From: Planctomycetota bacterium | GTDB lineage: Bacteria; Planctomycetota; UBA1135; GCA-002686595 | Length of the DNA stretch: 64,000 nt | Assembly (NCBI GenBank): GCA_014237855.1 | Contig: JABACD010000013.1 | Span: 1-64,000, forward strand | Reading direction: 5' to 3' | Shown here: in pieces, positions 1 to 64,000 of the stretch | Layout of the letters: every line of letters begins with the position of its first letter | Position numbering within the stretch: the first letter of the stretch is position 1 | The notes under the pieces: generated by a model | The model's input: only the letters and a program-made list of their open reading frames with translations | What the model was told of the DNA's origin: nothing | Database searches by the model: none | Program-made: the position numbers and the translations under genes

Positions 1-1235
1 CTCGGCGCAGCAGCCCGGATGTGGTCTTCCTCGATATCGAGATGCCAGAGGGCACTGGAATCGAGATCCTGCCTGAGTTGATGGAGCTGGAGCCGAAACC
101 CCAGGTTGTCCTCGTCACGGGGCTGGGCGATGTTCAGACCGCTGTCCAGGCCATGAAGCTTGGCGCCTGCGACTTCCTAGAAAAGCCCGTGAACAGGTCG
201 GTAATTGAGGGAGTCTTGCAGCGCGTTCAGCGTGGAATGGCCCTCACACGCGAGAGAGACCTGTTGCGAGGAGAGGTTGCCCGGCTGCGCTCTGGCCCCA
301 TCGTGGGTCAGGCTCGGGTGATGGCGCGCATGCTCGATCAAATCCAACGGGTTGCTTCAACCCCTCGAACCACCGTGCTCGTCACGGGAGAGTCCGGGGT
401 GGGAAAGGAGCTCGTCGCCAGGGCTGTCCACGAGAACTCCGTTCGAGCCGATGGGCCCTTCGTGGCTCTCAATTGCGCTGCGCTGGCTGAGAATCTACTG
501 GAGGCCGAACTCTTCGGTTATGAGCCGGGTGCCTTCAGTGGCGCTCACCCTAAGGGACGGGAGGGTTTGATCGCCGCTGCAAGAGGCGGAACCCTCTTCC
601 TGGACGAGATTGGCGAACTGGCCCCCGAGATGCAGGCCAAGTTGCTCCGTGTACTCCAGGAACGGGTCTTCCGAAGGGTTGGCGGCTCTGATGATCGCCA
701 GACGGACGTACGCTTCGTCGCTTCGACCAACCGCGATCTAGCTCAACAAGTCGAGGCTGGGCAGTTTCGGGAAGACCTCTTCTATAGGTTGAACGTGCTC
801 TCCATCGTCGTGCCCCCCCTGCGGGAGCGACGTGAGGACATCCCCGAGCTTGCCCTGCACTTTGTCGAGCTCTTCCGCAGGGAGTTCGGACGCAACTACA
901 CGGGTTTCTCATCCGATGCCCTGGACGCCCTCCTCGCTCACCCTTGGCAGGGCAATGTCCGGGAGCTTCGAAACGCGATCGAGCGCGGGGCCTTACGAGC
1001 TACTGGTGAAGAGATCACCCGTGCAGATCTGGGACTGGAGGTCGGCCCCCGTATGGACTCCAACCCCCAGCTCAGGTTGGACCTCCAGGGCTTCCTGTTG
1101 AAGGACATGGAAGAACAGCTGATCCGCAGGGCTCTCGAGGAGACTCGAGGGAATCGCAGCCACACCGCCAGGTTGCTCGGCGTCAACAGAACGACGCTCT
1201 ACAACAAGCTGCGCAGCTACCAGATCGACGGCTAG
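1..1235 (+). CDS. sigma-54-dependent response regulator (NtrC/FlgR family), 5' end cut by window
   Basis: The reading frame is open from base 3, so the gene begins before the window. What is visible starts inside a receiver domain: VVFLDIEMP carries the phospho-acceptor Asp, and the conserved Lys lies in FLEKP. An AAA+ sigma-54 interaction domain follows, with Walker A GESGVGKE, the sigma-54 contact loop written GAFSGA (Ser for the usual Thr) and Walker B TLFLDEIGE. A Fis-type helix-turn-helix (RSHTARLLGVNRTTLYNKL) ends the protein. Proteins of this family are phosphorylated activators that remodel closed sigma-54 promoter complexes. It opens a flagellar regulatory locus, and sigma-54-like promoters precede fliK and flgF in this window, so control of hook/rod genes is likely (inference). 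Confidence 0.93.
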   Translation, partial: RRSSPDVVFLDIEMPEGTGIEILPELMELEPKPQVVLVTGLGDVQTAVQAMKLGACDFLEKPVNRSVIEGVLQRVQRGMALTRERDLLRGEVARLRSGPIVGQARVMARMLDQIQRVASTPRTTVLVTGESGVGKELVARAVHENSVRADGPFVALNCAALAENLLEAELFGYEPGAFSGAHPKGREGLIAAARGGTLFLDEIGELAPEMQAKLLRVLQERVFRRVGGSDDRQTDVRFVASTNRDLAQQVEAGQFREDLFYRLNVLSIVVPPLRERREDIPELALHFVELFRREFGRNYTGFSSDALDALLAHPWQGNVRELRNAIERGALRATGEEITRADLGLEVGPRMDSNPQLRLDLQGFLLKDMEEQLIRRALEETRGNRSHTARLLGVNRTTLYNKLRSYQIDG

Positions 1236-1471
1236 CTGCCGCTCTCGAGCCTCTCTGAAGGGCACTCGAGGGCCTCCTGTTGAATTAATGGTCAGGGCTC
1301 AACCGCCCTTCACCATGCAAACCGGGCAGAAAAGGTCGGTCCTCTGTCCCATCTGGAAAAAAGTGCCACATTCGCCATCTCGCCCATCAAGCGATTTGGA
1401 GCCCATGGTCGAAATCTTTGCTGCCCACCGAAACGGTCCGTCGACACACGGCCCCGAACCAGGCAGCACAG

Positions 1472-2161
1472 ATGCACGCAAAAGCCCCTCAACTCACAGA
1501 GACGGAACACGAGCCGCAGGCCGGGACTTTCGAGGTCCGCACGACGGTTCGAAGAGGAATCGAGACTCCGCTTCACGTCTTGCGTGCGTCACTGGAGGAG
1601 CTTGGGAAGGAGTTTCCTGAGCAATCTCCCCAGACACAAACCCTCGAACGTGCCCTCAATCTGATCGACACCCTGGAGCGCAACATCGAGGTGCTAACCG
1701 CCATCGCGGCTCCGTCCGAGATCGTTCCGCTGCGCTGCACACTGGACGAACTTGCTCGCTCCGCCGTTCGAGCCACTCCCAAGTACATCCAGGACTGCGT
1801 TCTCATTGCTGTCGAGAACCCTGAAGTCATGACGAGTGTAGATGGCCCGAAGTTCTGCGGCTGGCTGTCGAACCTCGTCCACGCCTGTGTCAGCGGACAA
1901 CGCGAGGCTCTCTTACGCGGCCAAGTTGAAGACGGCGAGGCCGTCTTCAACCTGATCTCTCTCCCCCGCCAAAGGGGCGGGTCAGCGCTAGAGTCCGCCG
2001 GAAATGCATTCCGTCGATCGGAAGATGAGCTCTTGTTGCAGGTGGCCGAACAAGAAATCGTACGCATGGGCGGCTCCTTCGAACATCAAACCCTGGACCT
2101 TGGGACAAACCAGATTTCTGTGCGCCTCCCAATAGAAGAGTCGACCGAAGGAGTGGCCTGA
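1472..2161 (+). CDS. kinase-like protein with degenerate HisKA/ATPase features
   Basis: About 229 residues from the ATG at 1472; a TTG at 1418 would add 18 residues. The N-terminal half resembles a histidine kinase dimerisation helix pair (around RRGIETPLHVLRASLEEL), but the position where His is expected holds Thr/Pro. The C-terminal half looks like a worn GHKL fold (LLLQVAEQEIVRMGG..., then an NQISVRLPI-like last strand) without clear N or G boxes. I infer a phosphotransfer-like, scaffold or pseudokinase role and would not call it an active kinase. It is followed after one base by the receiver/ATPase fusion gene, so the two are probably co-translated and act together. No membrane segment is visible. 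A divergent soluble regulator of another kind is also possible. Confidence 0.6.
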   Translation: MHAKAPQLTETEHEPQAGTFEVRTTVRRGIETPLHVLRASLEELGKEFPEQSPQTQTLERALNLIDTLERNIEVLTAIAAPSEIVPLRCTLDELARSAVRATPKYIQDCVLIAVENPEVMTSVDGPKFCGWLSNLVHACVSGQREALLRGQVEDGEAVFNLISLPRQRGGSALESAGNAFRRSEDELLLQVAEQEIVRMGGSFEHQTLDLGTNQISVRLPIEESTEGVA

Positions 2162-2162
2162 A

Positions 2163-3104
2163 ATGCGCGTCCTGATCGTTGAGAACGAACACGTCGTCGC
2201 CAAGGCGATGTCGTACGCCCTTGAGTCCAGAGGACATCGGGTTGACATAGCGAACAGCATTGAGGCTGCACTCGCTCTATCCACTCCCGAGGTACTGATC
2301 GCCGATCCGGAACGGCCTGGGCTGTCTGGGCTGGACCTACTGGAACGGTACCGTCGTCAGGGCCTCGCGCCCCGCACGGTATTCGTGAGTTCAGAGCCCT
2401 CCCTCGAGAGCTGTCGCCGGGCCCTGCGCCTTGGCGCAAGTGAGTTCCTCTCCAAGCCCTTCCGGCTCGAAGAACTCGTCCGCGCGGTCGAATTGGAGAC
2501 TGGGAGCCCTGAGGCTCTGTTCGAGGAGACCTACATCACATCGAAGTCCTGCGTTGAGGTGGCCATGAGAGACCTGGCCGCCTTTGCACTACGCCAGGGC
2601 ATTGCGCCTACCTGCCGTGCACGTTGCTGCACAGCCCTGGGAGAGCTTCTCGACAACGTCTGTCGCCATGCTTACCTGGTTCCTGGTGGCGAGCTCCGAG
2701 TCACCGCCACCATCGATCGTCGGGACTTGATCGTGACCGTCTCCGACGATGGGGTCGGCGTTGATGCCTGTGAGCTTGCGATTGACTTCATGTCGATAGG
2801 TGGAGGCCTGGCTCGCGCCTCAGCCCTCGCTGAAGATCTCGAGATTCAGACCGGCCTTCCGCGCGGAACCACCGTGACCCTGCGCTTCGGTGCCTACCTG
2901 GTGGACTACGGGGATGAGGTCAGAGCCGACCTGACCGAACTCGACTTCCTGACACCGGACACTTCCCGCGAGATCCTGAACACCCTCGAATTCGAAGATG
3001 GTGAGCAGTTCTTCCAGCTACCTCCCTCGTTGGCCGTGGTCATCGGTCGGCTGCTGGCAAAGCCCGACCCACGGCGCTTGATCGCCCAGGCATTCAGGAG
3101 CTAA
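2163..3104 (+). CDS. response regulator receiver fused to an RsbW-like GHKL ATPase domain
   Basis: Residues 1-110 form a receiver: phospho-acceptor Asp48 in LIADPERPG and Lys98 in FLSKPF. The usual acidic pair near residue 8 is written ENE. Residues about 130-245 form a HATPase_c_2-type domain: N box GELLDNVCRHA, G1 SDDGVGVD and a GGGLARA G2-like stretch. This is the arrangement of anti-sigma/serine kinases such as RsbW and SpoIIAB. A C-terminal tail of about 70 residues is acidic and not recognised. The family logic is that phosphorylation of the receiver would gate a partner-switching ATPase. Flagellar context suggests control of a sigma or anti-anti-sigma factor, but no STAS partner lies in the window. 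It starts one base after the preceding gene. Confidence 0.75.
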   Translation: MRVLIVENEHVVAKAMSYALESRGHRVDIANSIEAALALSTPEVLIADPERPGLSGLDLLERYRRQGLAPRTVFVSSEPSLESCRRALRLGASEFLSKPFRLEELVRAVELETGSPEALFEETYITSKSCVEVAMRDLAAFALRQGIAPTCRARCCTALGELLDNVCRHAYLVPGGELRVTATIDRRDLIVTVSDDGVGVDACELAIDFMSIGGGLARASALAEDLEIQTGLPRGTTVTLRFGAYLVDYGDEVRADLTELDFLTPDTSREILNTLEFEDGEQFFQLPPSLAVVIGRLLAKPDPRRLIAQAFRS

Positions 3105-3108
3105 GTCC

Positions 3109-4086
3109 ATGTCATCGGACGAAATTGATCCGTCGGAAGAGCCTTCCGACAACCTGGACGATGATCTCTTCGACTTTCCGTCGATGGATACACCTGGCCC
3201 CACGCCCGGTCCTGCTTCGTCCGAAAATCCCTCTTTCGAGGTCGAGGGGAACGTCGACGATCTGTCGGCCCCGCTACCCACTGGAGATCCGCTCGATAGC
3301 GACCACTCCAGCATCGACATGAGTATGGATGCGGAAGACGAGGATCTATTCGGCTTCCCTCCGGTCGAGGGCTCCGCGAGTCCCTTCGATCCTGGCCCCG
3401 CGCAATCCGTTCCGGAGCCGACTGAGGAGCCCGTGGCCGAAGAGCCCCTCCTCGAAAGTGAGATTGACTTGCTGGCAACACAGCCTGCGGAATCGTCGGT
3501 TGCGGAGGGCTCACTGCCAGATCCTTACCTACATCAAGGCCTCGCCGAGCAATTCAATGCATCGCACGAACCCGGCCTCGCATCGCCTCGCTTCAACCTG
3601 GCAAACACACCCAAGGCGCTCTGGGTGCTGACTGGCGCGGCCATCCTGTTCATGGGGGGCATCCTCCTGATTGCCTGGAACCTGACTTCGACGCTTCAGC
3701 AGCAGATCGAAGCGTCCAACAACCTGGCGGCAGTCGGCAGGGCTCTACCCCAACACCAGGTCACTCCGCCGGCCAACAGCTCAATTACATTCGACTCGAG
3801 CGAACTGCTGGAGCCGCAGGTCACAAAGACAACCACTTCTCTGAACCTGGTGAACCCCACCAAGTCGGGGCAACTCGATCAACCCCACGAGAGCATTCTG
3901 ATCGTCGCCGAGAGTGCCATTGGTGAGGGACGCTTCTCGGAGGCTCGCAAGATGCTCTTCATGCTCCTGGCCGAGATTGATCGTGTCCCGAACGTCAATC
4001 GGGAGATCGCCGAGGAACAGGCCACCTTCTTGATTGCCCAGAGCCACAAGTCGGAGGCAGAACTCCTCCGCGGGAGCAACGAATGA
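3109..4086 (+). CDS. acidic single-pass membrane protein of unknown function, flagellar locus
   Basis: I do not recognise this 325-residue protein. Residues 1 to about 160 are strongly acidic and rich in Pro, Ser and Asp, and are probably disordered. They contain a repeated short motif: DDDLFDFPSMD near residue 20 and DEDLFGFPPVE near residue 75. One hydrophobic helix (about residues 166-188, WVLTGAAILFMGGILLIAW) would place the acidic arm in the cytoplasm and the last 130 residues outside. The outer part ends with helices that look like a single TPR-type pair. It overlaps the next gene by 4 bp, and three consecutive genes here look like one envelope module. The repeated LFxFP motifs could be docking sites for a cytoplasmic partner (inference). 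Confidence 0.75.
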   Translation: MSSDEIDPSEEPSDNLDDDLFDFPSMDTPGPTPGPASSENPSFEVEGNVDDLSAPLPTGDPLDSDHSSIDMSMDAEDEDLFGFPPVEGSASPFDPGPAQSVPEPTEEPVAEEPLLESEIDLLATQPAESSVAEGSLPDPYLHQGLAEQFNASHEPGLASPRFNLANTPKALWVLTGAAILFMGGILLIAWNLTSTLQQQIEASNNLAAVGRALPQHQVTPPANSSITFDSSELLEPQVTKTTTSLNLVNPTKSGQLDQPHESILIVAESAIGEGRFSEARKMLFMLLAEIDRVPNVNREIAEEQATFLIAQSHKSEAELLRGSNE

Positions 4087-5558
4087 TCGCCCTGGCCCTT
4101 ACTGCCCTGTGTGCGCTGCCGGCGCCCCAGAACTCTGTCTTCATCGAGCACACGGTCGAGAACGGAGACATCTACTGCGACATCCAGGCTCGCGACTTTC
4201 CCATCAAGAACATGATGGAGAGACTCTGTAGTGAGCTTGATCTCGAGTTGACCGGTTTCGAGGACATCGAGGACTCCCCGCGCGTGACGGTGTACCTACG
4301 GAACCGACCTCTGAACGTGGCCATCGAGTATGCACTTGGCGCAGCCGGGCTCAGTGGAACAGTTGGCGCTGACCGCATCGACGTCACCGTTCAGACGTTG
4401 CCCTTCCCCTCTCGAGAACACTCCCTGCAATCCGCAGAGATATCATTTCTTAGCTCGCTGCAGCGCTTCCCGGATGGATCCTTGGCTCTCGACTCGCGAG
4501 AGCAACTGGCGCAAATCGCCTTGATGCGAGAAGAGACGGAGAAGGCCGCTCGATACTTTGAGCTGCTCTCCGAGTCGAACACCAACACTGCCAAGACAAG
4601 GTCCGCTCATATGAGCGCAGCTGCGCTCTACGTGAAGCTTCAGGACTGGAGTCGAGCAATCCCTCACTACCAGCTCGTGGGAAATATAGAGCTGGACGAG
4701 ACCACACCCGCGGAAGAGGTCGGGGTGATCGCGCTCGCTCGCCGAGAGCTTGCCCGCTGCATTCTCATGCGCGGCGAAAGTCGCCGTGCCTACTACATGC
4801 TTGAGGGCCTTGGCCAGGTCGTGAAGCCCCTCGACGACAGGGATGCCGCTGAGCGCCTGGCACTCGAGGCGCGAGCAAAGATAGGCATGGGCGACTACGA
4901 AGGAGCCCTCCTCTGCCTGGATAGAGCTCAACGCATTCCCGGCCAGCAGCTGAACGAGTTCGAGACGATGGACCTCCGTGCCAAGGCTCTCGAGGCCAAC
5001 GGCCACCCCGTGGAGGCGGCCGTGGCTTGGCTACACTTCAGCCGCGACAAGAGTGATGACGTGAAGCGTGACGCACTCGTCCGTGCCGCTAAATCTGCCT
5101 TGAAGGTAGAGGGTGAGGAGCTCGGAGTCATCTTCCTCCATCACCAGGCGCAAGAAGACGGGCTCGGAGAGGCCCTGATGCCCTACCTGAATGAAGCCCG
5201 TACGCGCCTTGGCCTCGATGCCGAGAGCTACACCGACGGCTCCATCAGTCAGCGTCTACGCCGAGGAGTCCAGCTTGCGACCACCGGGCTTGGTGAAGAA
5301 GCCATTCGCATCTTCACGGCACTGAAGCCCCAGTTCCACAAGCTGCCCGTCACCGAACGTATCGAGTTTGGAACCACGTACGGCCCGCTTCTCGAGAATG
5401 AACAAGGTGTCAGCTATGCAATCGACCTCATCCGCGAGGTCACGCTGACTCTCGATGCCGTTGAAAATCGCTCCAAGCTCTATCTGGTCGCCGGTGAGAT
5501 CTACGAGCGAAACCAGATGTTCAACGAGGCCGCAGCTGCCTATGGAGGACAGCTCTAA
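4083..5558 (+). CDS. exported TPR protein with a secretin N-domain-like (STN) start
   Basis: A short signal peptide (MIALALTALCALPA) suggests export. Residues about 20-100 resemble an STN/secretin short N-domain: a strand, the helix around FPIKNMMERLCSELDLELTGF, a hydrophobic strand VTVYLRNRPLNVAIEYAL and a closing strand. From about residue 120 to the C-terminus there are repeated helical pairs typical of TPRs, such as EETEKAARYFELLSES, LYVKLQDWSRAIPHYQLV and GDYEGALLCLDRAQ. The gene overlaps its neighbours by 4 bp upstream and 1 bp downstream, so the three products are probably stoichiometric partners. TPR scaffolds such as PflA/PflB of Campylobacter brace flagellar motors in the periplasm, and a similar role is possible but not shown. 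Confidence 0.75.
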   Translation: MIALALTALCALPAPQNSVFIEHTVENGDIYCDIQARDFPIKNMMERLCSELDLELTGFEDIEDSPRVTVYLRNRPLNVAIEYALGAAGLSGTVGADRIDVTVQTLPFPSREHSLQSAEISFLSSLQRFPDGSLALDSREQLAQIALMREETEKAARYFELLSESNTNTAKTRSAHMSAAALYVKLQDWSRAIPHYQLVGNIELDETTPAEEVGVIALARRELARCILMRGESRRAYYMLEGLGQVVKPLDDRDAAERLALEARAKIGMGDYEGALLCLDRAQRIPGQQLNEFETMDLRAKALEANGHPVEAAVAWLHFSRDKSDDVKRDALVRAAKSALKVEGEELGVIFLHHQAQEDGLGEALMPYLNEARTRLGLDAESYTDGSISQRLRRGVQLATTGLGEEAIRIFTALKPQFHKLPVTERIEFGTTYGPLLENEQGVSYAIDLIREVTLTLDAVENRSKLYLVAGEIYERNQMFNEAAAAYGGQL

Positions 5559-6355
5559 TGCTTAAGTTCACCTACCTGTTCAACTTCGGACTGGTCGGAG
5601 CGCTTGTCGTTCCGGGAATGGTCAATCAAGGAGCCAGCGTTGAACAGCTGACTCAGGCCATCGAAACTACCGATAACGCGCTGAGGTCACTGCAAGCCAT
5701 CGAGGTTGACCTCGAGAAGAGAGAGTATGCCGCTGTCGAAGAAATACTGGCGGCCACCGAGGCGCCCCTTGGTGGGGAGCGAGAGCGAAGTGAATTGCTC
5801 GACCAGCTCCGTAGCCAGATTGGCGTGCTCGACACCCAGCTGCAGGAGTTCAACACTCCCTCTCCCCTCGAGCATCTCCAAACCGATCCGACTGAGGTCC
5901 TCGCACTTCCGGAGAACGGAGGCACAGAGGTAGCGACCACGGGACTAAGTGACACCGACCGTGTGGAAGTCAGCGAGGTCTGGCCGCCCATTCCAGGTGA
6001 CGGGAGTCCCAGGGTACGCCTCGAAGGCAACCTCATCACAGTCGAGAAGCCAGGCTTCACGGTCGACGCGCTTCGACAAGGTCGTGCCTACTACCGCGCT
6101 GGACGATACCGCGAGGCACTCGTGCTCTTCACTACACGTGAAGGTGAGCCCCAAGCCGATTACTGGATTGGCCGCTGCCTCGAGCGAATGAATCGCCCGA
6201 CAGAGGCTGTGGCAGCCTACACTCGCGTCATCGAGAACGAAGAGAGCGGTGTGCTCGGCGAGCGCGCAGAATCAGACCGTTCCTTCCTTCGCTGGTTGAT
6301 TGACTTTGATCGCAAGGTCACTGATCACGAAGAAGTCGTGGAGGCCAAGAAGTGA
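5558..6355 (+). CDS. membrane-anchored or exported TPR/coiled-coil protein
   Basis: This 265-residue protein begins with a hydrophobic stretch (LFNFGLVGALVVPGMV) that could be a signal peptide or an N-terminal anchor. A charged helical region (residues 30-105) with coiled-coil character follows, then a low-complexity linker. The C-terminal TPR-like section contains GRAYYRAGRYREALVLF, DYWIGRCLERMNRPTEAVAAY and a final helix. The start codon shares its first base with the stop of the preceding gene, and its stop overlaps the histidine kinase start by 4 bp. It is therefore sandwiched between the envelope module and the two-component pair. No catalytic motif is visible and I cannot name a homologue. 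Confidence 0.72.
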   Translation: MLKFTYLFNFGLVGALVVPGMVNQGASVEQLTQAIETTDNALRSLQAIEVDLEKREYAAVEEILAATEAPLGGERERSELLDQLRSQIGVLDTQLQEFNTPSPLEHLQTDPTEVLALPENGGTEVATTGLSDTDRVEVSEVWPPIPGDGSPRVRLEGNLITVEKPGFTVDALRQGRAYYRAGRYREALVLFTTREGEPQADYWIGRCLERMNRPTEAVAAYTRVIENEESGVLGERAESDRSFLRWLIDFDRKVTDHEEVVEAKK

Positions 6356-7548
6356 GCGCTGCGAAGCCCAGCGTTCAGCCGTCTTTCGACGGCACCCCGA
6401 GCCCCGAAGAACTCGGGTCAATGGTCCAGTCTCTTTCGACTATCTCCAATGAGTTGCTCGAAAGTTACGATCGCCTGGCCGAGCGAGCTGAACGGGTTGA
6501 ACAGGAGCTCTGTATCGCCAATCGCGACCTCGAGCAAAAGGTTGCCGAGGTGGAGGCAATCCTCGAGACCCTGCCCGTTGGGGTCGTTGTTCGAGATGTC
6601 GACGATCAGGTCGTGCGCGTGAATGGTGCCCTGACGTCCATCCTTGGAATCAGACCCGAACAGTTCATGGGATCTCCATCAACGGTCCAGCTCCCTCGCC
6701 ACTGCCCCGAGGGCCGTGCAATCAACTGGACTCGCACGGACTCCTCCTCTCGCGTACTCAGCTCTCACCGGTCAGAGATCATCTCCGAAGATGGTGAGAT
6801 CAGCGGCTCGATCGAGATCTTTGATGACCACACAGAACTGGTCTCACTCACCGAGAGAGTTCACCAAATGGACAAGATGGCAGCCCTCGGCAACATGGCC
6901 GCTGGCATTGCTCACGAGATCCGCAACCCCATGAATGCGGTCAAGGGCTTTGCCGATCTCTTCCAGCGCAGCCTGAGCCCTGAGGCCAAGAACTACCGCT
7001 GGGCCTGCCTCATTTCCGAGGGCGTCAAGGAGGTTGACGCAATCATCACGAGCCTCCTGTCTTACTCACGACCCGAGAAGCTTCAGATCCAGGAGATCGA
7101 TCCACAGGAGCTCCTTGAGAGTGCGCAACAGGCAGCCTTCCAACGTACACCTGGTGATCTGGACCCTGGTGCCTGGACCATTTCCTCCAGTTGCAGCGCC
7201 AGCACCTTCCGCGGTGACCACATCAAGCTGCGCCAATCACTGCGCAACCTGATCTCCAACGCCCTTGACATTCAACCAGAGGGCGGAGCACTCCACGTGG
7301 AGGTCCGCGAATCGAACGACGAAGTCACCTTTGAAGTAGACGACGCCGGCCCCGGAATCTCCAAGGAGATTGCTGGACAGCTGACCGACCCGTTCTTCAC
7401 CACTCGTGCCGAAGGCACCGGCCTGGGCCTCTCTCTGGTCCACACGATCGTGCAACTGCACGGCGGCACGATGGAGATAGACCCATCACCCTCCGATTTA
7501 GGAGGAGCACGCATCCGCTTTCACATTCCCAAGTCTCCCCTCCGCTGA
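6352..7548 (+). CDS. PAS-containing histidine kinase (FlgS/FlrB-like)
   Basis: Starts with GTG, overlapping the previous stop by 4 bp. A coiled coil (residues 20-75) leads into a PAS-like domain (residues about 68-165). The HisKA box has the phospho-accepting His188 in AGIAHEIRNPMNAVKGF. The GHKL ATPase follows, with N box LRNLISNALDI, G1 VDDAGPGI, F box DPFFTTRAEGTGLGLSL and a normal C-terminus. There is no transmembrane segment, so this is a soluble kinase, as FlgS and FlrB are. The next gene, 8 bp downstream, is an NtrC-type regulator, so the pair is the expected flagellar sigma-54 two-component system. What the PAS domain senses cannot be told from sequence. Confidence 0.93.
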   Translation: MSAAKPSVQPSFDGTPSPEELGSMVQSLSTISNELLESYDRLAERAERVEQELCIANRDLEQKVAEVEAILETLPVGVVVRDVDDQVVRVNGALTSILGIRPEQFMGSPSTVQLPRHCPEGRAINWTRTDSSSRVLSSHRSEIISEDGEISGSIEIFDDHTELVSLTERVHQMDKMAALGNMAAGIAHEIRNPMNAVKGFADLFQRSLSPEAKNYRWACLISEGVKEVDAIITSLLSYSRPEKLQIQEIDPQELLESAQQAAFQRTPGDLDPGAWTISSSCSASTFRGDHIKLRQSLRNLISNALDIQPEGGALHVEVRESNDEVTFEVDDAGPGISKEIAGQLTDPFFTTRAEGTGLGLSLVHTIVQLHGGTMEIDPSPSDLGGARIRFHIPKSPLR

Positions 7549-7556
7549 TCTCGAAT

Positions 7557-8975
7557 ATGTCCATTCAAAGAGTTCTCATCGTCGACGATGACCCTCTCTC
7601 GCGCGAGTTCCTGGCCGAAGCCGTTGGATCGCTCGGATTCTCCGTCGATCAGGCCGCTTCTGGCGAGGAAGCCCTCACGACGATCACTCACAAGATGCCC
7701 GACCTGGTGCTGAGTGACCTGCGTATGCCCGGCATGGACGGATCTGAGCTCATCGAGTCGATACATCGGCTCCACCCTGGCCTCCCCACGGTCCTGGTAA
7801 CAGCTCACGGAACCGTCGAAGCGGCAGTCGATGCCATGCAGAACGGAGCCGTGGACTTTCTGATGAAGCCCTGCTCACCAGACACGATCGAAATGGTGAT
7901 CGAGCGCATCGATCGCACCCGTCGACTCCAGGATGAGAACGAGTACCTCCGCTCCGAATTGATCGGTAACGCCAATGAACAGGTCATCGTCCATAGCCAG
8001 GCGAGTGTCGATCTGTTGCGCACCTCATCTCGGATCGCGCGCTCGAAAGGTACCGTCCTCATCACGGGGGAGAGCGGCACTGGCAAGGAGCGGATCGCTC
8101 AACACATCCACCAGAACTCTCCGCGCAAGGATGGCCCCTTTATCCGCGTCAACTGCGCTGCGCTGTCAGAGACTCTCTTGGAGTCGGAACTCTTTGGTCA
8201 TGAACGCGGGGCATTTACCGGCGCTCATCGACAACGCCCCGGGCGCTTTGAGCTCGCCGACGGCGGCACGATCTTGCTCGATGAGCTTGGTGAGATTTCC
8301 CCGGCGATGCAGGTCAAGCTCCTGCGCGTCCTCGAAGAAGAAGAATTCGAGCGTGTAGGCGGAACCAAGACCCTGCGCGTCGATGTCAGGGTGATTGCCA
8401 GTACAAACCGCAACCTGCCCGACGAGATTGCAGCGGGTAAGTTCCGGGAAGACCTCTACTACCGCCTGCACGTCCTTCCACTGCAGATCCCGGCGCTCCG
8501 GGATCGGAAGGAAGACATCCTGCCCCTTGCAAATCACTTCCTCGAGATCTACTCGAGGCAGAACGGTCTTGAGACCCCCAGCTTCAGCGAAGAGTCACAG
8601 ACTCAGCTGCTCGCCTGGAACTGGCCGGGCAACGTTCGGGAACTGGAGAATGTGATCCAACGCTCGGTCGTTCTGCTCGAGTCGGACACCGTTTGCCCGG
8701 AAGACCTGTCCTTTGGCCCCGCCACAGGGTTGATCCAACAAGCGAACCAGACCTTACCCCAGGTAGAAGACTCATTCGATCCCAACAACTGGGAGGAGGA
8801 GCTCTTCGATCGGCTCGCCAACTTGCCCGTTGCCGACATTGAACGCATCGCGATCCTCGCAACGCTTCAGTCCACCGGTGGAAACAAGACCGAGGCCGCA
8901 CGGCGGCTGGGCCTGACCGCAAGAACCTTGAGCAACAAGCTCAAGCTCTGGAAGAGTACGGGCCTGCTTACCTGA
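7557..8975 (+). CDS. sigma-54-dependent response regulator (FlgR/FlrC-like)
   Basis: A full-length 472-residue NtrC-family activator. The receiver has Asp54 (LSDLRMPGMDG) and Lys104 (FLMKP). The AAA+ domain has Walker A GESGTGKE (171-178), a canonical GAFTGA loop (218-223), Walker B TILLDELGE and the arginine-finger region NVRELENVIQR. The C-terminal Fis-like HTH is NKTEAARRLGLTARTLSNKL. It lies directly after its likely kinase and 11 bp before flgB. Unlike the first activator in the window, it keeps the consensus GAFTGA. Two sigma-54 activators in one flagellar locus suggests a two-step hierarchy or two inputs (inference). Confidence 0.95.
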   Translation: MSIQRVLIVDDDPLSREFLAEAVGSLGFSVDQAASGEEALTTITHKMPDLVLSDLRMPGMDGSELIESIHRLHPGLPTVLVTAHGTVEAAVDAMQNGAVDFLMKPCSPDTIEMVIERIDRTRRLQDENEYLRSELIGNANEQVIVHSQASVDLLRTSSRIARSKGTVLITGESGTGKERIAQHIHQNSPRKDGPFIRVNCAALSETLLESELFGHERGAFTGAHRQRPGRFELADGGTILLDELGEISPAMQVKLLRVLEEEEFERVGGTKTLRVDVRVIASTNRNLPDEIAAGKFREDLYYRLHVLPLQIPALRDRKEDILPLANHFLEIYSRQNGLETPSFSEESQTQLLAWNWPGNVRELENVIQRSVVLLESDTVCPEDLSFGPATGLIQQANQTLPQVEDSFDPNNWEEELFDRLANLPVADIERIAILATLQSTGGNKTEAARRLGLTARTLSNKLKLWKSTGLLT

Positions 8976-8986
8976 GGGCTCGCGCC

Positions 8987-9346
8987 ATGAATATCGGAAA
9001 CTCCAAAGACCAGTTGTTGATCAAGCTCATGTCGGCCTCGACGCTTCGCTATCGCGTCCTGACCAACAACTTGACCAACCAGAACACGCCTGGATACACC
9101 CGCAAGACGGTGGAATTCGAGGACCTCCTCTCGCAGGAGCTCCAAGAACTAAACCCCGACCTGCTCTCGGTTGAGGCCAAAGTGCGTGCCGACGAACTGA
9201 CACCTGGAAGTCCCGACGGCAACAACGTGAACCCCGAACTCGAGCTCAACGGTCTGCTCCAAAACAGGATGCAGTATGAGCTCTACTCAACCCTCCTCGC
9301 CGGTCGCATGGAACTTCTGCGCTCGGCCATTGAAGAAGGACGTTAG
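8987..9346 (+). CDS. flgB: flagellar basal-body rod protein FlgB
   Basis: 119 residues, a typical FlgB size. The N-terminal heptad region contains the rod/hook signature around RYRVLTNNLTNQNTPGYTRK, and the C-terminal helix (LQNRMQYELYSTLLAGRMELLRSAI) matches the other conserved end of FlgB. It forms the proximal rod next to FliE and FlgC. First structural gene of the long basal-body operon, with flgC two bases downstream. Confidence 0.93.
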   Translation: MNIGNSKDQLLIKLMSASTLRYRVLTNNLTNQNTPGYTRKTVEFEDLLSQELQELNPDLLSVEAKVRADELTPGSPDGNNVNPELELNGLLQNRMQYELYSTLLAGRMELLRSAIEEGR

Positions 9347-9348
9347 TA

Positions 9349-9789
9349 ATGGACTCGATCAAACGACTCTTCTCCGGCTTTAGGGCCACGGCTTCGGGCA
9401 TGTCTGCCGAGCGCGTCCGCATGGACGTGATCGCCAAGAACCTGTCCAACGCCCAAACAACACGGATGCCTGGTGGTGGTGACCCACAGCCGTACCGGCG
9501 CCAGGTCGTCCACTTCGCCCCCATCTTGCATGAGCTTGAAGATGGTCGAAATGAGGTCCGTGGTGTTCGAGTCTCCGAGATCAGCGGCGACTACAAGACA
9601 CCCTTCGACGAGATCTACGACCCCTCTCATCCGGACGCTGGGCCCGACGGGGTGGTTCGTATGCCGAACGTCAACACCATGAAGGAGATGGCTGACTTGA
9701 TGACAGCCGTTCGTGCTTACGAGGCAAACCTCAAGGCACAGGACACCTTCGTTCGTATGGCGGAGCGCGCACTGCGCATCGCTCAGTAA
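9349..9789 (+). CDS. flgC: flagellar basal-body rod protein FlgC
   Basis: 146 residues. The N-terminal rod signature is present as MDVIAKNLSNAQTTR. The C-terminal FlgC block reads YDPSHPDAG...VRMPNVNTMKEMADLMTAVRAYEANL, and these ends pair as coiled coils in the rod. It follows flgB with a 2-bp gap in the usual flgB-flgC-fliE order. The variable middle is short, as expected for a proximal rod subunit. Confidence 0.95.
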   Translation: MDSIKRLFSGFRATASGMSAERVRMDVIAKNLSNAQTTRMPGGGDPQPYRRQVVHFAPILHELEDGRNEVRGVRVSEISGDYKTPFDEIYDPSHPDAGPDGVVRMPNVNTMKEMADLMTAVRAYEANLKAQDTFVRMAERALRIAQ

Positions 9790-9829
9790 CACACCAAGCA
9801 CACCCTAGCGGTTCACACAGGAGCACGAG

Positions 9830-10189
9830 ATGGTCAACGGAGTTAAAGGTGGAGGCAACGACGCATTTGATGCGATCCGCGCAGCCATGGCTCGCCAGGC
9901 CGAAGCTCAGCAGCGCATCGACGCTGCCGCTGATGGTCTGCGGTCAACGTCTCAGGAGACTGAAGTCTCGGGGGACTTCGAGGCCAAGCTCTCGAGTGGA
10001 CTTGACGAGCTCAATGCTCAAGTCAAAGGAGGTGACGAACTCATCGAGGGGCTCGTCAGCGGAAAGGTTTCCGACTTCCACGAAGTCGCCGCTCAGGTCA
10101 AGCAGGCCGATCTCTCGTTCAAGTTTGCACTCGCCGTGCGGAACAAGTTTATCGACGCCTACCGCGAAGTCATGCGGATGAGCGTCTGA
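9830..10189 (+). CDS. fliE: flagellar hook-basal body protein FliE
   Basis: 119 residues, typical of FliE. The C-terminal two-thirds carry the FliE pattern: SDFHEVAAQVKQADLSFKFALAVRNKFIDAYREVMRM. FliE joins the MS ring to the rod and opens the export channel. An AGGAG seven bases before the ATG is one of the few good ribosome-binding sites in this operon. The 40 bp upstream of it show no promoter that I can support. Confidence 0.93.
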   Translation: MVNGVKGGGNDAFDAIRAAMARQAEAQQRIDAAADGLRSTSQETEVSGDFEAKLSSGLDELNAQVKGGDELIEGLVSGKVSDFHEVAAQVKQADLSFKFALAVRNKFIDAYREVMRMSV

Positions 10190-10198
10190 TCATTGATC

Positions 10199-11764
10199 AT
10201 GAAAGAACGACTTCTTCAACTCTTCGAGCTCTTCCGCTCTGCTCGGGCAGCGACTCGCATCACCCTGGTGATGTCGACGGTTGCAGTCCTTGCCGTTGCG
10301 GGACTCTCAAGCTGGTATGCCAGTCGGCCGGACCTTGTGCAGCTTTGGTCGGGGCTCTCCTCCGCTGAAGCAGCCAACTACAAGCGTGCGCTGGCTCAAG
10401 CCCGAATCTCGTTCAGATCCTCTCCCCCGCCTGAAAATGGCATCTGGGTAGACATATCTGATCGCGACCAGGCTGAGGCCCAGGTTGCCCTCGGGGACTA
10501 TGTTCCCTCTGCCAAGGGCATCCAGGTCACTGATGGTGGCGTGGACAGCGCGTTCCTCAGCGCTCGTACCCGGGACCAAATGGCCGACAAGCGTGAGTGG
10601 CAGGAGTGTGAGCTTCAACTGGAGCGCTTGAACTTCATCGAACGAGCCACAGTCTGCAGCTCCAGCCAGAATCACTCCGCCTTCGCGACTGATGAAGACG
10701 TGACGATCTCCGTGACCCTCGGGCTGCGGCACGGATTCATGCTCGACGACGCCCAGGGGCGAACCGTCGCAACCCTGGTGCGCTCACGGTTCAACGTGCC
10801 CCTCGAGAACATCACCATCGTCGATGAGCACGGAAACCTCCTTCACGATGGTTCTGACTCGATCGGTGGGTTTTCAGGTGAAGATCTCTACGCCTACAAG
10901 CGCCGCTACGACCTCGACGCTGAGAGGCGCGCAAACAAGAGCCTCGAGATGGCCCTCGGGAAGGGCATGGCAAGAGTCACCGTAAATTCAGTCTGGAGCT
11001 ACGATGAATTCGAGTCCATCAAGGAGTCGGCCGTTCCCAAGGACTCCGCCCCCTACTATGTAGAGTCAACCAAGAAGGACGTCGCAGGTGCGTCATCGGG
11101 AAGCGGGGGTCCAGCTGGCGTCTCATCGAATATCACTCAGGATTTCGGTAATGAGAACGCAGCGATCGGGGCCGGCGAGGCGGCAGGGTCATCAAGCACA
11201 TCTACCACTGACGTCACACGCAGCGTGGTTGGCCGTACGACCGAACACCGGCTCAGCCGTACTCCACTAATCACGCGACTCAATGTTGCGTTGGTTGCTG
11301 ATGACAGTGTTGCCGCCAGCTTGACCAAGCTTGAGGGCCTGGTGAAGGCAGCTGTGGGCTTTGATGCGACCCGCAGTGATTACTTCGAGTCTTTCACGAC
11401 CCCTCTGGCGTCGATCGAGCGTGACGAGGAAGGAACACCCGTACTGCCCGAGGCCCCTCTCCCTCTTGAGGAGCCGAATCAGTATCTCGAGCTCGCCCTC
11501 GAACATGGCGTTGAGCTGATTGCAGCCCTGGCCTTCATCATTGTCCTGCTGAAGAGCTTGAGGGGGGCGAAGAGCACCAAGGCGGAGGCTGCTGCTGCGG
11601 CGGCTACCCAGGCCGCAAAAGCCGCTGAAGAGGCGGAGAACATTGACCCTGAGTTGCTTGCCAAGGCTCAGGTAGAAGAGCTCGTTCGCTCTGACCCCGA
11701 GAAGGTTAGCGAGATCCTGGCTAGCTGGGCAACTGCCTCCGAAGAGCACGCTGGAGCAGCCTGA
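10199..11764 (+). CDS. fliF: flagellar MS-ring protein FliF
   Basis: About 521 residues from the ATG at 10199; a TTG at 10193 would add two. The first transmembrane helix (LVMSTVAVLAVAGLSSWYA) precedes the YscJ/FliF ring-building motif region (LWSGLSSAEAANYKRAL..., then QVALGDYVPSAKG). A C-terminal helix (LIAALAFIIVLLKSL) and the cytoplasmic tail that binds FliG close the protein. The tail has an Ala/Lys-rich stretch before the FliG-binding end. The periplasmic middle is Gly/Ser-rich, as is common. It builds the inner-membrane MS ring and part of the C ring. Stop and fliG start overlap (TGATG). Confidence 0.95.
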   Translation: MKERLLQLFELFRSARAATRITLVMSTVAVLAVAGLSSWYASRPDLVQLWSGLSSAEAANYKRALAQARISFRSSPPPENGIWVDISDRDQAEAQVALGDYVPSAKGIQVTDGGVDSAFLSARTRDQMADKREWQECELQLERLNFIERATVCSSSQNHSAFATDEDVTISVTLGLRHGFMLDDAQGRTVATLVRSRFNVPLENITIVDEHGNLLHDGSDSIGGFSGEDLYAYKRRYDLDAERRANKSLEMALGKGMARVTVNSVWSYDEFESIKESAVPKDSAPYYVESTKKDVAGASSGSGGPAGVSSNITQDFGNENAAIGAGEAAGSSSTSTTDVTRSVVGRTTEHRLSRTPLITRLNVALVADDSVAASLTKLEGLVKAAVGFDATRSDYFESFTTPLASIERDEEGTPVLPEAPLPLEEPNQYLELALEHGVELIAALAFIIVLLKSLRGAKSTKAEAAAAAATQAAKAAEEAENIDPELLAKAQVEELVRSDPEKVSEILASWATASEEHAGAA

Positions 11765-12786
11765 TGAGCGAAGAAAACGAAGTCACAGGAACGACGCGAA
11801 TCGCGGCATTCCTCTTGAGCCTTGATCGCGAGCATGCTCTCGAGGTCTTGCGGCATCTGGATGGCGAGCTGGTCTCCGAGGTCGCCTCGGCCATGATGGA
11901 AGTTGGCGACTCCTTTGGGGACAGCGAAGCTGTCGATGCGCTCTATTCCATGATCGCCAGGGATGTCAATTCGCCTCCCAAGGTCGTGTCTCAGAGCGAC
12001 TCCCAGCTGAAGGTCTTGCTCGCCGAAGCATTCGACAACGACCGGGCCGAGGGTGTCCTGGAGGGAATTCGTCAGCGCCAGCTGTTGGAGCGGCCCTTCC
12101 ACGAGATCGAAGCCTATTCGTCGAGGCTTCTTGCCTCAGCCCTGGGCGATGAGACACCTGCATCAATCGCCATCATTCTCAGCCATGTAGACCCCAGTTT
12201 CTCCGCGGACATCATCAGTGATCTTGACCCGGAACTAGCGCTGGAGACGGTCACCAACATGGCAACCATGGTGTCTCCCGATGGCTCGGTTCTCCGCAGC
12301 ATGGCCAGTAACCTGGTTGAGCGCCTTGTTCTGCTTGCAGACCAGCCAATTGCACCGGATCCCTCCGTACGGCTCAAGACCGTCGCGGAGATGCTCAACT
12401 TCTCGAGCTCTGATCTCGAGCGTTCGGTCCTTGAAGGAATCGAGAGTGAAGATCAGGAGATGGCCGAGGAGATTCGAGAGTACATGTTCACCTGGACAGA
12501 CCTTGCAGACGTCGACAAGCGTTCGATGCAGAAGATTCTGGGCTCGGTCGATACACGTACTCTGGCGATCGCCCTCAAAGCTTGCGCCGCTGATGTCGAG
12601 GAGAACATTGCCAGCAACCTCAGCACACGAGTCAAGGCGATGGTTATCGAAGAGCGCGAACTCGTTGGTGCCGTACCGATGTCCGAGGTCCTCTCATCTC
12701 GAGGCGAGGTTCTCAAGGCCGTCCACGCGCTGATTGACTCTGGAGAATTCCAGCCCAGTCGAAGTGGCGAGGAGCTTGTATCTTGA
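11764..12786 (+). CDS. fliG: flagellar motor switch protein FliG, divergent
   Basis: 340 residues, the family length. Recognisable blocks include the N-terminal FliF-binding helices (TRIAAFLLSLDREHALEVLRHLD), the middle domain (SIAIILSHVDPSFSADIISDLDPELA) and the C-terminal torque domain. The torque helix EIREYMFTWTDLADVDKRSMQKILGSVDTRTLAIALK corresponds to the canonical MFxFEDLxxLDxRxxQ block, and the charged residues facing the stator are largely kept. The conserved EHPQ motif at the start of the middle domain is changed to ETPA. The gene sits between fliF and fliH with 1-4 bp overlaps, which removes doubt about identity. FliG couples stator force to rotor rotation and sets switching. Confidence 0.93.
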   Translation: MSEENEVTGTTRIAAFLLSLDREHALEVLRHLDGELVSEVASAMMEVGDSFGDSEAVDALYSMIARDVNSPPKVVSQSDSQLKVLLAEAFDNDRAEGVLEGIRQRQLLERPFHEIEAYSSRLLASALGDETPASIAIILSHVDPSFSADIISDLDPELALETVTNMATMVSPDGSVLRSMASNLVERLVLLADQPIAPDPSVRLKTVAEMLNFSSSDLERSVLEGIESEDQEMAEEIREYMFTWTDLADVDKRSMQKILGSVDTRTLAIALKACAADVEENIASNLSTRVKAMVIEERELVGAVPMSEVLSSRGEVLKAVHALIDSGEFQPSRSGEELVS

Positions 12787-13340
12787 GCTCACGAGCTTCC
12801 AAACCGCGGGTAGCTACAGCCCTCGCACCCGTCGATGTGCGCATCCTGGACTCGTCTCTCGACGAGTTCGGGGGTGAACTCAGGGCTCGGCGGGAGCAGG
12901 TACTTCGTGACGAGGGCCAAGCCCAAGCGATTGCCGGAGCGCTGACTCTGTTCGAGGAGGCCCAGGCCTCGCTCGAGGAGTACCGCAAGTCCTTGCTTGA
13001 TTCGCTCGCAGAGACTGCCGCAACACTAGCTGTCGAGATGGCTCAAGTTGTCCTCTGCAAGGAACTGGCCGAGGGTCAGTACGACCTTGCGACAATCGTC
13101 CGCGAGACCCTTGCTGCGGCAGGAAGCTCCATGGGGCCGATGACCATCCACGTGCACCCTGATGACGCTGAGACCTTGAAGGATGTTCGCTTCCGAAGCG
13201 GGACCACTGTTCATGCGGATCCGTCCTTGCGCCGCGGCAACGTCCAGGTGGAAACCGATGGAGGTCTACTGGTTCGAGACGTCGATGATTGCGTTGCCGC
13301 CATGGGCGAGAACCTGCGGGAGGCACTGAATCAATGCTAG
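12783..13340 (+). CDS. fliH: flagellar export ATPase regulator FliH
   Basis: 185 residues, starting with TTG that overlaps the fliG stop. Residues 30-80 are a coiled-coil stretch (ELRARREQVLRDEGQAQAIAGALTLFEEAQASLEEYR). The C-terminal domain has the FliH/YscL fold signature: LAETAATLAVEMAQVVLCKEL, then IHVHPDDAETL and GNVQVETDGGLL. FliH dimers bind the FliI ATPase and dock it on the C ring through FliN. fliI starts inside its last codons. Confidence 0.88.
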   Translation: MSSRASKPRVATALAPVDVRILDSSLDEFGGELRARREQVLRDEGQAQAIAGALTLFEEAQASLEEYRKSLLDSLAETAATLAVEMAQVVLCKELAEGQYDLATIVRETLAAAGSSMGPMTIHVHPDDAETLKDVRFRSGTTVHADPSLRRGNVQVETDGGLLVRDVDDCVAAMGENLREALNQC

Positions 13341-14656
13341 ACCTCAGCAAGTGTTCGGCCGCCATCAGAGCGGGCGCACAACCCGTCTACAGGGGACGTA
13401 TTGATATCGTCTCTGGTGTACTGGTTGAGGCTACCGGAGTTCCGGCTGCCCTTGGTGAGATGTGCCGCATCGATCGAGGTATGCGTGGTGCGATTGACGC
13501 CGAAGTGGTCGGATTTCGTGGAAATAGCACGCTCCTCATGCCCCACGGCGAGCTCGAGGGCATTGCTCCAAAGCAGCTGGTTACGGCCCTCCACCGGGCG
13601 TTCGCCATACCTGTTGGCGACGGCCTGCTCGGTCGGGTAATCGATGGGTTCGGGTGCCCGCTCGATGGACAGCAACCGATCACTGCGCGCGAGACGCGGA
13701 GTGTGCGACGCCATGCACCAGACGCTCTCGAACGGCCGGCGATCGACGAGCCTCTTCAAACGGGCGTACGATCTATCGATGCCTTGAACACCATTGGTCG
13801 TGGACAACGCCTTGGAATCTTCGCCGGATCCGGAGTGGGCAAGTCGACCTTGCTCGGCCAGGTCACCCATGGGACAGATGCGGACGTCGTCGTTGTCTGC
13901 CTGGTAGGTGAGCGGGGCCGAGAAGTTCGAGCGTTCGCTGACGAGGTACTAGGTGAAGAGGATCGCCAGAAGTCCGTCATGGTCGTGGCAACCTCTGATC
14001 GCACACCTATCGAGCGCTACCTGGCCCCCTTCGTGGCGATGACCGTTTCTGAGCACTTCCGGGATCAGGGGAAGAACGTGTTGATGGTCATGGATTCGGT
14101 CACACGCTTTGCCGCAGCCTGCCGCGAGATCGGCCTTGCCGCGGGCGAACCACCGACCGTTCGTGGGTATCCCCCGAGCTTCTTCGCCACTGTCCCCAAG
14201 CTGGTCGAGAGGATGGGGCGAACGTCCCGTGGGAGCATCACCGGGCTCTTGACCATTCTCCTGGATGGGGACGACCCCAACGAACCCGTTGCGGACACCC
14301 TTCGAGGATTGCTCGATGGGCACATATTCCTAAGCCGTGAGCTTGCGCAAGCTGGGCACTTCCCGGCGGTGGATGTTCTCAACAGTCTCTCGCGCTTGAT
14401 GCCATCCCTTGCTCAGCCGGCTCACCTGGCGCATGCAACTCGCGTTCGCGAATTACTTGCTGCCTGGCATGATGGCCGGGACCTGGTGGAGATTGGCGCC
14501 TACTCGCCGGGGAGCAACCCCAAACTAGACGCAGCCATCATGCGTATGCCCGTACTGGAGACCTTTCTTCGGCAGACGAGTGCTGATGTCTCCAGCCTCT
14601 CCGAGTCTCTTCAGTTGCTCGAGTTGGTCACTTCCGACCCGGAGAATCAATCGTGA
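13334..14656 (+). CDS. fliI: flagellum-specific ATP synthase FliI
   Basis: 440 residues from the ATG at 13334, which overlaps the fliH stop. An upstream in-frame ATG at 13289 lies inside fliH and is less likely. The protein has an N-terminal beta barrel, Walker A GIFAGSGVGKSTLLG, Walker B LMVMDSVTRFA and the type III ATPase signature PPSFFATVPKLVERMGR. The C-terminal helical domain ends LLELVTSDPE. This is the hexameric ATPase of the flagellar type III export machine, acting with FliH and FliJ on either side of it here. Confidence 0.96.
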   Translation: MLDLSKCSAAIRAGAQPVYRGRIDIVSGVLVEATGVPAALGEMCRIDRGMRGAIDAEVVGFRGNSTLLMPHGELEGIAPKQLVTALHRAFAIPVGDGLLGRVIDGFGCPLDGQQPITARETRSVRRHAPDALERPAIDEPLQTGVRSIDALNTIGRGQRLGIFAGSGVGKSTLLGQVTHGTDADVVVVCLVGERGREVRAFADEVLGEEDRQKSVMVVATSDRTPIERYLAPFVAMTVSEHFRDQGKNVLMVMDSVTRFAAACREIGLAAGEPPTVRGYPPSFFATVPKLVERMGRTSRGSITGLLTILLDGDDPNEPVADTLRGLLDGHIFLSRELAQAGHFPAVDVLNSLSRLMPSLAQPAHLAHATRVRELLAAWHDGRDLVEIGAYSPGSNPKLDAAIMRMPVLETFLRQTSADVSSLSESLQLLELVTSDPENQS

Positions 14657-15120
14657 AGCGCTTCGAATTCAGGCTAGCACGGCTCAAGCGAGTTCGAATC
14701 GTCCGCGAGGAGATTGCTCGTGGAACCTGGCAAGAGGCAGAGGCACTAGCGCGTACCGCACTCGACAGAGTGGAAGGCTCGCGGTCTCAGCTCGAGGGCT
14801 CCTTGGACTTCCTTCGTCAGCTTCAAGAGAGCGGGGTCCTCGAGGCCCAGCAGGTTCTCAACGCTCGGCGCTCGATCGAGCTCCAAGAAAACTCACACAG
14901 GATCCTCACCGAACGGGCGCGCCAGGCCCGTGCTGCTGCCGATGAGGCACGCAAGTCCTGGGAGTCCGCACGAAGTGAGCTCGAAGGCCTGGAGCGCCTC
15001 GAGAAGAAGGCACAAAAGCGCTTCCTCCTGAACGAGGAGCGCGAAGAGTCCAAGAACGCGGATCAGTTAGCCATGGAACGAGCCGCACGAAAGAAGTTCA
15101 AGCAGCGCAAGATTGCCTAG
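14653..15120 (+). CDS. fliJ: flagellar export chaperone FliJ
   Basis: 155 residues, almost entirely one long antiparallel coiled coil rich in Arg, Glu, Ala and Leu, which is the FliJ fold. The GTG start overlaps the fliI stop by 4 bp, giving the standard fliH-fliI-fliJ order. FliJ inserts into the FliI ring and couples it to FlhA. Sequence alone would support this only weakly; position and fold carry the call. Confidence 0.85.
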   Translation: MKRFEFRLARLKRVRIVREEIARGTWQEAEALARTALDRVEGSRSQLEGSLDFLRQLQESGVLEAQQVLNARRSIELQENSHRILTERARQARAAADEARKSWESARSELEGLERLEKKAQKRFLLNEEREESKNADQLAMERAARKKFKQRKIA

Positions 15121-15127
15121 AGAGTGG

Positions 15128-15143
15128 TGCAGCAAAAGCTGCA
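15128..15143. other. perfect inverted repeat between fliJ and the motE-like gene
   Basis: TGCAGC-AAAA-GCTGCA is a 6-bp perfect stem with a 4-base loop, 8 bp after the fliJ stop. No T-tract follows, so it is not a standard terminator. It could be an RNA-processing or stability element that separates the fliJ and motE parts of the operon, or a protein-binding site. Confidence 0.4.
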
Positions 15144-15163
15144 ATCATCGATACACACACACA

Positions 15164-15883
15164 ATGAACAGGTTCATCCCCAAGATCATGTACGGCCTCA
15201 TTGGCCTTACCCTCTTCGCTGGCTCTTATGTTGGCATCGCTCTCGTATCAGGTGCACCACTGCATCAGGTCGCAGGCATCAGCATGTTTGTTTCTACTCC
15301 CGAGGGTGCGGCTGAGTCGGGAGATGGTTCGAACATGGCCGATGTGGAGGGAGCAGTGCCTACCCCCTCGGAACTCATCGAGGCCAATGTGGGGTTGCTC
15401 GGTGCCTACATGATCGAGTCTCCCTTTTCTGGCTCTGAATTGCGCAACCTGGTCGGTGAATTGAAAGAACAGGTTCGCGAGCAGACCATCGAACGTGAGC
15501 GCTTGCGGATGCGCAATCTCGAGCTCGACGAATGGGAACAGGCACTGCGTGAGAGACAGGCTGAACTGGCCGAGCTTCGGACCAAGCTGGAAGATCTCGA
15601 AGGCGCTGTAGACCTACGGATGTCGGAGCTGATCCGGGATGAGTCAGCAAGAGACGAGAAGGAACTCCAGGGCTGGAAGGACCTTGCCAAGCTGTACACG
15701 GGAGGTGATGCCGCGGTCAACGCCAAGATGCTGACCGAGGAGTCCCCCAAGGATGCAGCCAAGATTCTCCGCCAGCTGACCGATGCCGATGCTGGAGAGA
15801 TCCTGCGGCTGATAACTCCCAACTCGGTGCGAAAGGAGTACTCAGACGCTTATCGGGATGCTGAACCGGCAGCCCCTGAGTGA
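15164..15883 (+). CDS. motE: MotE-like flagellar motor protein (MgtE N-domain)
   Basis: 239 residues from the ATG at 15164; an in-frame ATG at 15113 would start inside fliJ. There is one N-terminal membrane helix (IMYGLIGLTLFAGSYVGIALV). A long periplasmic coiled coil follows (residues about 95-170, LRNLVGELKEQVREQTIERERLRMR and on). The C-terminal MgtE_N-like bundle reads AKMLTEESPKDAAKILRQLTDADAGEILRLI. This layout is that of MotE, a periplasmic chaperone or spacer for MotB/MotC known from other flagellar systems. It is the last gene before a strong terminator, with the stator genes immediately beyond. Confidence 0.75.
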   Translation: MNRFIPKIMYGLIGLTLFAGSYVGIALVSGAPLHQVAGISMFVSTPEGAAESGDGSNMADVEGAVPTPSELIEANVGLLGAYMIESPFSGSELRNLVGELKEQVREQTIERERLRMRNLELDEWEQALRERQAELAELRTKLEDLEGAVDLRMSELIRDESARDEKELQGWKDLAKLYTGGDAAVNAKMLTEESPKDAAKILRQLTDADAGEILRLITPNSVRKEYSDAYRDAEPAAPE

Positions 15884-15928
15884 GATCGAGGAGAGCCTGG
15901 GGCTCCGGCCCTAACCACCTGCTAAACA

Positions 15929-15957
15929 ATGCCTTGGGGCCGCCCCAGGGCATTTTT
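15929..15957 (+). terminator. strong rho-independent terminator after the flgB-motE operon
   Basis: ATGCCTTGGGG / CCCCAGGGCAT forms an 11-bp stem with a single G-U pair and a 3-base loop (CCG), followed directly by TTTTT. It lies 45 bp past the motE stop and separates the basal-body operon from motA. Confidence 0.9.
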
Positions 15958-15962
15958 CCGAT

Positions 15963-15991
15963 TCAAGCTTCAGGGGCACTTCGACCGATAA
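15963..15991 (+). promoter_or_regulatory. possible sigma-28 (FliA-type) promoter for the motA operon
   Basis: ACCGATAA at 15984-15991 matches 7 of 8 bases of the sigma-28 -10 element GCCGATAA. TCAAGCTT at 15963-15970 resembles the -35 element TAAAGTTT, but the gap is 13 bases where 11 is usual. It sits directly after the terminator, about 46 bp before motA, where a new promoter is needed. The -35 fit is weak, so this is a candidate only. Confidence 0.4.
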
Positions 15992-16037
15992 TAGTTGCAG
16001 CGCTTCCCCATGCTTTCCCCGCGCGCGACCCCACTCA

Positions 16038-16805
16038 ATGGATCTAGCAACCATCATCGGATCGTTTCTGGGCTTTGGCCTGGTTCTGTTTGCCATGGCC
16101 ACCGGCCCCGGCGGCGTCGGGATCTTCATGCACTTCCCGTCGATGGTCATCGTCTTTGGCGGCACCATCTCGGTGACGATGATGTGCTTCCCGGTCTCCG
16201 AGATCAAAGGGATCGCCAAGGTCATGCTGGTCACCGCTATCCGGAAGCCGGTAACACCGACCGAAGAAATTGATCGCATCGTTGAGTACGCCAACCTGGC
16301 GCGGAAAGAGGGCCTCTTGGCTCTCGAGACCAAGCTCGAAGATGTCAACGACAGCTTCTTCGCGAAGGGAATCCAGCTCGTAATTGACGGCTTCGGCGCT
16401 GAGACCGTTCGAGATATCATGGAGCTCGAAGCGGATTGGGAACGCCAACGTCACGGGACCGGCAAGAAGATCATGGATCAAATGGGAGCCTTCGCTCCTG
16501 CGTTTGGAATGATCGGAACGCTCGTCGGGTTGGTGCAGATGCTGCAGAACCTCTCCGACCCCTCGATGATCGGGCAGGGTATGGCGACTGCACTGCTTAC
16601 CACGCTCTATGGAGCCATGCTCGCGAACATGATGTTCCTGCCCCTCGCCGGAAAGCTCGAGGTTTTGGCTGGGCACGAGGGGCTGTTGCGGGACCTGATG
16701 GTTGAGGGAATCGTCGCCATCCAATCCGGTGAGAAGCCCGCATTGATCAAGGAGAAGCTCAAGGGCTTCCTTTCCCCGGGATCTCGAGAGGTCGTCGAGG
16801 CCTGA
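16038..16805 (+). CDS. motA: flagellar motor stator protein MotA
   Basis: 255 residues with four hydrophobic helices: near residues 5-22, 33-50, around 155-175 (GAFAPAFGMIGTLVGLVQML) and 180-205 (MATALLTTLYGAMLANMMFLPLA). The cytoplasmic loop carries the conserved charged residues of MotA. The GTLVGL motif and the Pro in FAPAFGMIG are the TolQ/ExbB/MotA signature. MotA surrounds the MotB dimer, and ion flow through the complex turns the rotor at FliG. The pairing with two MotB-like genes downstream is unusual. Confidence 0.95.
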   Translation: MDLATIIGSFLGFGLVLFAMATGPGGVGIFMHFPSMVIVFGGTISVTMMCFPVSEIKGIAKVMLVTAIRKPVTPTEEIDRIVEYANLARKEGLLALETKLEDVNDSFFAKGIQLVIDGFGAETVRDIMELEADWERQRHGTGKKIMDQMGAFAPAFGMIGTLVGLVQMLQNLSDPSMIGQGMATALLTTLYGAMLANMMFLPLAGKLEVLAGHEGLLRDLMVEGIVAIQSGEKPALIKEKLKGFLSPGSREVVEA

Positions 16806-16823
16806 GCGGCCGCATCTTTCGTC

Positions 16824-17591
16824 ATGGGCGCCAAGAAAGCAGACCCGCCCCCCGGGGCACCCGATTGGATTGTCACCTTTGCGGACATGATTTCGCTGCT
16901 GGTGACCTTCTTCATCCTTCTCATGACCTTCAGCAGCTTGGAGTCGTTCGACTTCTTTCGCGTGAAGGGAAACAACGTCGGCACTCCTGGAGTGGTCGCT
17001 TCAAACGGGGCCTCTAGCAGCCAACCTCCGCCTGAGCTGGACATCATGTGTGCAAAGGATGCTCTCAGGGGGGCTCAAATTCCCCATTCGAGGCCCTCTT
17101 CGGAGCTGCTCGAGGGAGTTTCTGACCTCGGGGCCAAGGACACTGACGAGCACGAGGAGATCGATCTGTCCGCTCTAATGGACGGTATCCACATCCAGTA
17201 CGACGAACGCGCCGCCTTCAAGCCCGGATCGATCGAACTCTCGCCTTACCTCTCCAAGGCCATCAAGGAATTAGCCGGGGTCCTCGAGCACTACCCCTAC
17301 ACGGTGATCTTCGAGGGTCATACTGATTCGGCCTTCCGAAAGACCGGCGAGTTTCCTTCGGAGGACTACCTGAGCGTTGCACGAGCTGAAGCAGTGGCTC
17401 ACCTCGCGCTGTCCACCAGCGAACTCAATCCGCTGCAGGTTCAAATAGCCGGGCACGGATCTGATCGACCACTACAGACAAATGACACGCCCGACGGTCG
17501 CCGGATGAATCGGCGTGTTGAGGTAAGGGTCATGTCCCTCAGCAAGCGCCAGGCTGATGCGCTAAAGCTCTCCGATCGATCTGATGGGTAA
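16824..17591 (+). CDS. motB: flagellar stator protein MotB (first copy)
   Basis: 255 residues. An N-terminal plug-type start is followed by one membrane helix, DWIVTFADMISLLVTFFILLMTF, with the ion-binding Asp in FAD. After a linker of about 100 residues comes an OmpA-like peptidoglycan-binding domain: FEGHTDSAFRKTG, LSVARAEAVAHL, GHGSDRP and NRRVEVRV. The key Asp and Arg of the peptidoglycan pocket are present. This copy is the standard partner of MotA. Its stop overlaps the start of a second motB-like gene by 8 bp. Confidence 0.93.
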   Translation: MGAKKADPPPGAPDWIVTFADMISLLVTFFILLMTFSSLESFDFFRVKGNNVGTPGVVASNGASSSQPPPELDIMCAKDALRGAQIPHSRPSSELLEGVSDLGAKDTDEHEEIDLSALMDGIHIQYDERAAFKPGSIELSPYLSKAIKELAGVLEHYPYTVIFEGHTDSAFRKTGEFPSEDYLSVARAEAVAHLALSTSELNPLQVQIAGHGSDRPLQTNDTPDGRRMNRRVEVRVMSLSKRQADALKLSDRSDG

Positions 17592-18282
17592 GTTCGAACC
17601 TCCCCAGAAAGCCTCGCCGCCGGCGTACATGGTGTCCTTTTGCGACATGATGACGCTCATTCTGACCTTCTTCATTCTGCTTGTTTCGATGTCGCAGAAG
17701 CAGCAGGTTGGTCTCATGGCCGCGGGCTTGGGCTCCTTCATCGTGGCAGTGAAGTCACACGGGCTCAACGGAGTCCTCACCGGACAAGAGAAAGCAGACG
17801 TCTTTCAGTACGTACGGCGAAAATTCAATGTGCCCTACGATGTAGAGGAGGATCGCCTCACGGATGTTGCCGATGCCTCCAACCTGGAGCTGATCCGGAC
17901 TCGGTTGCTGCACGCCCTTGAGCCCCATTCGGAACTACACTACCCCGCTGTAGTCGAGTTCGACGATGGCTCCGCCTTGATCGGAGAAAAGGGCACCAGC
18001 TACCTGGACCTTCTTGCGCCGTCGCTTCAACCGAAACACCGCCAGACCCTTCTGATAGAAGGACACGCTAACGATGCTGGCCCTGAATTTGGGGGCAACA
18101 ACCGGCAGCTAGCCACAGCGAGGGCCATTCTTATCAAGGGCTACCTGGTCGAGAAGTATGGGTTCGCCCCCGAAAGGGTTGAGGCACGCGCCTGGCACCA
18201 AGAAGTTCCCACTGGTGGGCAAAAGAATCAATCTGTGGACATTCGCCTCCTGACCCCTGGGGCCGAAACAGCCGACAACTAG
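17584..18282 (+). CDS. second MotB-like stator protein with altered peptidoglycan-binding domain
   Basis: 232 residues, same plan as the preceding gene: an N-terminal helix PAYMVSFCDMMTLILTFFILLVSM with an Asp in FCD, then an OmpA-like domain. The peptidoglycan motifs are off-consensus: GHAND for GHTDS, RAWHQEVPTG for GxGxxxP, and NQSVDIRL for NRRVEIRV, losing the paired arginines. The RA-helix (LATARAILIKGYL) is kept. It overlaps motB by 8 bp and must be co-translated. It could form a heterodimer with MotB in one stator, an alternative stator, or a modifier such as MotC/MotX-like partners. Paired MotB homologues also occur in type 9 and gliding motors, but the flagellar setting is clear here. 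Confidence 0.85.
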   Translation: MGKFEPPQKASPPAYMVSFCDMMTLILTFFILLVSMSQKQQVGLMAAGLGSFIVAVKSHGLNGVLTGQEKADVFQYVRRKFNVPYDVEEDRLTDVADASNLELIRTRLLHALEPHSELHYPAVVEFDDGSALIGEKGTSYLDLLAPSLQPKHRQTLLIEGHANDAGPEFGGNNRQLATARAILIKGYLVEKYGFAPERVEARAWHQEVPTGGQKNQSVDIRLLTPGAETADN

Positions 18283-18291
18283 CTCAGAATC

Positions 18292-19074
18292 ATGGCCGAA
18301 GAAGAAGTTGAAGTAGAAGAAGGTGCCGAGCCGGAGCCCGAGGACGCCGGCGGCAAGACCAAGAAGAAGAAGCTCTTGCTTGGAGGGGGGTTCGTCGGAC
18401 TCGTTGCAGCAGGAGCAATTGCGGCAATGATGGCGATCCCAGCCACGAGCGCGAAGCGGCCCTATGCGGGCCCCTTCACGATTGCCCTGTTCGAAGAGCT
18501 CTTCAACTGCAACATCCAGGAACAGGGCCGCACCCGTTTCTTGCAAATGAAGCCTCAGGCGACCTACTTCACCTACGACCCCCAGTACATGGCGACTCGG
18601 ATCACCGATGAGCTGTACCGGGCTGAGGTCCAGAACACCGTCTTTCAGATCGCCTCGCGCAAGAGCCTCGACGACATCTATGGAGAGGTGAATACCGCCA
18701 TCTTCATGGAGGAGCTTCGTGATGCGCTCGATCCAGTCCTCTTCCCGGTACACATTGGCGACAGCAAGCTGCCCTGGGACTTCGACGACGACTCCGGTCT
18801 TCGGCCTGGCATCTCAAGTGGCAAGAACACCTTTCGCGGTCGCATAGAGGATCACGTCCTGAACGTGAACCCTGAAACCAAGGAGCTTTGGGTCAATGAT
18901 GGTCCCAAGAGCCCCTACGAAGAGGGTGAACTCGACGTTCGGTTGATTACGGCTGGTGGCGAGGTTCTCTTCGTGGACGTGAGCGGCCTCAAGGCCGCAT
19001 TCTCGGGAAGTGTCAAGGTCGGCGTCCAGGGTCAGATCATTCGCATCCTGCCCGTTGAGCTGCTGGTTCAGTAG
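18292..19074 (+). CDS. fliL: FliL-like basal-body-associated membrane protein
   Basis: 260 residues. An acidic N-terminal arm (EEEVEVEEGAEPEPEDAGG), a Lys cluster and one membrane helix (LLLGGGFVGLVAAGAIAAMMAI) form a FliL-type start, and it lies directly before fliM, the usual fliL position. The periplasmic part is longer than in standard FliL (about 140-180 residues). Its first half fits the stomatin-like FliL fold (VQNTVFQIASRKSLDDIYGE). The last 80 residues are extra and Gly/Asp-rich. FliL rings surround the stator and stabilise it. Position is the stronger argument. Confidence 0.65.
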   Translation: MAEEEVEVEEGAEPEPEDAGGKTKKKKLLLGGGFVGLVAAGAIAAMMAIPATSAKRPYAGPFTIALFEELFNCNIQEQGRTRFLQMKPQATYFTYDPQYMATRITDELYRAEVQNTVFQIASRKSLDDIYGEVNTAIFMEELRDALDPVLFPVHIGDSKLPWDFDDDSGLRPGISSGKNTFRGRIEDHVLNVNPETKELWVNDGPKSPYEEGELDVRLITAGGEVLFVDVSGLKAAFSGSVKVGVQGQIIRILPVELLVQ

Positions 19075-19105
19075 ATCAATCAACCCCACACCCTAGCTCA
19101 GCACC

Positions 19106-20035
19106 TTGTCCGAGAACGTCAGCCCGGAAGAAGTCGAAGCCCTCGTGGGTGACGATGCAACGGCGACTCCGCAAGAGTCGGTCGAGTTGCGTGACTTCCG
19201 TCAGCCGAGACGCCTCAGCCAGGCCCAGCAAGAGGCCATTCGGGTTGGTGCACGAGGGTGCCTCCCGACCATCGAATCGGAGCTCACGCGCTGGCTGCGT
19301 TCGGAGGTTACTGTCAAGATCTCCGGAGTCGGAGAGGCGAACGCGAACGGACTCTTTGATCGACTTGAGGATCCAGTAACGATCCTCACCCTGGACGTGG
19401 GAGACGATCAGGGCTGGCTGATTTGGGAGAACAAGGCTGCCCTCTGCTCCGTGATGACGGCTCTGGGCTCTGAAGTAGGCGAGAACCCCGAGCCGAGATC
19501 CTTTTCCCCCATCGAATCTGGCCTGGTCACCGACCTCTTGACCATCTTCTCGCGTTGCACTGGTGAGCTCTTTGACTTGCCCGTCCAGCCTGGTCACTTC
19601 AGCCAGAGTGCCGCGGAATTCTTCGCGTTCCACTCACCCGATCCGAGCGCGGATTCACAAAGACTCTTCCTGTATTTTGACCTGGAAGGGCCTGGTGGAA
19701 CGAGCACAGCCCGACTCTACCTGCCAGGGATCCTACCCCCGGTAGAGACGACCGAACTGGAGCCAGCCGCTCCGCTACCTGTACACCTCGACGAGGTCCC
19801 GATTCAGCTCAGTGCGGAGCTCGGCTCAGCAGAGGTATCCCTTGCTGATCTGATGAAGATCGAACCAGGAGACGTCATACCCCTGGATAGCTTCATTGGA
19901 GACCCCGTAGACCTGGTTGTCGAAGGTAACAAGGCAGGGACAGCCAAGTGGGGCAACCTGAACGGCTGGCTGGCCCTGTCGATCGAATCCCTGGAGACCA
20001 CGGAAAAGCACGCCTCCCCAAGAACGGAGCGCTAG
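19106..20035 (+). CDS. fliM: flagellar motor switch protein FliM, divergent
   Basis: 309 residues from a TTG; no ATG fits and no good Shine-Dalgarno is visible. The N-terminus SPEEVEALVG matches the CheY-P-binding motif LSQEEIDALL. The middle domain keeps the CheC-like fold (LTLDVGDDQGWLIWENKAALCSVMTAL, then SFSPIESGLVTDLL), but the glycine loop GGxG is lost. The C-terminal SpoA domain reads PVHLDEVPIQLSAELGSAEVSLADLMKIEPGDVIPL, the FliN-binding surface. It builds the C ring and receives the chemotaxis signal. fliN follows after 4 bp. Confidence 0.88.
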   Translation: MSENVSPEEVEALVGDDATATPQESVELRDFRQPRRLSQAQQEAIRVGARGCLPTIESELTRWLRSEVTVKISGVGEANANGLFDRLEDPVTILTLDVGDDQGWLIWENKAALCSVMTALGSEVGENPEPRSFSPIESGLVTDLLTIFSRCTGELFDLPVQPGHFSQSAAEFFAFHSPDPSADSQRLFLYFDLEGPGGTSTARLYLPGILPPVETTELEPAAPLPVHLDEVPIQLSAELGSAEVSLADLMKIEPGDVIPLDSFIGDPVDLVVEGNKAGTAKWGNLNGWLALSIESLETTEKHASPRTER

Positions 20036-20039
20036 AACC

Positions 20040-20435
20040 ATGAGTGAAGAGAACGTCCAAGAGCAGGAGAACGTTGATGGTGACGTCGAGGAGACTGTCG
20101 AGGAGAACCTCGAGAGTGCAATCGACGAGGCCACCGATGCCGTTGCCGTTCAGGCGAACGAGCTCGCTGACCTGACCGAGGAGAGCGCTATTGGCCAGCC
20201 AATTGGCCTGGACGGTGTCCTCTCGGTCCCGGTCAAGCTCACGGTGAGAATCGGCGAGGCCCAGATGAGCCTGGCCCAACTCGTGGAGCTAGGCCCCGGA
20301 TCACTGGTGCCGCTCGACCGCAACGCCCATGAGCCGGCCGATGTCTACGTCAACGGCAAGCTCGTTGCTCACGGAGAGATCGTCACGATCGACGAGAAGT
20401 ACGCCGTTCGCATCAGCGAAGTCAAGTCCATCTGA
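20040..20435 (+). CDS. fliN: flagellar motor switch protein FliN
   Basis: 131 residues: an acidic unstructured N-terminus of about 55 residues and a C-terminal SpoA domain (VLSVPVKLTVRIGEAQMSLAQLVELGPGSLVPLDR, then ADVYVNGKLVAHGEIV). FliN forms the bottom of the C ring and docks FliH. It ends the + strand flagellar run and faces the next gene tail to tail with a 13-bp gap and no obvious terminator. Confidence 0.93.
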   Translation: MSEENVQEQENVDGDVEETVEENLESAIDEATDAVAVQANELADLTEESAIGQPIGLDGVLSVPVKLTVRIGEAQMSLAQLVELGPGSLVPLDRNAHEPADVYVNGKLVAHGEIVTIDEKYAVRISEVKSI

Positions 20436-20448
20436 TACCCCGCCCGTC

Positions 20449-21741
20449 TCAGAGATAGCGCTGGGGCGAGTAGAACTCCTCGTCGAAAGCACTGACCGGC
20501 TCACCCATCAACATCTGGGCGATACCTTCACCGACCGATGGCGCCATGGTGAAGCTGTGGCCAGAAAAGCCACAGGCGATGTAGAGGCCCTCGACCCCCT
20601 CAACCTTTCCGAGCAGGGGTTGATTGTCCGGGGTACGAGTGAAGAGGCCAGTCTCTGCACCCAGATCTGGCTGCTCCGCGTAGTGCGGCAATCTGGACTC
20701 GAGGACCGCTCGTGCCCAGGCGGAGAAGGCCGGACCCACGTTGGGGTCATAGTCATCCGGACTCGAGATCGGAATGAAGTCCCCACCCCGACGGCCCACG
20801 CTGACACGGCTCTGAAGAGGGTCGCAGCGGACGTAGAAGCCCGTCTTGGGATCCGTGAGGACAGGGTGCGCTGTCTTGATCGGTGCCGCCTCCTCTGAGT
20901 GGCGCTCCTCAAGCGCCGTTTCGCCCCCTTCCAGGTTCAAGGACTCCCGGGAGTACCAACCTGTGGCACCTGATGCTTCGGGGCTGGCAATGCTCAGGAC
21001 TCCCTGCTTTCGAACCTCCTCTTGGTGCTCCTCCTGGCTGCCGATGTAGTAGTGCTCCGCAAGGACACACTCGATCGGCAGGCTGACCCCCAGCTCCTCG
21101 AGGATGCTACGGGTCCAGGGTCCGGCCGCCACGACGACCTGGTCACAGTCGATCCGCCCATCGTCACTCTCGATTCCCACGACCCGACCCCCCTCGACGA
21201 GGATCTTCTCGACCGGGTTACCCTCCCGGATCACGGCTCCTCGGTTCCTGGCAAGGGCGGTGAGACTCTCGACCGCCAGCTGCGGGTCGAGACAGCCCGC
21301 CGTCGGCTCCCATGCAGCAATCTCCTCGTCACTGATCTGGATGCCAGGGCAGAGCTCGCGGATTTGCTCGGAATCAGCACACTCGACACGGATTCCGATG
21401 GAGTCCTGCATCTCGACGAGTTCGCGGAGGCGTTGCCTGGCCTTCTCTGAACTGCCCTTCGCCAGGGTCAGCACTCCTGACCTGAGAAAGCCCAGCGAGC
21501 GCCCCGTCTTGCCCTCGAGCCCCGCGTAGTACCGGAGGGAGTCGCGAGCCATCCCGGAGGCCTGGGTCGACCCGTAGAACTGTCCGAGAACAGCGGCCGA
21601 ACAGGAGGAGGGGCTGTTGCCAATGACATCCCGTTCCAGCAGCATCACGGGTTCACTGAGGGGGTCCGTCCTGCGTGCTGCGTGGAGCGCGATAGAGATG
21701 CCAACCACACCTCCTCCGACGATCACGATTCGAGCTCTCAA
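20449..21741 (-). CDS. FAD-dependent oxidoreductase of the DAO (glycine/sarcosine oxidase) family
   Basis: About 430 residues. The Rossmann FAD site is at the N-terminus (IVIVGGGVVGISIALHAA), followed by LLERDVIGNSPSS, the second FAD segment DQVVVAAGPWTRSILEELG and a C-terminal GLYIACGFSGHSFTMAPSVGEGIAQMLMG block typical of sarcosine oxidase beta-type enzymes. It would oxidise an amino acid or N-methyl amine with oxygen or a quinone; the substrate is not evident. The start is judged by AGGAGGT, which sits 8 bases before a TTG at 21741. A GTG two codons earlier (21747) would be only two bases from it. A TACAAT-like -10 lies at 21774-21779. Confidence 0.88.
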   Translation of the reverse strand: MRARIVIVGGGVVGISIALHAARRTDPLSEPVMLLERDVIGNSPSSCSAAVLGQFYGSTQASGMARDSLRYYAGLEGKTGRSLGFLRSGVLTLAKGSSEKARQRLRELVEMQDSIGIRVECADSEQIRELCPGIQISDEEIAAWEPTAGCLDPQLAVESLTALARNRGAVIREGNPVEKILVEGGRVVGIESDDGRIDCDQVVVAAGPWTRSILEELGVSLPIECVLAEHYYIGSQEEHQEEVRKQGVLSIASPEASGATGWYSRESLNLEGGETALEERHSEEAAPIKTAHPVLTDPKTGFYVRCDPLQSRVSVGRRGGDFIPISSPDDYDPNVGPAFSAWARAVLESRLPHYAEQPDLGAETGLFTRTPDNQPLLGKVEGVEGLYIACGFSGHSFTMAPSVGEGIAQMLMGEPVSAFDEEFYSPQRYL

Positions 21742-22153
21742 GGGCACACCTCCTTCGTGTTGGGGGCCAACGGATTGTAAAAGGTCGCAGATCCACAGCT
21801 TAGCACGGATGGCCCGCTCAGCCCAAGGAGCCCTGGCTCACCCGGGCTGGAGCGAGAATCCCCCATGCGGACGCAAATCAAGACGCCCCACCGGGAGGGG
21901 ATCTCGGTGGGACGAAGGAGGAGAAGTGCGAATTTATCGGCTCTGCCGCCCATGAGGAACGAGGGACGACCCAGGGGACGGAAGATCAGAGCACCTCGCC
22001 AGGTTTCTCCGACCTGACTCCGAATGCTCCCGGAGTGGGTGGTTAGGATTTCGGCAAAATTACTGTTGGCAGGTCCGATACTTGGGCGCGGCCCCTCTCC
22101 GGGCCGGCACAGCCGGACCGCCCCCCTAGGAACTTGCAAATGAGATCAACCGC
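21742..22153. other. 412-bp divergent intergenic region, FAD oxidoreductase / ispG
   Basis: It holds promoters for two diverging genes. On the - strand there is AGGAGGT before the oxidoreductase start and TACAAT at 21774-21779 (-10-like). In the middle, about 21889-21913, CCCACC and GGTGGG pair around a short GA-rich loop. No T-tract follows, so this is not a terminator. I see no convincing -35/-10 pair for ispG and no coding sequence; the long frames here lack codon structure and homology. The last 60 bp are C-rich. Confidence 0.5.
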
Positions 22154-23299
22154 TTGATTCCTCTCCGTAAGACTCGCCAAATCAAGATCGGCAGCCTGCA
22201 AATCGGCGGCACTGCACCGATTGCAGTCCAGAGCATGGCCGCGACTCCGACCCGTGACCTGGAAGCCACGCGGGAGCAGCTCAGGATTCTCGAGGGCGCC
22301 GGAGCCGATCTGATCCGTATCGCCGTGGACAGCTCGGCCGATGTCGAGGCCCTTCGTGAGCTGCGCTTGGGTACAGACGCCTTGCTATCGGTTGATCTCC
22401 AGGAGAACTATCGGCTGGCTGCAGAGGTAGCCCCGCTGGTCGACAAGATCCGCTACAACCCCGGGCACCTTCACCACCATCAAAGGGAGCTCACGGTAGC
22501 GGAGAAGGTTGCCTTCATCGTCGAGTGCGCTCGCAAGGGGTCCTGCGCCATCCGGATCGGAGTCAACGCCGGTTCCATTGCCCCCGAATACCAGGATCGG
22601 TTTGGGGATGACCATACAGCTGCAATCGTTCAATGCGCAGTCGATCACTGCCAGCTCCTGGACGACCTGGGGTTCAACGACTACCTGGTCTCGATCAAGG
22701 ACTCGGATCCACGACTGGTGATCGAAGCCAACACGCGCTTTGCCGAGGCTCGGCCCGATGTTCCCCTCCACCTGGGGGTTACAGAGGCTGGGATGCCCCC
22801 GGACGGGATCATCAAGACCCGTATCGCCTTTGAGCAACTGCTGGCTCGCGGTATTGGAGACACCCTCCGTGTCTCGCTGACAGTCCCCTTTGCCGACAAG
22901 GGCCTGGAAATCACGACCGGGCGCGAGCTCATCGCGGACATCGAGAATGGTCGCTTCCGATCTGTACCGCCGAATTTCTACGACGGTCTGAATATCATTG
23001 CCTGCCCTTCTTGCTCTCGAGTCGAGAACGAGCGGTTCATCGAGCTAGCTCAGGACGTCAAGCGCGTCACGAAGGAGCACTCGGAAGAGAACCTGACCAT
23101 CGCCGTCATGGGATGCCGCGTCAACGGCCCAGGTGAAACGGATGATGCTGATATAGGCCTGTGGTGTGGGCCCAAGGTCGTCAACCTGAAGCGGGGACCT
23201 GTGACCGTGGGTACCTACGGGTACGAGGAGATCACTGAGCGGCTACAGGCCGAGGTCGCAGCTGTTCTTCATCAGCGCCGGGAAAGCCGGACGAACTGA
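22154..23299 (+). CDS. ispG: (E)-4-hydroxy-3-methylbut-2-enyl-diphosphate synthase IspG
   Basis: 381 residues, the short bacterial form. The TIM-barrel half has [11 protein letters not shown] and IRYNPGHL, and the C-terminal iron-sulphur half carries the three cluster cysteines in ACPSCSR and GCRVNGPGE. It makes HMBPP from MEcPP in the MEP isoprenoid pathway using a [4Fe-4S] cluster. The start is a TTG at 22154; an in-frame stop at 22127 and no other start codon between them force this choice. Preceded by the shared intergenic region and convergent with the XRE gene. Confidence 0.95.
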
Positions 23300-23394
23300 G
23301 TCATTCCACGGGGGAACACTCCCTTGCCGTGGAGCCCGCCCACGGTGCACGAACCAGCGACTGGCTCACGCACCGCGTGGGGCGCGACATGACC

Positions 23395-23772
23395 CTAGAA
23401 GGGGTCGTGAGCGCGGATGACCTGAGCAGTGGTGGTGCTCATGGCCGCCGGACGCATGTGAATCGTGGACTCCATCGGTGTGGTGTCCTGCTTGATTTTC
23501 TCGGCCGCCTCGCCCTCAAGCTCGGGGATCGAGATACCTCGATCCTTCAAGACTTCTGCGAGATGCGACGAGCGGTCGCAATAGGCAGCGAGAAAGAGGT
23601 TCTCCGGGTCTTCGCCAAGGCGCTCCGCAATCTCGAGCAGAACCTTATCCGAAGGGAAGCGCAGGCCATGTTCCATGGCTCGCACGAAGGTGTAGGAGAG
23701 TTCCAGCTTGCGAGCAAACTGGACACGAGAGTCTTTACCGCGGGCCTTCCTGAGTATTGATCCTAGACGCAT
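23395..23772 (-). CDS. XRE-family HTH transcriptional regulator
   Basis: 125 residues with an N-terminal HTH_3/XRE domain: MRLGSILRKARG, VQFARKLELSYTFVRAMEHGLRFPS and LLEIAERLGEDPENLFLAA. After residue 80 a Pro/Thr-rich tail follows without recognised domains. The ATG is preceded by an AT-rich stretch (CCTAATAAA) with no Shine-Dalgarno, so it may be translated leaderless. It is convergent with ispG, with 95 bp between them, and divergent from gmhA. The target is unknown; autoregulation is usual in this family. Confidence 0.8.
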   Translation of the reverse strand: MRLGSILRKARGKDSRVQFARKLELSYTFVRAMEHGLRFPSDKVLLEIAERLGEDPENLFLAAYCDRSSHLAEVLKDRGISIPELEGEAAEKIKQDTTPMESTIHMRPAAMSTTTAQVIRAHDPF

Positions 23773-24013
23773 TTTATTAGGGCTATCCCCCTGTTACTTG
23801 ACTTTGGGACGTTCGCTTGAGAGCCACCCGTGGGGCCGAGCTTTTCGTTTCCGGGGATCCAAATCTCCGCTTTCCACCCATTGCTCTGAGGTCGCCTCCC
23901 CCCCGGAGGGCAACAAGAGAGCTGAATATGGGCTGGCTTACTTGATTCGGATCACCAGGACACGATGCTTCTCCTTGCCGAGCACAGCGCCTCACTCCAG
24001 AATGCATCCCAAG

Positions 24014-24604
24014 ATGACCGACGCTACGATCCGGACTTCCTTTGAAGAAGCCGCCCGCACCCTGAAGGCCTTCCTGGACGACCCCGATTGTCTCGAGGGA
24101 GTCCACCGCTTCGCTAAAGCCGCTCACCAGACTCTCCAAGGTGGAGGCCTGCTGATGGCTTGTGGAAACGGGGGAAGCATGTGTGACGCCATGCACTTCG
24201 CGGAGGAATGGACAGGACGCTTTCGTTCTGACCGTACCCCCTTGCCTGCAATCGCTTTCTCGGACCCGAGCCATCTGACATGTATCGCCAATGACTTCGG
24301 ATTCGATGAAGTGTTCGCCCGCCTCGTTACCGCATACGGGAAGAAGGGAGACCTTTTCGTGGCAATGTCCACGAGTGGGAACTCTCCCAACGTCCTGAGG
24401 GCGTTTGAGGCGGCCCGGGAAAGGGGTATCACGACCGTCGGACTGCTCGGCAAGGGAGGCGGCAAGGCGCTCCCCCTGGTCGACATTCCGATCATCGTGC
24501 CCCACGCGACGACCTCCGACCGAATTCAGGAGGTCCATATCAAGACACTCCACATCGCGATCGAGGCTGTCGAGCGGCTGCTCTTCCCTGGGAATTACGA
24601 GTAA
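24014..24604 (+). CDS. gmhA: sedoheptulose-7-phosphate isomerase GmhA
   Basis: 196 residues, close to the E. coli enzyme along its whole length. Landmarks are the SIS-domain MACGNGGSMCDAMHFAEEWTGR, IANDFGFDEVFARLV, AMSTSGNSPNVLRAF and DRIQEVHIKTLHIAIEAVE, including the catalytic Glu and His positions. It makes D-glycero-D-manno-heptose 7-phosphate, the first step of ADP-heptose for LPS core, so an LPS-bearing outer membrane is implied. The ATG at 24014 aligns exactly with the E. coli start; 24002 is a close alternative. About 240 bp separate it from the XRE gene. Confidence 0.95.
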   Translation: MTDATIRTSFEEAARTLKAFLDDPDCLEGVHRFAKAAHQTLQGGGLLMACGNGGSMCDAMHFAEEWTGRFRSDRTPLPAIAFSDPSHLTCIANDFGFDEVFARLVTAYGKKGDLFVAMSTSGNSPNVLRAFEAARERGITTVGLLGKGGGKALPLVDIPIIVPHATTSDRIQEVHIKTLHIAIEAVERLLFPGNYE

Positions 24605-24680
24605 TGCACTCACTTGGGTTAACGGTATAGCCCTCTCGCGCCGTCTTCGATCTCGGGTAATCACCCCAAATTGAACTGCC

Positions 24681-24713
24681 AAAAACCGCCTTTTCGGGGC
24701 CAAGAACGGCGGT
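24681..24713 (-). terminator. probable terminator of the flgF-GNAT transcript
   Basis: Read on the - strand, ACCGCC and GGCGGT pair across a 17-base loop region, followed by TTTTT. It lies about 150 bp past the last gene of the long - strand flagellar operon. The stem is only 6 bp and the loop long, so the call is moderate. On the + strand the same sequence has no T-tract. The stretch 24714-24866 holds nothing else I can support. Confidence 0.5.
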
Positions 24714-24866
24714 ATAGGGGGAATTACCTAGTCGTCAGCCTCCATCCCGGCCGCCCCGAGAGCAGCCGCCTCTTGCCCAGGGCTTGAAATGGAACGTGGC
24801 CAGCGCACGCTCCGTCGAGGAGGGCGCCTTCGAGCCGGCCTTGGAAGACTCTTTTGCCTCTGGGGC

Positions 24867-25946
24867 TCAGATCGAGTCCAGCCCCCAGAGGAAGGCCTTG
24901 CAGGGCAGGCTCTCCAGGCTCGCCTCCAGGCCGTTCTCGATGGCCTCGATGATGCTGCGCTCTCCCCGGGCGGGGAACAGGGCCGAGATCAGATCCTCGC
25001 TCGTGAGCTCCATGCTTCGAGTGCCTGCCCGGAGGACGCACTCTCCCCCAGGTCCCCAGCTCCAGTCAATGGGCCGATCGGCGGCTCGGGCCACCGTGGC
25101 CGCCGCCTCGCCAGGGTTGAGCAGCTTGCCCATCCCCAAGGACCCCATTGCCGACCGAGCGCCGAGACCCTCGAGGGCAGCACTCACGGGGGTCGATCTG
25201 CCCGGGCTCATCAAGAAGAGCGGACCGCTCTCCGCAGAGTTTCGACAGGCACGAAGCAGGGATCCCAGGCAGTTGAGCACCCCTTCGGGAGAGCCAGCCC
25301 ATTCATGTACCACTCCTGCCAGGTCCGCGCCTCGCCCAAGACAGACGTAGCCGATGACTCTTCCCCCCGCCTCCGCTACCAGGACCTTCATCCCGGGAGC
25401 TTGGTAGAGCTGGGCGCTCTCGGATCGCAAGCGCTCCACACGCAACTCCTGGCTCGAGTAGAGCTCATGGAGTCGGCCGTGGTCACTCTCGGAAGCGGCA
25501 CGAGTCTCGCAGGTCACGGGCAGTCGATCGGCCAGCTCAATCTCCAGAACGAAGTCTCGCTCTGCACCAATAGCCGAGTAACCCCGCCGGGTGTAGAACT
25601 CCGGGGAATCGGCCCAGAGCAGGGAGAGCAGGCAGCCGGAGACACGCAGCTCCTTCTCAGCACGCTCCAGGACTGCGCTGGCCAGTCCGCGGCCGCGTGC
25701 ATCCGGAGCAGTTGCAACGGACCCAATCATGCCAATTCGAACGCGCCCTCCAGGCTGAACGAGCTCCTGTTCGAGCAGAGCACAGGCCGAGAGAACACGG
25801 TCTGCCTCGTTGACAGCAACGATCTTGCCGCGCTTCTGCGCGCCAAACACCAGCGGATAGTCCGCGGCGAGCTCACCGCCCTGGCGAAGCACACTCTCCA
25901 TCAATTCAAGTGCGCCACCCGCATCGTCGCCGACGACGACCTTCAT
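24867..25946 (-). CDS. GNAT-family acetyltransferase, Eis-like three-domain layout
   Basis: 359 residues. The N-terminal GNAT domain has the acetyl-CoA loop IGSVATAPDARGRGLASAVLE and the strand FYTRRGYSAIG. A second, weaker GNAT-like domain spans about residues 145-250 (VLVAEAGGRVIGYVCLGRG). The last 100 residues resemble the sterol-carrier-like third domain of Eis proteins. The start overlaps the stop of the 112-residue protein by 4 bp (ATGA), so it is translated as the last gene of the flagellar hook/filament operon. Whether it acetylates a flagellar protein, a small molecule or is only hitch-hiking cannot be told. Confidence 0.8.
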   Translation of the reverse strand: MKVVVGDDAGGALELMESVLRQGGELAADYPLVFGAQKRGKIVAVNEADRVLSACALLEQELVQPGGRVRIGMIGSVATAPDARGRGLASAVLERAEKELRVSGCLLSLLWADSPEFYTRRGYSAIGAERDFVLEIELADRLPVTCETRAASESDHGRLHELYSSQELRVERLRSESAQLYQAPGMKVLVAEAGGRVIGYVCLGRGADLAGVVHEWAGSPEGVLNCLGSLLRACRNSAESGPLFLMSPGRSTPVSAALEGLGARSAMGSLGMGKLLNPGEAAATVARAADRPIDWSWGPGGECVLRAGTRSMELTSEDLISALFPARGERSIIEAIENGLEASLESLPCKAFLWGLDSI

Positions 25947-26281
25947 TTCACCGGGTCACCGCCATCTTCGGGCTGATCCGAGCCGTCGCTCTGTACTGCT
26001 TCACGGTATGCCTCAAGGAGCTTGTCGCTGAGGGAGAGGGCATCGCTGAGTGAAGATCGGGCGCGGTCGACTGCGCCACTCAACTCCTCGGGTTTCGCGA
26101 GAGTTTCGCTGTCCTTATGCAGCGTCCTCGCTTGCTCCTGAAGCTTGTCGAGCAGGGCCTTGAATGCCGGGCCGCCCTCAGAGGATTCCGATGCCTTCCC
26201 GGCGTCGGTCGGCTGGGTCTCTCCGACTCGCTTGATCGGTGAGTTGGCACCTGGTTGGTTTGTGGGGAGCTTATCGACCAT
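25943..26281 (-). CDS. small unknown protein encoded after flgL
   Basis: 112 residues, hydrophilic, with low-complexity Ser/Asp/Pro-rich ends and one helical core (FKALLDKLQEQARTLHKDSETL and ALSLSDKLLEAYREAVQ). No signal peptide or membrane segment. The size and amphipathic core suit an export chaperone or an anti-sigma factor, and flagellar operons often carry one here, but I see no FlgM or FliT/FliS signature. It lies 4 bp after flgL and overlaps the GNAT gene. The C-terminal helix vaguely recalls the end of FliE; I put little weight on that. Confidence 0.7.
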   Translation of the reverse strand: MVDKLPTNQPGANSPIKRVGETQPTDAGKASESSEGGPAFKALLDKLQEQARTLHKDSETLAKPEELSGAVDRARSSLSDALSLSDKLLEAYREAVQSDGSDQPEDGGDPVK

Positions 26282-26285
26282 GTGA

Positions 26286-27719
26286 TTACCTCAGGTAGTT
26301 GAGGAGGGTGTGTTGAATGAGGCGAGAACCAGTCGCCTGAGCCAACTGAAGGGTCTGCTCTGCTTGGTTCATGTCAAGAATGACGGTGGTGATATCCACG
26401 TCCTCCACCTGGGCGAGGAGCCCTTCGAGGTTCACTGTTGTCGTCTCCAATCGAATTTCGCTTGAGTTGAGCCTCTCAGTTCTCGCCCCAAGGGTTCCCA
26501 AGCTCTTGAGTGCCTGGTCCAGCCCCCGCAGGAGCTCGTCATAGCGCAGCTCAAGGCGGTTTACGGCCTCCTGAGATTCTAGCCCTGCAGCGTTTTTCAT
26601 GTCTGCTGCAGCTCCAGCAAGCACGTTGAAAATGTCTGTTGCCCCGCTGAAGCTGACCAGTTCAGCGTCAGCACGGTGAACCTCCGTGGTGTTGATGTGA
26701 AGCACGGTACCGTTGCCCGGATGCACCAACTCAAGGTCTGTCTCTGTGAAATCAATAGGGATGTAGACCGAACCATTGATGGAAACAGAGCCCTCCCCAA
26801 ACAGGGCTGCAGTGCTGCTAGCGCCTGTGTAGCCAGAGAAGTCCAGGTGCACCTCTTCGCCTCCATTGTTCACGACGGTGAGGTCGGTGTATTCCGCACT
26901 CGAAGGATCGGGAATCTGAAATAGCACACCGTCATCCAGCTGAACCGTACCGGCGACAGCATCGACCGTCAGGGAGTGGTTGTTGAGAATCGTGTCATCA
27001 TCGCCACCGTTCACCAGCGTGATCCCCGAGCCAGGAGTGCCTGTCGTCGCATTGTGGCGGAAGTACAGGTTTGCAAAGCCCTCCCCTTGGTTTGCAGTCG
27101 TACCAAGCTTCACCCCGGTGATACCGGAGAGGTCCACACTCTCCACTGAGCTGGACCCAAAGACCTTCGACCCTGGGATGTTGATTGGTATCTCTGTTCC
27201 AAAGCCCACAGCAATCCGCTGGACCTGGTCATTCCCGTTGTAATTGACAGCCGTCTTTCCATCCCTTGAGGTGATGGTGTAGGGCTTGTTGACCGTCTCC
27301 GTACCTGCGAAGACAAACCTGTCTCCGATCTTGGTATTGGCGACGTCCACCAGCTTCTCCAGCAACAAGTGCAGCTGTTGACCAATGGCTTCGCGGTCGT
27401 CTGAACTCAACGACCCGCTCATTCCCGTTATCATGAGCTCTCTGGACTCTCTCAGTACGAGTGAGACCTCTTCAAGAGCCGATGTACTGGTTTCTAGAAC
27501 TGGGCGTGTCGTCCCAACACTCTCCTGAAAGCGGTTGATCAAGCCCAATCGCCGACGCATGGAGAGCGCACGGGCCGTCCCCACGGCATCATCCGACGGC
27601 CGTAAGATCTCCTTACCAGTAGCCACCCGCTCCTGCGCGTGAGCCAGCCGGCTGAGGTTGTAGCCAAGACCCCGCGTGACGAGACTGTAGAGGCTCTGCT
27701 GTGTAGGTCGAATAGACAT
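26286..27719 (-). CDS. flgL: flagellar hook-filament junction protein FlgL (HAP3)
   Basis: 477 residues. The N-terminal flagellin-like D0/D1 region (SLVTRGLGYNLSRLAHAQERVATGKEILRPSDDAVGTARAL) and C-terminal region (LEGLLAQVEDVDITTVILDMNQAEQTLQLAQATGSRLIQHTLLNYLR) are classic FlgL. The middle is longer than in enterobacteria and Gly/Asn-rich, probably a surface domain. It caps the hook with FlgK and receives the flagellin. Position directly after flgK agrees. Confidence 0.95.
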   Translation of the reverse strand: MSIRPTQQSLYSLVTRGLGYNLSRLAHAQERVATGKEILRPSDDAVGTARALSMRRRLGLINRFQESVGTTRPVLETSTSALEEVSLVLRESRELMITGMSGSLSSDDREAIGQQLHLLLEKLVDVANTKIGDRFVFAGTETVNKPYTITSRDGKTAVNYNGNDQVQRIAVGFGTEIPINIPGSKVFGSSSVESVDLSGITGVKLGTTANQGEGFANLYFRHNATTGTPGSGITLVNGGDDDTILNNHSLTVDAVAGTVQLDDGVLFQIPDPSSAEYTDLTVVNNGGEEVHLDFSGYTGASSTAALFGEGSVSINGSVYIPIDFTETDLELVHPGNGTVLHINTTEVHRADAELVSFSGATDIFNVLAGAAADMKNAAGLESQEAVNRLELRYDELLRGLDQALKSLGTLGARTERLNSSEIRLETTTVNLEGLLAQVEDVDITTVILDMNQAEQTLQLAQATGSRLIQHTLLNYLR

Positions 27720-27722
27720 GGT

Positions 27723-30062
27723 TCAGATCAGTGAGAGAATCTCGTCCGACAGTTCGTTCAGAACTTGAATGAATCGTGAGGCTGCATTGAAGCTCTGCTC
27801 GTAGCGCACCATGTCGACTAGCTCCTCGTCGACATTGACGCCCGAGGTCTCTTCTCGACGTGTCTCCAGGTTCTGCAGCAAGAAGTAGCCGATCTCCCTT
27901 GATGAACCGGCCTGAGAGATCTCGAAACCGACGCCACTGATCGTGTCGCCGTAGAAGTTGCCGATTGAGTCGTTATCAAGGGCACTGATGCTCTCTGACT
28001 GCAGACCCATCATCGCGAGCAGCGCCCGGTTATCTCCAGACGCTCCAGAGAACCCAGCAGAGATGGCCTGGGGGTTGGCAACGAGGTCATCACGCAGCGC
28101 GATGTCCGCGGCACCGGTCCCTGTGAAGATGGCGTTGATTCCGAGAGCCGCCAGAACATCAGAGGTGTCTGAATCGGCGATCAGGTTGACCAGGGTGGAA
28201 TCATTCTCAGAGGCAGAGAGGCTTCCAAAGCCAAAGGTAGCCGTGATGCCCTCAGCCACTTCGATCTCAGTTCCTGGCTGGTAGGTATCACCCAGGTCGA
28301 GCGTCGCAACCAGTTGGCCACCTGCGTTGTACACATCCACCTCGAGATCAGGCGTTGTACCGATGACCCCATCTGAAGTTGGAACGAAGCGGTAGCTGTT
28401 GTTTCCCTCACCTGTGTAGGCCCCGCCGATCTTGAGGTCGACGGCTGTACTCGACCCGAAGACCGTGGAACCCGGCGCCATGGAGAGAGCAGCCAAGGAG
28501 GTGCCACCATCAAGAGTGAATGTACTGGCTACACCCGTGGCGGCCGTCTGGACGTAGAGCCGATCGGCTGTGACCACGGCCCGCAGTCCATTGGATTGCA
28601 TGTCTGCATTCGAGTTCAAGACTGCCGCCATCTCCTCTGCAGTTGCCTGCGACATCTCCTCGAACTCAACGCTATTGAAGGCCACGCTGAAGGAGCTGAC
28701 GGGTCCAGTCAGGTTCATGGTGTCGCCATCGACCAGCGAATAGGGCCCAGCCTGACCGGCACCCAGCGAGGCGCGGTCACCCCCGAGTGTCCCGTACTTA
28801 TCTGGGTTCGCATTGAGTCGCGGGGCAAAGTCAAATCCAAACCCGGCATCCGCGAAGATCTGGATCTTGTTGAAGCTGTTGAGAGCTGCATTCACTCCAT
28901 CAATGGCGTTTAGCTCGTCAAGAAAGTCTCCGACCGTTGTCTCATTCGGGTTGAACAAGATCTTGGTGCTGTTCAGGTCTCCTGATGTCCGATGGGTGAC
29001 GTTTACGAAGAGTTCGCCGCTCTGGATATCAAAGGGCAGGCCGGACCTTGAGATCAGCTCATCACTGAGAGAACCGTCCTGATCCTGGTCCTCGAGCCGG
29101 TAGCTTGAGGTCAGGGTCGTAAAGTTACCCTCCGAAGGTGTGCCCGTTGAGTGCAGGCGATTCATCTCGAAGATCAGGTTCTTCGCAAGGCGGTCCATCT
29201 TCGCTTGAAGATTGGGGATGAACTGGTCGCCGACCTCAATGAGCCCTGCGATCTTGCCATGCTTGAGCTTCACGGGGACATCACTTGCCTCCATGAAGAC
29301 CTCTACATCACCATCGACGCCGACGACGGACTCAAGCTTGAAGGCCTTGTTTCCACCGACCATGAGCCTTCCGCCCGTGGTAATTCGCATGACGCCGTTC
29401 TGGTCCTCATTGAACTGAACGTCAACGTAGCTCGACAGCTCGCGCAGGCTCTCCTCGCGCTTGTCCCGGAGGTCATTAGCAGGCACACCCGAGACCTCGG
29501 TCTTGCCGATTTCCTCGTTGAGCATCACGATTCGCTCGGTGATCACATTGACCTTCTGGGCCTGGATCTCAACTTGATTCGCGGTATCTCGGCGTACCGT
29601 CGTCATGGTCGAGGAGAGCTGATTGAACTGGGTTGTCATCGCCGTGGCCATCTGGACCATGCCAGTTCGCAAGACGAGATCTTCGGTCGACGCAGAGAGC
29701 TCCGAAATACTGCCGAAGAAGTCGCTGATCCCCGAACTGAGTCCAAAGTTGCCGGGTTCACCCATCAGGGCCTCGATCTCCGTCATCCCGCCCAGCGCTG
29801 CATCTAGCCGGTTTACCGTGGCAATTTGCTTGGTTGTCCGTACCAGCAGCAGCGCGTCCGACGAGCGCACGATCGTATTGCCGCTAACACCCGAACCAAT
29901 CCTCACGCCACGCTGCAAGAGCGCCCGCGAGGCCGTCACCTCGAGGCGCTGACGGGAGAACCCCGGCGTACTCGAGTTCGAGATATTGTGCCCCGTGGTC
30001 TCAAGGGCGGCCTGGGCCGCCAAGAGGGCCTTGAGCCCAGTGTTCAAGCCAATACCAGGCAT
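27723..30062 (-). CDS. flgK: flagellar hook-associated protein FlgK (HAP1)
   Basis: 779 residues, larger than the enteric protein (about 550) because of a long variable centre. The N-terminus carries the rod/hook signature LETTGHNISNSSTPGFSRQRLEV and long helices. The C-terminus (VDEELVDMVRYEQSFNAASRFIQVLNELSDEILSLI) is the standard FlgK end. It joins hook to filament. The EF-hand-like run DQDQDGSLSDE near residue 320 may bind calcium. Starts one base after flgN ends. Confidence 0.95.
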   Translation of the reverse strand: MPGIGLNTGLKALLAAQAALETTGHNISNSSTPGFSRQRLEVTASRALLQRGVRIGSGVSGNTIVRSSDALLLVRTTKQIATVNRLDAALGGMTEIEALMGEPGNFGLSSGISDFFGSISELSASTEDLVLRTGMVQMATAMTTQFNQLSSTMTTVRRDTANQVEIQAQKVNVITERIVMLNEEIGKTEVSGVPANDLRDKREESLRELSSYVDVQFNEDQNGVMRITTGGRLMVGGNKAFKLESVVGVDGDVEVFMEASDVPVKLKHGKIAGLIEVGDQFIPNLQAKMDRLAKNLIFEMNRLHSTGTPSEGNFTTLTSSYRLEDQDQDGSLSDELISRSGLPFDIQSGELFVNVTHRTSGDLNSTKILFNPNETTVGDFLDELNAIDGVNAALNSFNKIQIFADAGFGFDFAPRLNANPDKYGTLGGDRASLGAGQAGPYSLVDGDTMNLTGPVSSFSVAFNSVEFEEMSQATAEEMAAVLNSNADMQSNGLRAVVTADRLYVQTAATGVASTFTLDGGTSLAALSMAPGSTVFGSSTAVDLKIGGAYTGEGNNSYRFVPTSDGVIGTTPDLEVDVYNAGGQLVATLDLGDTYQPGTEIEVAEGITATFGFGSLSASENDSTLVNLIADSDTSDVLAALGINAIFTGTGAADIALRDDLVANPQAISAGFSGASGDNRALLAMMGLQSESISALDNDSIGNFYGDTISGVGFEISQAGSSREIGYFLLQNLETRREETSGVNVDEELVDMVRYEQSFNAASRFIQVLNELSDEILSLI

Positions 30063-30063
30063 T

Positions 30064-30537
30064 CTAGGCCTCCGCGTTGACCAAGGAGCCGCCGCTCTCT
30101 ACTTCTTCCTTCGAGTCACAACCCAGGATCAACTGCATGATGTCCGTATTGATACGGCGATGCATTCCGATCAAGGCCGAGAGACGACGCATGCGCTTGA
30201 CCATCTCTGCGATCACCTTGCGCAGTTCCTGTCGGAGTTCAGAGACTCGACTTCCATCCTCACCCAGGCGCCGGGCGATACCACCCAGGGTGAGAGTGAC
30301 CACAGGAACATTCCAGTGAGCTGCAAGCCCCTCAAGCACTCTCGTGCGTTTCAGAGTACTCTGCTCGTCACGGCTGCAAAACCCCCCTGCCTGGAGCACG
30401 GCTTCTTCGAAGCTTGCAATGTCATTGCTTGCCAATGAGCGCTCCTGTGCGTCGATGCACGCCAACACCTTTTTCTTGGCGCTGATCTCGCCCCGTAGGT
30501 AGTCCTCGAGATGATTGGTCAAGCTACGTACGTTCAT
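30064..30537 (-). CDS. flgN: FlgN-like flagellar export chaperone
   Basis: 157 residues from the ATG at 30537, which overlaps the flgJ stop (ATGA). A longer frame to 30672 runs inside flgJ and is not used. The protein is all-helical with Arg/Leu heptads (LEDYLRGEISAKKKVLACIDAQERSL and ELRQELRKVIAEMVKRMRRL), the FlgN layout. FlgN binds the C-termini of FlgK and FlgL in the cytoplasm, and both genes follow immediately. The call rests on fold and position; sequence identity is low. Confidence 0.75.
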   Translation of the reverse strand: MNVRSLTNHLEDYLRGEISAKKKVLACIDAQERSLASNDIASFEEAVLQAGGFCSRDEQSTLKRTRVLEGLAAHWNVPVVTLTLGGIARRLGEDGSRVSELRQELRKVIAEMVKRMRRLSALIGMHRRINTDIMQLILGCDSKEEVESGGSLVNAEA

Positions 30538-30884
30538 CGTGTTGAGTTTCCTGCTGCTGCGTTCAGCTGATCTAGTTGTGCCTGCTTGGAGTCGAGGCTG
30601 GTCTTCACCATCCCCGCGAGATCCACGTCCCAGGTATCGGCCAGACTGTCGCCAATGGTCTTGTCGAGCCAACCACCAAAGGTGTCTGCACCCGGACCAC
30701 TGCCAAAGAAGCCCTCCGATAGCGTGGACCGCATTTCCTTGACGAGCATGGTTGCCAGTAGCGCTTCGAAATCCCTGGCCGTCTGCGCGGAGTCGCCGCC
30801 GGGCTTGGGAACCTCGAGATTTTGGGCCTGAAGACCCGCAAGTTGCGCCGAGATGGGCGCTTGGCCAGTGGCATCAAGTCTCAT
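30534..30884 (-). CDS. flgJ: FlgJ-type rod-binding protein without a muramidase domain
   Basis: 116 residues. The Rod-binding domain is plain: ARDFEALLATMLVKEMRSTL, then GGWLDKTIGDSLAD. The C-terminal peptidoglycan hydrolase found in E. coli FlgJ is absent, as in many non-enteric bacteria, so a separate lytic enzyme must open the wall. It lies between flgI and flgN with 1- and 4-bp overlaps. Confidence 0.9.
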   Translation of the reverse strand: MRLDATGQAPISAQLAGLQAQNLEVPKPGGDSAQTARDFEALLATMLVKEMRSTLSEGFFGSGPGADTFGGWLDKTIGDSLADTWDVDLAGMVKTSLDSKQAQLDQLNAAAGNSTR

Positions 30885-32158
30885 TACATTCTCCTGATCT
30901 CAGCCAGAAGCGTGCCGCTCTGGGACATGGCCTGGAGAAGAGTGATCATGTCCCGGGGGGTCGTTCCCAGGACGTTGAGGACGTCTACGACCTCCTGAAG
31001 GGTGCTGGCACCGGGCGCCAGGATCAGGGCGGAGTCCTCCTCAACCACGTCCAGGTCGGTGCTTCCTTGCGTCTGGGTTGTACCCCCAGAGAAAGCGCCG
31101 GGCTGGCTGGTCTCGTTGGTCTCGGCGATCGTCACCGTCAGGTTGCCGTGGGTGATGATTCCTGGCTGAAGCCGGACGTCGCCACCCATGACGATCACGC
31201 CCGAGCGCTCATTGATGATCACGCGTGCGACACTCTCTGCCCTCACCTCCCGGCTGAGAATTGAGTGAGCAAAGGCCACATAATCATTCTTGGGCAGGTC
31301 GTCCGGCACGCGAACGTGGACCGACTTTCCATCATTCGAGGGTCTGGCAACCTGGGGGTAGAGGTTGTTGATCGCATCGGTGATGTGCACGATGTTCCCA
31401 AGGGTGTCGTGAGCTGCACGAACGTCGAGGTACAGGTAGCCGTGCTCACTGACGATGCTGGTTTCAATCTCTCGCTCTATCTTCCCGCCACCCGGGAGGG
31501 TGCCCACGGTCACGTGGTTTCGCGTGGCGGAAGCATTCTCGCCACTGAAGCTGAAGCCGCCAACCGTGACGGGACCAGAGGCGGTGACGAATACGAAGCG
31601 TCCCGAAACATCGGTGAGCTCGGTCATCGCGAGTGTTCCACCTTCCAGGCTGCTAGCATCCCCGATCGTCGAAGCTCGCACGTCGACCCGCTGCCCTGGT
31701 CTGATCCCTGCAGGAATCGTCGCTTCGACTCGCACCACCGCGATGTTCTTGGAGCTCAGGTCCTGAACATCAACATTGATATTGCGGGTCAACAGGAGGT
31801 TCTGAAGCAGGAGCTTCGCACTGCTGCTCGAGTCGCCAGTGCCAGCCAGGCCAGTCACGAGGCCAATGCCCATGACATGGTTGTCCTCCATCCCTCTAAC
31901 GGAGACGAGGCTGGTGATCTTCGTCTGCGTTGCCTGCAGGTTGGGCGTGCGGTCCAGGATCGGTGCTGTCCGTCGTGAGCGGCGAACATTCGATGTCGAC
32001 TTCCGGTTGGGCTGCGTGGGGGCTTCAATGCCACCACCAGTCCAGATCGCGGGATCGATGACCACACCGCCCTGATCGCCGCCTGTATCACCACCAGTGT
32101 CCTGGGATGATGTCAGGCCCATGAAGGGAGCAAGGCTGAGGAGGAGTATTGCGTACAT
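30884..32158 (-). CDS. flgI: flagellar P-ring protein FlgI
   Basis: 424 residues. The short signal peptide is MYAILLLSLAPFMGLTSS; a Gly/Asp-rich linker follows. Mature motifs include LVSVRGMEDNHVMGIGLVTGLAGTGDS, NIAVVRVEATIPAGIRPGQRVDV, FVTASGPVTVGGFSF and VIINERSGVIVMGGDVRLQPGIITHGNLTV. This forms the periplasmic P ring around the rod in the peptidoglycan layer. AGAAAGGA about 10 bases before the ATG gives a good ribosome-binding site. Diagnostic of a diderm flagellum. Confidence 0.96.
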   Translation of the reverse strand: MYAILLLSLAPFMGLTSSQDTGGDTGGDQGGVVIDPAIWTGGGIEAPTQPNRKSTSNVRRSRRTAPILDRTPNLQATQTKITSLVSVRGMEDNHVMGIGLVTGLAGTGDSSSSAKLLLQNLLLTRNINVDVQDLSSKNIAVVRVEATIPAGIRPGQRVDVRASTIGDASSLEGGTLAMTELTDVSGRFVFVTASGPVTVGGFSFSGENASATRNHVTVGTLPGGGKIEREIETSIVSEHGYLYLDVRAAHDTLGNIVHITDAINNLYPQVARPSNDGKSVHVRVPDDLPKNDYVAFAHSILSREVRAESVARVIINERSGVIVMGGDVRLQPGIITHGNLTVTIAETNETSQPGAFSGGTTQTQGSTDLDVVEEDSALILAPGASTLQEVVDVLNVLGTTPRDMITLLQAMSQSGTLLAEIRRM

Positions 32159-32189
32159 CTATGTGTCCTTTCTTCTTCTACGTGGCTGC

Positions 32190-32825
32190 CTAGAAAGGCC
32201 AGAGCCAGACAATTGCGCTGTGGATCATGCCGCCCAGTCCCTGGCGGTTCTGAGCCTCGGTTGAGGGCCCAACGCCTGTGTAGGAGACCTTCGCTTCTGC
32301 GACGAGCTCGCTCTCCACGGTGTTGTTCTGCTTGATGTCGTAGCGACGAACGATGCCTGAAAACTCGATCGTCTTGACCTGCTTGTCCACGCGAACCTCG
32401 CGGCGGCCTCGGAGAACCAGGTTCCCATTGGGAAGCGCATCCACGACGATGGCCGTCAGGCGGGCACTGAATGTTCCCTTGCGCTCTTGCTTCGACTCTC
32501 CCTTGAAGTCGTCCGAGGAGCTGGCTCCGATGTCCGGAAGGACGTTGAACGCACCCGGATACAGGTTGAATGAGTTCAGCGAGTACGAGAGATCCGAAGA
32601 GTGCGTGAAATTCGACTTCTCCTCTTCCTTCACGTCCGTTGTCTCGGAGATCAAGATTGTGACGAGATCACCGGGTCGAGCCGCTGTCTTGTTGGCGATC
32701 AAGCCGTAGGGCCCGTTGGCCGGGTTATAAATCGATCCACGGCGAACCTGCGCCTGACAGGGCGTAGCGCTTGCGAGGATCGTTGCAACGGAGATTGCGA
32801 TCGGGAGGAGTCCTTTGATATGCAT
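32190..32825 (-). CDS. flgH: flagellar L-ring protein FlgH
   Basis: 211 residues. Signal peptide GLLPIAISVATILASATPCQAQ, then the conserved FlgH sequence: GDLVTILISETTDVKEEE, FSARLTAIVVDALPNGNLVLRGRREVRVDKQ and SGIVRRYDIKQNNTVES. It forms the outer-membrane L ring. FlgH is usually a lipoprotein with an LxxC box; here the only Cys is in ATPC followed by QAQ, which fits signal peptidase I better than II. It lies between flgA and flgI and begins 3 bp after the flgA stop. Confidence 0.95.
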   Translation of the reverse strand: MHIKGLLPIAISVATILASATPCQAQVRRGSIYNPANGPYGLIANKTAARPGDLVTILISETTDVKEEEKSNFTHSSDLSYSLNSFNLYPGAFNVLPDIGASSSDDFKGESKQERKGTFSARLTAIVVDALPNGNLVLRGRREVRVDKQVKTIEFSGIVRRYDIKQNNTVESELVAEAKVSYTGVGPSTEAQNRQGLGGMIHSAIVWLWPF

Positions 32826-32827
32826 GA

Positions 32828-33802
32828 CTATTTTGATTGAAGAATTTCGGATTGAATCTTGCTGCCAAGAGCGAGCTGGAGATGTCCCCTGTGAAGGACC
32901 TTTGCCGACAGCACCTTGAGAGTCCCTTGCACCTGCACCTGGATGCTGTCGTTCACAAAGCCGTCCTCGAGTGCCACGGCGTGGGTCTTCACGATGATTA
33001 GGCCGTTCTCGATGGTCAGGTTGACGGCTTCGCCCTTCGACACAGCGGGCTGCCGGACAACGTCGGCTACCGTGACTGGGTCGCCTCGGCGTAACGGTCG
33101 CTTGGCGGTTGCCCCCAGGAGCTCTGTACCACGGAGCGGCTTGGTGTTGACCCCTGCCCTGACAGCCGTTCGCTGCATTCCCAGGTCGCCCGCACCAATT
33201 TGCTGGTGCTGTGCAATGTCCCTCAGGAGCACTGGCATTTCACGGAAGACCTGGACGTCGTAGCTTGCCCAGACGGTGCGGTAGGGCATGTTGTCGATCA
33301 CGATGTGAATCGGAACATTCCAAACGCCGGGCATCGGGCGGTTCGTATTCGAGACCGAGAGAATGGGCCGCGCGATCAACTCACGACTCTTGATCCCCTT
33401 GGGCACCGTCAGGTCGGCGAGCGGCTTGGCGGAGCGAATCTCAACATCCTCACCTTCAAACACGGCCTTCAGGGCCTCTTTGGCCTGCAGGCGTAGCTCT
33501 TCTCCAGTGATGACTGCGACGGTCGGGCGGACCCGACAGGTCGCTTCACCATCGATCACGAAGGAATGGTTCGTGAACTGGCGGGCGATCTGGTCTTCGA
33601 TTTTCCAGCCATGGAAGACGCGTGTGAAGCCCGGCGAAGGGGCATAACCGAGTTCGACCTCTTTGACGCGAGCGATCTGAGCCTCGTCTGCGCCGGTGAT
33701 GGTTGCGATCTGGCCAAGAGTAATCTCGGAACCCATCACGCTTACCTCGGAGGGCAGCGTGATGGTGATGTTGCTGAGGAGGAGGGTTCCTAGAATGAGC
33801 AT
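32828..33802 (-). CDS. flgA: flagellar P-ring assembly chaperone FlgA
   Basis: 324 residues, longer than enteric FlgA. A short hydrophobic start (MLILGTLLLSNITITL) is a weak signal peptide. The C-terminal SAF domain is clear: VLLRDIAQHQQIGAGDLGMQR, KRPLRRGDPVTVADV and GEAVNLTIENGLIIVKTHAVALEDGFVNDSIQVQ. The extra N-terminal 150 residues hold another beta-rich region (TCRVRPTVAVITGEEL). FlgA helps FlgI assemble. Order flgG-flgA-flgH-flgI is common outside enterics. Confidence 0.92.
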   Translation of the reverse strand: MLILGTLLLSNITITLPSEVSVMGSEITLGQIATITGADEAQIARVKEVELGYAPSPGFTRVFHGWKIEDQIARQFTNHSFVIDGEATCRVRPTVAVITGEELRLQAKEALKAVFEGEDVEIRSAKPLADLTVPKGIKSRELIARPILSVSNTNRPMPGVWNVPIHIVIDNMPYRTVWASYDVQVFREMPVLLRDIAQHQQIGAGDLGMQRTAVRAGVNTKPLRGTELLGATAKRPLRRGDPVTVADVVRQPAVSKGEAVNLTIENGLIIVKTHAVALEDGFVNDSIQVQVQGTLKVLSAKVLHRGHLQLALGSKIQSEILQSK

Positions 33803-33814
33803 GATATGGCCGAC

Positions 33815-34603
33815 CTAGCGGATCATCTGGTTGACTTGTTGAAGCATCTCGTCCGATGCGCGAACTGCCCGGCTGTTCACCTCGTAGTTCCGCTGGGCCA
33901 TGATCAGGCCGACGAGCTCCTCAACGACTTCGACGTTCGAGCGCTCTACGTGGCGATGGACAAGGCGGCCGGTACCTGTTGTTCCAGGGACCTGCTGACC
34001 TGCAGTGCCTGAGCTGGCGGTCTCGCTGAACATGTTGCCGCCCTGAGCCTTGAGGCCCTCGGGGTTGGCAAAGCGGAAGAGCCCCAGCTGGCCGGCGACC
34101 GTTCCAACATCACTATCCGAGTTGCGAGTAGTGATTGTCCCGTCTTCGGCCACGCTGATGTCGATCACGTCGGAGCCGACTGTCGGGAAGGTCTCGAGGG
34201 GATAGCCATCGGCGGTCACAACCGTGCCGTTTCCATCACGATGAAAGCTGCCGTCTCGGGTGTAGCGGAAGTCGCCGTTAGGCAGACGAATCCGGAAGAA
34301 CCCCTGACCATTGATCGCCACATCGAAGGGCGCGCCGGTCGGCTCCAGGTCGCCCTGGCGGAAGCCCTTGCGTGAACCAGAGATCTCGACACCGCTTCCG
34401 ATCTGCAACCCGGTGGGATTCATTCCCGACTGGGAAGTAGCTGCGCCGGGCTCGGCATACGTCTGGTAGAGCAGCGAGCGGAAGCTCAAGGTACTGCGCT
34501 TGAACCCCCCGGTGTTCACGTTTGCGATGTTGTTCGCAATCGTGTCGACCATCTTCTGCTGGGCCTTCATTCCTGAGGCCGAGGTCATCATCGCTCGAAT
34601 CAT
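33815..34603 (-). CDS. flgG: flagellar distal rod protein FlgG
   Basis: 262 residues, exactly the usual size. N-terminus MIRAMMTSASGMKAQQKMVDTIANNIANVNTGGFKRSTLSF; middle GQGFFRIRLPNGDFRYTRDGSFHRDGNG; C-terminus HRHVERSNVEVVEELVGLIMAQRNYEVNSRAVRASDEMLQQVNQMI. All three are near-consensus FlgG. It builds the distal rod. No Shine-Dalgarno is visible in the 63 bp between flgF and flgG. Confidence 0.97.
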   Translation of the reverse strand: MIRAMMTSASGMKAQQKMVDTIANNIANVNTGGFKRSTLSFRSLLYQTYAEPGAATSQSGMNPTGLQIGSGVEISGSRKGFRQGDLEPTGAPFDVAINGQGFFRIRLPNGDFRYTRDGSFHRDGNGTVVTADGYPLETFPTVGSDVIDISVAEDGTITTRNSDSDVGTVAGQLGLFRFANPEGLKAQGGNMFSETASSGTAGQQVPGTTGTGRLVHRHVERSNVEVVEELVGLIMAQRNYEVNSRAVRASDEMLQQVNQMIR

Positions 34604-34666
34604 GGTGCTAGATGGAGTTAGTTGAAGAAGGAGTGCTGAGAGGGAGGTGCTGAGGAGGAGGTTCGA

Positions 34667-35368
34667 TTAGCGCAAGGACGTGAGGCGTCCGTAAGACTGA
34701 TCGATGAGCTGCATGACGTTCTTGGCAGACTCGAAGGTGCGCTGAGCTGAAATCAGTCCGACCAATTCGTCGATACTGGCGACGTTTGAGCGCTCCAGGT
34801 TGTGCTGGTGGACCACGGCATCTGATGCCTCCGGACTGTTTCCGCGCTTGGGCTCGAAGTAACCGCCACCGAGCTGCTTCAAGTTGGCCGGGCTCGCGAA
34901 GTCGACCACCTTGAGGCGACCGATCTGCTGGTTGCCCTGGCGCATCTCGCCTGCGGCGTCCACGGTGACCATCTCCCCGGTCGGATCGATGGGCGCGTTG
35001 TTTCTCTCCCAAGCAACGGGGTAACCCTCAGTGGTGATGAGGACACCGTCCTGGTTGACGTGGAACTCGCCGTTGCGGGTGTAGAACTCACCCTGCGGAC
35101 CCTCGACTGCAAAGAAACCCGACCCCATCAGTGCCATGTGGTAGGCACTCCCCGAAGGCTCCAGGTCGCCCTGGCTGAAGTCGGTCCTCGAGTGGGCGGC
35201 TATTTCGATCTCGCCCGGGCCACCACCGGGTACCACGAAGGCTCGGGTACCAGTGCTAATTCGCTTGTAGGCGGGTGTGTTGAGGTTGGCGAGATTGGCC
35301 GTGATCGCCTCGAGGCGACGTTCGGATGCTCGACCGGCTGAGACGCCGCTGTAAAGTCCTAGATTCAC
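34667..35368 (-). CDS. flgF: flagellar rod protein FlgF
   Basis: 233 residues of the FlgF/FlgG family: LEAITANLANLNTPAYKR, GSGFFAVEGPQGEFYTRNGEFHVN, and a C-terminal HQHNLERSNVASIDELVGLISAQRTFESAKNVMQLIDQSYGRL. The start is GTG (35368-35366), and GGGAGGGT lies only two bases before it. A near-consensus sigma-54 promoter ends 11 bp upstream of this codon, which would leave a leader of about one base. First gene of the long - strand rod/ring/hook-filament operon. Confidence 0.95.
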   Translation of the reverse strand: MNLGLYSGVSAGRASERRLEAITANLANLNTPAYKRISTGTRAFVVPGGGPGEIEIAAHSRTDFSQGDLEPSGSAYHMALMGSGFFAVEGPQGEFYTRNGEFHVNQDGVLITTEGYPVAWERNNAPIDPTGEMVTVDAAGEMRQGNQQIGRLKVVDFASPANLKQLGGGYFEPKRGNSPEASDAVVHQHNLERSNVASIDELVGLISAQRTFESAKNVMQLIDQSYGRLTSLR

Positions 35369-35379
35369 ACCCTCCCGGT

Positions 35380-35396
35380 AGCAATGAGGGTGCCAA
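35380..35396 (-). promoter_or_regulatory. sigma-54 (-24/-12) promoter before flgF
   Basis: On the - strand the sequence reads TTGGCAC-CCTCA-TTGCT. The -24 element TTGGCAC and -12 element TTGCT are exact at the conserved bases, with the required five-base gap (GG and GC ten bases apart). The predicted start is about base 35369-35370, one or two bases before the flgF GTG. It lies 100 bp past the flgE terminator, where a new promoter is expected, and two sigma-54 activators are encoded nearby. Confidence 0.8.
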
Positions 35397-35500
35397 CCGC
35401 CGAGAGGCCCCTATCCGGCGCAATACCGTGGTTTCAGGGGGAGGTTCCAGGGCCCCACAGGCCCTCAGTGCCCAATTGGCTCGGAAAGAAATTCCATCCT

Positions 35501-35540
35501 AAGAAAAGACCGCCGCCATCCCTTCGGATGGCGGCGGTCT
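35501..35540 (-). terminator. strong rho-independent terminator after flgE
   Basis: GACCGCCGCCATCC and GGATGGCGGCGGTC form a perfect 14-bp stem with a 4-base loop. On the - strand it is followed by TTTTCTT. It lies 40 bp past the flgE stop and separates the fliK-flgD-flgE unit from flgF. Confidence 0.95.
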
Positions 35541-35579
35541 GTGGGTTCAGATGGCCTGGATGGCCATGCGCCCGGCTTC

Positions 35580-37526
35580 TTAGATCAGATTGACCGTCTC
35601 TGCCAGGATCTCGTCTTCGATCGAGATCACCCTGGAGCTGGCTTGATAACCACGCTGGGCCTCGATCAGGCGAACGAACTGCTCGGCAGTATCGACGTTT
35701 GAGGCCTCAAGAGAGCCTCCCACAACCGTTCCTGCAGCCGCAACTCCGCCGGCCCCCATGATGAGGTTTCCACTGTTCGGAGTTCTGCCCCAGAGGTTGT
35801 CGCCCACCTCATTCAAGCCCTCTGGGTTCGCGAAGGTCGCAATCCCAACGGCGCCGAGGGTGCGGCTCTGCCCATTGGAGTAGAACCCACTGATGGCCCC
35901 ATCTGAGAGTACGTTGATGCTGGCGAGTTCACCTGCACCAAAGCCATCCTGACCGGAGACGTAGACCTCGGCATCCGACCCGAATTGTGTCAGGCCGTCG
36001 AGCTCACCGTCAGTGCCCAGATCAACCAGGATGTTCTGAGTTGATGGTGAGCCGGTGAACTGCAAGGAGATGTTGTTGTTCACAGCACCAAGCCCTGTGG
36101 GCGCACCATTCTCATCGAACTGCAGGCCAGTAATCGGTCCACTCAAGATCGTACCCGCACCATCGAGAAGCTCGGGAGTCACGGTCCAGGTCAGATCCCC
36201 TTGACGCTCGTAGGTGAGAGTCATGGTGTAGGGGATCCCCGCCGGGTCATAGACCTCAGTCGACGTCACCACCGTGTCAGGCCCGGTCCCCTCGGTGGTC
36301 ACCGAGGTCGCATAAGTTGCCCAATCACTGTACCCCACCTGGCCGGCATTATCGCTGAGGGAGAGGAGTAGGTCCGTCTCGCCGGCCGTCTGAGCTTCAA
36401 GGGTGATCTGGCCCGCTGAGTTCAGCGAAACCTGGGCATCCGGATAGAGTGAGTCCAGATAAGCAATGAACTCGTCAACAGTTTCGCCATCGAAGCCGCC
36501 GCCCACCGGACCGTAACGGAAGCTCGCATTGACTGGAGCGCCGTCGGTATCCACACCGGAGATGTTGATCACATCTCCAGGTTCATAATCGACCAGGTTC
36601 CCGGGCAGGTCATTGAGCGTGGTCACACCTGGAATCAGGGGGCCTTCTGAACCGGTCACGAGAGTCGTCGGGATTCCAATCGCTGAAGCTAGGTCCTTAC
36701 CAGCTTCACCCGGATTGATCTTGAGAGTCACATCAGCTCCCTCGAGCTGACTTGTCACCTCGATGAAACCGCTTCCATTCACGGTTGCGCTCACGTCTGT
36801 TAAATTATCGATTGCCGTTGCAATGTCTGCCACGGAGACACCACCGGGTGCACCAGGCACCTGCACCACTGCCGGTGCACCACCGTTGATGACCACCTCC
36901 ATGGTCCAGGTCTCACCAACAGGAATCGGGATGTTCCCTCCAATCGTTCCCGTCAGGACCGCCGGAGATCCATGCTTCAGGGCAGAGGCTCCGGTAAGAA
37001 CCTCGGCCAATGGGCCTGTGATTTCCGCCGGCAGGTTTCCAGCTAGTTCCACGTTGCCCGTACTTGCGGGGGCAAAGGCTGAGTCGACATCAAGCGAGAT
37101 TGGCGAAGAGTTCGGGTCCAACACCCTGTATCCCGTAGATAGATCAACAAGGTTTTGGAGAGCGTCCAGTCCGAAGGTTCCAACGCGCGTGAAGTAGTTA
37201 GCGCTTCCATCGGTGACGCTGAAGAACCCCTGTCCCTCCAGAGCGAGGTCAAAGGTCCGCCCTGTTCCACTCAGTGCGCCCTGTTCAAAAGCACGCACGA
37301 TCGACCCGATGTTGACGCCCAAACCCAGCTGGGAGGGGTTGATTCCTCCAAGAGGGCCGTTTGGTGCAAGGGCGTTCTGCATGGTGCGAGAGAAGTTGTC
37401 TGAGAAACGCACCGTCGACTTCTTGAAGCCTGGTGTGTTCGAGTTGGCCAGGTTGTGGCCAATGACGTCAATCCAGTCCTGGTGGGACTTGAGCGAGGAG
37501 AGGGCCGTGAATAGTGCTGAGGTCAT
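35580..37526 (-). CDS. flgE: flagellar hook protein FlgE
   Basis: 648 residues, longer than the 400 of enterics because of surface domains in the centre. The N-terminal hook motif is ALSSLKSHQDWIDVIGHNLANSNTPGFKKSTVRF. Then FDLALEGQGFFSVTDGSANYFTRVGTF. The C-terminus is ATFANPEGLNEVGDNLWGRTPNSGN and SLEASNVDTAEQFVRLIEAQRGYQASSRVISIEDEI. The middle contains repeated Ig-like, Gly/Thr/Val-rich blocks. Starts 5 bp after flgD. Confidence 0.96.
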   Translation of the reverse strand: MTSALFTALSSLKSHQDWIDVIGHNLANSNTPGFKKSTVRFSDNFSRTMQNALAPNGPLGGINPSQLGLGVNIGSIVRAFEQGALSGTGRTFDLALEGQGFFSVTDGSANYFTRVGTFGLDALQNLVDLSTGYRVLDPNSSPISLDVDSAFAPASTGNVELAGNLPAEITGPLAEVLTGASALKHGSPAVLTGTIGGNIPIPVGETWTMEVVINGGAPAVVQVPGAPGGVSVADIATAIDNLTDVSATVNGSGFIEVTSQLEGADVTLKINPGEAGKDLASAIGIPTTLVTGSEGPLIPGVTTLNDLPGNLVDYEPGDVINISGVDTDGAPVNASFRYGPVGGGFDGETVDEFIAYLDSLYPDAQVSLNSAGQITLEAQTAGETDLLLSLSDNAGQVGYSDWATYATSVTTEGTGPDTVVTSTEVYDPAGIPYTMTLTYERQGDLTWTVTPELLDGAGTILSGPITGLQFDENGAPTGLGAVNNNISLQFTGSPSTQNILVDLGTDGELDGLTQFGSDAEVYVSGQDGFGAGELASINVLSDGAISGFYSNGQSRTLGAVGIATFANPEGLNEVGDNLWGRTPNSGNLIMGAGGVAAAGTVVGGSLEASNVDTAEQFVRLIEAQRGYQASSRVISIEDEILAETVNLI

Positions 37527-37531
37527 CCGCG

Positions 37532-38008
37532 CTACTCCTCGTCCCCCGAGTCGCCATCATCACCGTCACCGGAGTCCGATGCACCGGTGATCTCCACGAC
37601 GTTGAGAAGCGGAACATCCTGACCACCCACGTTGAGGACAGCGATGCCCTCTTCGATTCTTACGGAGGTCACACTGCCGCTGATGCTCTCCTGGGTCGCA
37701 GGATCAATGTAGGTGACGTTCTGTCCAATCAATGAACTGCCTTCAGTGAGCTGAGACATGAGCGCATTGCTCTGCTGAAGAACAGCAAGCCCAAGGAAGT
37801 TGTCGTTCAAGTTCTCCATTTGCTCGAGCGACGAGAATTGCGCCAGCTGAGCGATGAAGTGCTCATTTGATTGAGGATTGATCGGGTCCTGGTTTTGCAG
37901 CTGACTGACGAGCAGTTGCATGAAGGCGTCCTTGCCGAGCTCTTCGCCCGTACTGACGCCCTCGGTCCCGTATCCGTTGAGTCCCGATGAGAGTGCTGAA
38001 ATGTCCAT
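37532..38008 (-). CDS. flgD: flagellar hook-capping protein FlgD
   Basis: 158 residues. The conserved N-terminal block is ELGKDAFMQLLVSQLQNQDPINPQSNEHFIAQLAQFSSLEQMENLN, diagnostic of FlgD. A short beta domain (SLIGQNVTYIDPATQESISGSVTSVRIEEG) follows, and the C-terminus is a short acidic tail. It lacks the larger Tudor-like region of enteric FlgD. It caps the growing hook. Placed between fliK and flgE. Confidence 0.95.
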   Translation of the reverse strand: MDISALSSGLNGYGTEGVSTGEELGKDAFMQLLVSQLQNQDPINPQSNEHFIAQLAQFSSLEQMENLNDNFLGLAVLQQSNALMSQLTEGSSLIGQNVTYIDPATQESISGSVTSVRIEEGIAVLNVGGQDVPLLNVVEITGASDSGDGDDGDSGDEE

Positions 38009-38023
38009 TTGGATGTCGTTGGT

Positions 38024-39142
38024 TCAAGCGTAGGTGTCCACGCCGAGGGCGTTCGAATGGTTTCGAACACGGTCCTCGGGTGTGAAATGTTCGTCGACGA
38101 GTTGTTCGAGTTCGCGGGAGACGTCCTGCCCTGTGGGCCAACCTCCCTTTCCATCCGAAGACCCTTGTTCGAGTTCGAAGTCGAAGCTGGGATCCTGGAA
38201 TCCCTGGTCTGACAGGGCGGACTCGAGTTCGTGAATGTGCTGCTGGAGAATGCCGAGGGTGTCCTCGCTCTCGGCACGTACCAAGGCGCGCACTTGGTCG
38301 TTCTCGACCCTCACACGGATCGATAGCCTTCCGAGTTCAGCCGGCGCTAGTTGAATGCTCGCAGACCGCAGGCCCGGGTGCAGGTGCATGCGGAACTGCT
38401 GCAGGACCTGAGAGGCCTTCTGAGCCTCCTGGCTCTCGGGCGTCGGAGCGGGCTTGGTGATGGTCTTGCGCTCCACGGCTCCGGTGCTATCGGCCTTACC
38501 GCTCTCTGGGGCCGGCATGGGTTGGGCAACCTGGGCTCGCTGGCCGACAGACCTCACGGAACCGGACGGGGCAGGTCCGGCACTCGCCACGCCGCCAGCC
38601 TTGGCACCACCGGCCGCCTCAATCTGAACCAGGGGGTTCAGTGGCGACGCCTCCGGAGTCGGTGCCTCCAGCTCCGAAAGCTCGACGGGCGGCTGAACCC
38701 CTTGTTCCTCGGCGGCAGCGAGCTGGGAGCCCAGCTCTGCCTGAAAATCGCCCTCGAACTCTTCGGACTGACCAGAGAGGGTGGCTCCGGGTCCCTCCGA
38801 AGCGGTCCTGGCCGACCCTGCGCCTCGGGTATTTCGACGGGTACGGGCCTGCTCGCGGTCGCGGGTCTCGACCTGGCGCCTCGTCTCCTTGTTATCGGAC
38901 TGGCGGCGGGCCCTGGCCTCTTCAGGCCGGGTTCCACGACGGCTCTCGCGGCCGGATCCATCTTCCTCTCTCCGGGCGCGTCGACGGCCGCCGGCCCCGA
39001 CCTCTCGGTCCAGGCGCTCGACCGGCCCCTTCCCGTCACCACGACGGTTCAGGTGCCCTTTGATAGGAGAGTTGAGCGACCGCTCCGTGCCGAGCGGCCG
39101 CCCAATACTTTCCAAGGAAGGGAGACTTGCTGAGTTTCCCAT
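38024..39142 (-). CDS. fliK: flagellar hook-length control protein FliK
   Basis: 372 residues. About 250 N-terminal residues are low-complexity, Arg/Glu/Pro/Ala-rich, as usual for the ruler part. The C-terminal Flg_hook domain is RMHLHPGLRSASIQLAPAELGRLSIRVRVENDQVRALVRAESEDTLGILQQHIHELESALSDQGF, the FliK substrate-switch motif. First gene of the fliK-flgD-flgE unit. A sigma-54-like promoter ends 12 bp before the ATG, leaving a leader of about two bases. Confidence 0.9.
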   Translation of the reverse strand: MGNSASLPSLESIGRPLGTERSLNSPIKGHLNRRGDGKGPVERLDREVGAGGRRRARREEDGSGRESRRGTRPEEARARRQSDNKETRRQVETRDREQARTRRNTRGAGSARTASEGPGATLSGQSEEFEGDFQAELGSQLAAAEEQGVQPPVELSELEAPTPEASPLNPLVQIEAAGGAKAGGVASAGPAPSGSVRSVGQRAQVAQPMPAPESGKADSTGAVERKTITKPAPTPESQEAQKASQVLQQFRMHLHPGLRSASIQLAPAELGRLSIRVRVENDQVRALVRAESEDTLGILQQHIHELESALSDQGFQDPSFDFELEQGSSDGKGGWPTGQDVSRELEQLVDEHFTPEDRVRNHSNALGVDTYA

Positions 39143-39154
39143 GGACTCCGTGGG

Positions 39155-39171
39155 AGCAAGGGGAATGCCAA
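39155..39171 (-). promoter_or_regulatory. sigma-54 (-24/-12) promoter before fliK
   Basis: On the - strand TTGGCAT-TCCCC-TTGCT. The invariant GG and GC are ten bases apart; only the last base of TGGCAC differs. The predicted start is near 39144, two bases before the fliK ATG. The spacing to the start codon is almost the same as at flgF, which supports both calls. Confidence 0.72.
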
Positions 39172-39611
39172 GCTCGACGGTGGAATCTAAGTAGCAGTGC
39201 TAAAAAGGCTTACGCCACCCCACCTTGATGAGCCGACCCCCTCCACCCCATGAGTTTCTTTCCAGATCCTGCGAAGGAATTGCCCATGCCCTGGAAACCC
39301 TGACTTATCTGGCACTTGGCGAATGGCTGATTACGTCATAAATAGGCCCTGCGAACCCCAGATGGTCATGAGGGGACTGCTTATTCGTGCAGTACTTACC
39401 TGCAAGGCACCCGATCAGCACCCGTCTTTGGCGACTCAGGGTATGCTTGTACAAGAAGAACAGGTCCTCGGTATGGGCCCTCGCAGCGCTTTCCCCGAAA
39501 GGGGTCAGCGGATAGATGGCTCTCAATTCCTTACCTCACCCCCAAGGCACCCCCCCGCCGCAACAGCTAGCTCGCGGCACACGAGTCGACTTCGCGTCAG
39601 ACCAACAATAC
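39172..39611. other. 440-bp intergenic region between fliK and the cytochrome gene
   Basis: It carries the upstream part of the fliK promoter region and the leader of the beta-propeller/cytochrome gene. A weak sigma-70-like promoter for the latter may be TTGGCG and TACAAG, 16 bases apart, near 39429-39456. The ATG at 39516 and the ATG at 39612 are both in frame with the cytochrome gene; the second directly starts the signal peptide. I see no RNA gene or repeat here. A TGGCAC at 39311-39316 lacks a -12 partner. Confidence 0.4.
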
Positions 39612-42539
39612 ATGGAAGCCAAATTTCTCCCCACACTGCTAGTCGCGACCCTTGCTGTCTCCACCTCATCAGCGCAGCACAAGCAGGTCAGCGCGATTGC
39701 CGTCGCACCAGGCAGTGATACCAATGTCTGGGTCTGTAACCGCGACAACGAGTCGGTTTCCCTCATCGACACGGAGAACGATGTCGTCCTTGCTGAGATC
39801 AAGGTCGGGATCAAGCCTCGGTCACTCTCCCTCTCAGACGACGGAACGCTTCTCTTCGTGGCCAACCAGCGTGGAAACATCCCCCTGCGGGCCAACGCCC
39901 GCCGTGGCTTCCCGGCAAACGCCGATCCTGGAACCATCAGCGTCATCGACACGGCCAGCCGCAGTGTCACGACCACGATTCCGGGTGTTGCAGTCGAGCC
40001 CTATGGCGTTGTGGTCGCTCCGAACGGCAAGTACTTCGCTGTCTCTGGCTTCCGGTCCGGAACCTTCAGGCTGTACGACGCCAACACCCTCGCCCCTTTG
40101 GTCACCCACCAGTACCTGAACGACCTCTCCGAGATCCCGGCGCCCTTCACCATCGCGGACGTGGATGAGAACCGCGACGGCATCGCCGACCTTGGTGATC
40201 CTCGAGGCTTCACGATCAAGTCTGACAGCGCTCAGATCTACGTCACGCACAACAAGTCTCCTTACATCTCCGTGCTCGACATCTCCCTGGATGGGAACGG
40301 CATTCCCACAGGAATCACGCGCAGCGCCAAGATTGCTTTCAACGACTACGACAAGGACCCGTTCTTCAACCCGGTCCCCGTACAGACCATCGAGAGCCAG
40401 GGCTTGCCCCGCTTTATCGAAGACATCGCGATCTCCCCGGACGGATCTCGAGCGCTCTTGCCCCACGTGCTTCACAACATCAATCATGATGTGAATCACA
40501 ACTTTGGTGCGGCCTTGGCCGGTGACTTCGCCAACCGTGTCCATCCCGCCCTGACCGTGATCGATGCAGCAACAAACACGTACAACCAGGCCGGCGACAA
40601 CTCCACACGCCTGCACCACGAGCTCACCGACACCCTGACTCCTGCGGGCTATGCCGGCTTCGGCGAAGCTCACGTCATGACGACCACGGGCAACCCGCTG
40701 GTCCTTGGCGGCAGTGGGTCACCCGTGCTGGGCGGAACCATTGACCTCCAGGTCCAGGGAACCCAACCCGGCGACACCGTTGAGATGTGGGTGGGGTCTG
40801 TCCAGCGCAACGACGACCTGGGACCCGAGGGCTTCCGCTATCTGCGCCCCCGCTTCGTCATCCCGTCACCCGGCGGGAGCCTCAGCCTTTCTGTTCCGAA
40901 CTCTCCCAGCCTTGAGGGCGAGGTCCTGATTGCCCAGGCCCGCGTGATCGACGGAGTCACTGGCGAGCCAGGGACGACCAACGCCGTGCGCTTCCGCCTC
41001 AGTGCAGACACCTACGGAACAGGCGAGCTCGGCTATCGCGCAGGCCACCCGTCACGAGTTCTCTACAACGAGGCAGGAACCAGCGTCTTGATGCTGAACC
41101 GCGGATCGGAAGATCTCTTCCTCTTCGACGCCAGCGGCTCTGACCTCACGCTTCGGACTGTCTTCCCCGAGAGGATCAAGTTCACCGAGCGTCCTGCGCT
41201 CTCCAGCAACATGCCCATGGGTGACATTCCGCTGGGCATCACCATGATCCCTGACCCCACGACTGACAACGATGATGCCCTGGTCTTCGTGATCAACGAG
41301 GGCAACCGAACCGTCAGCTCGCTGCGTGTTGACTTCTCCGCAGGCACGATCCTGCAGCGCTTTGCACCTGCCAAGACAATCATCTCTCAAGACGAGTTCA
41401 GCCTGTCCATCAGGATTGGACAGGAGATCTTCGAGGACGCATCTCGAGATCAGACGACCGGTAACTTCAACAACTCGTGCGCTTCCTGCCACTTCGAAGG
41501 TGGTGCAGACGGCAACGTCTGGCAGCGCCCTGCGGGCCCTCGGTCGACCATGCCCGTCTATGGCGGCACCCTTGGAACCGGGCTCATCTTGTGGAAAGGC
41601 GTCCGCCTGAGCATGGGCGAGACTGGCCCGATGTTCGGTGGAGAGAACGGTGGACACGGAATCTTCACCGACGAGGAGCAGCAGGGTCTCTCCGACTACC
41701 ATGAGGTGGTCACGCCCCCGCTGAACCCCAACAGGGACCCCGGCCACGTGCTCAGCCCTACAGCTGCCTTTGGGCGAGACCTGTTCTTCGGCATCGACGA
41801 CACGGGGCTCAACCCCACCCTTCGCACCGCGAACTGCTTCGAGTGTCACGACAGCACCGAGACCAACATCCTGAGTAACCCGGGGCCGCGTTTCTTCACG
41901 GTGGACTTCGTGAACCCCCTACTCTCCGGCGGTGAAAGCCTGGGGCAACTGGACCCCGACTGCTTCTCGCTCAGGGAGTCCGTCGCAGTCCTTGGCGTCA
42001 GGAACGTGAACACCGGAGCAAACGTTGACCTCGACATGGACGGGACACCCGACCCCGATCGCAACGGCGACGGCTTCCCTGACCTCGAGACCTATGCGGT
42101 CATGAACCTGGACAGCGAGGATGACTTCCGTCGCGACGACCCCAACAGCTACCTCTGTCCTTGCGATCCCGCTCTCGACCCGACCTGCGATCCGCTGAAC
42201 CCCTTCAGACTGTTCAAGCGCTCGGCAGCTAGCTTCTCGATCCCGACCAAGCTAGGGGTCTTTGCAACAGGCCCGTACTTCCATGATCACTCTGTCTACT
42301 CCCTGAGAGGCCTGGTTGATCCCGAAGCTCAGATGTTTGACCCGGTCTATGGAGACGTCGCGTATGGGCTACCGGTTGATCGCCCCGGTGTCTTCAAGGT
42401 CTACAACGAGGCCCACGACGTTCGTGGCCACGAGTCCTTCCCCGGCTCACCCGGTGACTCGAAGGTGCAGCAGACACTCAACAGCACGGACCCGGATGCT
42501 GACACCGAGCGGATCCTGGCCTTCATCAAGTCCCTCTAG
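39612..42539 (+). CDS. secreted beta-propeller protein with C-terminal di-haem cytochrome c peroxidase-like domain
   Basis: 975 residues from the ATG at 39612, which begins a signal peptide (EAKFLPTLLVATLAVSTSSAQ). Residues 25 to about 380 are YVTN/YncE-like propeller blades, e.g. VWVCNRDNESVSLIDTENDVVLAEIKVGIKPRSLSLSDDGTLLFVAN. After a beta-sandwich linker come two c-type haem sites: CASCH (Cys623) and CFECH (Cys742). Two Asp-rich calcium-type loops are present (DENRDGIADLGD and DMDGTPDPDRNGDG). The C-terminal half resembles MauG/CcpA peroxidases. Likely periplasmic or cell-surface electron transfer or oxidation; the substrate is unknown. A clear terminator follows. Confidence 0.85.
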   Translation: MEAKFLPTLLVATLAVSTSSAQHKQVSAIAVAPGSDTNVWVCNRDNESVSLIDTENDVVLAEIKVGIKPRSLSLSDDGTLLFVANQRGNIPLRANARRGFPANADPGTISVIDTASRSVTTTIPGVAVEPYGVVVAPNGKYFAVSGFRSGTFRLYDANTLAPLVTHQYLNDLSEIPAPFTIADVDENRDGIADLGDPRGFTIKSDSAQIYVTHNKSPYISVLDISLDGNGIPTGITRSAKIAFNDYDKDPFFNPVPVQTIESQGLPRFIEDIAISPDGSRALLPHVLHNINHDVNHNFGAALAGDFANRVHPALTVIDAATNTYNQAGDNSTRLHHELTDTLTPAGYAGFGEAHVMTTTGNPLVLGGSGSPVLGGTIDLQVQGTQPGDTVEMWVGSVQRNDDLGPEGFRYLRPRFVIPSPGGSLSLSVPNSPSLEGEVLIAQARVIDGVTGEPGTTNAVRFRLSADTYGTGELGYRAGHPSRVLYNEAGTSVLMLNRGSEDLFLFDASGSDLTLRTVFPERIKFTERPALSSNMPMGDIPLGITMIPDPTTDNDDALVFVINEGNRTVSSLRVDFSAGTILQRFAPAKTIISQDEFSLSIRIGQEIFEDASRDQTTGNFNNSCASCHFEGGADGNVWQRPAGPRSTMPVYGGTLGTGLILWKGVRLSMGETGPMFGGENGGHGIFTDEEQQGLSDYHEVVTPPLNPNRDPGHVLSPTAAFGRDLFFGIDDTGLNPTLRTANCFECHDSTETNILSNPGPRFFTVDFVNPLLSGGESLGQLDPDCFSLRESVAVLGVRNVNTGANVDLDMDGTPDPDRNGDGFPDLETYAVMNLDSEDDFRRDDPNSYLCPCDPALDPTCDPLNPFRLFKRSAASFSIPTKLGVFATGPYFHDHSVYSLRGLVDPEAQMFDPVYGDVAYGLPVDRPGVFKVYNEAHDVRGHESFPGSPGDSKVQQTLNSTDPDADTERILAFIKSL

Positions 42540-42557
42540 ACTTGGTTGAGATCATGC

Positions 42558-42600
42558 GAGAGCAGCCCGGAGGCTTCGGCCTCTGGGCTGCTCTCCTTTT
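42558..42600 (+). terminator. strong rho-independent terminator after the cytochrome gene
   Basis: GAGAGCAGCCCGGAGGC and GCCTCTGGGCTGCTCTC form a 17-bp stem with one G-U pair and a TTCG tetraloop, followed by CTTTT. It separates the + strand gene from rpiA on the other strand; the - strand side has no T-tract. Confidence 0.92.
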
Positions 42601-42620
42601 CGGGCCGGGTGGTTTGACGT

Positions 42621-43310
42621 CTAGGCCTTCTCTCGAACCTCGACCGTGCCACCCTCATCTCCGATGACCACAACGTGAGCCAGGTCGATGAACAATCCAC
42701 ACTCGACCACACCGGGCACGTGAGTGATTGCGCGCTCAAGACCTCGCGCGTCGGCTATCCCCTCGGGAAAACGACAGTCGAAGATGTGGTTGCCATTGTC
42801 CGTCACAAAGGGCTGACCATCCGACAGACGCAGGATTGGTTCCGAGCCGAGGCCCCGAAGCACCGCTGCCACAGTGGGCGAAGAAAACGGAACGAACTCC
42901 ACAGGCAAGAGAAACCCCAACCCAAGGCGGTCAACAACCTTGTCACGGCCAACCACGATGACTTCCTTCTCGGTGATCGAGGCGACCACCTTCTCGCGCA
43001 GCAAGGCGCCTCCGCCGCCCTTGATCATCTGAAAGTCCCCATCGATCTCGTCGGCTCCGTCGATCGTCAGATCAAGGCGCTCGACCTCATCCAAGCTCGC
43101 CAGCGGAATGCCCATCTCCGTGGCCTTCCTCTCGGTGTCCACGGAGGTGGGGACTCCGCGTACCTGTAGTGACTCCTCCGCGATGCGCTCGGCCAGTCGC
43201 TGCAGCGTGAAGAAGACGGTTGAACCGGTGCCCAGGCCCACCGTCATGCCGCTCTGGACCAGATCTGCTGCGTGTCGGCCGGAGACTTCCTTGGGGTTCG
43301 AGGGTGCCAT
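42621..43310 (-). CDS. rpiA: ribose-5-phosphate isomerase A
   Basis: 229 residues from the ATG at 43310, preceded by AAAGGA; a frame to 43388 has no supported start. RpiA motifs are all present: GMTVGLGTGSTVFF, LDLTIDGADEIDGDFQMIKGGGGALLREKVVA with the catalytic Asp, Lys and Glu, DRLGLGFLLPVEFVPF, and VTDNGNHIFDC. Interconverts ribose 5-phosphate and ribulose 5-phosphate in the pentose phosphate pathway. Divergent from feoAB across 182 bp. Confidence 0.96.
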   Translation of the reverse strand: MAPSNPKEVSGRHAADLVQSGMTVGLGTGSTVFFTLQRLAERIAEESLQVRGVPTSVDTERKATEMGIPLASLDEVERLDLTIDGADEIDGDFQMIKGGGGALLREKVVASITEKEVIVVGRDKVVDRLGLGFLLPVEFVPFSSPTVAAVLRGLGSEPILRLSDGQPFVTDNGNHIFDCRFPEGIADARGLERAITHVPGVVECGLFIDLAHVVVIGDEGGTVEVREKA

Positions 43311-43440
43311 ATTCCTTTGGTGGACGGGGCCTGGATGGGCCTGGAGCCGAGAATCGCGAGGGGGCATTCTACGCGGGTCCGTGTTCACGATCCCCCCTGG
43401 AGCCTCCAGGCGACCGTATTCAGGAAACTCCGTTCATGCT

Positions 43441-43483
43441 CTGGCAGATCGCTTTCGATACCTTAGAATGAGATGCAGTCTCA
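43441..43483 (+). promoter_or_regulatory. feoAB promoter with an overlapping palindrome
   Basis: CTGGCA and TAGAAT (5 of 6 match to TATAAT) lie 17 bp apart at 43441-43446 and 43464-43469. A perfect inverted repeat TGAGA-TGCAG-TCTCA begins at the last base of the -10 (43469-43483). A Fur or DtxR/IdeR-type iron regulator would fit a site here, but the sequence is only loosely like either consensus. Confidence 0.5.
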
Positions 43484-43492
43484 AGAACGGCC

Positions 43493-43726
43493 ATGACACG
43501 ACTCAGCGAACTGAACCCTGGTAGCTCCGCCGCCCTCCTCGAGGTCGGTGGGGATCGATCCTTTCGCCGACGCCTGATGGAACTCGGACTCCTCCCGGGA
43601 ACCCAGCTCAGGCTGGTCCGTCGTGTTGCCATTGGCGACCTGCTCGAACTCGAAGTTCGTGGCTGCCACCTGAGCTTGCGCTGTTGCGACGCCCACCACC
43701 TCATGGTGGATGGAATCCGCGGCTGA
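43493..43726 (+). CDS. feoA: ferrous iron transport protein FeoA
   Basis: 77 residues, an SH3-like FeoA domain: LLEVGGDRSFRRRLMELGLLPGTQLRLVRRVAIGDLLELEVRGCHLSLR. FeoA is a small cytoplasmic partner of FeoB. Overlaps feoB by 17 bp. Two adjacent Cys (RCCDAHH) near the end are unusual. Confidence 0.92.
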   Translation: MTRLSELNPGSSAALLEVGGDRSFRRRLMELGLLPGTQLRLVRRVAIGDLLELEVRGCHLSLRCCDAHHLMVDGIRG

Positions 43727-45953
43727 ACGCTCTGCACACCTTTCTATTGTGACGCCCGAAATGGTGACGGGGCTCTCGAGAGTCGCATTGGCAGGTAATC
43801 CCAATGCCGGCAAGACCTCCATCTTCAACTGGCTGACGGGCAGCTCTCAGAAGGTCGGAAATTATCCCGGGGTCACCGTAGAACGGCACACTGGTCGACT
43901 CGAACTGCCTTCGGGGTCCGAAGTAGAGATCTATGACACCCCCGGCACCTACAGCCTCTCTGCTCGAAGTGCCGAGGAGCAGATAGCAAGCCAGGCAATC
44001 GTAGGCCTCTCCCCTCTCCCTGCTCCAGATCTGGTTGTTGTCGTAGTTGATGCGACCCAGCTCCTTCGCAACCTGTACCTGACCTTACAGGTCGTTGAAA
44101 CGGGGACCCCAATTGTCGTCGCCCTCACCATGGTCGACCTCCTTGAACGGTCCGGGCAAACCATCGATGTCGGTCACCTCGAGAGCACCCTGGGTATCCC
44201 AGTCGTTCCCGTCTCGGGACTGACCGGCGGAGGTATCGACCAGCTGAAGAAGGCCGCCGGGGAGGCTCTATCAAGAGCAACTGAGTCCAAAGATGGCCCT
44301 CTCTGGCCGCCCTCTCCCGAACTCGAGGCCGACGTCTCCGCAGTCGCTGACAAGCTTCCAGAGGAATGGACGAGAGACACCTCTTCGCGTCGTCGAGCTC
44401 TGGCCCTCTGGGCACTGCTCTCGATTGACGAGGAAGATGAGCTGGTGGGGATAGCACCCGAGCTAAGGGAGTCTGTCGACTCCCGTCGTCAGCTCGCCGC
44501 CGTCGAGGGCCGAGACATCGAGGCAGAGATAATCAGCGCTCGCTACGCCTGGATCGACCTGCACTGCTCGCCCGCCCTGAGCACACCTGATGAACCCCGG
44601 ACAAGCCTCACCGGGCGCCTGGACTCACTGCTCTTGCATCCAGTCTCAGGGTTCGCGCTCTTTCTCCTGACCATGGGCCTGGTTTTCCAGTCCCTCTTCA
44701 GCTGGGCCGATCCCGCTATCGGCCTGGTCGAGTCAGCCTTCAATGGCCTCTCAAGCGGTGTGATCGCAGTCATGCCGGAGGGAATCCTGCGCGACTTCAT
44801 CACCGAAGGATTGATCGCAGGCGTCGGCGGGGTCGTCGTGTTCCTCCCACAGATTCTCCTGCTGTTCTTCTTCATCGGACTGATGGAGGACAGTGGCTAC
44901 ATGGCCAGAGTCGCCTTCCTCATGGATCGCTTGATGAAGTCCATCGGCCTCCATGGTCGGGCCTTCGTTCCGATGCTGAGTGGGTTTGCCTGCGCGGTTC
45001 CGGCAATCCTGGCCACCCGTACGATGGAGAGGCGCCGCGACCGCATGATCACCATGATGGTCGTCCCCTTGATGAGTTGTTCCGCACGACTCCCTGTCTA
45101 CACGCTCCTCATCGCAGCCCTCTACGACACGGAGTCAAAGGTGCTTGGCTTCCTGCCGGTGCAGAGCCTGCTCATGGTAGCCATGTACCTGTTCAGCACC
45201 ATCATCGCGCTTGTCGCTGCCGCGATCCTGGGAAAGACAGTCTTCAAGGGTCCGCAGGTGCCACTGATCCTGGAGCTCCCCCCCTACCGCATGCCCCAGC
45301 TCCGCAGCGTCATCCGAATGATGATGTCGAGAGCCGGCGTCTTCCTCAGGGAAGCAGGTGGGGTCATCCTGGTCTGCACGGTTGTCCTCTGGGGCCTGCT
45401 CTCCTTCCCCAAGCAGCCAACCCTCGACACTGATTATTCGGCAATGCGAATTCAAATCGAGCGGGAGGTGATGGGCGACGAACTACAGTCCGAGCTCCTT
45501 CGCATTGACAACCTCGAAGCGGGAGAGATCTTCCGCAAGAGCTACGGGGCTCGACTCGGACAGTCCATCGAGCCCGTGATCGAGCCCCTCGGATTTGACT
45601 GGAAGATCGGCATCGGCTTGATTGGCGCCTTTGCTGCCCGAGAGGTCTTCGTCAGCACCATGGGCATCGTCTACGGAGTCAGCGACGAGGTAGATGAGGG
45701 GTCGGAGTCTCTTCGTGAGCGCATTCGCAACGAGAAGTGGGCGGACGGCCGTACCGTCTACACCCCACTCGTTGGGCTCTCCCTGATGGTCTTCATCGCC
45801 CTGGCCTGCCAGTGCATGAGCACACTTGCCGCGGTCTACCGCGAGACAAACAGCTGGAGGTGGCCCGTGTTCATGTTTGTCTACATGACCAGCCTGGCCT
45901 GGATCGGCAGCCTGATCATCTATCAGGGCGGCCGCTGGATCGGGTTCGACTAG
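43710..45953 (+). CDS. feoB: ferrous iron transporter FeoB
   Basis: 747 residues from 43710; an in-frame ATG at 43761 would place the G1 motif nearer the N-terminus, as in most FeoBs. G domain: G1 GNPNAGKTSIFN, switch I GNYPGVTVE, G3 DTPGTYSL. The G4 motif, usually NxxD, reads TMVD. An all-helical insert with a basic stretch follows. The membrane part has two Gate regions (GFACAVPAILATRTMERRRDRMITMMVVPLMSCSARLPVY, and LVGAFAAREVFVSTMGIVYG) and about eight helices. GTP-driven Fe2+ import across the inner membrane. Ends head-on with dsbD. Confidence 0.95.
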   Translation: MESAAERSAHLSIVTPEMVTGLSRVALAGNPNAGKTSIFNWLTGSSQKVGNYPGVTVERHTGRLELPSGSEVEIYDTPGTYSLSARSAEEQIASQAIVGLSPLPAPDLVVVVVDATQLLRNLYLTLQVVETGTPIVVALTMVDLLERSGQTIDVGHLESTLGIPVVPVSGLTGGGIDQLKKAAGEALSRATESKDGPLWPPSPELEADVSAVADKLPEEWTRDTSSRRRALALWALLSIDEEDELVGIAPELRESVDSRRQLAAVEGRDIEAEIISARYAWIDLHCSPALSTPDEPRTSLTGRLDSLLLHPVSGFALFLLTMGLVFQSLFSWADPAIGLVESAFNGLSSGVIAVMPEGILRDFITEGLIAGVGGVVVFLPQILLLFFFIGLMEDSGYMARVAFLMDRLMKSIGLHGRAFVPMLSGFACAVPAILATRTMERRRDRMITMMVVPLMSCSARLPVYTLLIAALYDTESKVLGFLPVQSLLMVAMYLFSTIIALVAAAILGKTVFKGPQVPLILELPPYRMPQLRSVIRMMMSRAGVFLREAGGVILVCTVVLWGLLSFPKQPTLDTDYSAMRIQIEREVMGDELQSELLRIDNLEAGEIFRKSYGARLGQSIEPVIEPLGFDWKIGIGLIGAFAAREVFVSTMGIVYGVSDEVDEGSESLRERIRNEKWADGRTVYTPLVGLSLMVFIALACQCMSTLAAVYRETNSWRWPVFMFVYMTSLAWIGSLIIYQGGRWIGFD

Positions 45954-45990
45954 GGCTCTCCCCGCGGTAGTTTGCCAGGGGATGAGGCCT

Positions 45991-48447
45991 CTACCAGTCA
46001 GCCTCCCACTTCTCGTAGGCTCCACCGAGCCAGCGGGCGAAGCTCTTCGGATCCAGGTCAGGCCCTCCCTTCATGTCGACCAGGTCCCCTGTCACGGGGT
46101 CGATCACTGCATAGGAAGGAGTTGCCAGGGTCTTGATCAGGCTATCCTGCCAGGCCCGCACCTCATCCTGGTTCTCACCATCGTTGTGAATGCGTGCCTC
46201 GACAAAGTCCTTCATGATTCCGGCGACCGCCGGGGCAGGGAACACCTTTTGTTCCATCTGCCTGCAGGCCGGTCACAAGAAGCCCGTGAAGTTGATCAAC
46301 ACTGGCTTGCCCTGTGTTTCCGCTGAAGCGAGAGCACCCTCATAGTCGTCGGTGATGATCTCGTGTTGCTCGGGCCGCGAGGCGTCAAACGAACCACCCC
46401 CTCCGCCATGTGCTCCCGCACCCTGCGCCGACGAGTAGTTCGGAATGATGGCCGTCATGATCGAATCCATCGAGTGGCCGCTGTACCCATGGAGGCAGTA
46501 GGCAGTCATTCCAAGAAAGAAGATCGCCGACATCATTCGGCCCGCAGATATCTCGCTTACCGCGTAGCCCTTGATCTTGATCCAGCCCAGGAGGTAGATA
46601 CCCGCGAGCAAGAAGATCAACGCCCACAGCAGCAGGAACAGCTCGCGGGAGATGAAGCCCCACCCGTAACGCAGGTCCACGTTGGAGAAGAACTTCAGAG
46701 CTGCGGCCAGCTCGATGAACCCCAGGCTGACCTTGAGCGTGTTCATCCACTCACCACTGGAGGGCATGGCCTGTAGCCTGCCCGGAACCAGCGAGAGAAT
46801 CGTGAATGGGACGGCCATGGTCATCCCGAAGACGCCCATCCCCAGGGTGATCTCCCAGATGCTGCGCCCCTCTGCTGCCGATGCGGACAAGAGCGTGCCC
46901 ACGAAGGGTGCTGTGCAGGTAAAGGAGGTCAGCACTAACGTCATCCCCATCAAGAAGACTCCGAGGAGGCCTCCTGTCGTGCTGGCCTTGCCAGCCATGT
47001 TCATCAGCGCCTGAGGTGGATTCATGGTGATCACACCAAACAAGGCCGCAGCAAAGATCACGAAGATCGAGCCCATCACCAGGTTGGTGATCGGGTGAGT
47101 CGCGAAGGGCATGATCAACGACCCGACCGTGAGGGCAATCGCTACAAAGATCAGGACGATGCCGGCACCGTACATCAACGAGAGCGTCAGCACCTTTCCA
47201 CCTCGAGCCTCGGCCTGCTTCGTGAAGAAGGAGATCGTGATCGGAATCATCGGGTAGGTGCAGGGCATCAGCAGGGCAAAAATCCCCCCGCCAATCGCGC
47301 CGAGAATCAGGGTCAGCAGCCCGCTCTTCTCGTCCTCATCCTCGTCTTGGTTCTCGCTGTCCTGCGAGGGCGCCGTGTTGGCAAATGCCTGGTCCCAGTC
47401 GCCCTCGGGGTAGCTGGCCCAGACCTCAGCAGGGCCTGACCCCACGGAGGTGATCGTGGAGGCGTACTGAAGGCAAACGCCGGAGTCCTCGCATGTTTGG
47501 CCGCGCAAGCTGGCGCTCACATGCGGTTCGGTTATCCCCGGCTTCAGCTCTCCCTGGCCATAGATTGTGATCTGGCCCTCGTGCCCAAGAATGAAGGTGT
47601 CACCGCCGTCCGCGGCCAGCCCCTCCTGCACGTACTTGTGGGGCTCTGGCCACAAGAGCTCCTTGAACTGCGCTACCTCTCCCTCGAGTTCGATCCTCGT
47701 CGGTAAGCCGATTGAGTCGGGCGCGCCCAGCTCGTGATGGTAGAGGTGCCAGCCACCTTCGATATCAATGGTGATGGCGAGCTGAAGTGCGTCGTCCTCA
47801 ACCCGGGTGTAGAGAGTCGCCCTGGCCTTGTCGTCGTCGTTGGTAGGTTCGGGCTCCGCTCCCTCCCCTGTTCCGAAGCCCGCTTCCTCCCCCATGGAGA
47901 ACCCGGCATCCAACCCGGATTCTTGTTCGACCTCCTCGACCAGGCCAAAAGCCTCGTCCGGGTAGTTCGCGAACAGCTGATCATCACCCTTGCCCGATGA
48001 CTTGATCGACTCGTTGTAGGGGTAGCAGGCACCACTGTCCTCACAGGTCAGGCCACTCAGCTTGACGCTCAGGGTCGGCGTGGCCCCATCGGTGATGGCC
48101 CCGTGCCCGAAGAGCACCAGCTCCTCCTCATGCCCCAGGATGAAGGTGTCCCTACCGTCATCTCCCAGCTCTGGCTGCTCATACCGGTGCGGGTCTGGCC
48201 AGTGAAGTTCATCCAGCTCTGCGTCGCCGCTGACGCTCACCGTCAGGGGCTTGCCCACGGCATCCGGTGCTCCCAGCTCATGGTGATAGAGGTGGAAGCC
48301 CTCGTCGATCTCGATCTGGATCGCAAACCGCAGGTCGGTGCCTTCGGTTCGGGTGAAGAGCTTGGCGCTGGCCTTTGCCGCCTGGCCCGTGGCCGCGGGG
48401 GCCAGGGTGGCGACAGCCGCAAGGAGGAGTAGGGAGGTCCGGTTCAT
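45991..48447 (-). CDS. dsbD: thiol:disulfide interchange protein DsbD, probable selenoprotein (UGA = Sec725)
   Basis: Read through one TGA, the frame gives 818 residues. A signal peptide (MNRTSLLLLAAVATLAPAATGQA) precedes two repeated DsbD-alpha-like domains (residues about 25-170 and 195-335), each with FHLYHHELGAPD/WHLYHHELGAPD and a TCEDSG loop. Next come a CcdA-like membrane domain of eight helices with its two cysteines (LLMPCTYPMIPI, LTSFTCTAPFVG) and a C-terminal thioredoxin domain. Its active site is NFTGFL-U-PAC-RQMEQKVF, with TGA at 46275-46273 in place of the first Cys of CxxC, and a cis-Pro TPSYAVID follows. Typical relatives read FTGxxCxxCRxME there. A SECIS-like hairpin follows at the right distance. 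It passes electrons to periplasmic or outer thiol proteins. A nonsense mutation is the alternative. Confidence 0.85.
46234..46262 (-). promoter_or_regulatory. candidate bacterial SECIS element in dsbD mRNA
   Basis: Starting 10 bases after the UGA, the RNA folds as GGCAG-(AU bulge)-GGAAC-[AAAAGGU]-GUUCC-CUGCC: ten Watson-Crick pairs, a U bulged next to the upper stem, and a GGU in the apical loop 26 bases from the UGA. E. coli fdhF has the same plan: bulged U, apical GGU, 18 bases from UGA. It lies wholly inside coding sequence, as bacterial SECIS do. Confidence 0.75.
46273..46275 (-). other. in-frame UGA read as selenocysteine
   Basis: TGA in frame between FTGFL and PACRQMEQKVF, at the position of the first active-site Cys of the DsbD thioredoxin domain. 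Homology continues unbroken for 93 residues after it, to a normal stop at 45991-45993. Confidence 0.82.
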
Positions 48448-48693
48448 GGGTGGAACTCTATCAATGCCAACGCGTTTGGGATGCGGGACTCCGGTCCCTG
48501 GGGCAGAAAAATGAGGCCTGCCCACGTCAGCGATTACGGACCTACCAGCCGAGAGTGTGACGAAACCTGCTTGATCTGGGGGGTTTGAGGGCTCATGTGA
48601 CTTCCCAGGCCCGTGACTCGCCTGGGCCTCAAGACTACGGTTCCGCGCGAGTTCGGCCGACAGATGGGCAGTGAGTGAGCTCAGGAGAAGCAA

Positions 48694-49458
48694 ATGATCC
48701 GCAAACTGATGATGGGAGGGCTGGTGCTGGTGCCGGTAGGGGCTCTCGCCGGCCTGCACGTGTCCTCTGCCGCCCCCCAGCCGAGCCTCGAGCCTGGCCA
48801 GGAGCTCTCGGATGCGGAGCAGCGTAGGGCAGAACAGCTCGAGCGCCTCGAGAACAAGAATGAGGAGCAGCGTGCGGCCCGTCGAGCACGAAATGTCGAC
48901 ACGCTGCGAGCGATGCAGGGCGGCTGGCAGCTAATCGACTACACGTCCACAATCATGCCCGACCCCGGGCGTCAGGACATTGCCTTCGTGGTCGTCGGTG
49001 GAGAATTCCTCACCATCGAAATTCACATGGGCTACTTCGACGAGAACGACACCCTGAGAGCCCGACTTCACCAGACAGGCTCCTACAGACTGAACTTCAA
49101 CGAGGAGTCCGACCTCCTTGCTCAGCTGCTCATCGGCACAATGGATGTCGGTGATGGCTTCACAGACTTTCAGATCCCAGGCGTCGTTTCGATCTATGAA
49201 GCCGACGTTCATGGAGATGTGCTCACCCTCATCAGCGAGGACTACTCGCGCTTCAAGTTCGAGCGCATCAAGACTGGAGCACTGACTGAGCTGCTCTATG
49301 AGGAAGTCGACTGGCTTCCCGGTGCACAAGAGCGGGAGGAGCTAGCAGCGACGAGGATCCTTGAGGCTTCCGTGGAGGGCGACGCTGCTCCTGTCGATCA
49401 CTCCACGAACCTAGAGAAAGAAGGAAGCCCGGAGACCAAGGGGCCCCCGAGCTTCTGA
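48694..49458 (+). CDS. secreted protein of unknown function
   Basis: 254 residues. A signal peptide (KLMMGGLVLVPVGALAGLHVSSA) is followed by a coiled-coil stretch (residues 35-70, ELSDAEQRRAEQLERLENKNEEQRAARRAR). A beta-rich domain then shows lipocalin-like alternation (MQGGWQLIDYTSTIMPDPG, IAFVVVGGEFLTIEIHMGYF, GSYRLNFN, LTLISEDYSRFKFERI), and the tail is acidic/Pro-rich. The opening GGWxLxxYTS resembles lipocalin-like lipoprotein family starts. No lipobox. AGGAG seven bases before the ATG. It diverges from dsbD across 246 bp. I do not recognise a function. Confidence 0.75.
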   Translation: MIRKLMMGGLVLVPVGALAGLHVSSAAPQPSLEPGQELSDAEQRRAEQLERLENKNEEQRAARRARNVDTLRAMQGGWQLIDYTSTIMPDPGRQDIAFVVVGGEFLTIEIHMGYFDENDTLRARLHQTGSYRLNFNEESDLLAQLLIGTMDVGDGFTDFQIPGVVSIYEADVHGDVLTLISEDYSRFKFERIKTGALTELLYEEVDWLPGAQEREELAATRILEASVEGDAAPVDHSTNLEKEGSPETKGPPSF

Positions 49459-49463
49459 TTCCG

Positions 49464-49482
49464 GTCGCGCGCCTTGCGCGAC
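49464..49482. other. hairpin between the secreted-protein gene and nrdJ
   Basis: GTCGCGC-gcctt-GCGCGAC, a perfect 7-bp GC-rich stem in the 31 bp between two convergent genes. It lacks a T-tract on either side; it may still end or stabilise both transcripts. Confidence 0.45.
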
Positions 49483-49489
49483 TAGCTGG

Positions 49490-52033
49490 CTAGCACTGAC
49501 TGAAGCCGCAGGAGTAGCACTTCACACAGCCTTCCTCGAAGGCAAGCGCAGAGGTGCACGAGGGGCACTTGAGCTTGTACTGCGAGATATTGCGAGGCCG
49601 CGCGCTACTGGCCTTCGGTGCCGGAGCGGCAGACGAGGTCTCCTTGGCAGGATCGATAACGTCGGGGCGAAGGTCACCGAGCAGAAGTCCGCGCAGACCC
49701 TGCTTGCTCTTTGCCTCGAGGTAGCGACACAAGGCTCTCGCAAGACCATCTGCGAGTGACATGATTCGACCGTCCTTGGTCGGAACTGTCATGCTTGAAC
49801 CAATACCGTCGAGCTGCTTGACCGCAAGCTCCAGGCCACCGTTCGAACGCAGCCAGAGGCTCAAGATCCGGCAGATTGCCTCGAGATCGGAGTTGGCCAC
49901 GTCACCGCCCTTTCCAAGCTGGGCAAAGACCTCGCGCTCTCGGCCAGACACCGGATCCACAGAGACCTTCACGTGCATGTTGCCAAAGGGCGTCATCTGG
50001 CGGATGCGCAGACAGCTCATGATCTCCGGCAGACGTATAGGAGCCAGCATCATCTCGCCATCCGCAGTCTTCTGCATGAGCATGGCGGTCTCGTCAAGCT
50101 TCGGCGTCGCGGGCTCGGCCTCAGCCTTCTCCATGCCGGAATTCTTGAGCGACATCGGTTGCATCTCGCGGCAACCATCACGGTAGACCGTGACGCCCTT
50201 GACCCCTTCTTCGATCGCGAGCTCGTAGATCTCTCGGACATCTTCCGGCGTTGCTTCGCGAGGGAAGTTGATGGTCTTCGAGATGGAAGCGTCACAATGC
50301 CGCTGGAATGCGGCCTGCATGCGCATGTGCCACCGGGGCTCGATATCGTGAGCCGTGACAAACACCTTGCGCAGATCCTCAGGGAAACCCTCGTAGTGCG
50401 CGATCGTTCCCGTAGTGATCGCCTCCTCAATCAACTCATCGCTGAAGACACCACGGTCACGGGTGATGCGCTCGAAGACGTAGTTGACCTCGCGCATCAC
50501 CGTCGGGCGGCCAGCTGTGTCCTTCATCACCTGGCGATCGAAGGCCAGGCTGAACATCGGCTCGATACCGCCTGAGCAGTTGGCGATGATCGAGATGGTT
50601 CCTGTCGGGGCCACGGTCGTGGTGTAGGAGTTACGAATCGGGCGGTTCTGCGCCTCCCAGTCTGATCCTTCCCAGGCAGGGAATGAGCCACGCTCTTCAG
50701 CCAAGATCTCGGAAGCCACATGTGACTCTTCATTGAGCACACGCATGATCTCCTCGCCAAAGCGCAGACCTTCCTCGGAGTTGTAGGGAATGCCGAGCTT
50801 GTAGAGAGCATCCGCAAAGCCCATGACTCCCAGGCCGATGCGGCGGGTCGTCTTCGACATGTTCTCGATCGCTCGCAGCGGGTAGCGATTGACCTCGATC
50901 ACATCATCGAGGAAGCGCGTCGAGCTGTGGATGACCGACTTGAAGTGATTCCAATCGAAGGCCAGTTCGCCGTCCGTTCCCTCCTTGACGAGGATGCCGA
51001 GGTTGACCGACCCCAGGTTGCAGGAATCGTAGGGGTGGAGAGGCTGCTCCCCACAGGGATTCGTCGCCTCGATCTCGCCGACGTTCTTGATCGGATTCTG
51101 AGCATTGATGCGATCGATGAAGACCACTCCGGGCTCGCCGCTCTGGTGAGCATGCTCGATGATTCGATCCCAGATTTCACCGACCCTCCAGAACTCCCCG
51201 CTGGGCGCCCCCGCTTCGGTCAGCTTGGCCAGTTTCTCAATCTTGCCCGTCCGCGGGTTCTTGACCTCGTGAACCGCATCGGGGTTGGTGCGCACCTGCT
51301 CGCAGAACTTGTCCGTCACGGCGACGGAGAGGTTGTAGTTCTCAAGCTTGGTCCGGTCGTCCTTGATGACGATGAACTGCAAGATGTCCGGGTGGTCGAT
51401 GCGCAACATGCCCATGTTCGCACCACGACGGAAAGCACCCTGTTGGATGGCATCTGTGGCCTTCGAGAAGACCTGCATGAACGAGAGCGGCCCCTCAGTC
51501 GTGCCCCCCGAAGAGCGCACCAGGTCACCCTGGGGGCGCAAGCGGGAGAAGCTGAACCCTGTTCCTCCGCCAGCCTTCTGAATCAAGGCCGTGGCCTTGA
51601 TCGCCTCAAAGATGCCGTCGATGGAGTCCTCCACCGGAATCACGAAGCAGGCCGACAGCATGCCCATCTCCCGCCCTGCGTTCATCAGGCAGGGGCTGTT
51701 CGGCATGAACTCCCGCTTTGCCATGAGCTCGTAGAACTCCTCGGCAACGCGAACTGCCCGCTCCTCGTTCTCCGGTGAGAACATGAGCTCCGCTCGGGCT
51801 ACATGTGAGGCCACCCTCCAAAAGAGCTGTCGAGGCGTCTCGATCAGGCTTCCGGTTTCTGGGTCCTTCTTCAAATATCGACGCTCAAGGACCGTGATGG
51901 CGTTGGGCGTCAGGTCCGGCTCAACCAGCGAAGAGGGGGGGTCGACCGACTTGAAGGCCGCCACCTTATCTCCGTGAAGTTGGGCTGAAATCTCGGTGCG
52001 TTTGCCGTGGGTGATCTGTGCAGTGGGATTCAC
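49490..52033 (-). CDS. nrdJ: adenosylcobalamin-dependent (class II) ribonucleotide reductase
   Basis: 847 residues from GTG. Features of class II NrdJ: FMPNSPCLMNAGREMGMLSACFVIPVEDSIDGIF, QKAGGGTGFSFSRLRPQGD, the NPCGEQPLHPYDSCNLGSVNLG active-site loop with catalytic Cys, NTGTIAHYEGFPEDLRK, and APTGTISIIANCSGGIEP. The C-terminus has a zinc-ribbon/redox tail (CPSC, CVKCYSCGFSQC). Makes deoxyribonucleotides without oxygen, using B12. AGGAGA sits 11 bases upstream. Two NrdR-like boxes and a 260-nt leader precede it. Confidence 0.96.
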   Translation of the reverse strand: MNPTAQITHGKRTEISAQLHGDKVAAFKSVDPPSSLVEPDLTPNAITVLERRYLKKDPETGSLIETPRQLFWRVASHVARAELMFSPENEERAVRVAEEFYELMAKREFMPNSPCLMNAGREMGMLSACFVIPVEDSIDGIFEAIKATALIQKAGGGTGFSFSRLRPQGDLVRSSGGTTEGPLSFMQVFSKATDAIQQGAFRRGANMGMLRIDHPDILQFIVIKDDRTKLENYNLSVAVTDKFCEQVRTNPDAVHEVKNPRTGKIEKLAKLTEAGAPSGEFWRVGEIWDRIIEHAHQSGEPGVVFIDRINAQNPIKNVGEIEATNPCGEQPLHPYDSCNLGSVNLGILVKEGTDGELAFDWNHFKSVIHSSTRFLDDVIEVNRYPLRAIENMSKTTRRIGLGVMGFADALYKLGIPYNSEEGLRFGEEIMRVLNEESHVASEILAEERGSFPAWEGSDWEAQNRPIRNSYTTTVAPTGTISIIANCSGGIEPMFSLAFDRQVMKDTAGRPTVMREVNYVFERITRDRGVFSDELIEEAITTGTIAHYEGFPEDLRKVFVTAHDIEPRWHMRMQAAFQRHCDASISKTINFPREATPEDVREIYELAIEEGVKGVTVYRDGCREMQPMSLKNSGMEKAEAEPATPKLDETAMLMQKTADGEMMLAPIRLPEIMSCLRIRQMTPFGNMHVKVSVDPVSGREREVFAQLGKGGDVANSDLEAICRILSLWLRSNGGLELAVKQLDGIGSSMTVPTKDGRIMSLADGLARALCRYLEAKSKQGLRGLLLGDLRPDVIDPAKETSSAAPAPKASSARPRNISQYKLKCPSCTSALAFEEGCVKCYSCGFSQC

Positions 52034-52291
52034 GGGCGCGCTGGTCTCCTGATTCTCTCGGGACTGTTCGTGTTTGGGCAGGTATCCATGACCGAAAGGG
52101 TAGAGTCCATCACCCCCAAGAAGACCTAGGTAATATGCCCTAAATTGCTTTCCAGTAGCGGCTTAGCCAAATCCGTGGCACACACCCCTTGCCTGGCGAG
52201 CAGGTCTTTCCCCCCGTCGATGCAGAACTCAAATTACATGACGGGGTGGACATCCCCCAAGAAGATTAAGCTCCCGAGACTGAGAACCAAC
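52034..52291 (-). ncRNA. nrdJ 5' leader with repeated hairpin module
   Basis: About 258 nt without a gene. On the - strand the 12-mer TCTTCTTGGGGG occurs twice (52265-52254 and 52124-52113), each time followed by a hairpin of G-tract and C-tract (GGGG...CCCC; GGGU...ACCC). Between them is a GCC/GGC-rich stretch, including GGC-TAA-GCC. This could be a structured regulatory leader. A candidate RNA called the nrdJ motif has been reported upstream of such genes; I cannot check whether this is one. I looked for the B12-riboswitch core and did not find it. Confidence 0.4.
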
Positions 52292-52305
52292 CCTAGATAT
52301 TGTGG
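52292..52305 (-). promoter_or_regulatory. NrdR box 1 (nrdJ-proximal)
   Basis: CCTAGATATTGTGG, 12 of 14 match to the NrdR-box consensus (ACWAKATATWGTGT in this orientation). Centre at 52298.5, 31 bp from the second box. Confidence 0.68.
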
Positions 52306-52322
52306 CAGTGACACTTAGATCC

Positions 52323-52336
52323 ACACCACATGTAGG
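52323..52336 (-). promoter_or_regulatory. NrdR box 2 (nrdJ-distal)
   Basis: ACACCACATGTAGG, 10 of 14 match to ACACWATATMTWGT. Its centre is 31 bp (three helical turns) from box 1, the spacing typical of NrdR pairs. It lies just past the murJ stop. Confidence 0.6.
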
Positions 52337-52340
52337 GGCG

Positions 52341-54038
52341 CTATTTCCCGCGCATCTTGTACCAAATCCCCTGGAAACGGAGCGCAAATGATGTCCGCTC
52401 CGGAACACGAAGAATCAGGGTGGCCAGTATGAACGTCAGAATGCCCGTCCCTATCGAGGCTGCCAGGGCCATGAATCCGGGGAGCACGGTCTCCAGAGCG
52501 GCTTGAGCCAACCCGGCAGACAGACCGCAAGAGACTGCCGCGCCGAGCATGCGAAGAAGCCCACTTGCGAAGCCCGGAAGAGCGCCGGGCAGGCCAAGCC
52601 GACCCCGCAGTCCGGGTAAGAGGAACAAGAGGTTTCCAAAGCTGGTGATGGTTGTTGCCAGAGCCAGTCCGTCCGCATCCATCCCAGCGAAACGAATCAG
52701 AACGACGTTGAGGACCGCGTTCAGAATCAACATCAGGCAGGAGATTCGCACCGGTGTCGCAAAGTCGCCCATCGCGTAATAAGTGCGCGCTACGAGGCCT
52801 ACTGCCCCAGCAGGGACGATTGCAAGGCAGAGCATTCGAAGAGTTGCCGCCGTGCGGTCCACACCTGTAGCCCCAAAGTTCCCGTACTCGAAGAGCGCTG
52901 AGGTTACGGGGATCGAGAGTGCGAAGAGTCCGAGAGTCGCCGGTAACGCAAGGAACAGGACGTTGCGTTGAGTCTCGTCATGCAATCGCCTCAGCTCTCC
53001 TAGCTTGCGCTGCTGGCCCAGCGCCGCCAGAGCAGGGAAGACCGCCGTGGTCGCGGCGAAGGCCACCAGAGCCAGCGGAAACTGCTGCACACGATTCGCG
53101 AGGTAGTGAACGGTTTGCCCTCCGGGAGGCAGCAGGCTCTGGGCCATCAGACCGTCGAGCATGACGTTGACTTGATATACCGCAGCGCCGAGCGCCAGGG
53201 GAGCGCTCTTCTTCAAGACGGCCAAGGCCGAACGACGATCCTCGGGAGAGGAGATGGCAACCCAGCCACCTCGGGGGATGAGCCCTCGTTTTCTCAAGGC
53301 AGGCCACATCAGCAGGAGCTGAGCCAGGCCGGCCAGCAGCACCCCCCAGGCCAGCCAGCGGACCAGGCCGAGCTGTGAATCAAGGGCGTCGCTGCCCCCC
53401 CCAGTCAGGAAGACCCCAAGCAGCACCAGGGTCGCTATCCACACCCCATTCAGGACCACCGGGCCCAGAGCCGGCAGAAAGTAGTGCGCCCGCACGTTCA
53501 GAGCTCCACCTGCCGCGGCCGTGAGGCAGACGAAGATGACGAAGGGCATCAGGCGAAGGGTGAACTCTCGAATGAGCTCGGGGTTGGGCCCTAGCCACTC
53601 GAAGGTGGTTCCCGGGAGGGTGTCCGGGAGGAACCAAACCGCGAGCATGACAACCCCGCACAGGCCAATCAGGAGCAGGAAGAGCAGCCTCATGGTGGCT
53701 GCAAACAGCGAGCAGCCGGCCTCGTTTCCGCCTCGCGCATCGGCAGCGGTCAGAGAGGTCTGGAGGGCCGTGGACAGGGCTCCCTCCCCGAGAAAACGTC
53801 TGAACAGGTTCGGGATCCGCCAGGCGAACAGAAAGGCGTCATAGACGATGGAGGCGTCGCCGAACAAGCCTGCAGAGATTGTCTCGCGGACCAGACCCAG
53901 GACCCTGGAGAGCAAGGTCAACAGAGAGATCCAGACCGTACGCTTGCCCACCCCCTTCTGGCGGCCGATGACTCCGTCGCCTGTAGAACCCGCGGCCAGG
54001 GCTTCGTCGGTGCGCGCTTCGGGACCGAGCTCGCTCAC
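52341..54038 (-). CDS. murJ: lipid II flippase MurJ (MviN)
   Basis: 565 residues, 14 predicted helices. MurJ motifs: TLLSRVLGLVRETISAGLFGDASIVYDAFLFAWRIPNLFRRFLGEGALSTAL with the conserved Arg residues, then the Pro-rich cytoplasmic loops and VVLNGVW. Flips lipid II across the inner membrane for peptidoglycan synthesis. Start 10 bp after the yqeY stop, so yqeY-murJ are one unit with gyrA. The N-terminal 25 residues are hydrophilic and extra. Confidence 0.95.
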   Translation of the reverse strand: MSELGPEARTDEALAAGSTGDGVIGRQKGVGKRTVWISLLTLLSRVLGLVRETISAGLFGDASIVYDAFLFAWRIPNLFRRFLGEGALSTALQTSLTAADARGGNEAGCSLFAATMRLLFLLLIGLCGVVMLAVWFLPDTLPGTTFEWLGPNPELIREFTLRLMPFVIFVCLTAAAGGALNVRAHYFLPALGPVVLNGVWIATLVLLGVFLTGGGSDALDSQLGLVRWLAWGVLLAGLAQLLLMWPALRKRGLIPRGGWVAISSPEDRRSALAVLKKSAPLALGAAVYQVNVMLDGLMAQSLLPPGGQTVHYLANRVQQFPLALVAFAATTAVFPALAALGQQRKLGELRRLHDETQRNVLFLALPATLGLFALSIPVTSALFEYGNFGATGVDRTAATLRMLCLAIVPAGAVGLVARTYYAMGDFATPVRISCLMLILNAVLNVVLIRFAGMDADGLALATTITSFGNLLFLLPGLRGRLGLPGALPGFASGLLRMLGAAVSCGLSAGLAQAALETVLPGFMALAASIGTGILTFILATLILRVPERTSFALRFQGIWYKMRGK

Positions 54039-54048
54039 TCGGGGGCCT

Positions 54049-54495
54049 TCAGGAGCCCAAGAGATCCTTGACCAGCTGCTGGGCGAGCTTGCCGTCGATC
54101 AACCCCTTGTGCCTCGCCATCAGCGCCTTCATCACCAGCCCCATGTCCTTCATGGAAGTGGCTCCGGATTCCGTGATGGCCTCCTGAACAGCAGCTCGAG
54201 CCTCATCCTCGGACATCTGCTCCGGAAGGTAGCCCTCGATCACGGCGATCTCCGCCAGCTCTTTCTCGGCCAGTTCAGGGCGGCCGTGTTCCTGATACTG
54301 TTCAACTGAGTCGCGACGCGTCTTCACGCAACGGCCCAGGACAGCGAGCTCATCCGCATCACTGAGGTCTCTCTGAATCTCGATGCGAGTGTTTTTCAGT
54401 TCGGCCACGACCATCCGCAGGGTGTCGCGCGCGACGGCGTTCTGCTCGCGCATGGCCTTCTTGAGGTCTTCCGATATGCGTGTAGAGAGTGACAT
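54049..54495 (-). CDS. yqeY: YqeY/GatB-related helical protein
   Basis: 148 residues. N-terminal part TRISEDLKKAMREQNAVARDTLRMVVAELKNTRIE; C-terminal GatB/YqeY tail MKDMGLVMKALMARHKGLIDGKLAQQLVKDLL. The family is homologous to the tRNA-binding end of GatB; its own role is not settled. Found between gyrA and murJ, with 4- and 10-bp gaps. Confidence 0.93.
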   Translation of the reverse strand: MSLSTRISEDLKKAMREQNAVARDTLRMVVAELKNTRIEIQRDLSDADELAVLGRCVKTRRDSVEQYQEHGRPELAEKELAEIAVIEGYLPEQMSEDEARAAVQEAITESGATSMKDMGLVMKALMARHKGLIDGKLAQQLVKDLLGS

Positions 54496-54499
54496 GAAC

Positions 54500-57070
54500 T
54501 TACTCCATCTCCTCTTCGCCGTCGGCCTGATCCGATTCTTCGACCGGGTCGATCTTGGCGCCCTCAGGTAGGTCGCCAGGGACCTCCAAGCCCTCGTTCT
54601 CGGCTGTGTATTTCTCGATGTCAGCCTCGGCCACCGCCTCGATCGCCACCAGCGAGTCCTCCCCCTTGAGGTTGATCAGGCGGACCCCTTGGGTGTTGCG
54701 CCCCATGGTGCTGATCGCTCCGACCTCGGTTCGCACGATCATGCCCAGCTCGGTGATGAACATCACATCGTCACCCTCCTGACAGACCGTAACCCCGACG
54801 ACCTCGCCATTGCGGTCGTTACATCGGATGTTGATCACGCCCTGGCCTCCGCGTCCCTTGATCGGATACTCCTCAATCGGGGTGCGCTTGCCATAACCGC
54901 GGGCTGTAGCTGTAAGCACTGTCGTGGTTTCGTGGGCCACTACCATGCCTACAACCCGGTCATCGTTCTTGAGTCGAATTCCACGGACACCTCGCGCCGT
55001 ACGGCCCATCACCCTGGCCGCAGCTTCATCGAAGCGAATCGATCGTCCCGCTGCCGTGCAGAGCAAGATCGTGTCCACTGGACGGGTCAGCCCCACTCCG
55101 ACAACGGCGTCGTCTTCCTCGAGCTTGATGGCCCAGATCCCACCCTTCTTGGGTCGGGAGAAGGCCTCGAGCGCCGTCTTCTTGACGATTCCCTTGCGGG
55201 TCGCAAAGAACACACTGCTCTCGTTGTCGAACTCCACCACACGCTGGATGTTGGTGATCTCCTCGCCCTCCTGCATCGTCAGGAGGTTTGATATCGATCG
55301 CCCCTTCGACGTTCGTCCGGCCTCTGGAAGGTTGTAGACCTTCAACCAGTAGACCTTGCCGGTGTTGGAGAAGCACAGCAGGGTGTCGTGCGTTCCAGCC
55401 ACGAAGATCGACTTGAGCACGTCACCTTCTTTTGAGTCGGAGCCCCGCACTCCTCGACCACCACGACCCTGGGCGCGATAGATGTCGCTCGCAGTTCGCT
55501 TGACATAGCCGTCCCTCGAGTAGGTGACGACCATCAGGTCTTCGGTTATCAACTCCTCGATGTTGAAGCTGCCATCGATCTCCTCATCGGAGATCTCCGT
55601 ACGTCTGTCATCGCCGTACTTGGCTTCGACGTCATCCAGGTCCGTGCGGATCATGGCCACGACTCGCTCATCGCGATCGAGGATGTCCATCAGGTCGGCG
55701 ATTTCGGCCACGAGCTTGTTGTACTCGTCTTCCAGCTTCTCTCTCTCCAGCCCTGTCAGGCTGCCCAGGCGCATGTCGACGATTGCCTGAGACTGACGGT
55801 CCGAGAGGGAATAGCGATCGGAGAGTGCTGACTTGGCGTCCTCTCGGCTCGCGCTGGCACGGATGATCTTGATCACCTCATCGATGTTGTCCACGGCAAT
55901 TCGTAGACCCTCGACGATGTGCTTGCGGTCCTCAGCCTTCTTGAGCAAGAAGCTGGTCCGGCGCCTGATGACCACGCGGCGATGGTCGATATAGGCGTCC
56001 AACAGACCGCGCAATGGGAAGGTCCGTGGCTTGTCGTTGTCGATCGCCAGGTTGATGATCGAGTAGGTCGTCTGTAGCGACGTGAACTTGAATAGCTGAT
56101 TGGCGATGACCTGGGAGTCCTCGCCACGCTTGAGTTCAACGACCAGCCGCATCCCCTGACGGTCCGATTCGTCCCTGACGTCCGCGATTCCGGTGATGCG
56201 CCCATCGCGCACCACCTCAACGATCTTGTCGATGATCGTTGTCTTCTTCACCTGATAGGGGATCTCGGTGATGACGAGTTGTTCCTTGATGCCCTTTGGC
56301 TCAACGTGGTAGCGACCGCGCAAGCGGACGTGCCCCCTACCCGTCGAGTACGCCTGGGCGATGCCGCTGCGCCCCATGATGATCCCCCCGGTGGGGAAGT
56401 CGGGGCCCTTGACGATTGAGCCCAGCTCGGCCAGACCGATCCCGGGGTCGGTCAGGACCGCCTTGATTGCCTGACAGATCTCGCGGAGGTTGTGGGGCGG
56501 TAGCGAGCACGCCATTCCAACGGCAATTCCATCGGAGCCGTTGCAAAGCAGGTTGGGGAAACGGCTGGGCAAGACAGTCGGCTGCTTGCGCGTCTCGTCA
56601 TAGTTCCACTCGTAGTCAACCGTGTCCTTGTCGAGATCGGTCAGGAGCTCGACAGCGGTCCCCGCCATGCGAGCTTCTGTGTATCGCATGGCCGCGGGCG
56701 GATCCCCATCGATCGATCCGAAGTTGCCCTGGCCATCGACCAGTGGGTAGCGCAATGAGAAGTCCTGCGCCATGCGAACCATCGTCGGGTAGACGACCGC
56801 TTCACCATGGGGGTGGTAGTTTCCCGATGTGTCTCCGGCTACCTTCGCGCACTTCCTGTACTTCGACCGTGGGCCAAGATTCAGGTCGTCCATCGCGACC
56901 AGGATCCTGCGCTGAGAAGGCTTGAGCCCATCTCGTACATCGGGAAGTGCCCGTGCCTTGATGACGCTGAGGGCGTACGTCAGGTACGACTCCTTCATCT
57001 CTGACACGATTGATCGTGTCGTGATATTCCCACCCGTGGGCATGGCGGTGCTTTCGTCCTGGTCTGTCAT
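54500..57070 (-). CDS. gyrA: DNA gyrase subunit A
   Basis: 856 residues. Catalytic Tyr130 in [11 protein letters not shown]-terminal [17 protein letters not shown]; tail with six beta-pinwheel blades. The GyrA-box region reads [10 protein letters not shown], supporting gyrase over topo IV. In the quinolone-resistance region, [10 protein letters not shown] replaces HPHGDSAVYD: E. coli Ser83 and Asp87 correspond to Ala91 and Pro95, so low quinolone binding would be expected. Makes negative supercoils with GyrB (not in the window). Confidence 0.95.
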
Positions 57071-57125
57071 CCTGCTTCGTTACCGGCTGATCTCATACAT
57101 TCGTTGTCCACCTGGATGACGGCTT

Positions 57126-58199
57126 TCAGGACCCTTGCCTTGGAGTGCAAGGGTCCGAGATGCTCGTGCGCATGCTGCGCGTGCAGATGGTGGCGAGGGA
57201 CTCGGGCCCCTCCTCCGTGATCCAGACACGGACGCAATCTGCATCCGTGAGTTCGTAAGGTTGGCTCTCCACGCGAACCTCCTCCGGCCCGTGGCTCCAG
57301 AGGTTCCAGCGCTCTAACTCTCCCCAACCGGGAAGTTCGGTGATCCCTGCGGGCATTAGCTTGTCCGATGTGCAGATCACATTGACCGGCACTTCGTGGC
57401 GAGCCGCCTCTGAGATCAAGAGACCTGTTCCGACCAGGCCAACAAAGCTGGTCGATCCCACAGCCTCCGTTCCCAACCAGATTCGATCCACTGAGTGAAC
57501 AGCTCCCAGGACTGCAGTATCCCACAGGAGCCTCACGCCGATCCCCAGAGAGGCCAACTGCCGAGCCATGCGCTTGCCGCTCTGGTCGGCAGCACCAAGG
57601 CCGACGACGACTTCGGGATAGAGCCCGCCTTGCTGGGCTCCGCCCAGGCAGGCCAGGACCGTCTCCGAATAGCCGGAAAGCAGGATCGTCTCGTGACGTT
57701 CGAGCGAACGCAGGGCGTGGGGCACGACTGACTCGGGGGCAACCAACCTCCTCGTTGGAGTGGTCAGTCTCTCCGCTCCTGCTGGACTCTCCTCCTCGCT
57801 ACAGATCAACCAGCCTTCCAGCACTTGGCCGAGCTCTTCGCGGAGGAGCTCCTCGGAACCGGCGTCCTGGGTGGATGCACTGCGGTGAAAGGCCGCGCGA
57901 ACTCCGTCGACGAATTTCGAGCAAACCCCGCGCCATCCATGATTGGTCACCCATTCACGCCAGCCGAGCTCTAGTTCGAATCCCGCATCCTCATGGCCAG
58001 TACCCTGGTGACCCCAGCCCCGGGGTCGGTCGGCCAGCCAGGACTTAGTCAAGGTGGCCGCCTCCAGCGTCACATCAATCGAGGATGCCGCTCGATCAAG
58101 GCTGCACTCCCGGAGTCGCTCCTTGAGGCTCCTGGCTGCCCCGGCACGCTCCTCCCGAGTGGAGGGCGACCAGGACCATCGGATACGGTGGGCAGGCAT
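57126..58199 (-). CDS. eIF2B/MtnA-like (IF-2B family) protein
   Basis: 357 residues. The C-terminal two-thirds carry the IF-2B pattern: ILLSGYSETVLACLGGAQQ, QSGKRMARQLASLGIGVRLLWDTAVLGAVHSVDRIWLGTEAVGSTSFVGLVGTGLLISEAARHEVPVNVIC. The N-terminal 100 residues are helical and unlike MtnA. Family members include methylthioribose-1-phosphate isomerase, ribose-1,5-bisphosphate isomerase and eIF2B subunits; which activity this has is unclear. The Cys and Asp of MtnA are not obvious. Upstream of gyrA by 55 bp. Confidence 0.75.
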   Translation of the reverse strand: MPAHRIRWSWSPSTREERAGAARSLKERLRECSLDRAASSIDVTLEAATLTKSWLADRPRGWGHQGTGHEDAGFELELGWREWVTNHGWRGVCSKFVDGVRAAFHRSASTQDAGSEELLREELGQVLEGWLICSEEESPAGAERLTTPTRRLVAPESVVPHALRSLERHETILLSGYSETVLACLGGAQQGGLYPEVVVGLGAADQSGKRMARQLASLGIGVRLLWDTAVLGAVHSVDRIWLGTEAVGSTSFVGLVGTGLLISEAARHEVPVNVICTSDKLMPAGITELPGWGELERWNLWSHGPEEVRVESQPYELTDADCVRVWITEEGPESLATICTRSMRTSISDPCTPRQGS

Positions 58200-58269
58200 C
58201 GAATCGAAGCAGAGGGCGATGGGGGCCGTCTCGGGCCTAATAGGGGGTGACCGCTGCCACGAGGCTTGC

Positions 58270-58300
58270 GGTCCGGGCGAGCATTATCGCCAGACGGACC
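58270..58300. other. two-tiered hairpin between the M48 and eIF2B-like genes
   Basis: GGTCCG-GGCGA-[GCATTA]-TCGCC-(AGA)-CGGACC: an outer 6-bp stem, an inner 5-bp stem and a 3-base bulge. No T-tract follows. Candidate RNA structure or operator in a 168-bp gap; the rest of the gap is G/C-run-rich with nothing coding. Confidence 0.4.
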
Positions 58301-58367
58301 TTGACCCTCAACGGGGGGCCTACATTTATATAGGGGGTCTGCTGACTGACCTTCCCCCCAGGGGGTG

Positions 58368-60032
58368 TCATTGATCGGCGGTAAAGAGCCCCAGCTGAGT
58401 CCCCCAGGCACCCAGCTCCAGCGGATCCCCCAGGTCTCCGGTGCCTTTGCCATCGGTTCTTCCCAGGAATTCAGCTGCGAGGGCCGCCTGACGATCCCCA
58501 AGCAGGCCTAGCAGGGCCAGCCAGCCCTCGGCCCGCCGGGTTTGGCCGAATCCCAGGGCCAGGAGAGCCTGCTCAGTGCAGACAGCCCGGGCAGTCTCTG
58601 CATCGTCTACCGGCTGGAGGCCGGCCTCGGCAATCTGATCGACGAGTGCGGCCAGGGACTCGACTCGCTCGCCCTCGAGCCCCTCTGACCAGTCGAGCCG
58701 ACGCTCGATCGCTGCCTGGTAGTGTCCCAGGCGCAGATCGACCACGGTTCGCTCCACCGGATAGGCCTCGGTGATGGCCACGAATCTCCAGCCCAGCGTC
58801 CCCACGAGAACCACCAGGGCGGTCCCCGCAACGGCGACTAGCCCTCTGTGAAGGCGCTCTCCCACCTTCGGGTCAGCCGCTGCCCGCCCCAGGAAGGCGA
58901 TCCGGTGGTTCGTGCTGAAGTGGCGCCAGCCGCCACGATCATGGCTCGCCGGCGCCACGGCCCGCAAGGCGCTGGTGATCCCGATCCCATCGCGTAGCAG
59001 GTTCAGGCTGTAGAGGTCGGCCTCGAGTTCGATCCGCCTGGAGAGCCAGCCAAAGACGACCAGCCACACGACCAGGCCCACGCACAGGACCCCCAGGAGC
59101 AAGAGCTCATTCTCGAAGGCCAAGAAGCTCATGAGGAAATCCAGCACTCCGAAGAAAGCCAAGGCGTTCACCAGCAAGATCAAGACGTGATAGCGCTTGG
59201 CGTGGCCAATCTCGTGAGCGAAGACCGCGGCCAGCTCACGGAGACCCAGCTGCCCCATCAAGGCATCCGTGAAGAAGACCCTTCGAGTGCCCGGCACGAT
59301 CCCGACGATGGCCGCGTTCGCCATCAGGTTTCCCGTCTTCCAGACGAGCAACTCGCCGTAGCGAAAGTCTGCCAGTCGAGCGACGCCATGGAGCACGTCC
59401 AGCTGAAGCCCAGCGGGCACACGCTCTGTGTCCCAGGTAACTCGCAAGAAGACCGGCAAGAACATCACGAAGCACGCCGCCAGGATTCCCGTGAACCCGA
59501 AGCTCCACAGGGTGATCTCCTCGACGCCCACTCTCAAGAGCTCCCAGCGGCCCAGCAGAGAGGCCAGCAGGATGTAGGCAACGATCGGCCCCAACCCTGT
59601 CAGGAACATGCGGGTCTGGAACATCCGAAGACCTTGCCTGGCTCCCTTGCTCGACCGACCTGCACGAGCCCCAGCATCAATCCCTGCAAGGGTGTAGAGA
59701 ACATAGGGCAGGAGAGCGAGGAGCAGCGCCGGCTCCGGCCAGGCAAGAATCGAGGGCCGAACACCAGACCAGGCCTCGACCGACCCCATCCATCCGAAGA
59801 ACCCGATCGCCGTATATTGCAGCAGCACGGGAAGCAGGCGCTCAAGCCGTGACAGGAGGGCCGCACGGCGAAAGGCACCCGCAATACCAGCTCTGCGGCG
59901 AAGGCCAACGAGCACATACGGCAGGAAGGCAAGCGCGAAGACAGCCCACGGAAGCTCTGTCTCTGGCACCCCTCCCAGCTCTCCCAGGAACAAGCTCCCC
60001 AGGGCGAGGAGGATTGGAAAGAGAAAGCCCAT
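58368..60032 (-). CDS. M48-family membrane metalloprotease
   Basis: About 554 residues from the ATG at 60032, which fits the dapF stop at 60044; a frame to 60095 would run into dapF. Zinc site AVFAHEIGHAKRYH, third ligand in RRIELEADLYSLNLL. Several membrane helices on both sides of the catalytic part (ILLALGSLFLG, FALAFLPYVLVGL, FLMSFLAFENELLLLGVLCVGLVVWLVVFGWL). HtpX/CAAX-protease type, quality control of membrane proteins being the usual role. The C-terminal 120 residues look like TPR-type helices (EGLEGERVESLAALVDQI). Confidence 0.88.
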   Translation of the reverse strand: MGFLFPILLALGSLFLGELGGVPETELPWAVFALAFLPYVLVGLRRRAGIAGAFRRAALLSRLERLLPVLLQYTAIGFFGWMGSVEAWSGVRPSILAWPEPALLLALLPYVLYTLAGIDAGARAGRSSKGARQGLRMFQTRMFLTGLGPIVAYILLASLLGRWELLRVGVEEITLWSFGFTGILAACFVMFLPVFLRVTWDTERVPAGLQLDVLHGVARLADFRYGELLVWKTGNLMANAAIVGIVPGTRRVFFTDALMGQLGLRELAAVFAHEIGHAKRYHVLILLVNALAFFGVLDFLMSFLAFENELLLLGVLCVGLVVWLVVFGWLSRRIELEADLYSLNLLRDGIGITSALRAVAPASHDRGGWRHFSTNHRIAFLGRAAADPKVGERLHRGLVAVAGTALVVLVGTLGWRFVAITEAYPVERTVVDLRLGHYQAAIERRLDWSEGLEGERVESLAALVDQIAEAGLQPVDDAETARAVCTEQALLALGFGQTRRAEGWLALLGLLGDRQAALAAEFLGRTDGKGTGDLGDPLELGAWGTQLGLFTADQ

Positions 60033-60043
60033 GGAGACTGGAG

Positions 60044-60856
60044 CTACCTGGAAGCAGGCGGCGTCTCGAGAACGCAAGCTACCGGGAGTTCGCACGCTCC
60101 CAGGTAGAGCGCGTCACCAAGGAGAGCCAGGCTCCCCCCCGAACGAAGGCCCACTCGCAAGAGGCCACCTCGCATTCGCACGGCGAGTTCTTCACCAGGT
60201 GAACCAATCGTCGCCACGGCGGCACAGGCCCCAGTTCCACAGGCAGCCGTCTCACCGACTCCCCGCTCCCAGACCCGTAGATGCCACGAATTCGCTCTCT
60301 TGGCCAGGAATCCAACGTTTACACCCTCAGGAAAATCGGGGTGCACCTGCATCTGCCCACCCAAGTTCAGGAGGTCATGGTCACGCTCGTCCTCTACCTG
60401 GAGGACGCAGTGGGGGTTGCCCACGAGCACTCGCCGAGCGCTGATCAGCCCGTCGATGCAAGGCATGGCCGAAGTAAGGCTCGAGATGCTGGCTGCTCCC
60501 ATCTCTGCTGCGAGCTCAGCAAGATCACCGACTCTCGAGAGCAACTCGACTCGACGCGGACCAACATCTGTCTGCAGTTCGAGGGCTGCTGCGTGGCCGA
60601 CTCGGGCCAGATGCCAGCCCACACAGCGCTGACCGTTCCCGCAGGCTTCAGGTCGGGTTCCGTCCGCGTTGTAGATCACCATTCGAAAGGTGTCTTCCGC
60701 TTCTCTCGCAACCAGCAGCAGGCCGTCAGCCCTGCGGCCATCGAATGATTCCAACCCACAGACAGTGCGGGCAATCATCGGCCAGTTCCGTCCCTCGAGG
60801 TCGGCTTCGATCAGGAGAAAGCGGTTGTCCGCACCGGAGTAGCGATGGAAGAGCAC
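60044..60856 (-). CDS. dapF: diaminopimelate epimerase
   Basis: 270 residues. Two catalytic Cys sites: NADGTRPEACGNGQRC and ERGVGETAACGTGACA. Other conserved parts: VGNPHCVLQV, and the N-terminal YSGADNRFLLIE, where the usual GNDF is GADN. Interconverts LL- and meso-diaminopimelate for lysine and peptidoglycan. Follows rnhC by 6 bp. Confidence 0.93.
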   Translation of the reverse strand: MLFHRYSGADNRFLLIEADLEGRNWPMIARTVCGLESFDGRRADGLLLVAREAEDTFRMVIYNADGTRPEACGNGQRCVGWHLARVGHAAALELQTDVGPRRVELLSRVGDLAELAAEMGAASISSLTSAMPCIDGLISARRVLVGNPHCVLQVEDERDHDLLNLGGQMQVHPDFPEGVNVGFLAKRANSWHLRVWERGVGETAACGTGACAAVATIGSPGEELAVRMRGGLLRVGLRSGGSLALLGDALYLGACELPVACVLETPPASR

Positions 60857-60862
60857 GATGGT

Positions 60863-61756
60863 CTAGTTCCCACGCAAGAGCGCGTTCACCTTCTCGAGAT
60901 TCTTGAAGTGAACCTTGGCCACCTCTGCTAGGCGCTCAACACCATACTGACGTGCAAAGGACGCACCCACGATGTCGACCGGCGGGCCCGCCCCCTTGTG
61001 TAGTTCGAGATCAAAGGTCTGACCGAGATCATGCAAGCTCGCGAGGAACTCGGCACGGGCCAGGATGCTCGCAGCTGCCACGGCAACCTCGGACTCAGCG
61101 CGCGGCCGTTGCTCGATATCGAGGCGCAGATCCTTCAGGGCAGGACCAATCTCATCCTTCTTGGAGAACTGGTCGATCACGACCCGGTCCCCGGGCTCCG
61201 CGACCTCCCTGATGGCCTGCGCGTGTAGCTGTGACAGGAGTGTGTGCAGGCCGACTTGCTCCCAGCGCTCGTTGTAATCACCCGGTGCAAGAACCTGGAG
61301 CGAGTGCCTCACCTCCCCCCTCAACCAGGCCCCTAGCTTGAGGGCACGGGGGTCCGTGACCCGCTTGCTGTCCATCACTCCCGCGTCCCGCAGGGTGCGT
61401 GCCTCATCAGGGTCCAAGCGCACGGCGCACACGACCAGCGGACCAAAGAAGTCCCCCTTGCCAGTCTCATCGCTACCTACAGTCGTCCTCTCGGTGATCG
61501 GCGACACAACAGGGTCACGTGCTTCCGAGGGAGCTGGCGCCTCGACCCCTGCGTATCGAGCCAGGAAGAGCGCCGGGTCAGGGCCTTGAACGACGAACTT
61601 GCCCGACTGATACAAGGTGGCGACGACGCCCTCACCCTTGATGCTGAAGAGCGCGTGGGGAACGGTGCGAAACTCGAACTGACCACCCGCCAGGCGCTCA
61701 CGGAGCGCGGGGCGGTCTGCGGCCGGGATCGAGATGACGAGGGTCTGCTGGCTCAC
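60863..61756 (-). CDS. rnhC: ribonuclease HIII
   Basis: 297 residues. N-terminal substrate-binding TBP-like domain (VISIPAADRPALRERLAGGQFEFRTVPHALFSIKGEGVVATLYQSGKFVVQG); catalytic RNase H2/3 core GSDETGKGDFFGPLVVCAV with the Asp-Glu pair, VIDQFSKK, and ESEVAVAAASILARAEFL. Removes RNA from RNA-DNA hybrids. First gene of the rnhC-dapF-M48 unit; divergent from the cystathionine synthase-like gene across 223 bp. Confidence 0.94.
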   Translation of the reverse strand: MSQQTLVISIPAADRPALRERLAGGQFEFRTVPHALFSIKGEGVVATLYQSGKFVVQGPDPALFLARYAGVEAPAPSEARDPVVSPITERTTVGSDETGKGDFFGPLVVCAVRLDPDEARTLRDAGVMDSKRVTDPRALKLGAWLRGEVRHSLQVLAPGDYNERWEQVGLHTLLSQLHAQAIREVAEPGDRVVIDQFSKKDEIGPALKDLRLDIEQRPRAESEVAVAAASILARAEFLASLHDLGQTFDLELHKGAGPPVDIVGASFARQYGVERLAEVAKVHFKNLEKVNALLRGN

Positions 61757-61979
61757 CCCTGGATTCTGTCAGATGAGTGGCCGTGCGGAGAATGAGAAGA
61801 GGCTCATTCCTCCCTCGCGGGGTCTCTCCAGTGTGGCGCGGGCTCGCTCGTGGCCAAAAACGGCGTAGCCCTTACTCATGCCAGGGGAATACAATGCGGC
61901 GACCAGTCCGTCGGGTCCCAGGAGCCAACGGTCCTCAGAAGCTGCACCCGACGAGAATCAGGACGAACCAGACGTGGCG

Positions 61980-63335
<1,356 letters not shown>

Positions 63336-63344
63336 GGGGAGCCG

Positions 63345-63361
63345 GTTGAATTGACTTCAAC
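63345..63361. other. inverted repeat before the cstA-like gene
   Basis: GTTGAA-ttgac-TTCAAC in the 38-bp gap between the CBS gene and the transporter. A possible operator; no T-tract, so not a terminator. Confidence 0.35.
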
Positions 63362-63373
63362 GGAGCGAGTCCG

Positions 63374-64000
63374 ATGAATCCGATAGTCGTCGCCATTGGC
63401 TGTCTGGTGGCCCTGCTCCTTGGGTACCGCCTCTACTCTCGCTATCTCTCCCAGGTCGTCTTTCGGCTAGATCCCGGCGAGCCCGTTCCTGCTGTCGAGC
63501 AAGAAGACGGGGTGGACTTCGTCCCCACCAAGCCCGAGGTCTTGTGGGGGCATCACTTCTCGTCGATCGCCGGCGCAGCACCGATTCTTGGTCCAGCCAT
63601 GGCGATCGTGTGGGGCTGGGCACCAGCACTCCTGTGGATCGTACTTGGTGTGATCTTCATGGGAGCAGCCCACGACTTCGGAGCGCTGGTGCTCTCGATC
63701 CGTCACCGTGGCGTCACCATCGGGAACCTGGCCAATCTCTTCATCGGCGAGAGATCCCGGGTGCTCTTCCTGCTGATCATCTTCTTCTTGATCTGGCTGG
63801 TTGGAGCAGTGTTCGCCTTCGCGATCGCCGGGCTCCTGACGAAGTTCCCGGCCAGCATCCTGCCTGTCAACCTGGAGATTCCGATTGCCATCCTCATTGG
63901 TTGGTGGGGCTACCGGCGCAAGAAGTCGCTGACGATCCCCTCGATCGTTGCTCTTGTACTCCTGTACCTGATGATCTTCGGGACGGCATCGGGAAGGCTC
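63374..64000 (+). CDS. CstA-family carbon starvation / pyruvate or peptide transporter, 3' end cut
   Basis: 209 residues to the window edge, open frame. Five or more hydrophobic helices begin at residue 3. The CstA signature DGVDFVPTKPEVLWGHHFSSIAGAAPILGPAMAIVWGWAPALLWIVLGVIFMGAAHDFGALVLSIRHRG is clear. The family imports pyruvate or peptides in E. coli. It begins 38 bp after the CBS gene. Confidence 0.93.
   Translation, partial: MNPIVVAIGCLVALLLGYRLYSRYLSQVVFRLDPGEPVPAVEQEDGVDFVPTKPEVLWGHHFSSIAGAAPILGPAMAIVWGWAPALLWIVLGVIFMGAAHDFGALVLSIRHRGVTIGNLANLFIGERSRVLFLLIIFFLIWLVGAVFAFAIAGLLTKFPASILPVNLEIPIAILIGWWGYRRKKSLTIPSIVALVLLYLMIFGTASGRL

Follow-up and report, generated by a model that had tools for sequence, protein, structure and literature searches.

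A three-gene TPR module in the flagellar regulatory cluster of Planctomycetota, a candidate periplasmic scaffold of the flagellar motor

What do three overlapping genes, referred to here as A, B and C, contribute to a planctomycete flagellar cluster in which they lie among signalling genes upstream of flgB? We analyzed them in a window of 64,000 nucleotides (the whole stretch of DNA under study) and in related genomes. A preliminary description made from the window had stated that no standard flagellar gene explains them. This holds for the core flagellar genes, but a known class of TPR motor scaffolds (PflA, MotK, FlcB) does fit.

Layout of the module and its neighbors

The module and the genes around it were assigned as follows.

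3..1235, + strand: NtrC1, sigma-54 activator, truncated by the contig start
1418..2161, + strand: HK0, HisKA-like (HisKA E 0.021)
2163..3104, + strand: RRHATP, receiver and HATPase_c_2 (anti-sigma-type ATPase), directly 5' of A
3109..4086, + strand: gene A, 325 aa (ORF reading)
3163..3177, + strand: first DLFxF motif of A, DLFDFP, aa 19-23
3343..3357, + strand: second DLFxF motif of A, DLFGFP, aa 79-83 (conserved block of the A alignment, with F81 invariant)
3616..3672, + strand: transmembrane helix of A, aa 170-188 (hydropathy scan; sole hydrophobic segment)
4083..5558, + strand: gene B, 491 aa (ORF reading, model)
4137..4391, + strand: STN/PilQ-N0-like domain of B, aa 19-103 (model, profile, Pfam)
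4413..5543, + strand: TPR solenoid of B, aa 111-487 (Pfam, model, fold search)
5558..6355, + strand: gene C, 265 aa (ORF reading, model, Pfam)
6352..7548, + strand: HK2, soluble PAS-HisKA-HATPase kinase of FleS/FlrB-like architecture (domain matches)
7557..8975, + strand: NtrC2, receiver, sigma-54 AAA and Fis-type HTH (domain matches)
8987..9346, + strand: flgB, first rod gene of the operon (TIGR01396, 65.7 bits against a cut-off of 59.05)
15158-15883, within the window: MotE-like gene

The overlaps of 1-4 bp reported in the preliminary description were confirmed at 4 bp (A/B) and 1 bp (B/C), with a further 4 bp between C and HK2, and we infer that A, B and C are made as one transcript. The module had been placed between two signalling pairs and flgB. 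It is flanked by two signalling sets, HK0 with RRHATP on the 5' side and HK2 with NtrC2 on the 3' side, but it is the second set and not the module that touches flgB, with a gap of 11 bp between NtrC2 and flgB. In HK0, the position usually occupied by the phospho-acceptor histidine reads as another residue. HK2 shows no transmembrane segment in the hydropathy scan. As a soluble PAS-HisKA-HATPase kinase adjoining an NtrC-type regulator and rod genes, it fits, together with NtrC2, the type of FleSR, FlrBC and FlgSR, although the available text of PMC7064773 describes no envelope module with those systems. The HK2-NtrC2 sigma-54 pair is expected to activate the genes of the rod and the hook. Four sigma-54-type sites were matched, a count that 6 of 100 shuffles also reach and that is not significant alone, leaving only the positions of interest; one exact match lies just 5' of flgF.

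Domains of the three proteins

Protein A is, as had been described, an acidic single-pass protein with repeated DLFxFP motifs, which begin at residues 19 and 79, and with one hydrophobic segment at residues 170-188. Its N-terminal tail carries 40 D+E against 2 K+R and is probably disordered. The N terminus is predicted to be inside, because K/R residues precede the helix and none follow just after it. DLFxF was present in the tails of all 40 A homologues, with 0.065 tails expected after shuffling; A proteins of family f7 are without it. The 137 residues after the transmembrane segment would make up the periplasmic part, which reads as a short TPR-like hairpin, and a Pfam TPR match was obtained in only a few of the 40 relatives. 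An A profile searched against PDB gave nothing useful (FimV match at E 0.073).

Protein B combines two domains, in agreement with its earlier description as an STN-like/TPR protein. The seven best PDB matches of its N-terminal-domain profile are all PilQ chains (best E 0.00096). Pfam STN matches 9 of 21 B members, all weakly (best E 0.0019). The domain is alpha/beta in the model, with an order of strands and helices that fits STN/N0, and we regard the STN/secretin N0 domain at the N terminus of B as real. The extreme N terminus is hydrophobic, though below the 1.6 hydropathy threshold of the transmembrane scan, and is probably a signal peptide. In the B model, whose mean pLDDT is 91.5, the remainder is a large TPR superhelix of about 12 repeats. 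A Foldseek search of the B model against 350,542 chains placed O-GlcNAc transferase at the top (E 2.2e-6) and 9hmf_K, from the Campylobacter jejuni periplasmic motor scaffold, second (E 5.4e-6); TM-scores were low, and this rank is weak evidence because TPR solenoids match one another widely. The VIA-align list for the same model holds generic TPR proteins, and absence from this list does not by itself exclude a family.

Protein C has a hydrophobic N terminus, a coiled coil (aa 28-99), a linker and a TPR domain (aa 171-264), which agrees with the TPR/coiled-coil protein described before. The TPRs are backed by both Pfam and the model, whose pLDDT is 80.7 overall and above 95 in most of the TPR part. 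A fold search with the C model returned generic TPR and helical matches only, none with E below 0.001.

Conservation and linkage to flagellar genes

The order B-C-HK2-NtrC2-flgB was found in 48 of the 49 named loci of the same family with enough upstream DNA. Since this order is kept and DLFxF recurs in every A tail examined, the module is not a product of chance. The A-B gap was a 4-bp overlap in 29 of 38 loci and a 1-bp overlap in 7, counts that, like the B-C gaps, are biased towards overlap because the start picker favors starts near the upstream stop. A single-sequence search of genome contigs with B of the window found no relative. A narrower survey, with B in 34 of 37 genomes of its own family and in none of 24 from other families, had suggested that B is confined to f1. 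This was set aside when broader profiles found B elsewhere: many further families of Planctomycetota have homologues 5' of flgB, and the module order is seen there as well.

The linkage of the module to the flagellum is directly observed, like the gene structure, domains and conservation described above, and is strongly supported. Among 78 own-family genomes, B and FliG were both present in 59, both absent in 12 and discordant in 7 (Fisher P 1.6e-8, ignoring relatedness of the genomes). The four genomes with B and no FliG are all assemblies of 71-80% completeness. Across the phylum, FliG was found in all 39 genomes with a B match covering the N-terminal domain, compared to 164 of 294 overall. 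The genome in which B lies among flagellar genes also carries MotE/FlgY. Homologues located mostly outside flagellar loci, which would have spoken against the flagellar link, were not what the neighborhood survey found.

Variant arrangements were observed in addition to the common one. Locus L154 (f34) reads motA-motB-B-C-flgB, uninterrupted by a kinase gene (Pfam identifies MotA and MotB), and L182 (f60) has B-C without HK2 and NtrC2 between them and flgB; these two loci rule out that B is always coupled to HK2. Conversely, L170 and L175 contain HK2-NtrC2-flgB with B undetected, and the cassette of f79 is without HK2. A second B lies between fliJ and a MotE-like gene in L042/L101. Fusion of A and B was seen in some lineages, as L158 and L164 carry both in one ORF, followed by C, an NtrC-type gene and FliL. 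Two f6 genomes, G041 and G045, carry the cassette away from flgB but with both of its signalling sets, while the f6 flagellar loci examined keep MotE with no such gene adjoining. The flgB loci of f6 had suggested that the cassette is missing from the other families of the order, which was rejected since L156/L157 show it at another site of those genomes; a joint absence of module and kinases was therefore not used as an argument. Overall, the usual partner of B and C is the kinase and not a stator gene.

Motor scaffold, kinase sensor and other readings

Several described systems resemble parts of this module. PflA and PflB, which form the proximal-disk spoke and rim in Campylobacter and Helicobacter, likewise pair a periplasmic TPR superhelix, whose N-terminal domain contains beta structure, with a membrane-anchored TPR partner, and have a flagellar role. 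In contrast to these, B has an STN/N0 domain and not AMIN, a third protein C is present, and the genes lie within a sigma-54 two-component operon; the PflB rim protein has a transmembrane segment and a long TPR array, whereas A has the segment and only a short periplasmic part. According to the available text of PMC10954123, MotK/MotE of Cereibacter sphaeroides and CC_2058/CC_2059 of Caulobacter include an exported protein of N-terminal domain and TPRs near motA/motE that is needed for rotation. The MotE-like gene in the window and one relative with a B copy adjoining its MotE-like gene recall this arrangement, but the type of N-terminal domain differs and B of the window is coupled to the kinase, about 10 kb from motE. 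With the AMIN-type beta-sandwich absent and the Foldseek rank weak evidence by itself, B is not named a PflA or MotK homologue. The FlcA/FlcB/FlcC collar of Borrelia, several proteins, some with TPRs, forming a periplasmic collar on an E-ring protein, is likened here by description only (available text of PMC13023049).

The leading reading, just about probable, is that A, B and C make up a single periplasmic assembly of the planctomycete flagellar motor, anchored in the inner membrane and working like the TPR scaffolds PflA/PflB, MotK/MotC and FlcA/FlcB. B would be exported and serve as the main arm, its STN/N0 domain making protein contacts and its TPRs forming the superhelix. C may multimerize through its coiled coil and TPRs and bridge B to a neighbor, and A may anchor the assembly in the membrane, leaving its DLFxF tail in the cytoplasm to contact a partner from the motor or from signalling. 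The three proteins would bind one another and lie close to MotE of the E ring, to the MS ring and to the stators, possibly affecting the stators, and would be produced along with the sigma-54 kinase-regulator pair. The kinase-free B-C beside motAB and flgB in L154 favors a scaffold, as do the kept gene order up to flgB, the co-occurrence of B with FliG, the second B beside a MotE-like gene, the A-B fusion loci and the 9hmf_K match. About 52% of flagellated species encode TPR proteins close to flagellar genes, and these have been proposed as PflA homologues (available text of PMC11870540). The STN/N0 domain in place of the AMIN beta-sandwich of PflA and MotK, the generic TPR matches, the f6 cassette away from flgB, f6 MotE without an adjoining module and the usual coupling to the kinase all count against a scaffold. 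The preliminary description had spoken of a trans-envelope scaffold; the scaffold part is the one favored by L154, while "trans-envelope" goes too far, because the parts predict periplasmic proteins on an inner-membrane anchor, and none was seen to extend to the outer membrane.

The same description had offered, as its other option, a sensor reporting basal-body assembly to the kinase, and this is a serious rival. B and C would detect the stage of the basal body, A would relay it across the membrane as part of a dedicated sensor of HK2, and the DLFxF tail would control HK2 or RRHATP so that NtrC2 and sigma-54 time rod and hook genes; we consider this possible but less probable than the scaffold. 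The module lies directly 5' of HK2 and overlaps it in the window, the order is kept in nearly all family loci and many other families, HK2 of the window is without a transmembrane segment, the A tail has a conserved motif and a sigma-54-type site precedes flgF. In G041 and G045 the cassette stays together with the kinases away from flgB, which speaks for the link to the kinase. The authors on FlrB/FleS also allow "an unidentified factor" (PMC7064773). Known kinases of the HK2 type are reported to respond to the MS ring and the rotor, and the available text mentions no module of this kind (PMC7064773). B-C without HK2/NtrC2 in L154 and L182, HK2-NtrC2-flgB with B undetected in L170 and L175, the f79 cassette without HK2 and the f7 A proteins without DLFxF count against a dedicated sensor. 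That the three are general cell-envelope proteins, such as CpoB/Tol-Pal-like factors of wall or outer-membrane upkeep, in the operon by chance, is quite improbable. C shares the CpoB/YbgF layout of a coiled coil followed by TPRs, YbgF matches to B and C fall below cut-off and CpoB matches the B profile. However, C scores 15.8 bits against a YbgF cut-off of 90.1, a non-systematic look recognized no tol/pal genes beside the module, and the co-occurrence with FliG weakens this explanation, as the module is mostly absent where FliG is. Hardly credible are export or assembly chaperones of flagellar type III substrates misread as exported: weak matches to SycD/LcrH-type TPR chaperone models are far below their cut-offs, a hydrophobic segment opens both B and C, and the STN domain of B is periplasmic in known proteins.

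We found no description of the A-B-C module in the open-licence papers covered; the supplementary table of PMC11870540 may list planctomycete TPR genes. The motor scaffold and kinase signalling could also be combined. It seems rather unlikely, yet worth stating, that across much of the phylum a periplasmic TPR scaffold builds on the nascent motor and, by way of the DLFxF tail of A, tells a soluble FleS-like kinase that the motor is complete, as a trans-membrane checkpoint. If true, the module would serve the motor structurally and at the same time act as the missing sensor in sigma-54-controlled flagellar assembly. It is a concrete candidate for what FleS/FlrB-type soluble kinases sense. TPR motor scaffolds keep turning up, phylum after phylum, and this module would add a conserved Planctomycetota set that has an N-terminal domain of PilQ-N0 type, not AMIN, and that usually lies in the regulatory operon.

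Layout of the module and features of its proteins

The window is the start of one contig in a 5.3-Mb genome, and its first genes, with the three overlapping genes designated A, B and C, are arranged as follows.

3-1235: NtrC1, NtrC-type regulator
1418-2161: HK0, HisKA-like
2163-3104: RRHATP, receiver-ATPase
3109-4086 (+): A
4083-5558 (+): B
5558-6355 (+): C
6352-7548: HK2, soluble PAS kinase
7557-8975: NtrC2, sigma-54 activator
8987-9346: flgB, above the cut-off of its curated model

Overlaps are 4 bp between A and B, 1 bp between B and C, and 4 bp between C and HK2. HK0 has RRGIETPL where the H-box histidine is expected, the f6 counterpart in locus L156 reading LAHELRNPL (families are numbered, f1 being that of the window); judged by sequence, HK0 may be a pseudokinase in f1. 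RRHATP combines a receiver with HATPase_c_2. Its counterpart in L162 (4464-6369) carries a SpoIIE domain as well and is followed by a STAS protein, resembling a partner-switching system inside the flagellar cassette.

Farther along, 15158-15883 encodes a MotE/FlgY/FlbB-like protein with a membrane segment, a coiled coil and a FliG_M-like tail (Pfam E 0.059). This gene sits between fliJ and motA, and a profile matches a relative in the same position in most loci; in L042 and L101 a second full-length B paralogue has fliJ on one side and the MotE-like gene on the other. Two overlapping motB-type genes (16824-17591 and 17584-18282) follow motA, as in f7. Correctly oriented sigma-54 sites were found at 35380-35395 (-), an exact -24/-12-type site 11 bp 5' of the flgF start, and at 39155-39170 (-), with one mismatch, 12 bp 5' of a fliK-like gene; both gene names were assigned by eye.

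Protein A has a single transmembrane helix with 137 residues after it; the tail that precedes the helix contains 40 acidic residues and only 2 basic ones. DLFxF was present in 40/40 A tails of the named set, which were picked for their position and with a profile whose span takes in the DLFxF region, and at least two copies occurred in 13/40; 0.065 DLFxF-bearing tails would be expected by chance (each tail shuffled). The f8 relatives have EDLFELGG and EDLFDFAN, and DLFxF was not found in those of f7, so the motif, kept in f1 and partly in f8, is not universal.

The AlphaFold2 model of B (47 sequences, mean pLDDT 91.5) shows an alpha/beta domain at 19-103, then paired helices to the C-terminal end. 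Searched alone, the N domain places PilQ chains in the first seven ranks of the PDB hits, and Pfam STN matches it weakly in 9/21 B members. A Foldseek search of the whole model against 350,542 chains ranked an O-GlcNAc transferase first (E 2.2e-6) and 9hmf_K, a Campylobacter jejuni periplasmic motor scaffold chain, second (E 5.4e-6); from its length of 773 residues the latter is probably PflA. Since TM-scores were low and VIA-align listed TPR proteins of a generic sort (Z near 20), this predicted fold similarity is a lead only.

The model of C (mean pLDDT 80.7) comprises a hydrophobic start, a coiled coil, a loose linker and a TPR domain mostly above 95. C is like CpoB in layout; its score is far under the YbgF cut-off.

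Conservation and linkage to flagellar genes

Among 62 loci retrieved via FliG, 48 had the order B, C, HK2, NtrC2, FlgB; 13 ended less than 8 kb upstream, and one (L113) lacks these genes. Planctomycetes bacteria Pla163, Pla86 and Poly30 were among these relatives; Rohdeia mirabilis and Saltatorellus ferox, placed in Planctomycetota, are presumably Pla163 and Poly30. B (E < 1e-15) and FliG were concordant in 71/78 f1 genomes, with both present in 59 and both absent in 12. The seven discordant genomes (B only in 4, FliG only in 3) were 71-80% complete, and G136 was scored FliG-negative because its FliG match falls under the cut-off. Because named loci overlap with the genomes, these surveys do not count as independent.

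A broader B profile matched 62 of 294 Planctomycetota genomes at E up to 1e-12. We retained the 39 whose match spans the N domain (start <=45, end >=200) and dropped 23, mostly TPR-only. FliG was present in 39/39 versus 164/294 overall (hypergeometric P 1.3e-11, with no correction for relatedness), and in at least 22/39 (a manual count from tables) B and FliG lay 5-10 kb apart on one contig. Together with the gene order in the 48 loci above, this bears out the preliminary description of a three-gene module in a flagellar cluster: the module is real, conserved and flagellum-linked.

B-(C)-HK2-NtrC2-FlgB was read in 12 of 20 loci (f15, f26, f27, f49, f52, f54, f71). The remaining eight comprised two from f6 in which flgB was missing, two from f79 in which HK2 was missing, one from f34 that had neither HK2 nor NtrC2, one from f32 that matched B more weakly and had no HK2, and two truncated by contig ends. 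Twenty further loci, most of them taken from genomes that have FliG but gave no B match at E up to 1e-12, showed this order in nine (f15, f19, f25, f43, f49, f52, f53, f61), B-FlgB without HK2 in one, B-HK2 without FlgB in one, HK2-NtrC2-FlgB with no B in two, and neither at flgB in seven. The TPR gene product of f19, f53 and f61 is one long protein with a hydrophobic N-terminal stretch, and thus corresponds to B in position, with homology not proven. In L184 a FlgN/FliT-like gene (10975-11433, weak Pfam matches) separates the long TPR gene from the kinase; L172, L173 and L166 have short genes similar to it by eye.

Families of the window's order other than f1 supplied 20 loci: the full cassette was found in six (f7, f8), one was cut, one was odd, and 12 had no cassette at flgB (f6 loci, plus one locus of f3 and L124 of f7), with little upstream DNA in some. 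The odd locus, L131 (f2), has a TPR gene, a degenerate kinase, an NtrC-type gene, an apparent FliF-FliG fusion ORF and a MotE-like start; no flgB was found nearby, and it is possibly a rod-less flagellar relative.

Motor scaffold or assembly sensor

Passages of a review (PMC13023049) and a preprint (PMC11870540), whose main texts do not contain 'planctomyc', describe TPR spokes and the E-ring protein MotE/FlgY/FlbB as widespread, and PflA as having an AMIN domain like that of PilQ. The preprint likens scaffold parts to type IV pilus proteins, which the PilQ-type N0 domain of B would fit. PMC12222027 covers the structure of PflA/PflB, and an excerpt of PMC10954123 presents MotK of Cereibacter sphaeroides as AMIN plus TPR and required for rotation.

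That A-B-C form a periplasmic part of the motor is our best reading, held at slightly better than even confidence. It is favoured by L154 (f34), flgK-flgL-motA-motB-B-C-flgB with no kinase (motA/motB by Pfam, flgK/flgL by eye), by B-C-flgB in L182 (f60), by the second B of L042 and L101, and by f79, where a single ORF of 856 or 833 aa encodes both A and B, with C, an NtrC-type gene and FliL after it. That they instead signal basal-body assembly to HK2 is the next most likely reading; it is favoured by f6 genomes G041 and G045, in which the flgB region lacks the cassette and NtrC-HK0-RR-A-B-C-HK2-NtrC2 is intact elsewhere (every gene read in L156, by profile only in L157), and by the f6 flagellar loci read, which keep MotE in the order fliJ-motE-fliL with no TPR gene adjoining. 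For FleS and FlrB, a passage of PMC7064773 has the signal possibly received through 'an unidentified factor'. Neither set of observations settles the choice; any one of the exceptions may have arisen just once.

A-B-C is best taken as a variant within the TPR motor-scaffold kind and not as a member of any tested family. It may also combine the scaffold and sensor roles, the outcome that would be of greatest interest.

Follow-up and report, generated by a model that had tools for sequence, protein, structure and literature searches.

A dsbD gene from a draft planctomycete genome very probably encodes a functional DsbD whose gamma domain carries a Sec-x-x-Cys pair, the in-frame UGA at codon 725 being decoded as selenocysteine (Sec) through SelB and Sec-tRNA(Sec) with the help of a predicted GGUC-loop SECIS inside the gene. 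The gene lies in the 64,000 nt stretch of contig JABACD010000013.1 that was analysed here (the window), and its minus-strand frame runs from an ATG at 48447 to a TAG at 45991. As an earlier sequence-only reading of the window had described, this frame is open throughout except for a single TGA, which replaces the first cysteine of the thioredoxin-domain CxxC motif. The Sec reading of this codon is strongly supported by genomic and comparative evidence, and about a hundred related genes of the same phylum appear to use Sec likewise. The features of the gene are collected in Table 1.

Table 1. Features of the Sec-dsbD locus, with window coordinates; RNA positions count the U of the UGA as 1.
Feature	Coordinates	Strand	Description and basis
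dsbD	45991..48447	minus	818 codons plus stop; predicted Sec-containing protein-disulfide reductase DsbD; frame, Pfam, AlphaFold
First DsbD_N (alpha, Ig-like) domain	48010..48351	minus	Residues 33-146, C135-x5-C141; Pfam, Foldseek match 6dnv (DsbD N-domain)
Second DsbD_N domain	47419..47826	minus	About residues 208-343, C319-x5-C325; two Pfam stretches, repeated strands in AlphaFold model
CcdA-type transmembrane (beta) domain	46483..47343	minus	About residues 369-655, C396 and C511; DsbD_TM 72.7 bits, CcdA 5vkv
Thioredoxin-fold (gamma) domain	45997..46362	minus	Residues 696-817, cis-Pro P777; Thioredoxin_7, DsbD gamma 1uc7/2fwe/7aye (sequence)
In-frame UGA, codon 725	46273..46275	minus	FTGFL-U-PAC-RQMEQ; predicted to be read as Sec; corresponds to E. 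coli DsbD Cys461
Resolving Cys728 of UxxC motif	46264..46266	minus	Cys in 123/123 representatives
Hairpin A, possible spacer	46239..46255	minus	Positions 21-37; pairing above synonymous null, weak covariation
Hairpin B, predicted SECIS	46220..46233	minus	Positions 43-56, CCGGC-GGUC-GCCGG, GGUC apical loop; loop conservation, covariation

The Pfam models follow each other in the product in the order DsbD_N (two stretches), DsbD_TM and Thioredoxin_7, all above their cut-offs, which agrees with the N-domain duplication and with the thioredoxin homology running through the TGA to a normal stop that had been proposed from sequence alone. By sequence, the C-terminal domain aligns to DsbD gamma structures, the Cys that opens the E. 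coli CVAC motif standing opposite codon 725. An AlphaFold model built from 28 aligned relatives reached a mean pLDDT of 81, and of about 90 in the thioredoxin domain, with the active-site helix starting at residue 725. In Foldseek searches, the gamma domain of this model matched 2fwh (DsbD gamma; TM 0.73 of the target), while the top structural match of the second DsbD_N domain was the N-terminal region of ScsB (6c29). All three redox pair types of DsbD are present, namely the alpha C-x5-C, the two membrane cysteines and the gamma pair, here as UxxC. Across the 28 aligned relatives all eight redox positions (C135/C141, C319/C325, C396, C511, U725 and C728) are kept; the cis-proline P777 is invariant, as are all seven redox cysteines, C728 among them, none of which is replaced by Sec in this set. 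The NCBIfam DsbD model PRK00293 scored 127 bits, below its cut-off of 330, so that the protein is best described as a divergent DsbD outside NCBI's narrower DsbD group. A six-frame search found only this one DsbD in the genome, and no Cys-containing backup is therefore apparent. Both tandem N-domains retain an intact C-x5-C, and many relatives align to one of the two only. Downstream, feoB, encoding a ferrous iron transporter (43710-45953), is convergent with dsbD, an arrangement that recurs at L054, L064, L068 and L071 and not at L080, hence at four of the five loci from relatives that were compared.

The genome, a draft of 5.3 Mb in 111 contigs with an estimated completeness of 94%, encodes the complete set of Sec genes to which the sequence-only reading had pointed. 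Both selA (476 bits) and selB (339 bits against a cut-off of 242) were found, together with selD (321 bits) and a tRNA-Sec scoring 74.7 bits against an Rfam cut-off of 47, which has a UCA anticodon (TCA in the gene) and was typed as tRNA-Sec by ARAGORN as well. The selD gene contains an in-frame TGA of its own (ADCAG-U-AAK), and UxxK is the site of the known selenoprotein SelD (PMC13188914). On contig C15, selD lies about 1.7 kb from the tRNA-Sec gene, with selA and selB located on other contigs. Among relatives, selA was detected in 58 of 60 genomes (59 of 61 including the window genome). In a sample of 392 Planctomycetota genomes it accompanied Sec-DsbD in 85 of 89 cases, compared with 157 of the 303 other genomes, a difference that is confounded by relatedness and is taken as supporting evidence only. 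Two of the four Sec-DsbD assemblies in which selA was not seen are 67-77% complete, the other two about 90%. Over the whole sample selA occurs in 242 of 392 genomes (239 above the cut-off), and Sec use in Planctomycetota thus seems far more frequent than one would gather from the handful of genomes in one planctomycete paper.

Six-frame searches of the 60 relatives and then of the 392 genomes across the phylum revealed that the UGA-containing dsbD arrangement is widespread in both, and it was also recovered from many Planctomycetota assemblies when a collection of named genomes was searched independently. The aligned codon was compared in 171 homologous loci, almost all from Planctomycetota and some representing one genome under two names: it is TGA (130), TGC (31) or TGT (10) and nothing else, just the alternation of U and C that the earlier reading had proposed to look for in homologues. 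Removal of near-identical sequences left 94 representatives with Sec and 29 with Cys. Relatives carry either U or C at this site and have an intact downstream domain, and the decayed second half that would be expected of a lost gene was not seen. Elsewhere in the aligned frames there are three TGAs, all at or beyond the gene end. Three genomes (G069, G325 and G300) were left out of the TGA count, since their TGA serves as the regular stop codon of a permuted Cys-DsbD. In this permuted form (L181, L182, L183 and L187; family f17) a thioredoxin domain with the motif TGPSCxNC sits between the N-terminal and membrane domains, so that the membrane domain ends the protein; the stop is TGA in three of the four (L181-L183). 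Two Sec-DsbD genes, L115 and L106, each contain one in-frame TAG besides the TGA.

These data bear on three other ways of reading the TGA. A draft assembly in 111 contigs and a codon one base away from TGC would be compatible with a base-call error or a chance nonsense mutation in a recent pseudogene, yet the same TGA in more than 90 distinct sequences rules out an error of base calling, and the restriction of the aligned codon to TGA, TGC and TGT excludes chance, as the sequence-only reading had argued from the precise position of the codon. With the downstream domain intact, other TGAs confined to the gene ends and an RNA element specific to TGA genes (see below), we regard this explanation as having a negligible probability. 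It is very unlikely, if a little less so, that the UGA is the true stop of a shorter DsbD, with the thioredoxin part arising as a separate product or through leaky readthrough that inserts Cys or Trp. An ATG (M731) six codons 3' of the UGA could serve a separate product, but a protein starting there would be without its active site; moreover, codon 725 admits nothing other than Cys or UGA, and the genome holds both the Sec machinery and a SECIS-like hairpin. That UGA is a sense codon genome-wide, or is read as Cys by an altered tRNA, would fit the Cys found at this position in homologues. However, TGA terminates 19 of the 39 long open reading frames within the window and is therefore not a reassigned sense codon, and the tRNA with a UCA anticodon is a tRNA-Sec by both assignments given above, which leaves hardly any probability for this alternative either. 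We thus continue with the reading of codon 725 as Sec.

While its assignment of Sec is supported, the sequence-only reading had missed the spread of the gene through the phylum as well as an RNA element downstream of the UGA. Hairpin B, the predicted SECIS, has a GGUC apical loop, and hairpins with this loop were found in 52 of 61 non-redundant close Sec genes (in 46 of those with GGUC at position 48), compared with none of 29 Cys genes. A coding-sequence null, in which the same proteins were encoded by random synonymous codons, gave a mean of 7.3 and a maximum of 14 such hairpins for the 61 genes. All five base pairs of hairpin B vary on both sides, with a covariation score of 0.42 against 0.13 after shuffling in 26 sequences, which were chosen for GGUC at position 48, a choice that fixes the loop and not the stem. 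Pairing in hairpin A likewise exceeds the synonymous null in the close Sec genes (z 6.5) and shows no such excess in the Cys genes; its covariation is weak and its loop sequence variable. More distant Sec genes have hairpins with GU-containing loops at varied positions in 24 of 33 cases (null mean 5.9, maximum 10), compared with 2 of 29 Cys genes (null 1.8). The exact GGUC loop is absent from 9 of the 61 close and 26 of the 33 distant Sec genes.

A published model of bacterial SECIS elements requires a loop of 3-9 nt with an early G, mostly followed by G or U, and a distance of 16-37 nt between UGA and loop (PMC13188914). Hairpin B, whose loop opens with two Gs, accords with this loop rule, and it shares with the consensus a small apical loop starting with G, a GG/GU core and a stem of at least 4 bp. 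Its GGUC loop, however, lies 44 nt past the UGA and so outside that range, and hairpin A intervenes. In selD of the same genome, GGUC lies in the loop of a 7-bp hairpin at +36, within the range, and several relatives have it at +36 likewise. In the E. coli SECIS, two loop nucleotides, G23 and U24, are important, as is a bulged U17 (PMC8659212); a bulged U of this kind was not seen in hairpin B. The Rfam model SECIS_1 (RF00031) found no match in the genome, nor did it in control genomes, and is uninformative here. At its energy minimum, the isolated RNA of this gene prefers a long stem that hides the GGUC. We considered this stem, which pairs positions 4-14 with 44-53, as a candidate element and rejected it: it exceeds the synonymous null (z 8.9), but shows zero covariation, and its 3' side overlaps hairpin B.

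Sec might still be inserted with hairpin A or the long stem providing the SelB-binding loop and hairpin B serving another role, such as translation pausing. Hairpin A has its loop starting 23 nt past the UGA, inside the published range, and the isolated RNA does fold into the long stem. Nevertheless, we judge this unlikely, because the loop of hairpin A varies in sequence, whereas GGUC is conserved on a covarying stem and recurs in selD; furthermore, distant Sec genes place their GU loops elsewhere, and the long stem lacks covariation. This alternative concerns the SECIS assignment only. Keeping hairpin B as the putative SECIS, we propose that it binds SelB, that SelB and Sec-tRNA(Sec) decode UGA 725 under its direction, and that hairpin A probably shortens the path from UGA to loop, of which 27 nt would remain once its 17 nt are discounted. 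By analogy to E. coli DsbD, the electrons would come from cytoplasmic thioredoxin and pass to C396/C511 in the membrane domain, which would in turn reduce the Se-S bond of Sec725/Cys728; this pair would then reduce the disulfides of the two N-domains, which would serve periplasmic partners.

On a FastTree tree of the family, the Sec and Cys states require at least 12 changes, below all of 500 shuffles (mean 33.6), and Cys clades are nested several times in Sec-rich clades. We tentatively take this to point to an old Sec form that gave way to Cys repeatedly. Nothing was seen outside Planctomycetota, where the search covered 388 genomes of a single phylum, that of an Opitutales record; these yielded one match only, which contained no stop and ended short of codon 725. 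Residue -6 (Asn719, at the place of E. coli Asp455) was considered as an adaptation to Sec and rejected, since the choice between N and D/E tracks lineage and not Sec versus Cys; within the close clade Asn is almost universal, among Sec and Cys forms alike. Jointly, we think it reasonably probable, though with far less assurance than for Sec itself, that the GU-core hairpin 44 nt past the UGA and its spacer hairpin constitute a distinct Planctomycetota SECIS arrangement in dsbD, and that Sec-DsbD is old in the phylum, its Cys forms having arisen from Sec several times.

The protein shares domain order, redox positions and gamma fold with E. coli DsbD (1uc7, 2fwe; PMC3961690), from which it differs by Sec in place of Cys461, by a second N-domain and, in this clade, by Asn719 in place of Asp455. 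ScsB (6c29), the best structural match, is a DsbD relative that also has an extended N-terminal region; unlike in ScsB, both N-domains keep their C-x5-C here. We know of no Sec form of ScsB. UxxC proteins have previously been filed under cd02953, which we take to be the DsbD gamma family, and Sec in a DsbD-gamma-like domain is hence already on record. These are 22 GOS sequences of a 2008 ocean survey (PMC2398784), and a "thiol:disulfide interchange" or Trx-like 2 selenoprotein was described in the Deltaproteobacteria Geobacter and Syntrophus (PMC1794560). No full DsbD appears among the 119 prokaryotic selenoprotein families inventoried in 2026, which do include a "thiol:disulfide interchange protein" (PF13098, UxxC, WP_011366075.1) and TsoB, a rhodanese/DsbD fusion with two Sec residues in a UxxxxU motif (PMC13188914). 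The former shares the UxxC in a thioredoxin-like domain, whereas the papers on it describe neither a full-length alpha-beta-gamma architecture nor members from Planctomycetota nor a family-wide SECIS; our gamma domain scored 23.8 bits against PF13098 (cut-off 27) and is better matched by Thioredoxin_7. TsoB (NF045694) has the DsbD transmembrane region in common, at 134.6 bits over residues 362-649, far from the cut-off of 805 bits and limited to the membrane domain, and a rhodanese domain was not found. Planctomycete selenoproteins have been reported earlier in a paper whose main text names no Dsb protein (PMC4807772). We found no report of a full-length Sec-DsbD, its spread in Planctomycetota or the dsbD hairpin in the open-access literature. 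The sequence-only reading had overlooked the earlier DsbD-gamma-like selenoprotein family; judged by the same literature, the full-length Sec-DsbD, which that reading did not recognise as known, would be new, as would its spread through Planctomycetota and the covarying hairpin after the UGA.

The Cys461 of E. coli DsbD has a pKa of 10.6, the highest reported for a CxxC of the thioredoxin family, which is thought to prevent wasteful reoxidation, and lowering this pKa renders the gamma domain more prone to reoxidation (PMC3961690). Sec at this position throughout a phylum would contradict the picture of protection by a high pKa. As Sec is normally ionised at neutral pH, the Sec-DsbD family would have to tolerate or exploit a reactive nucleophile. 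Standard annotation would truncate these genes at the UGA, and the dsbD hairpin may provide a defined case for a SECIS beyond the accepted spacing range. DsbD is the hub from which both the repair of periplasmic disulfides and the maturation of cytochrome c draw electrons; if our reading is true, a core pathway of the cell envelope would be tied to selenium in many uncultured bacteria.
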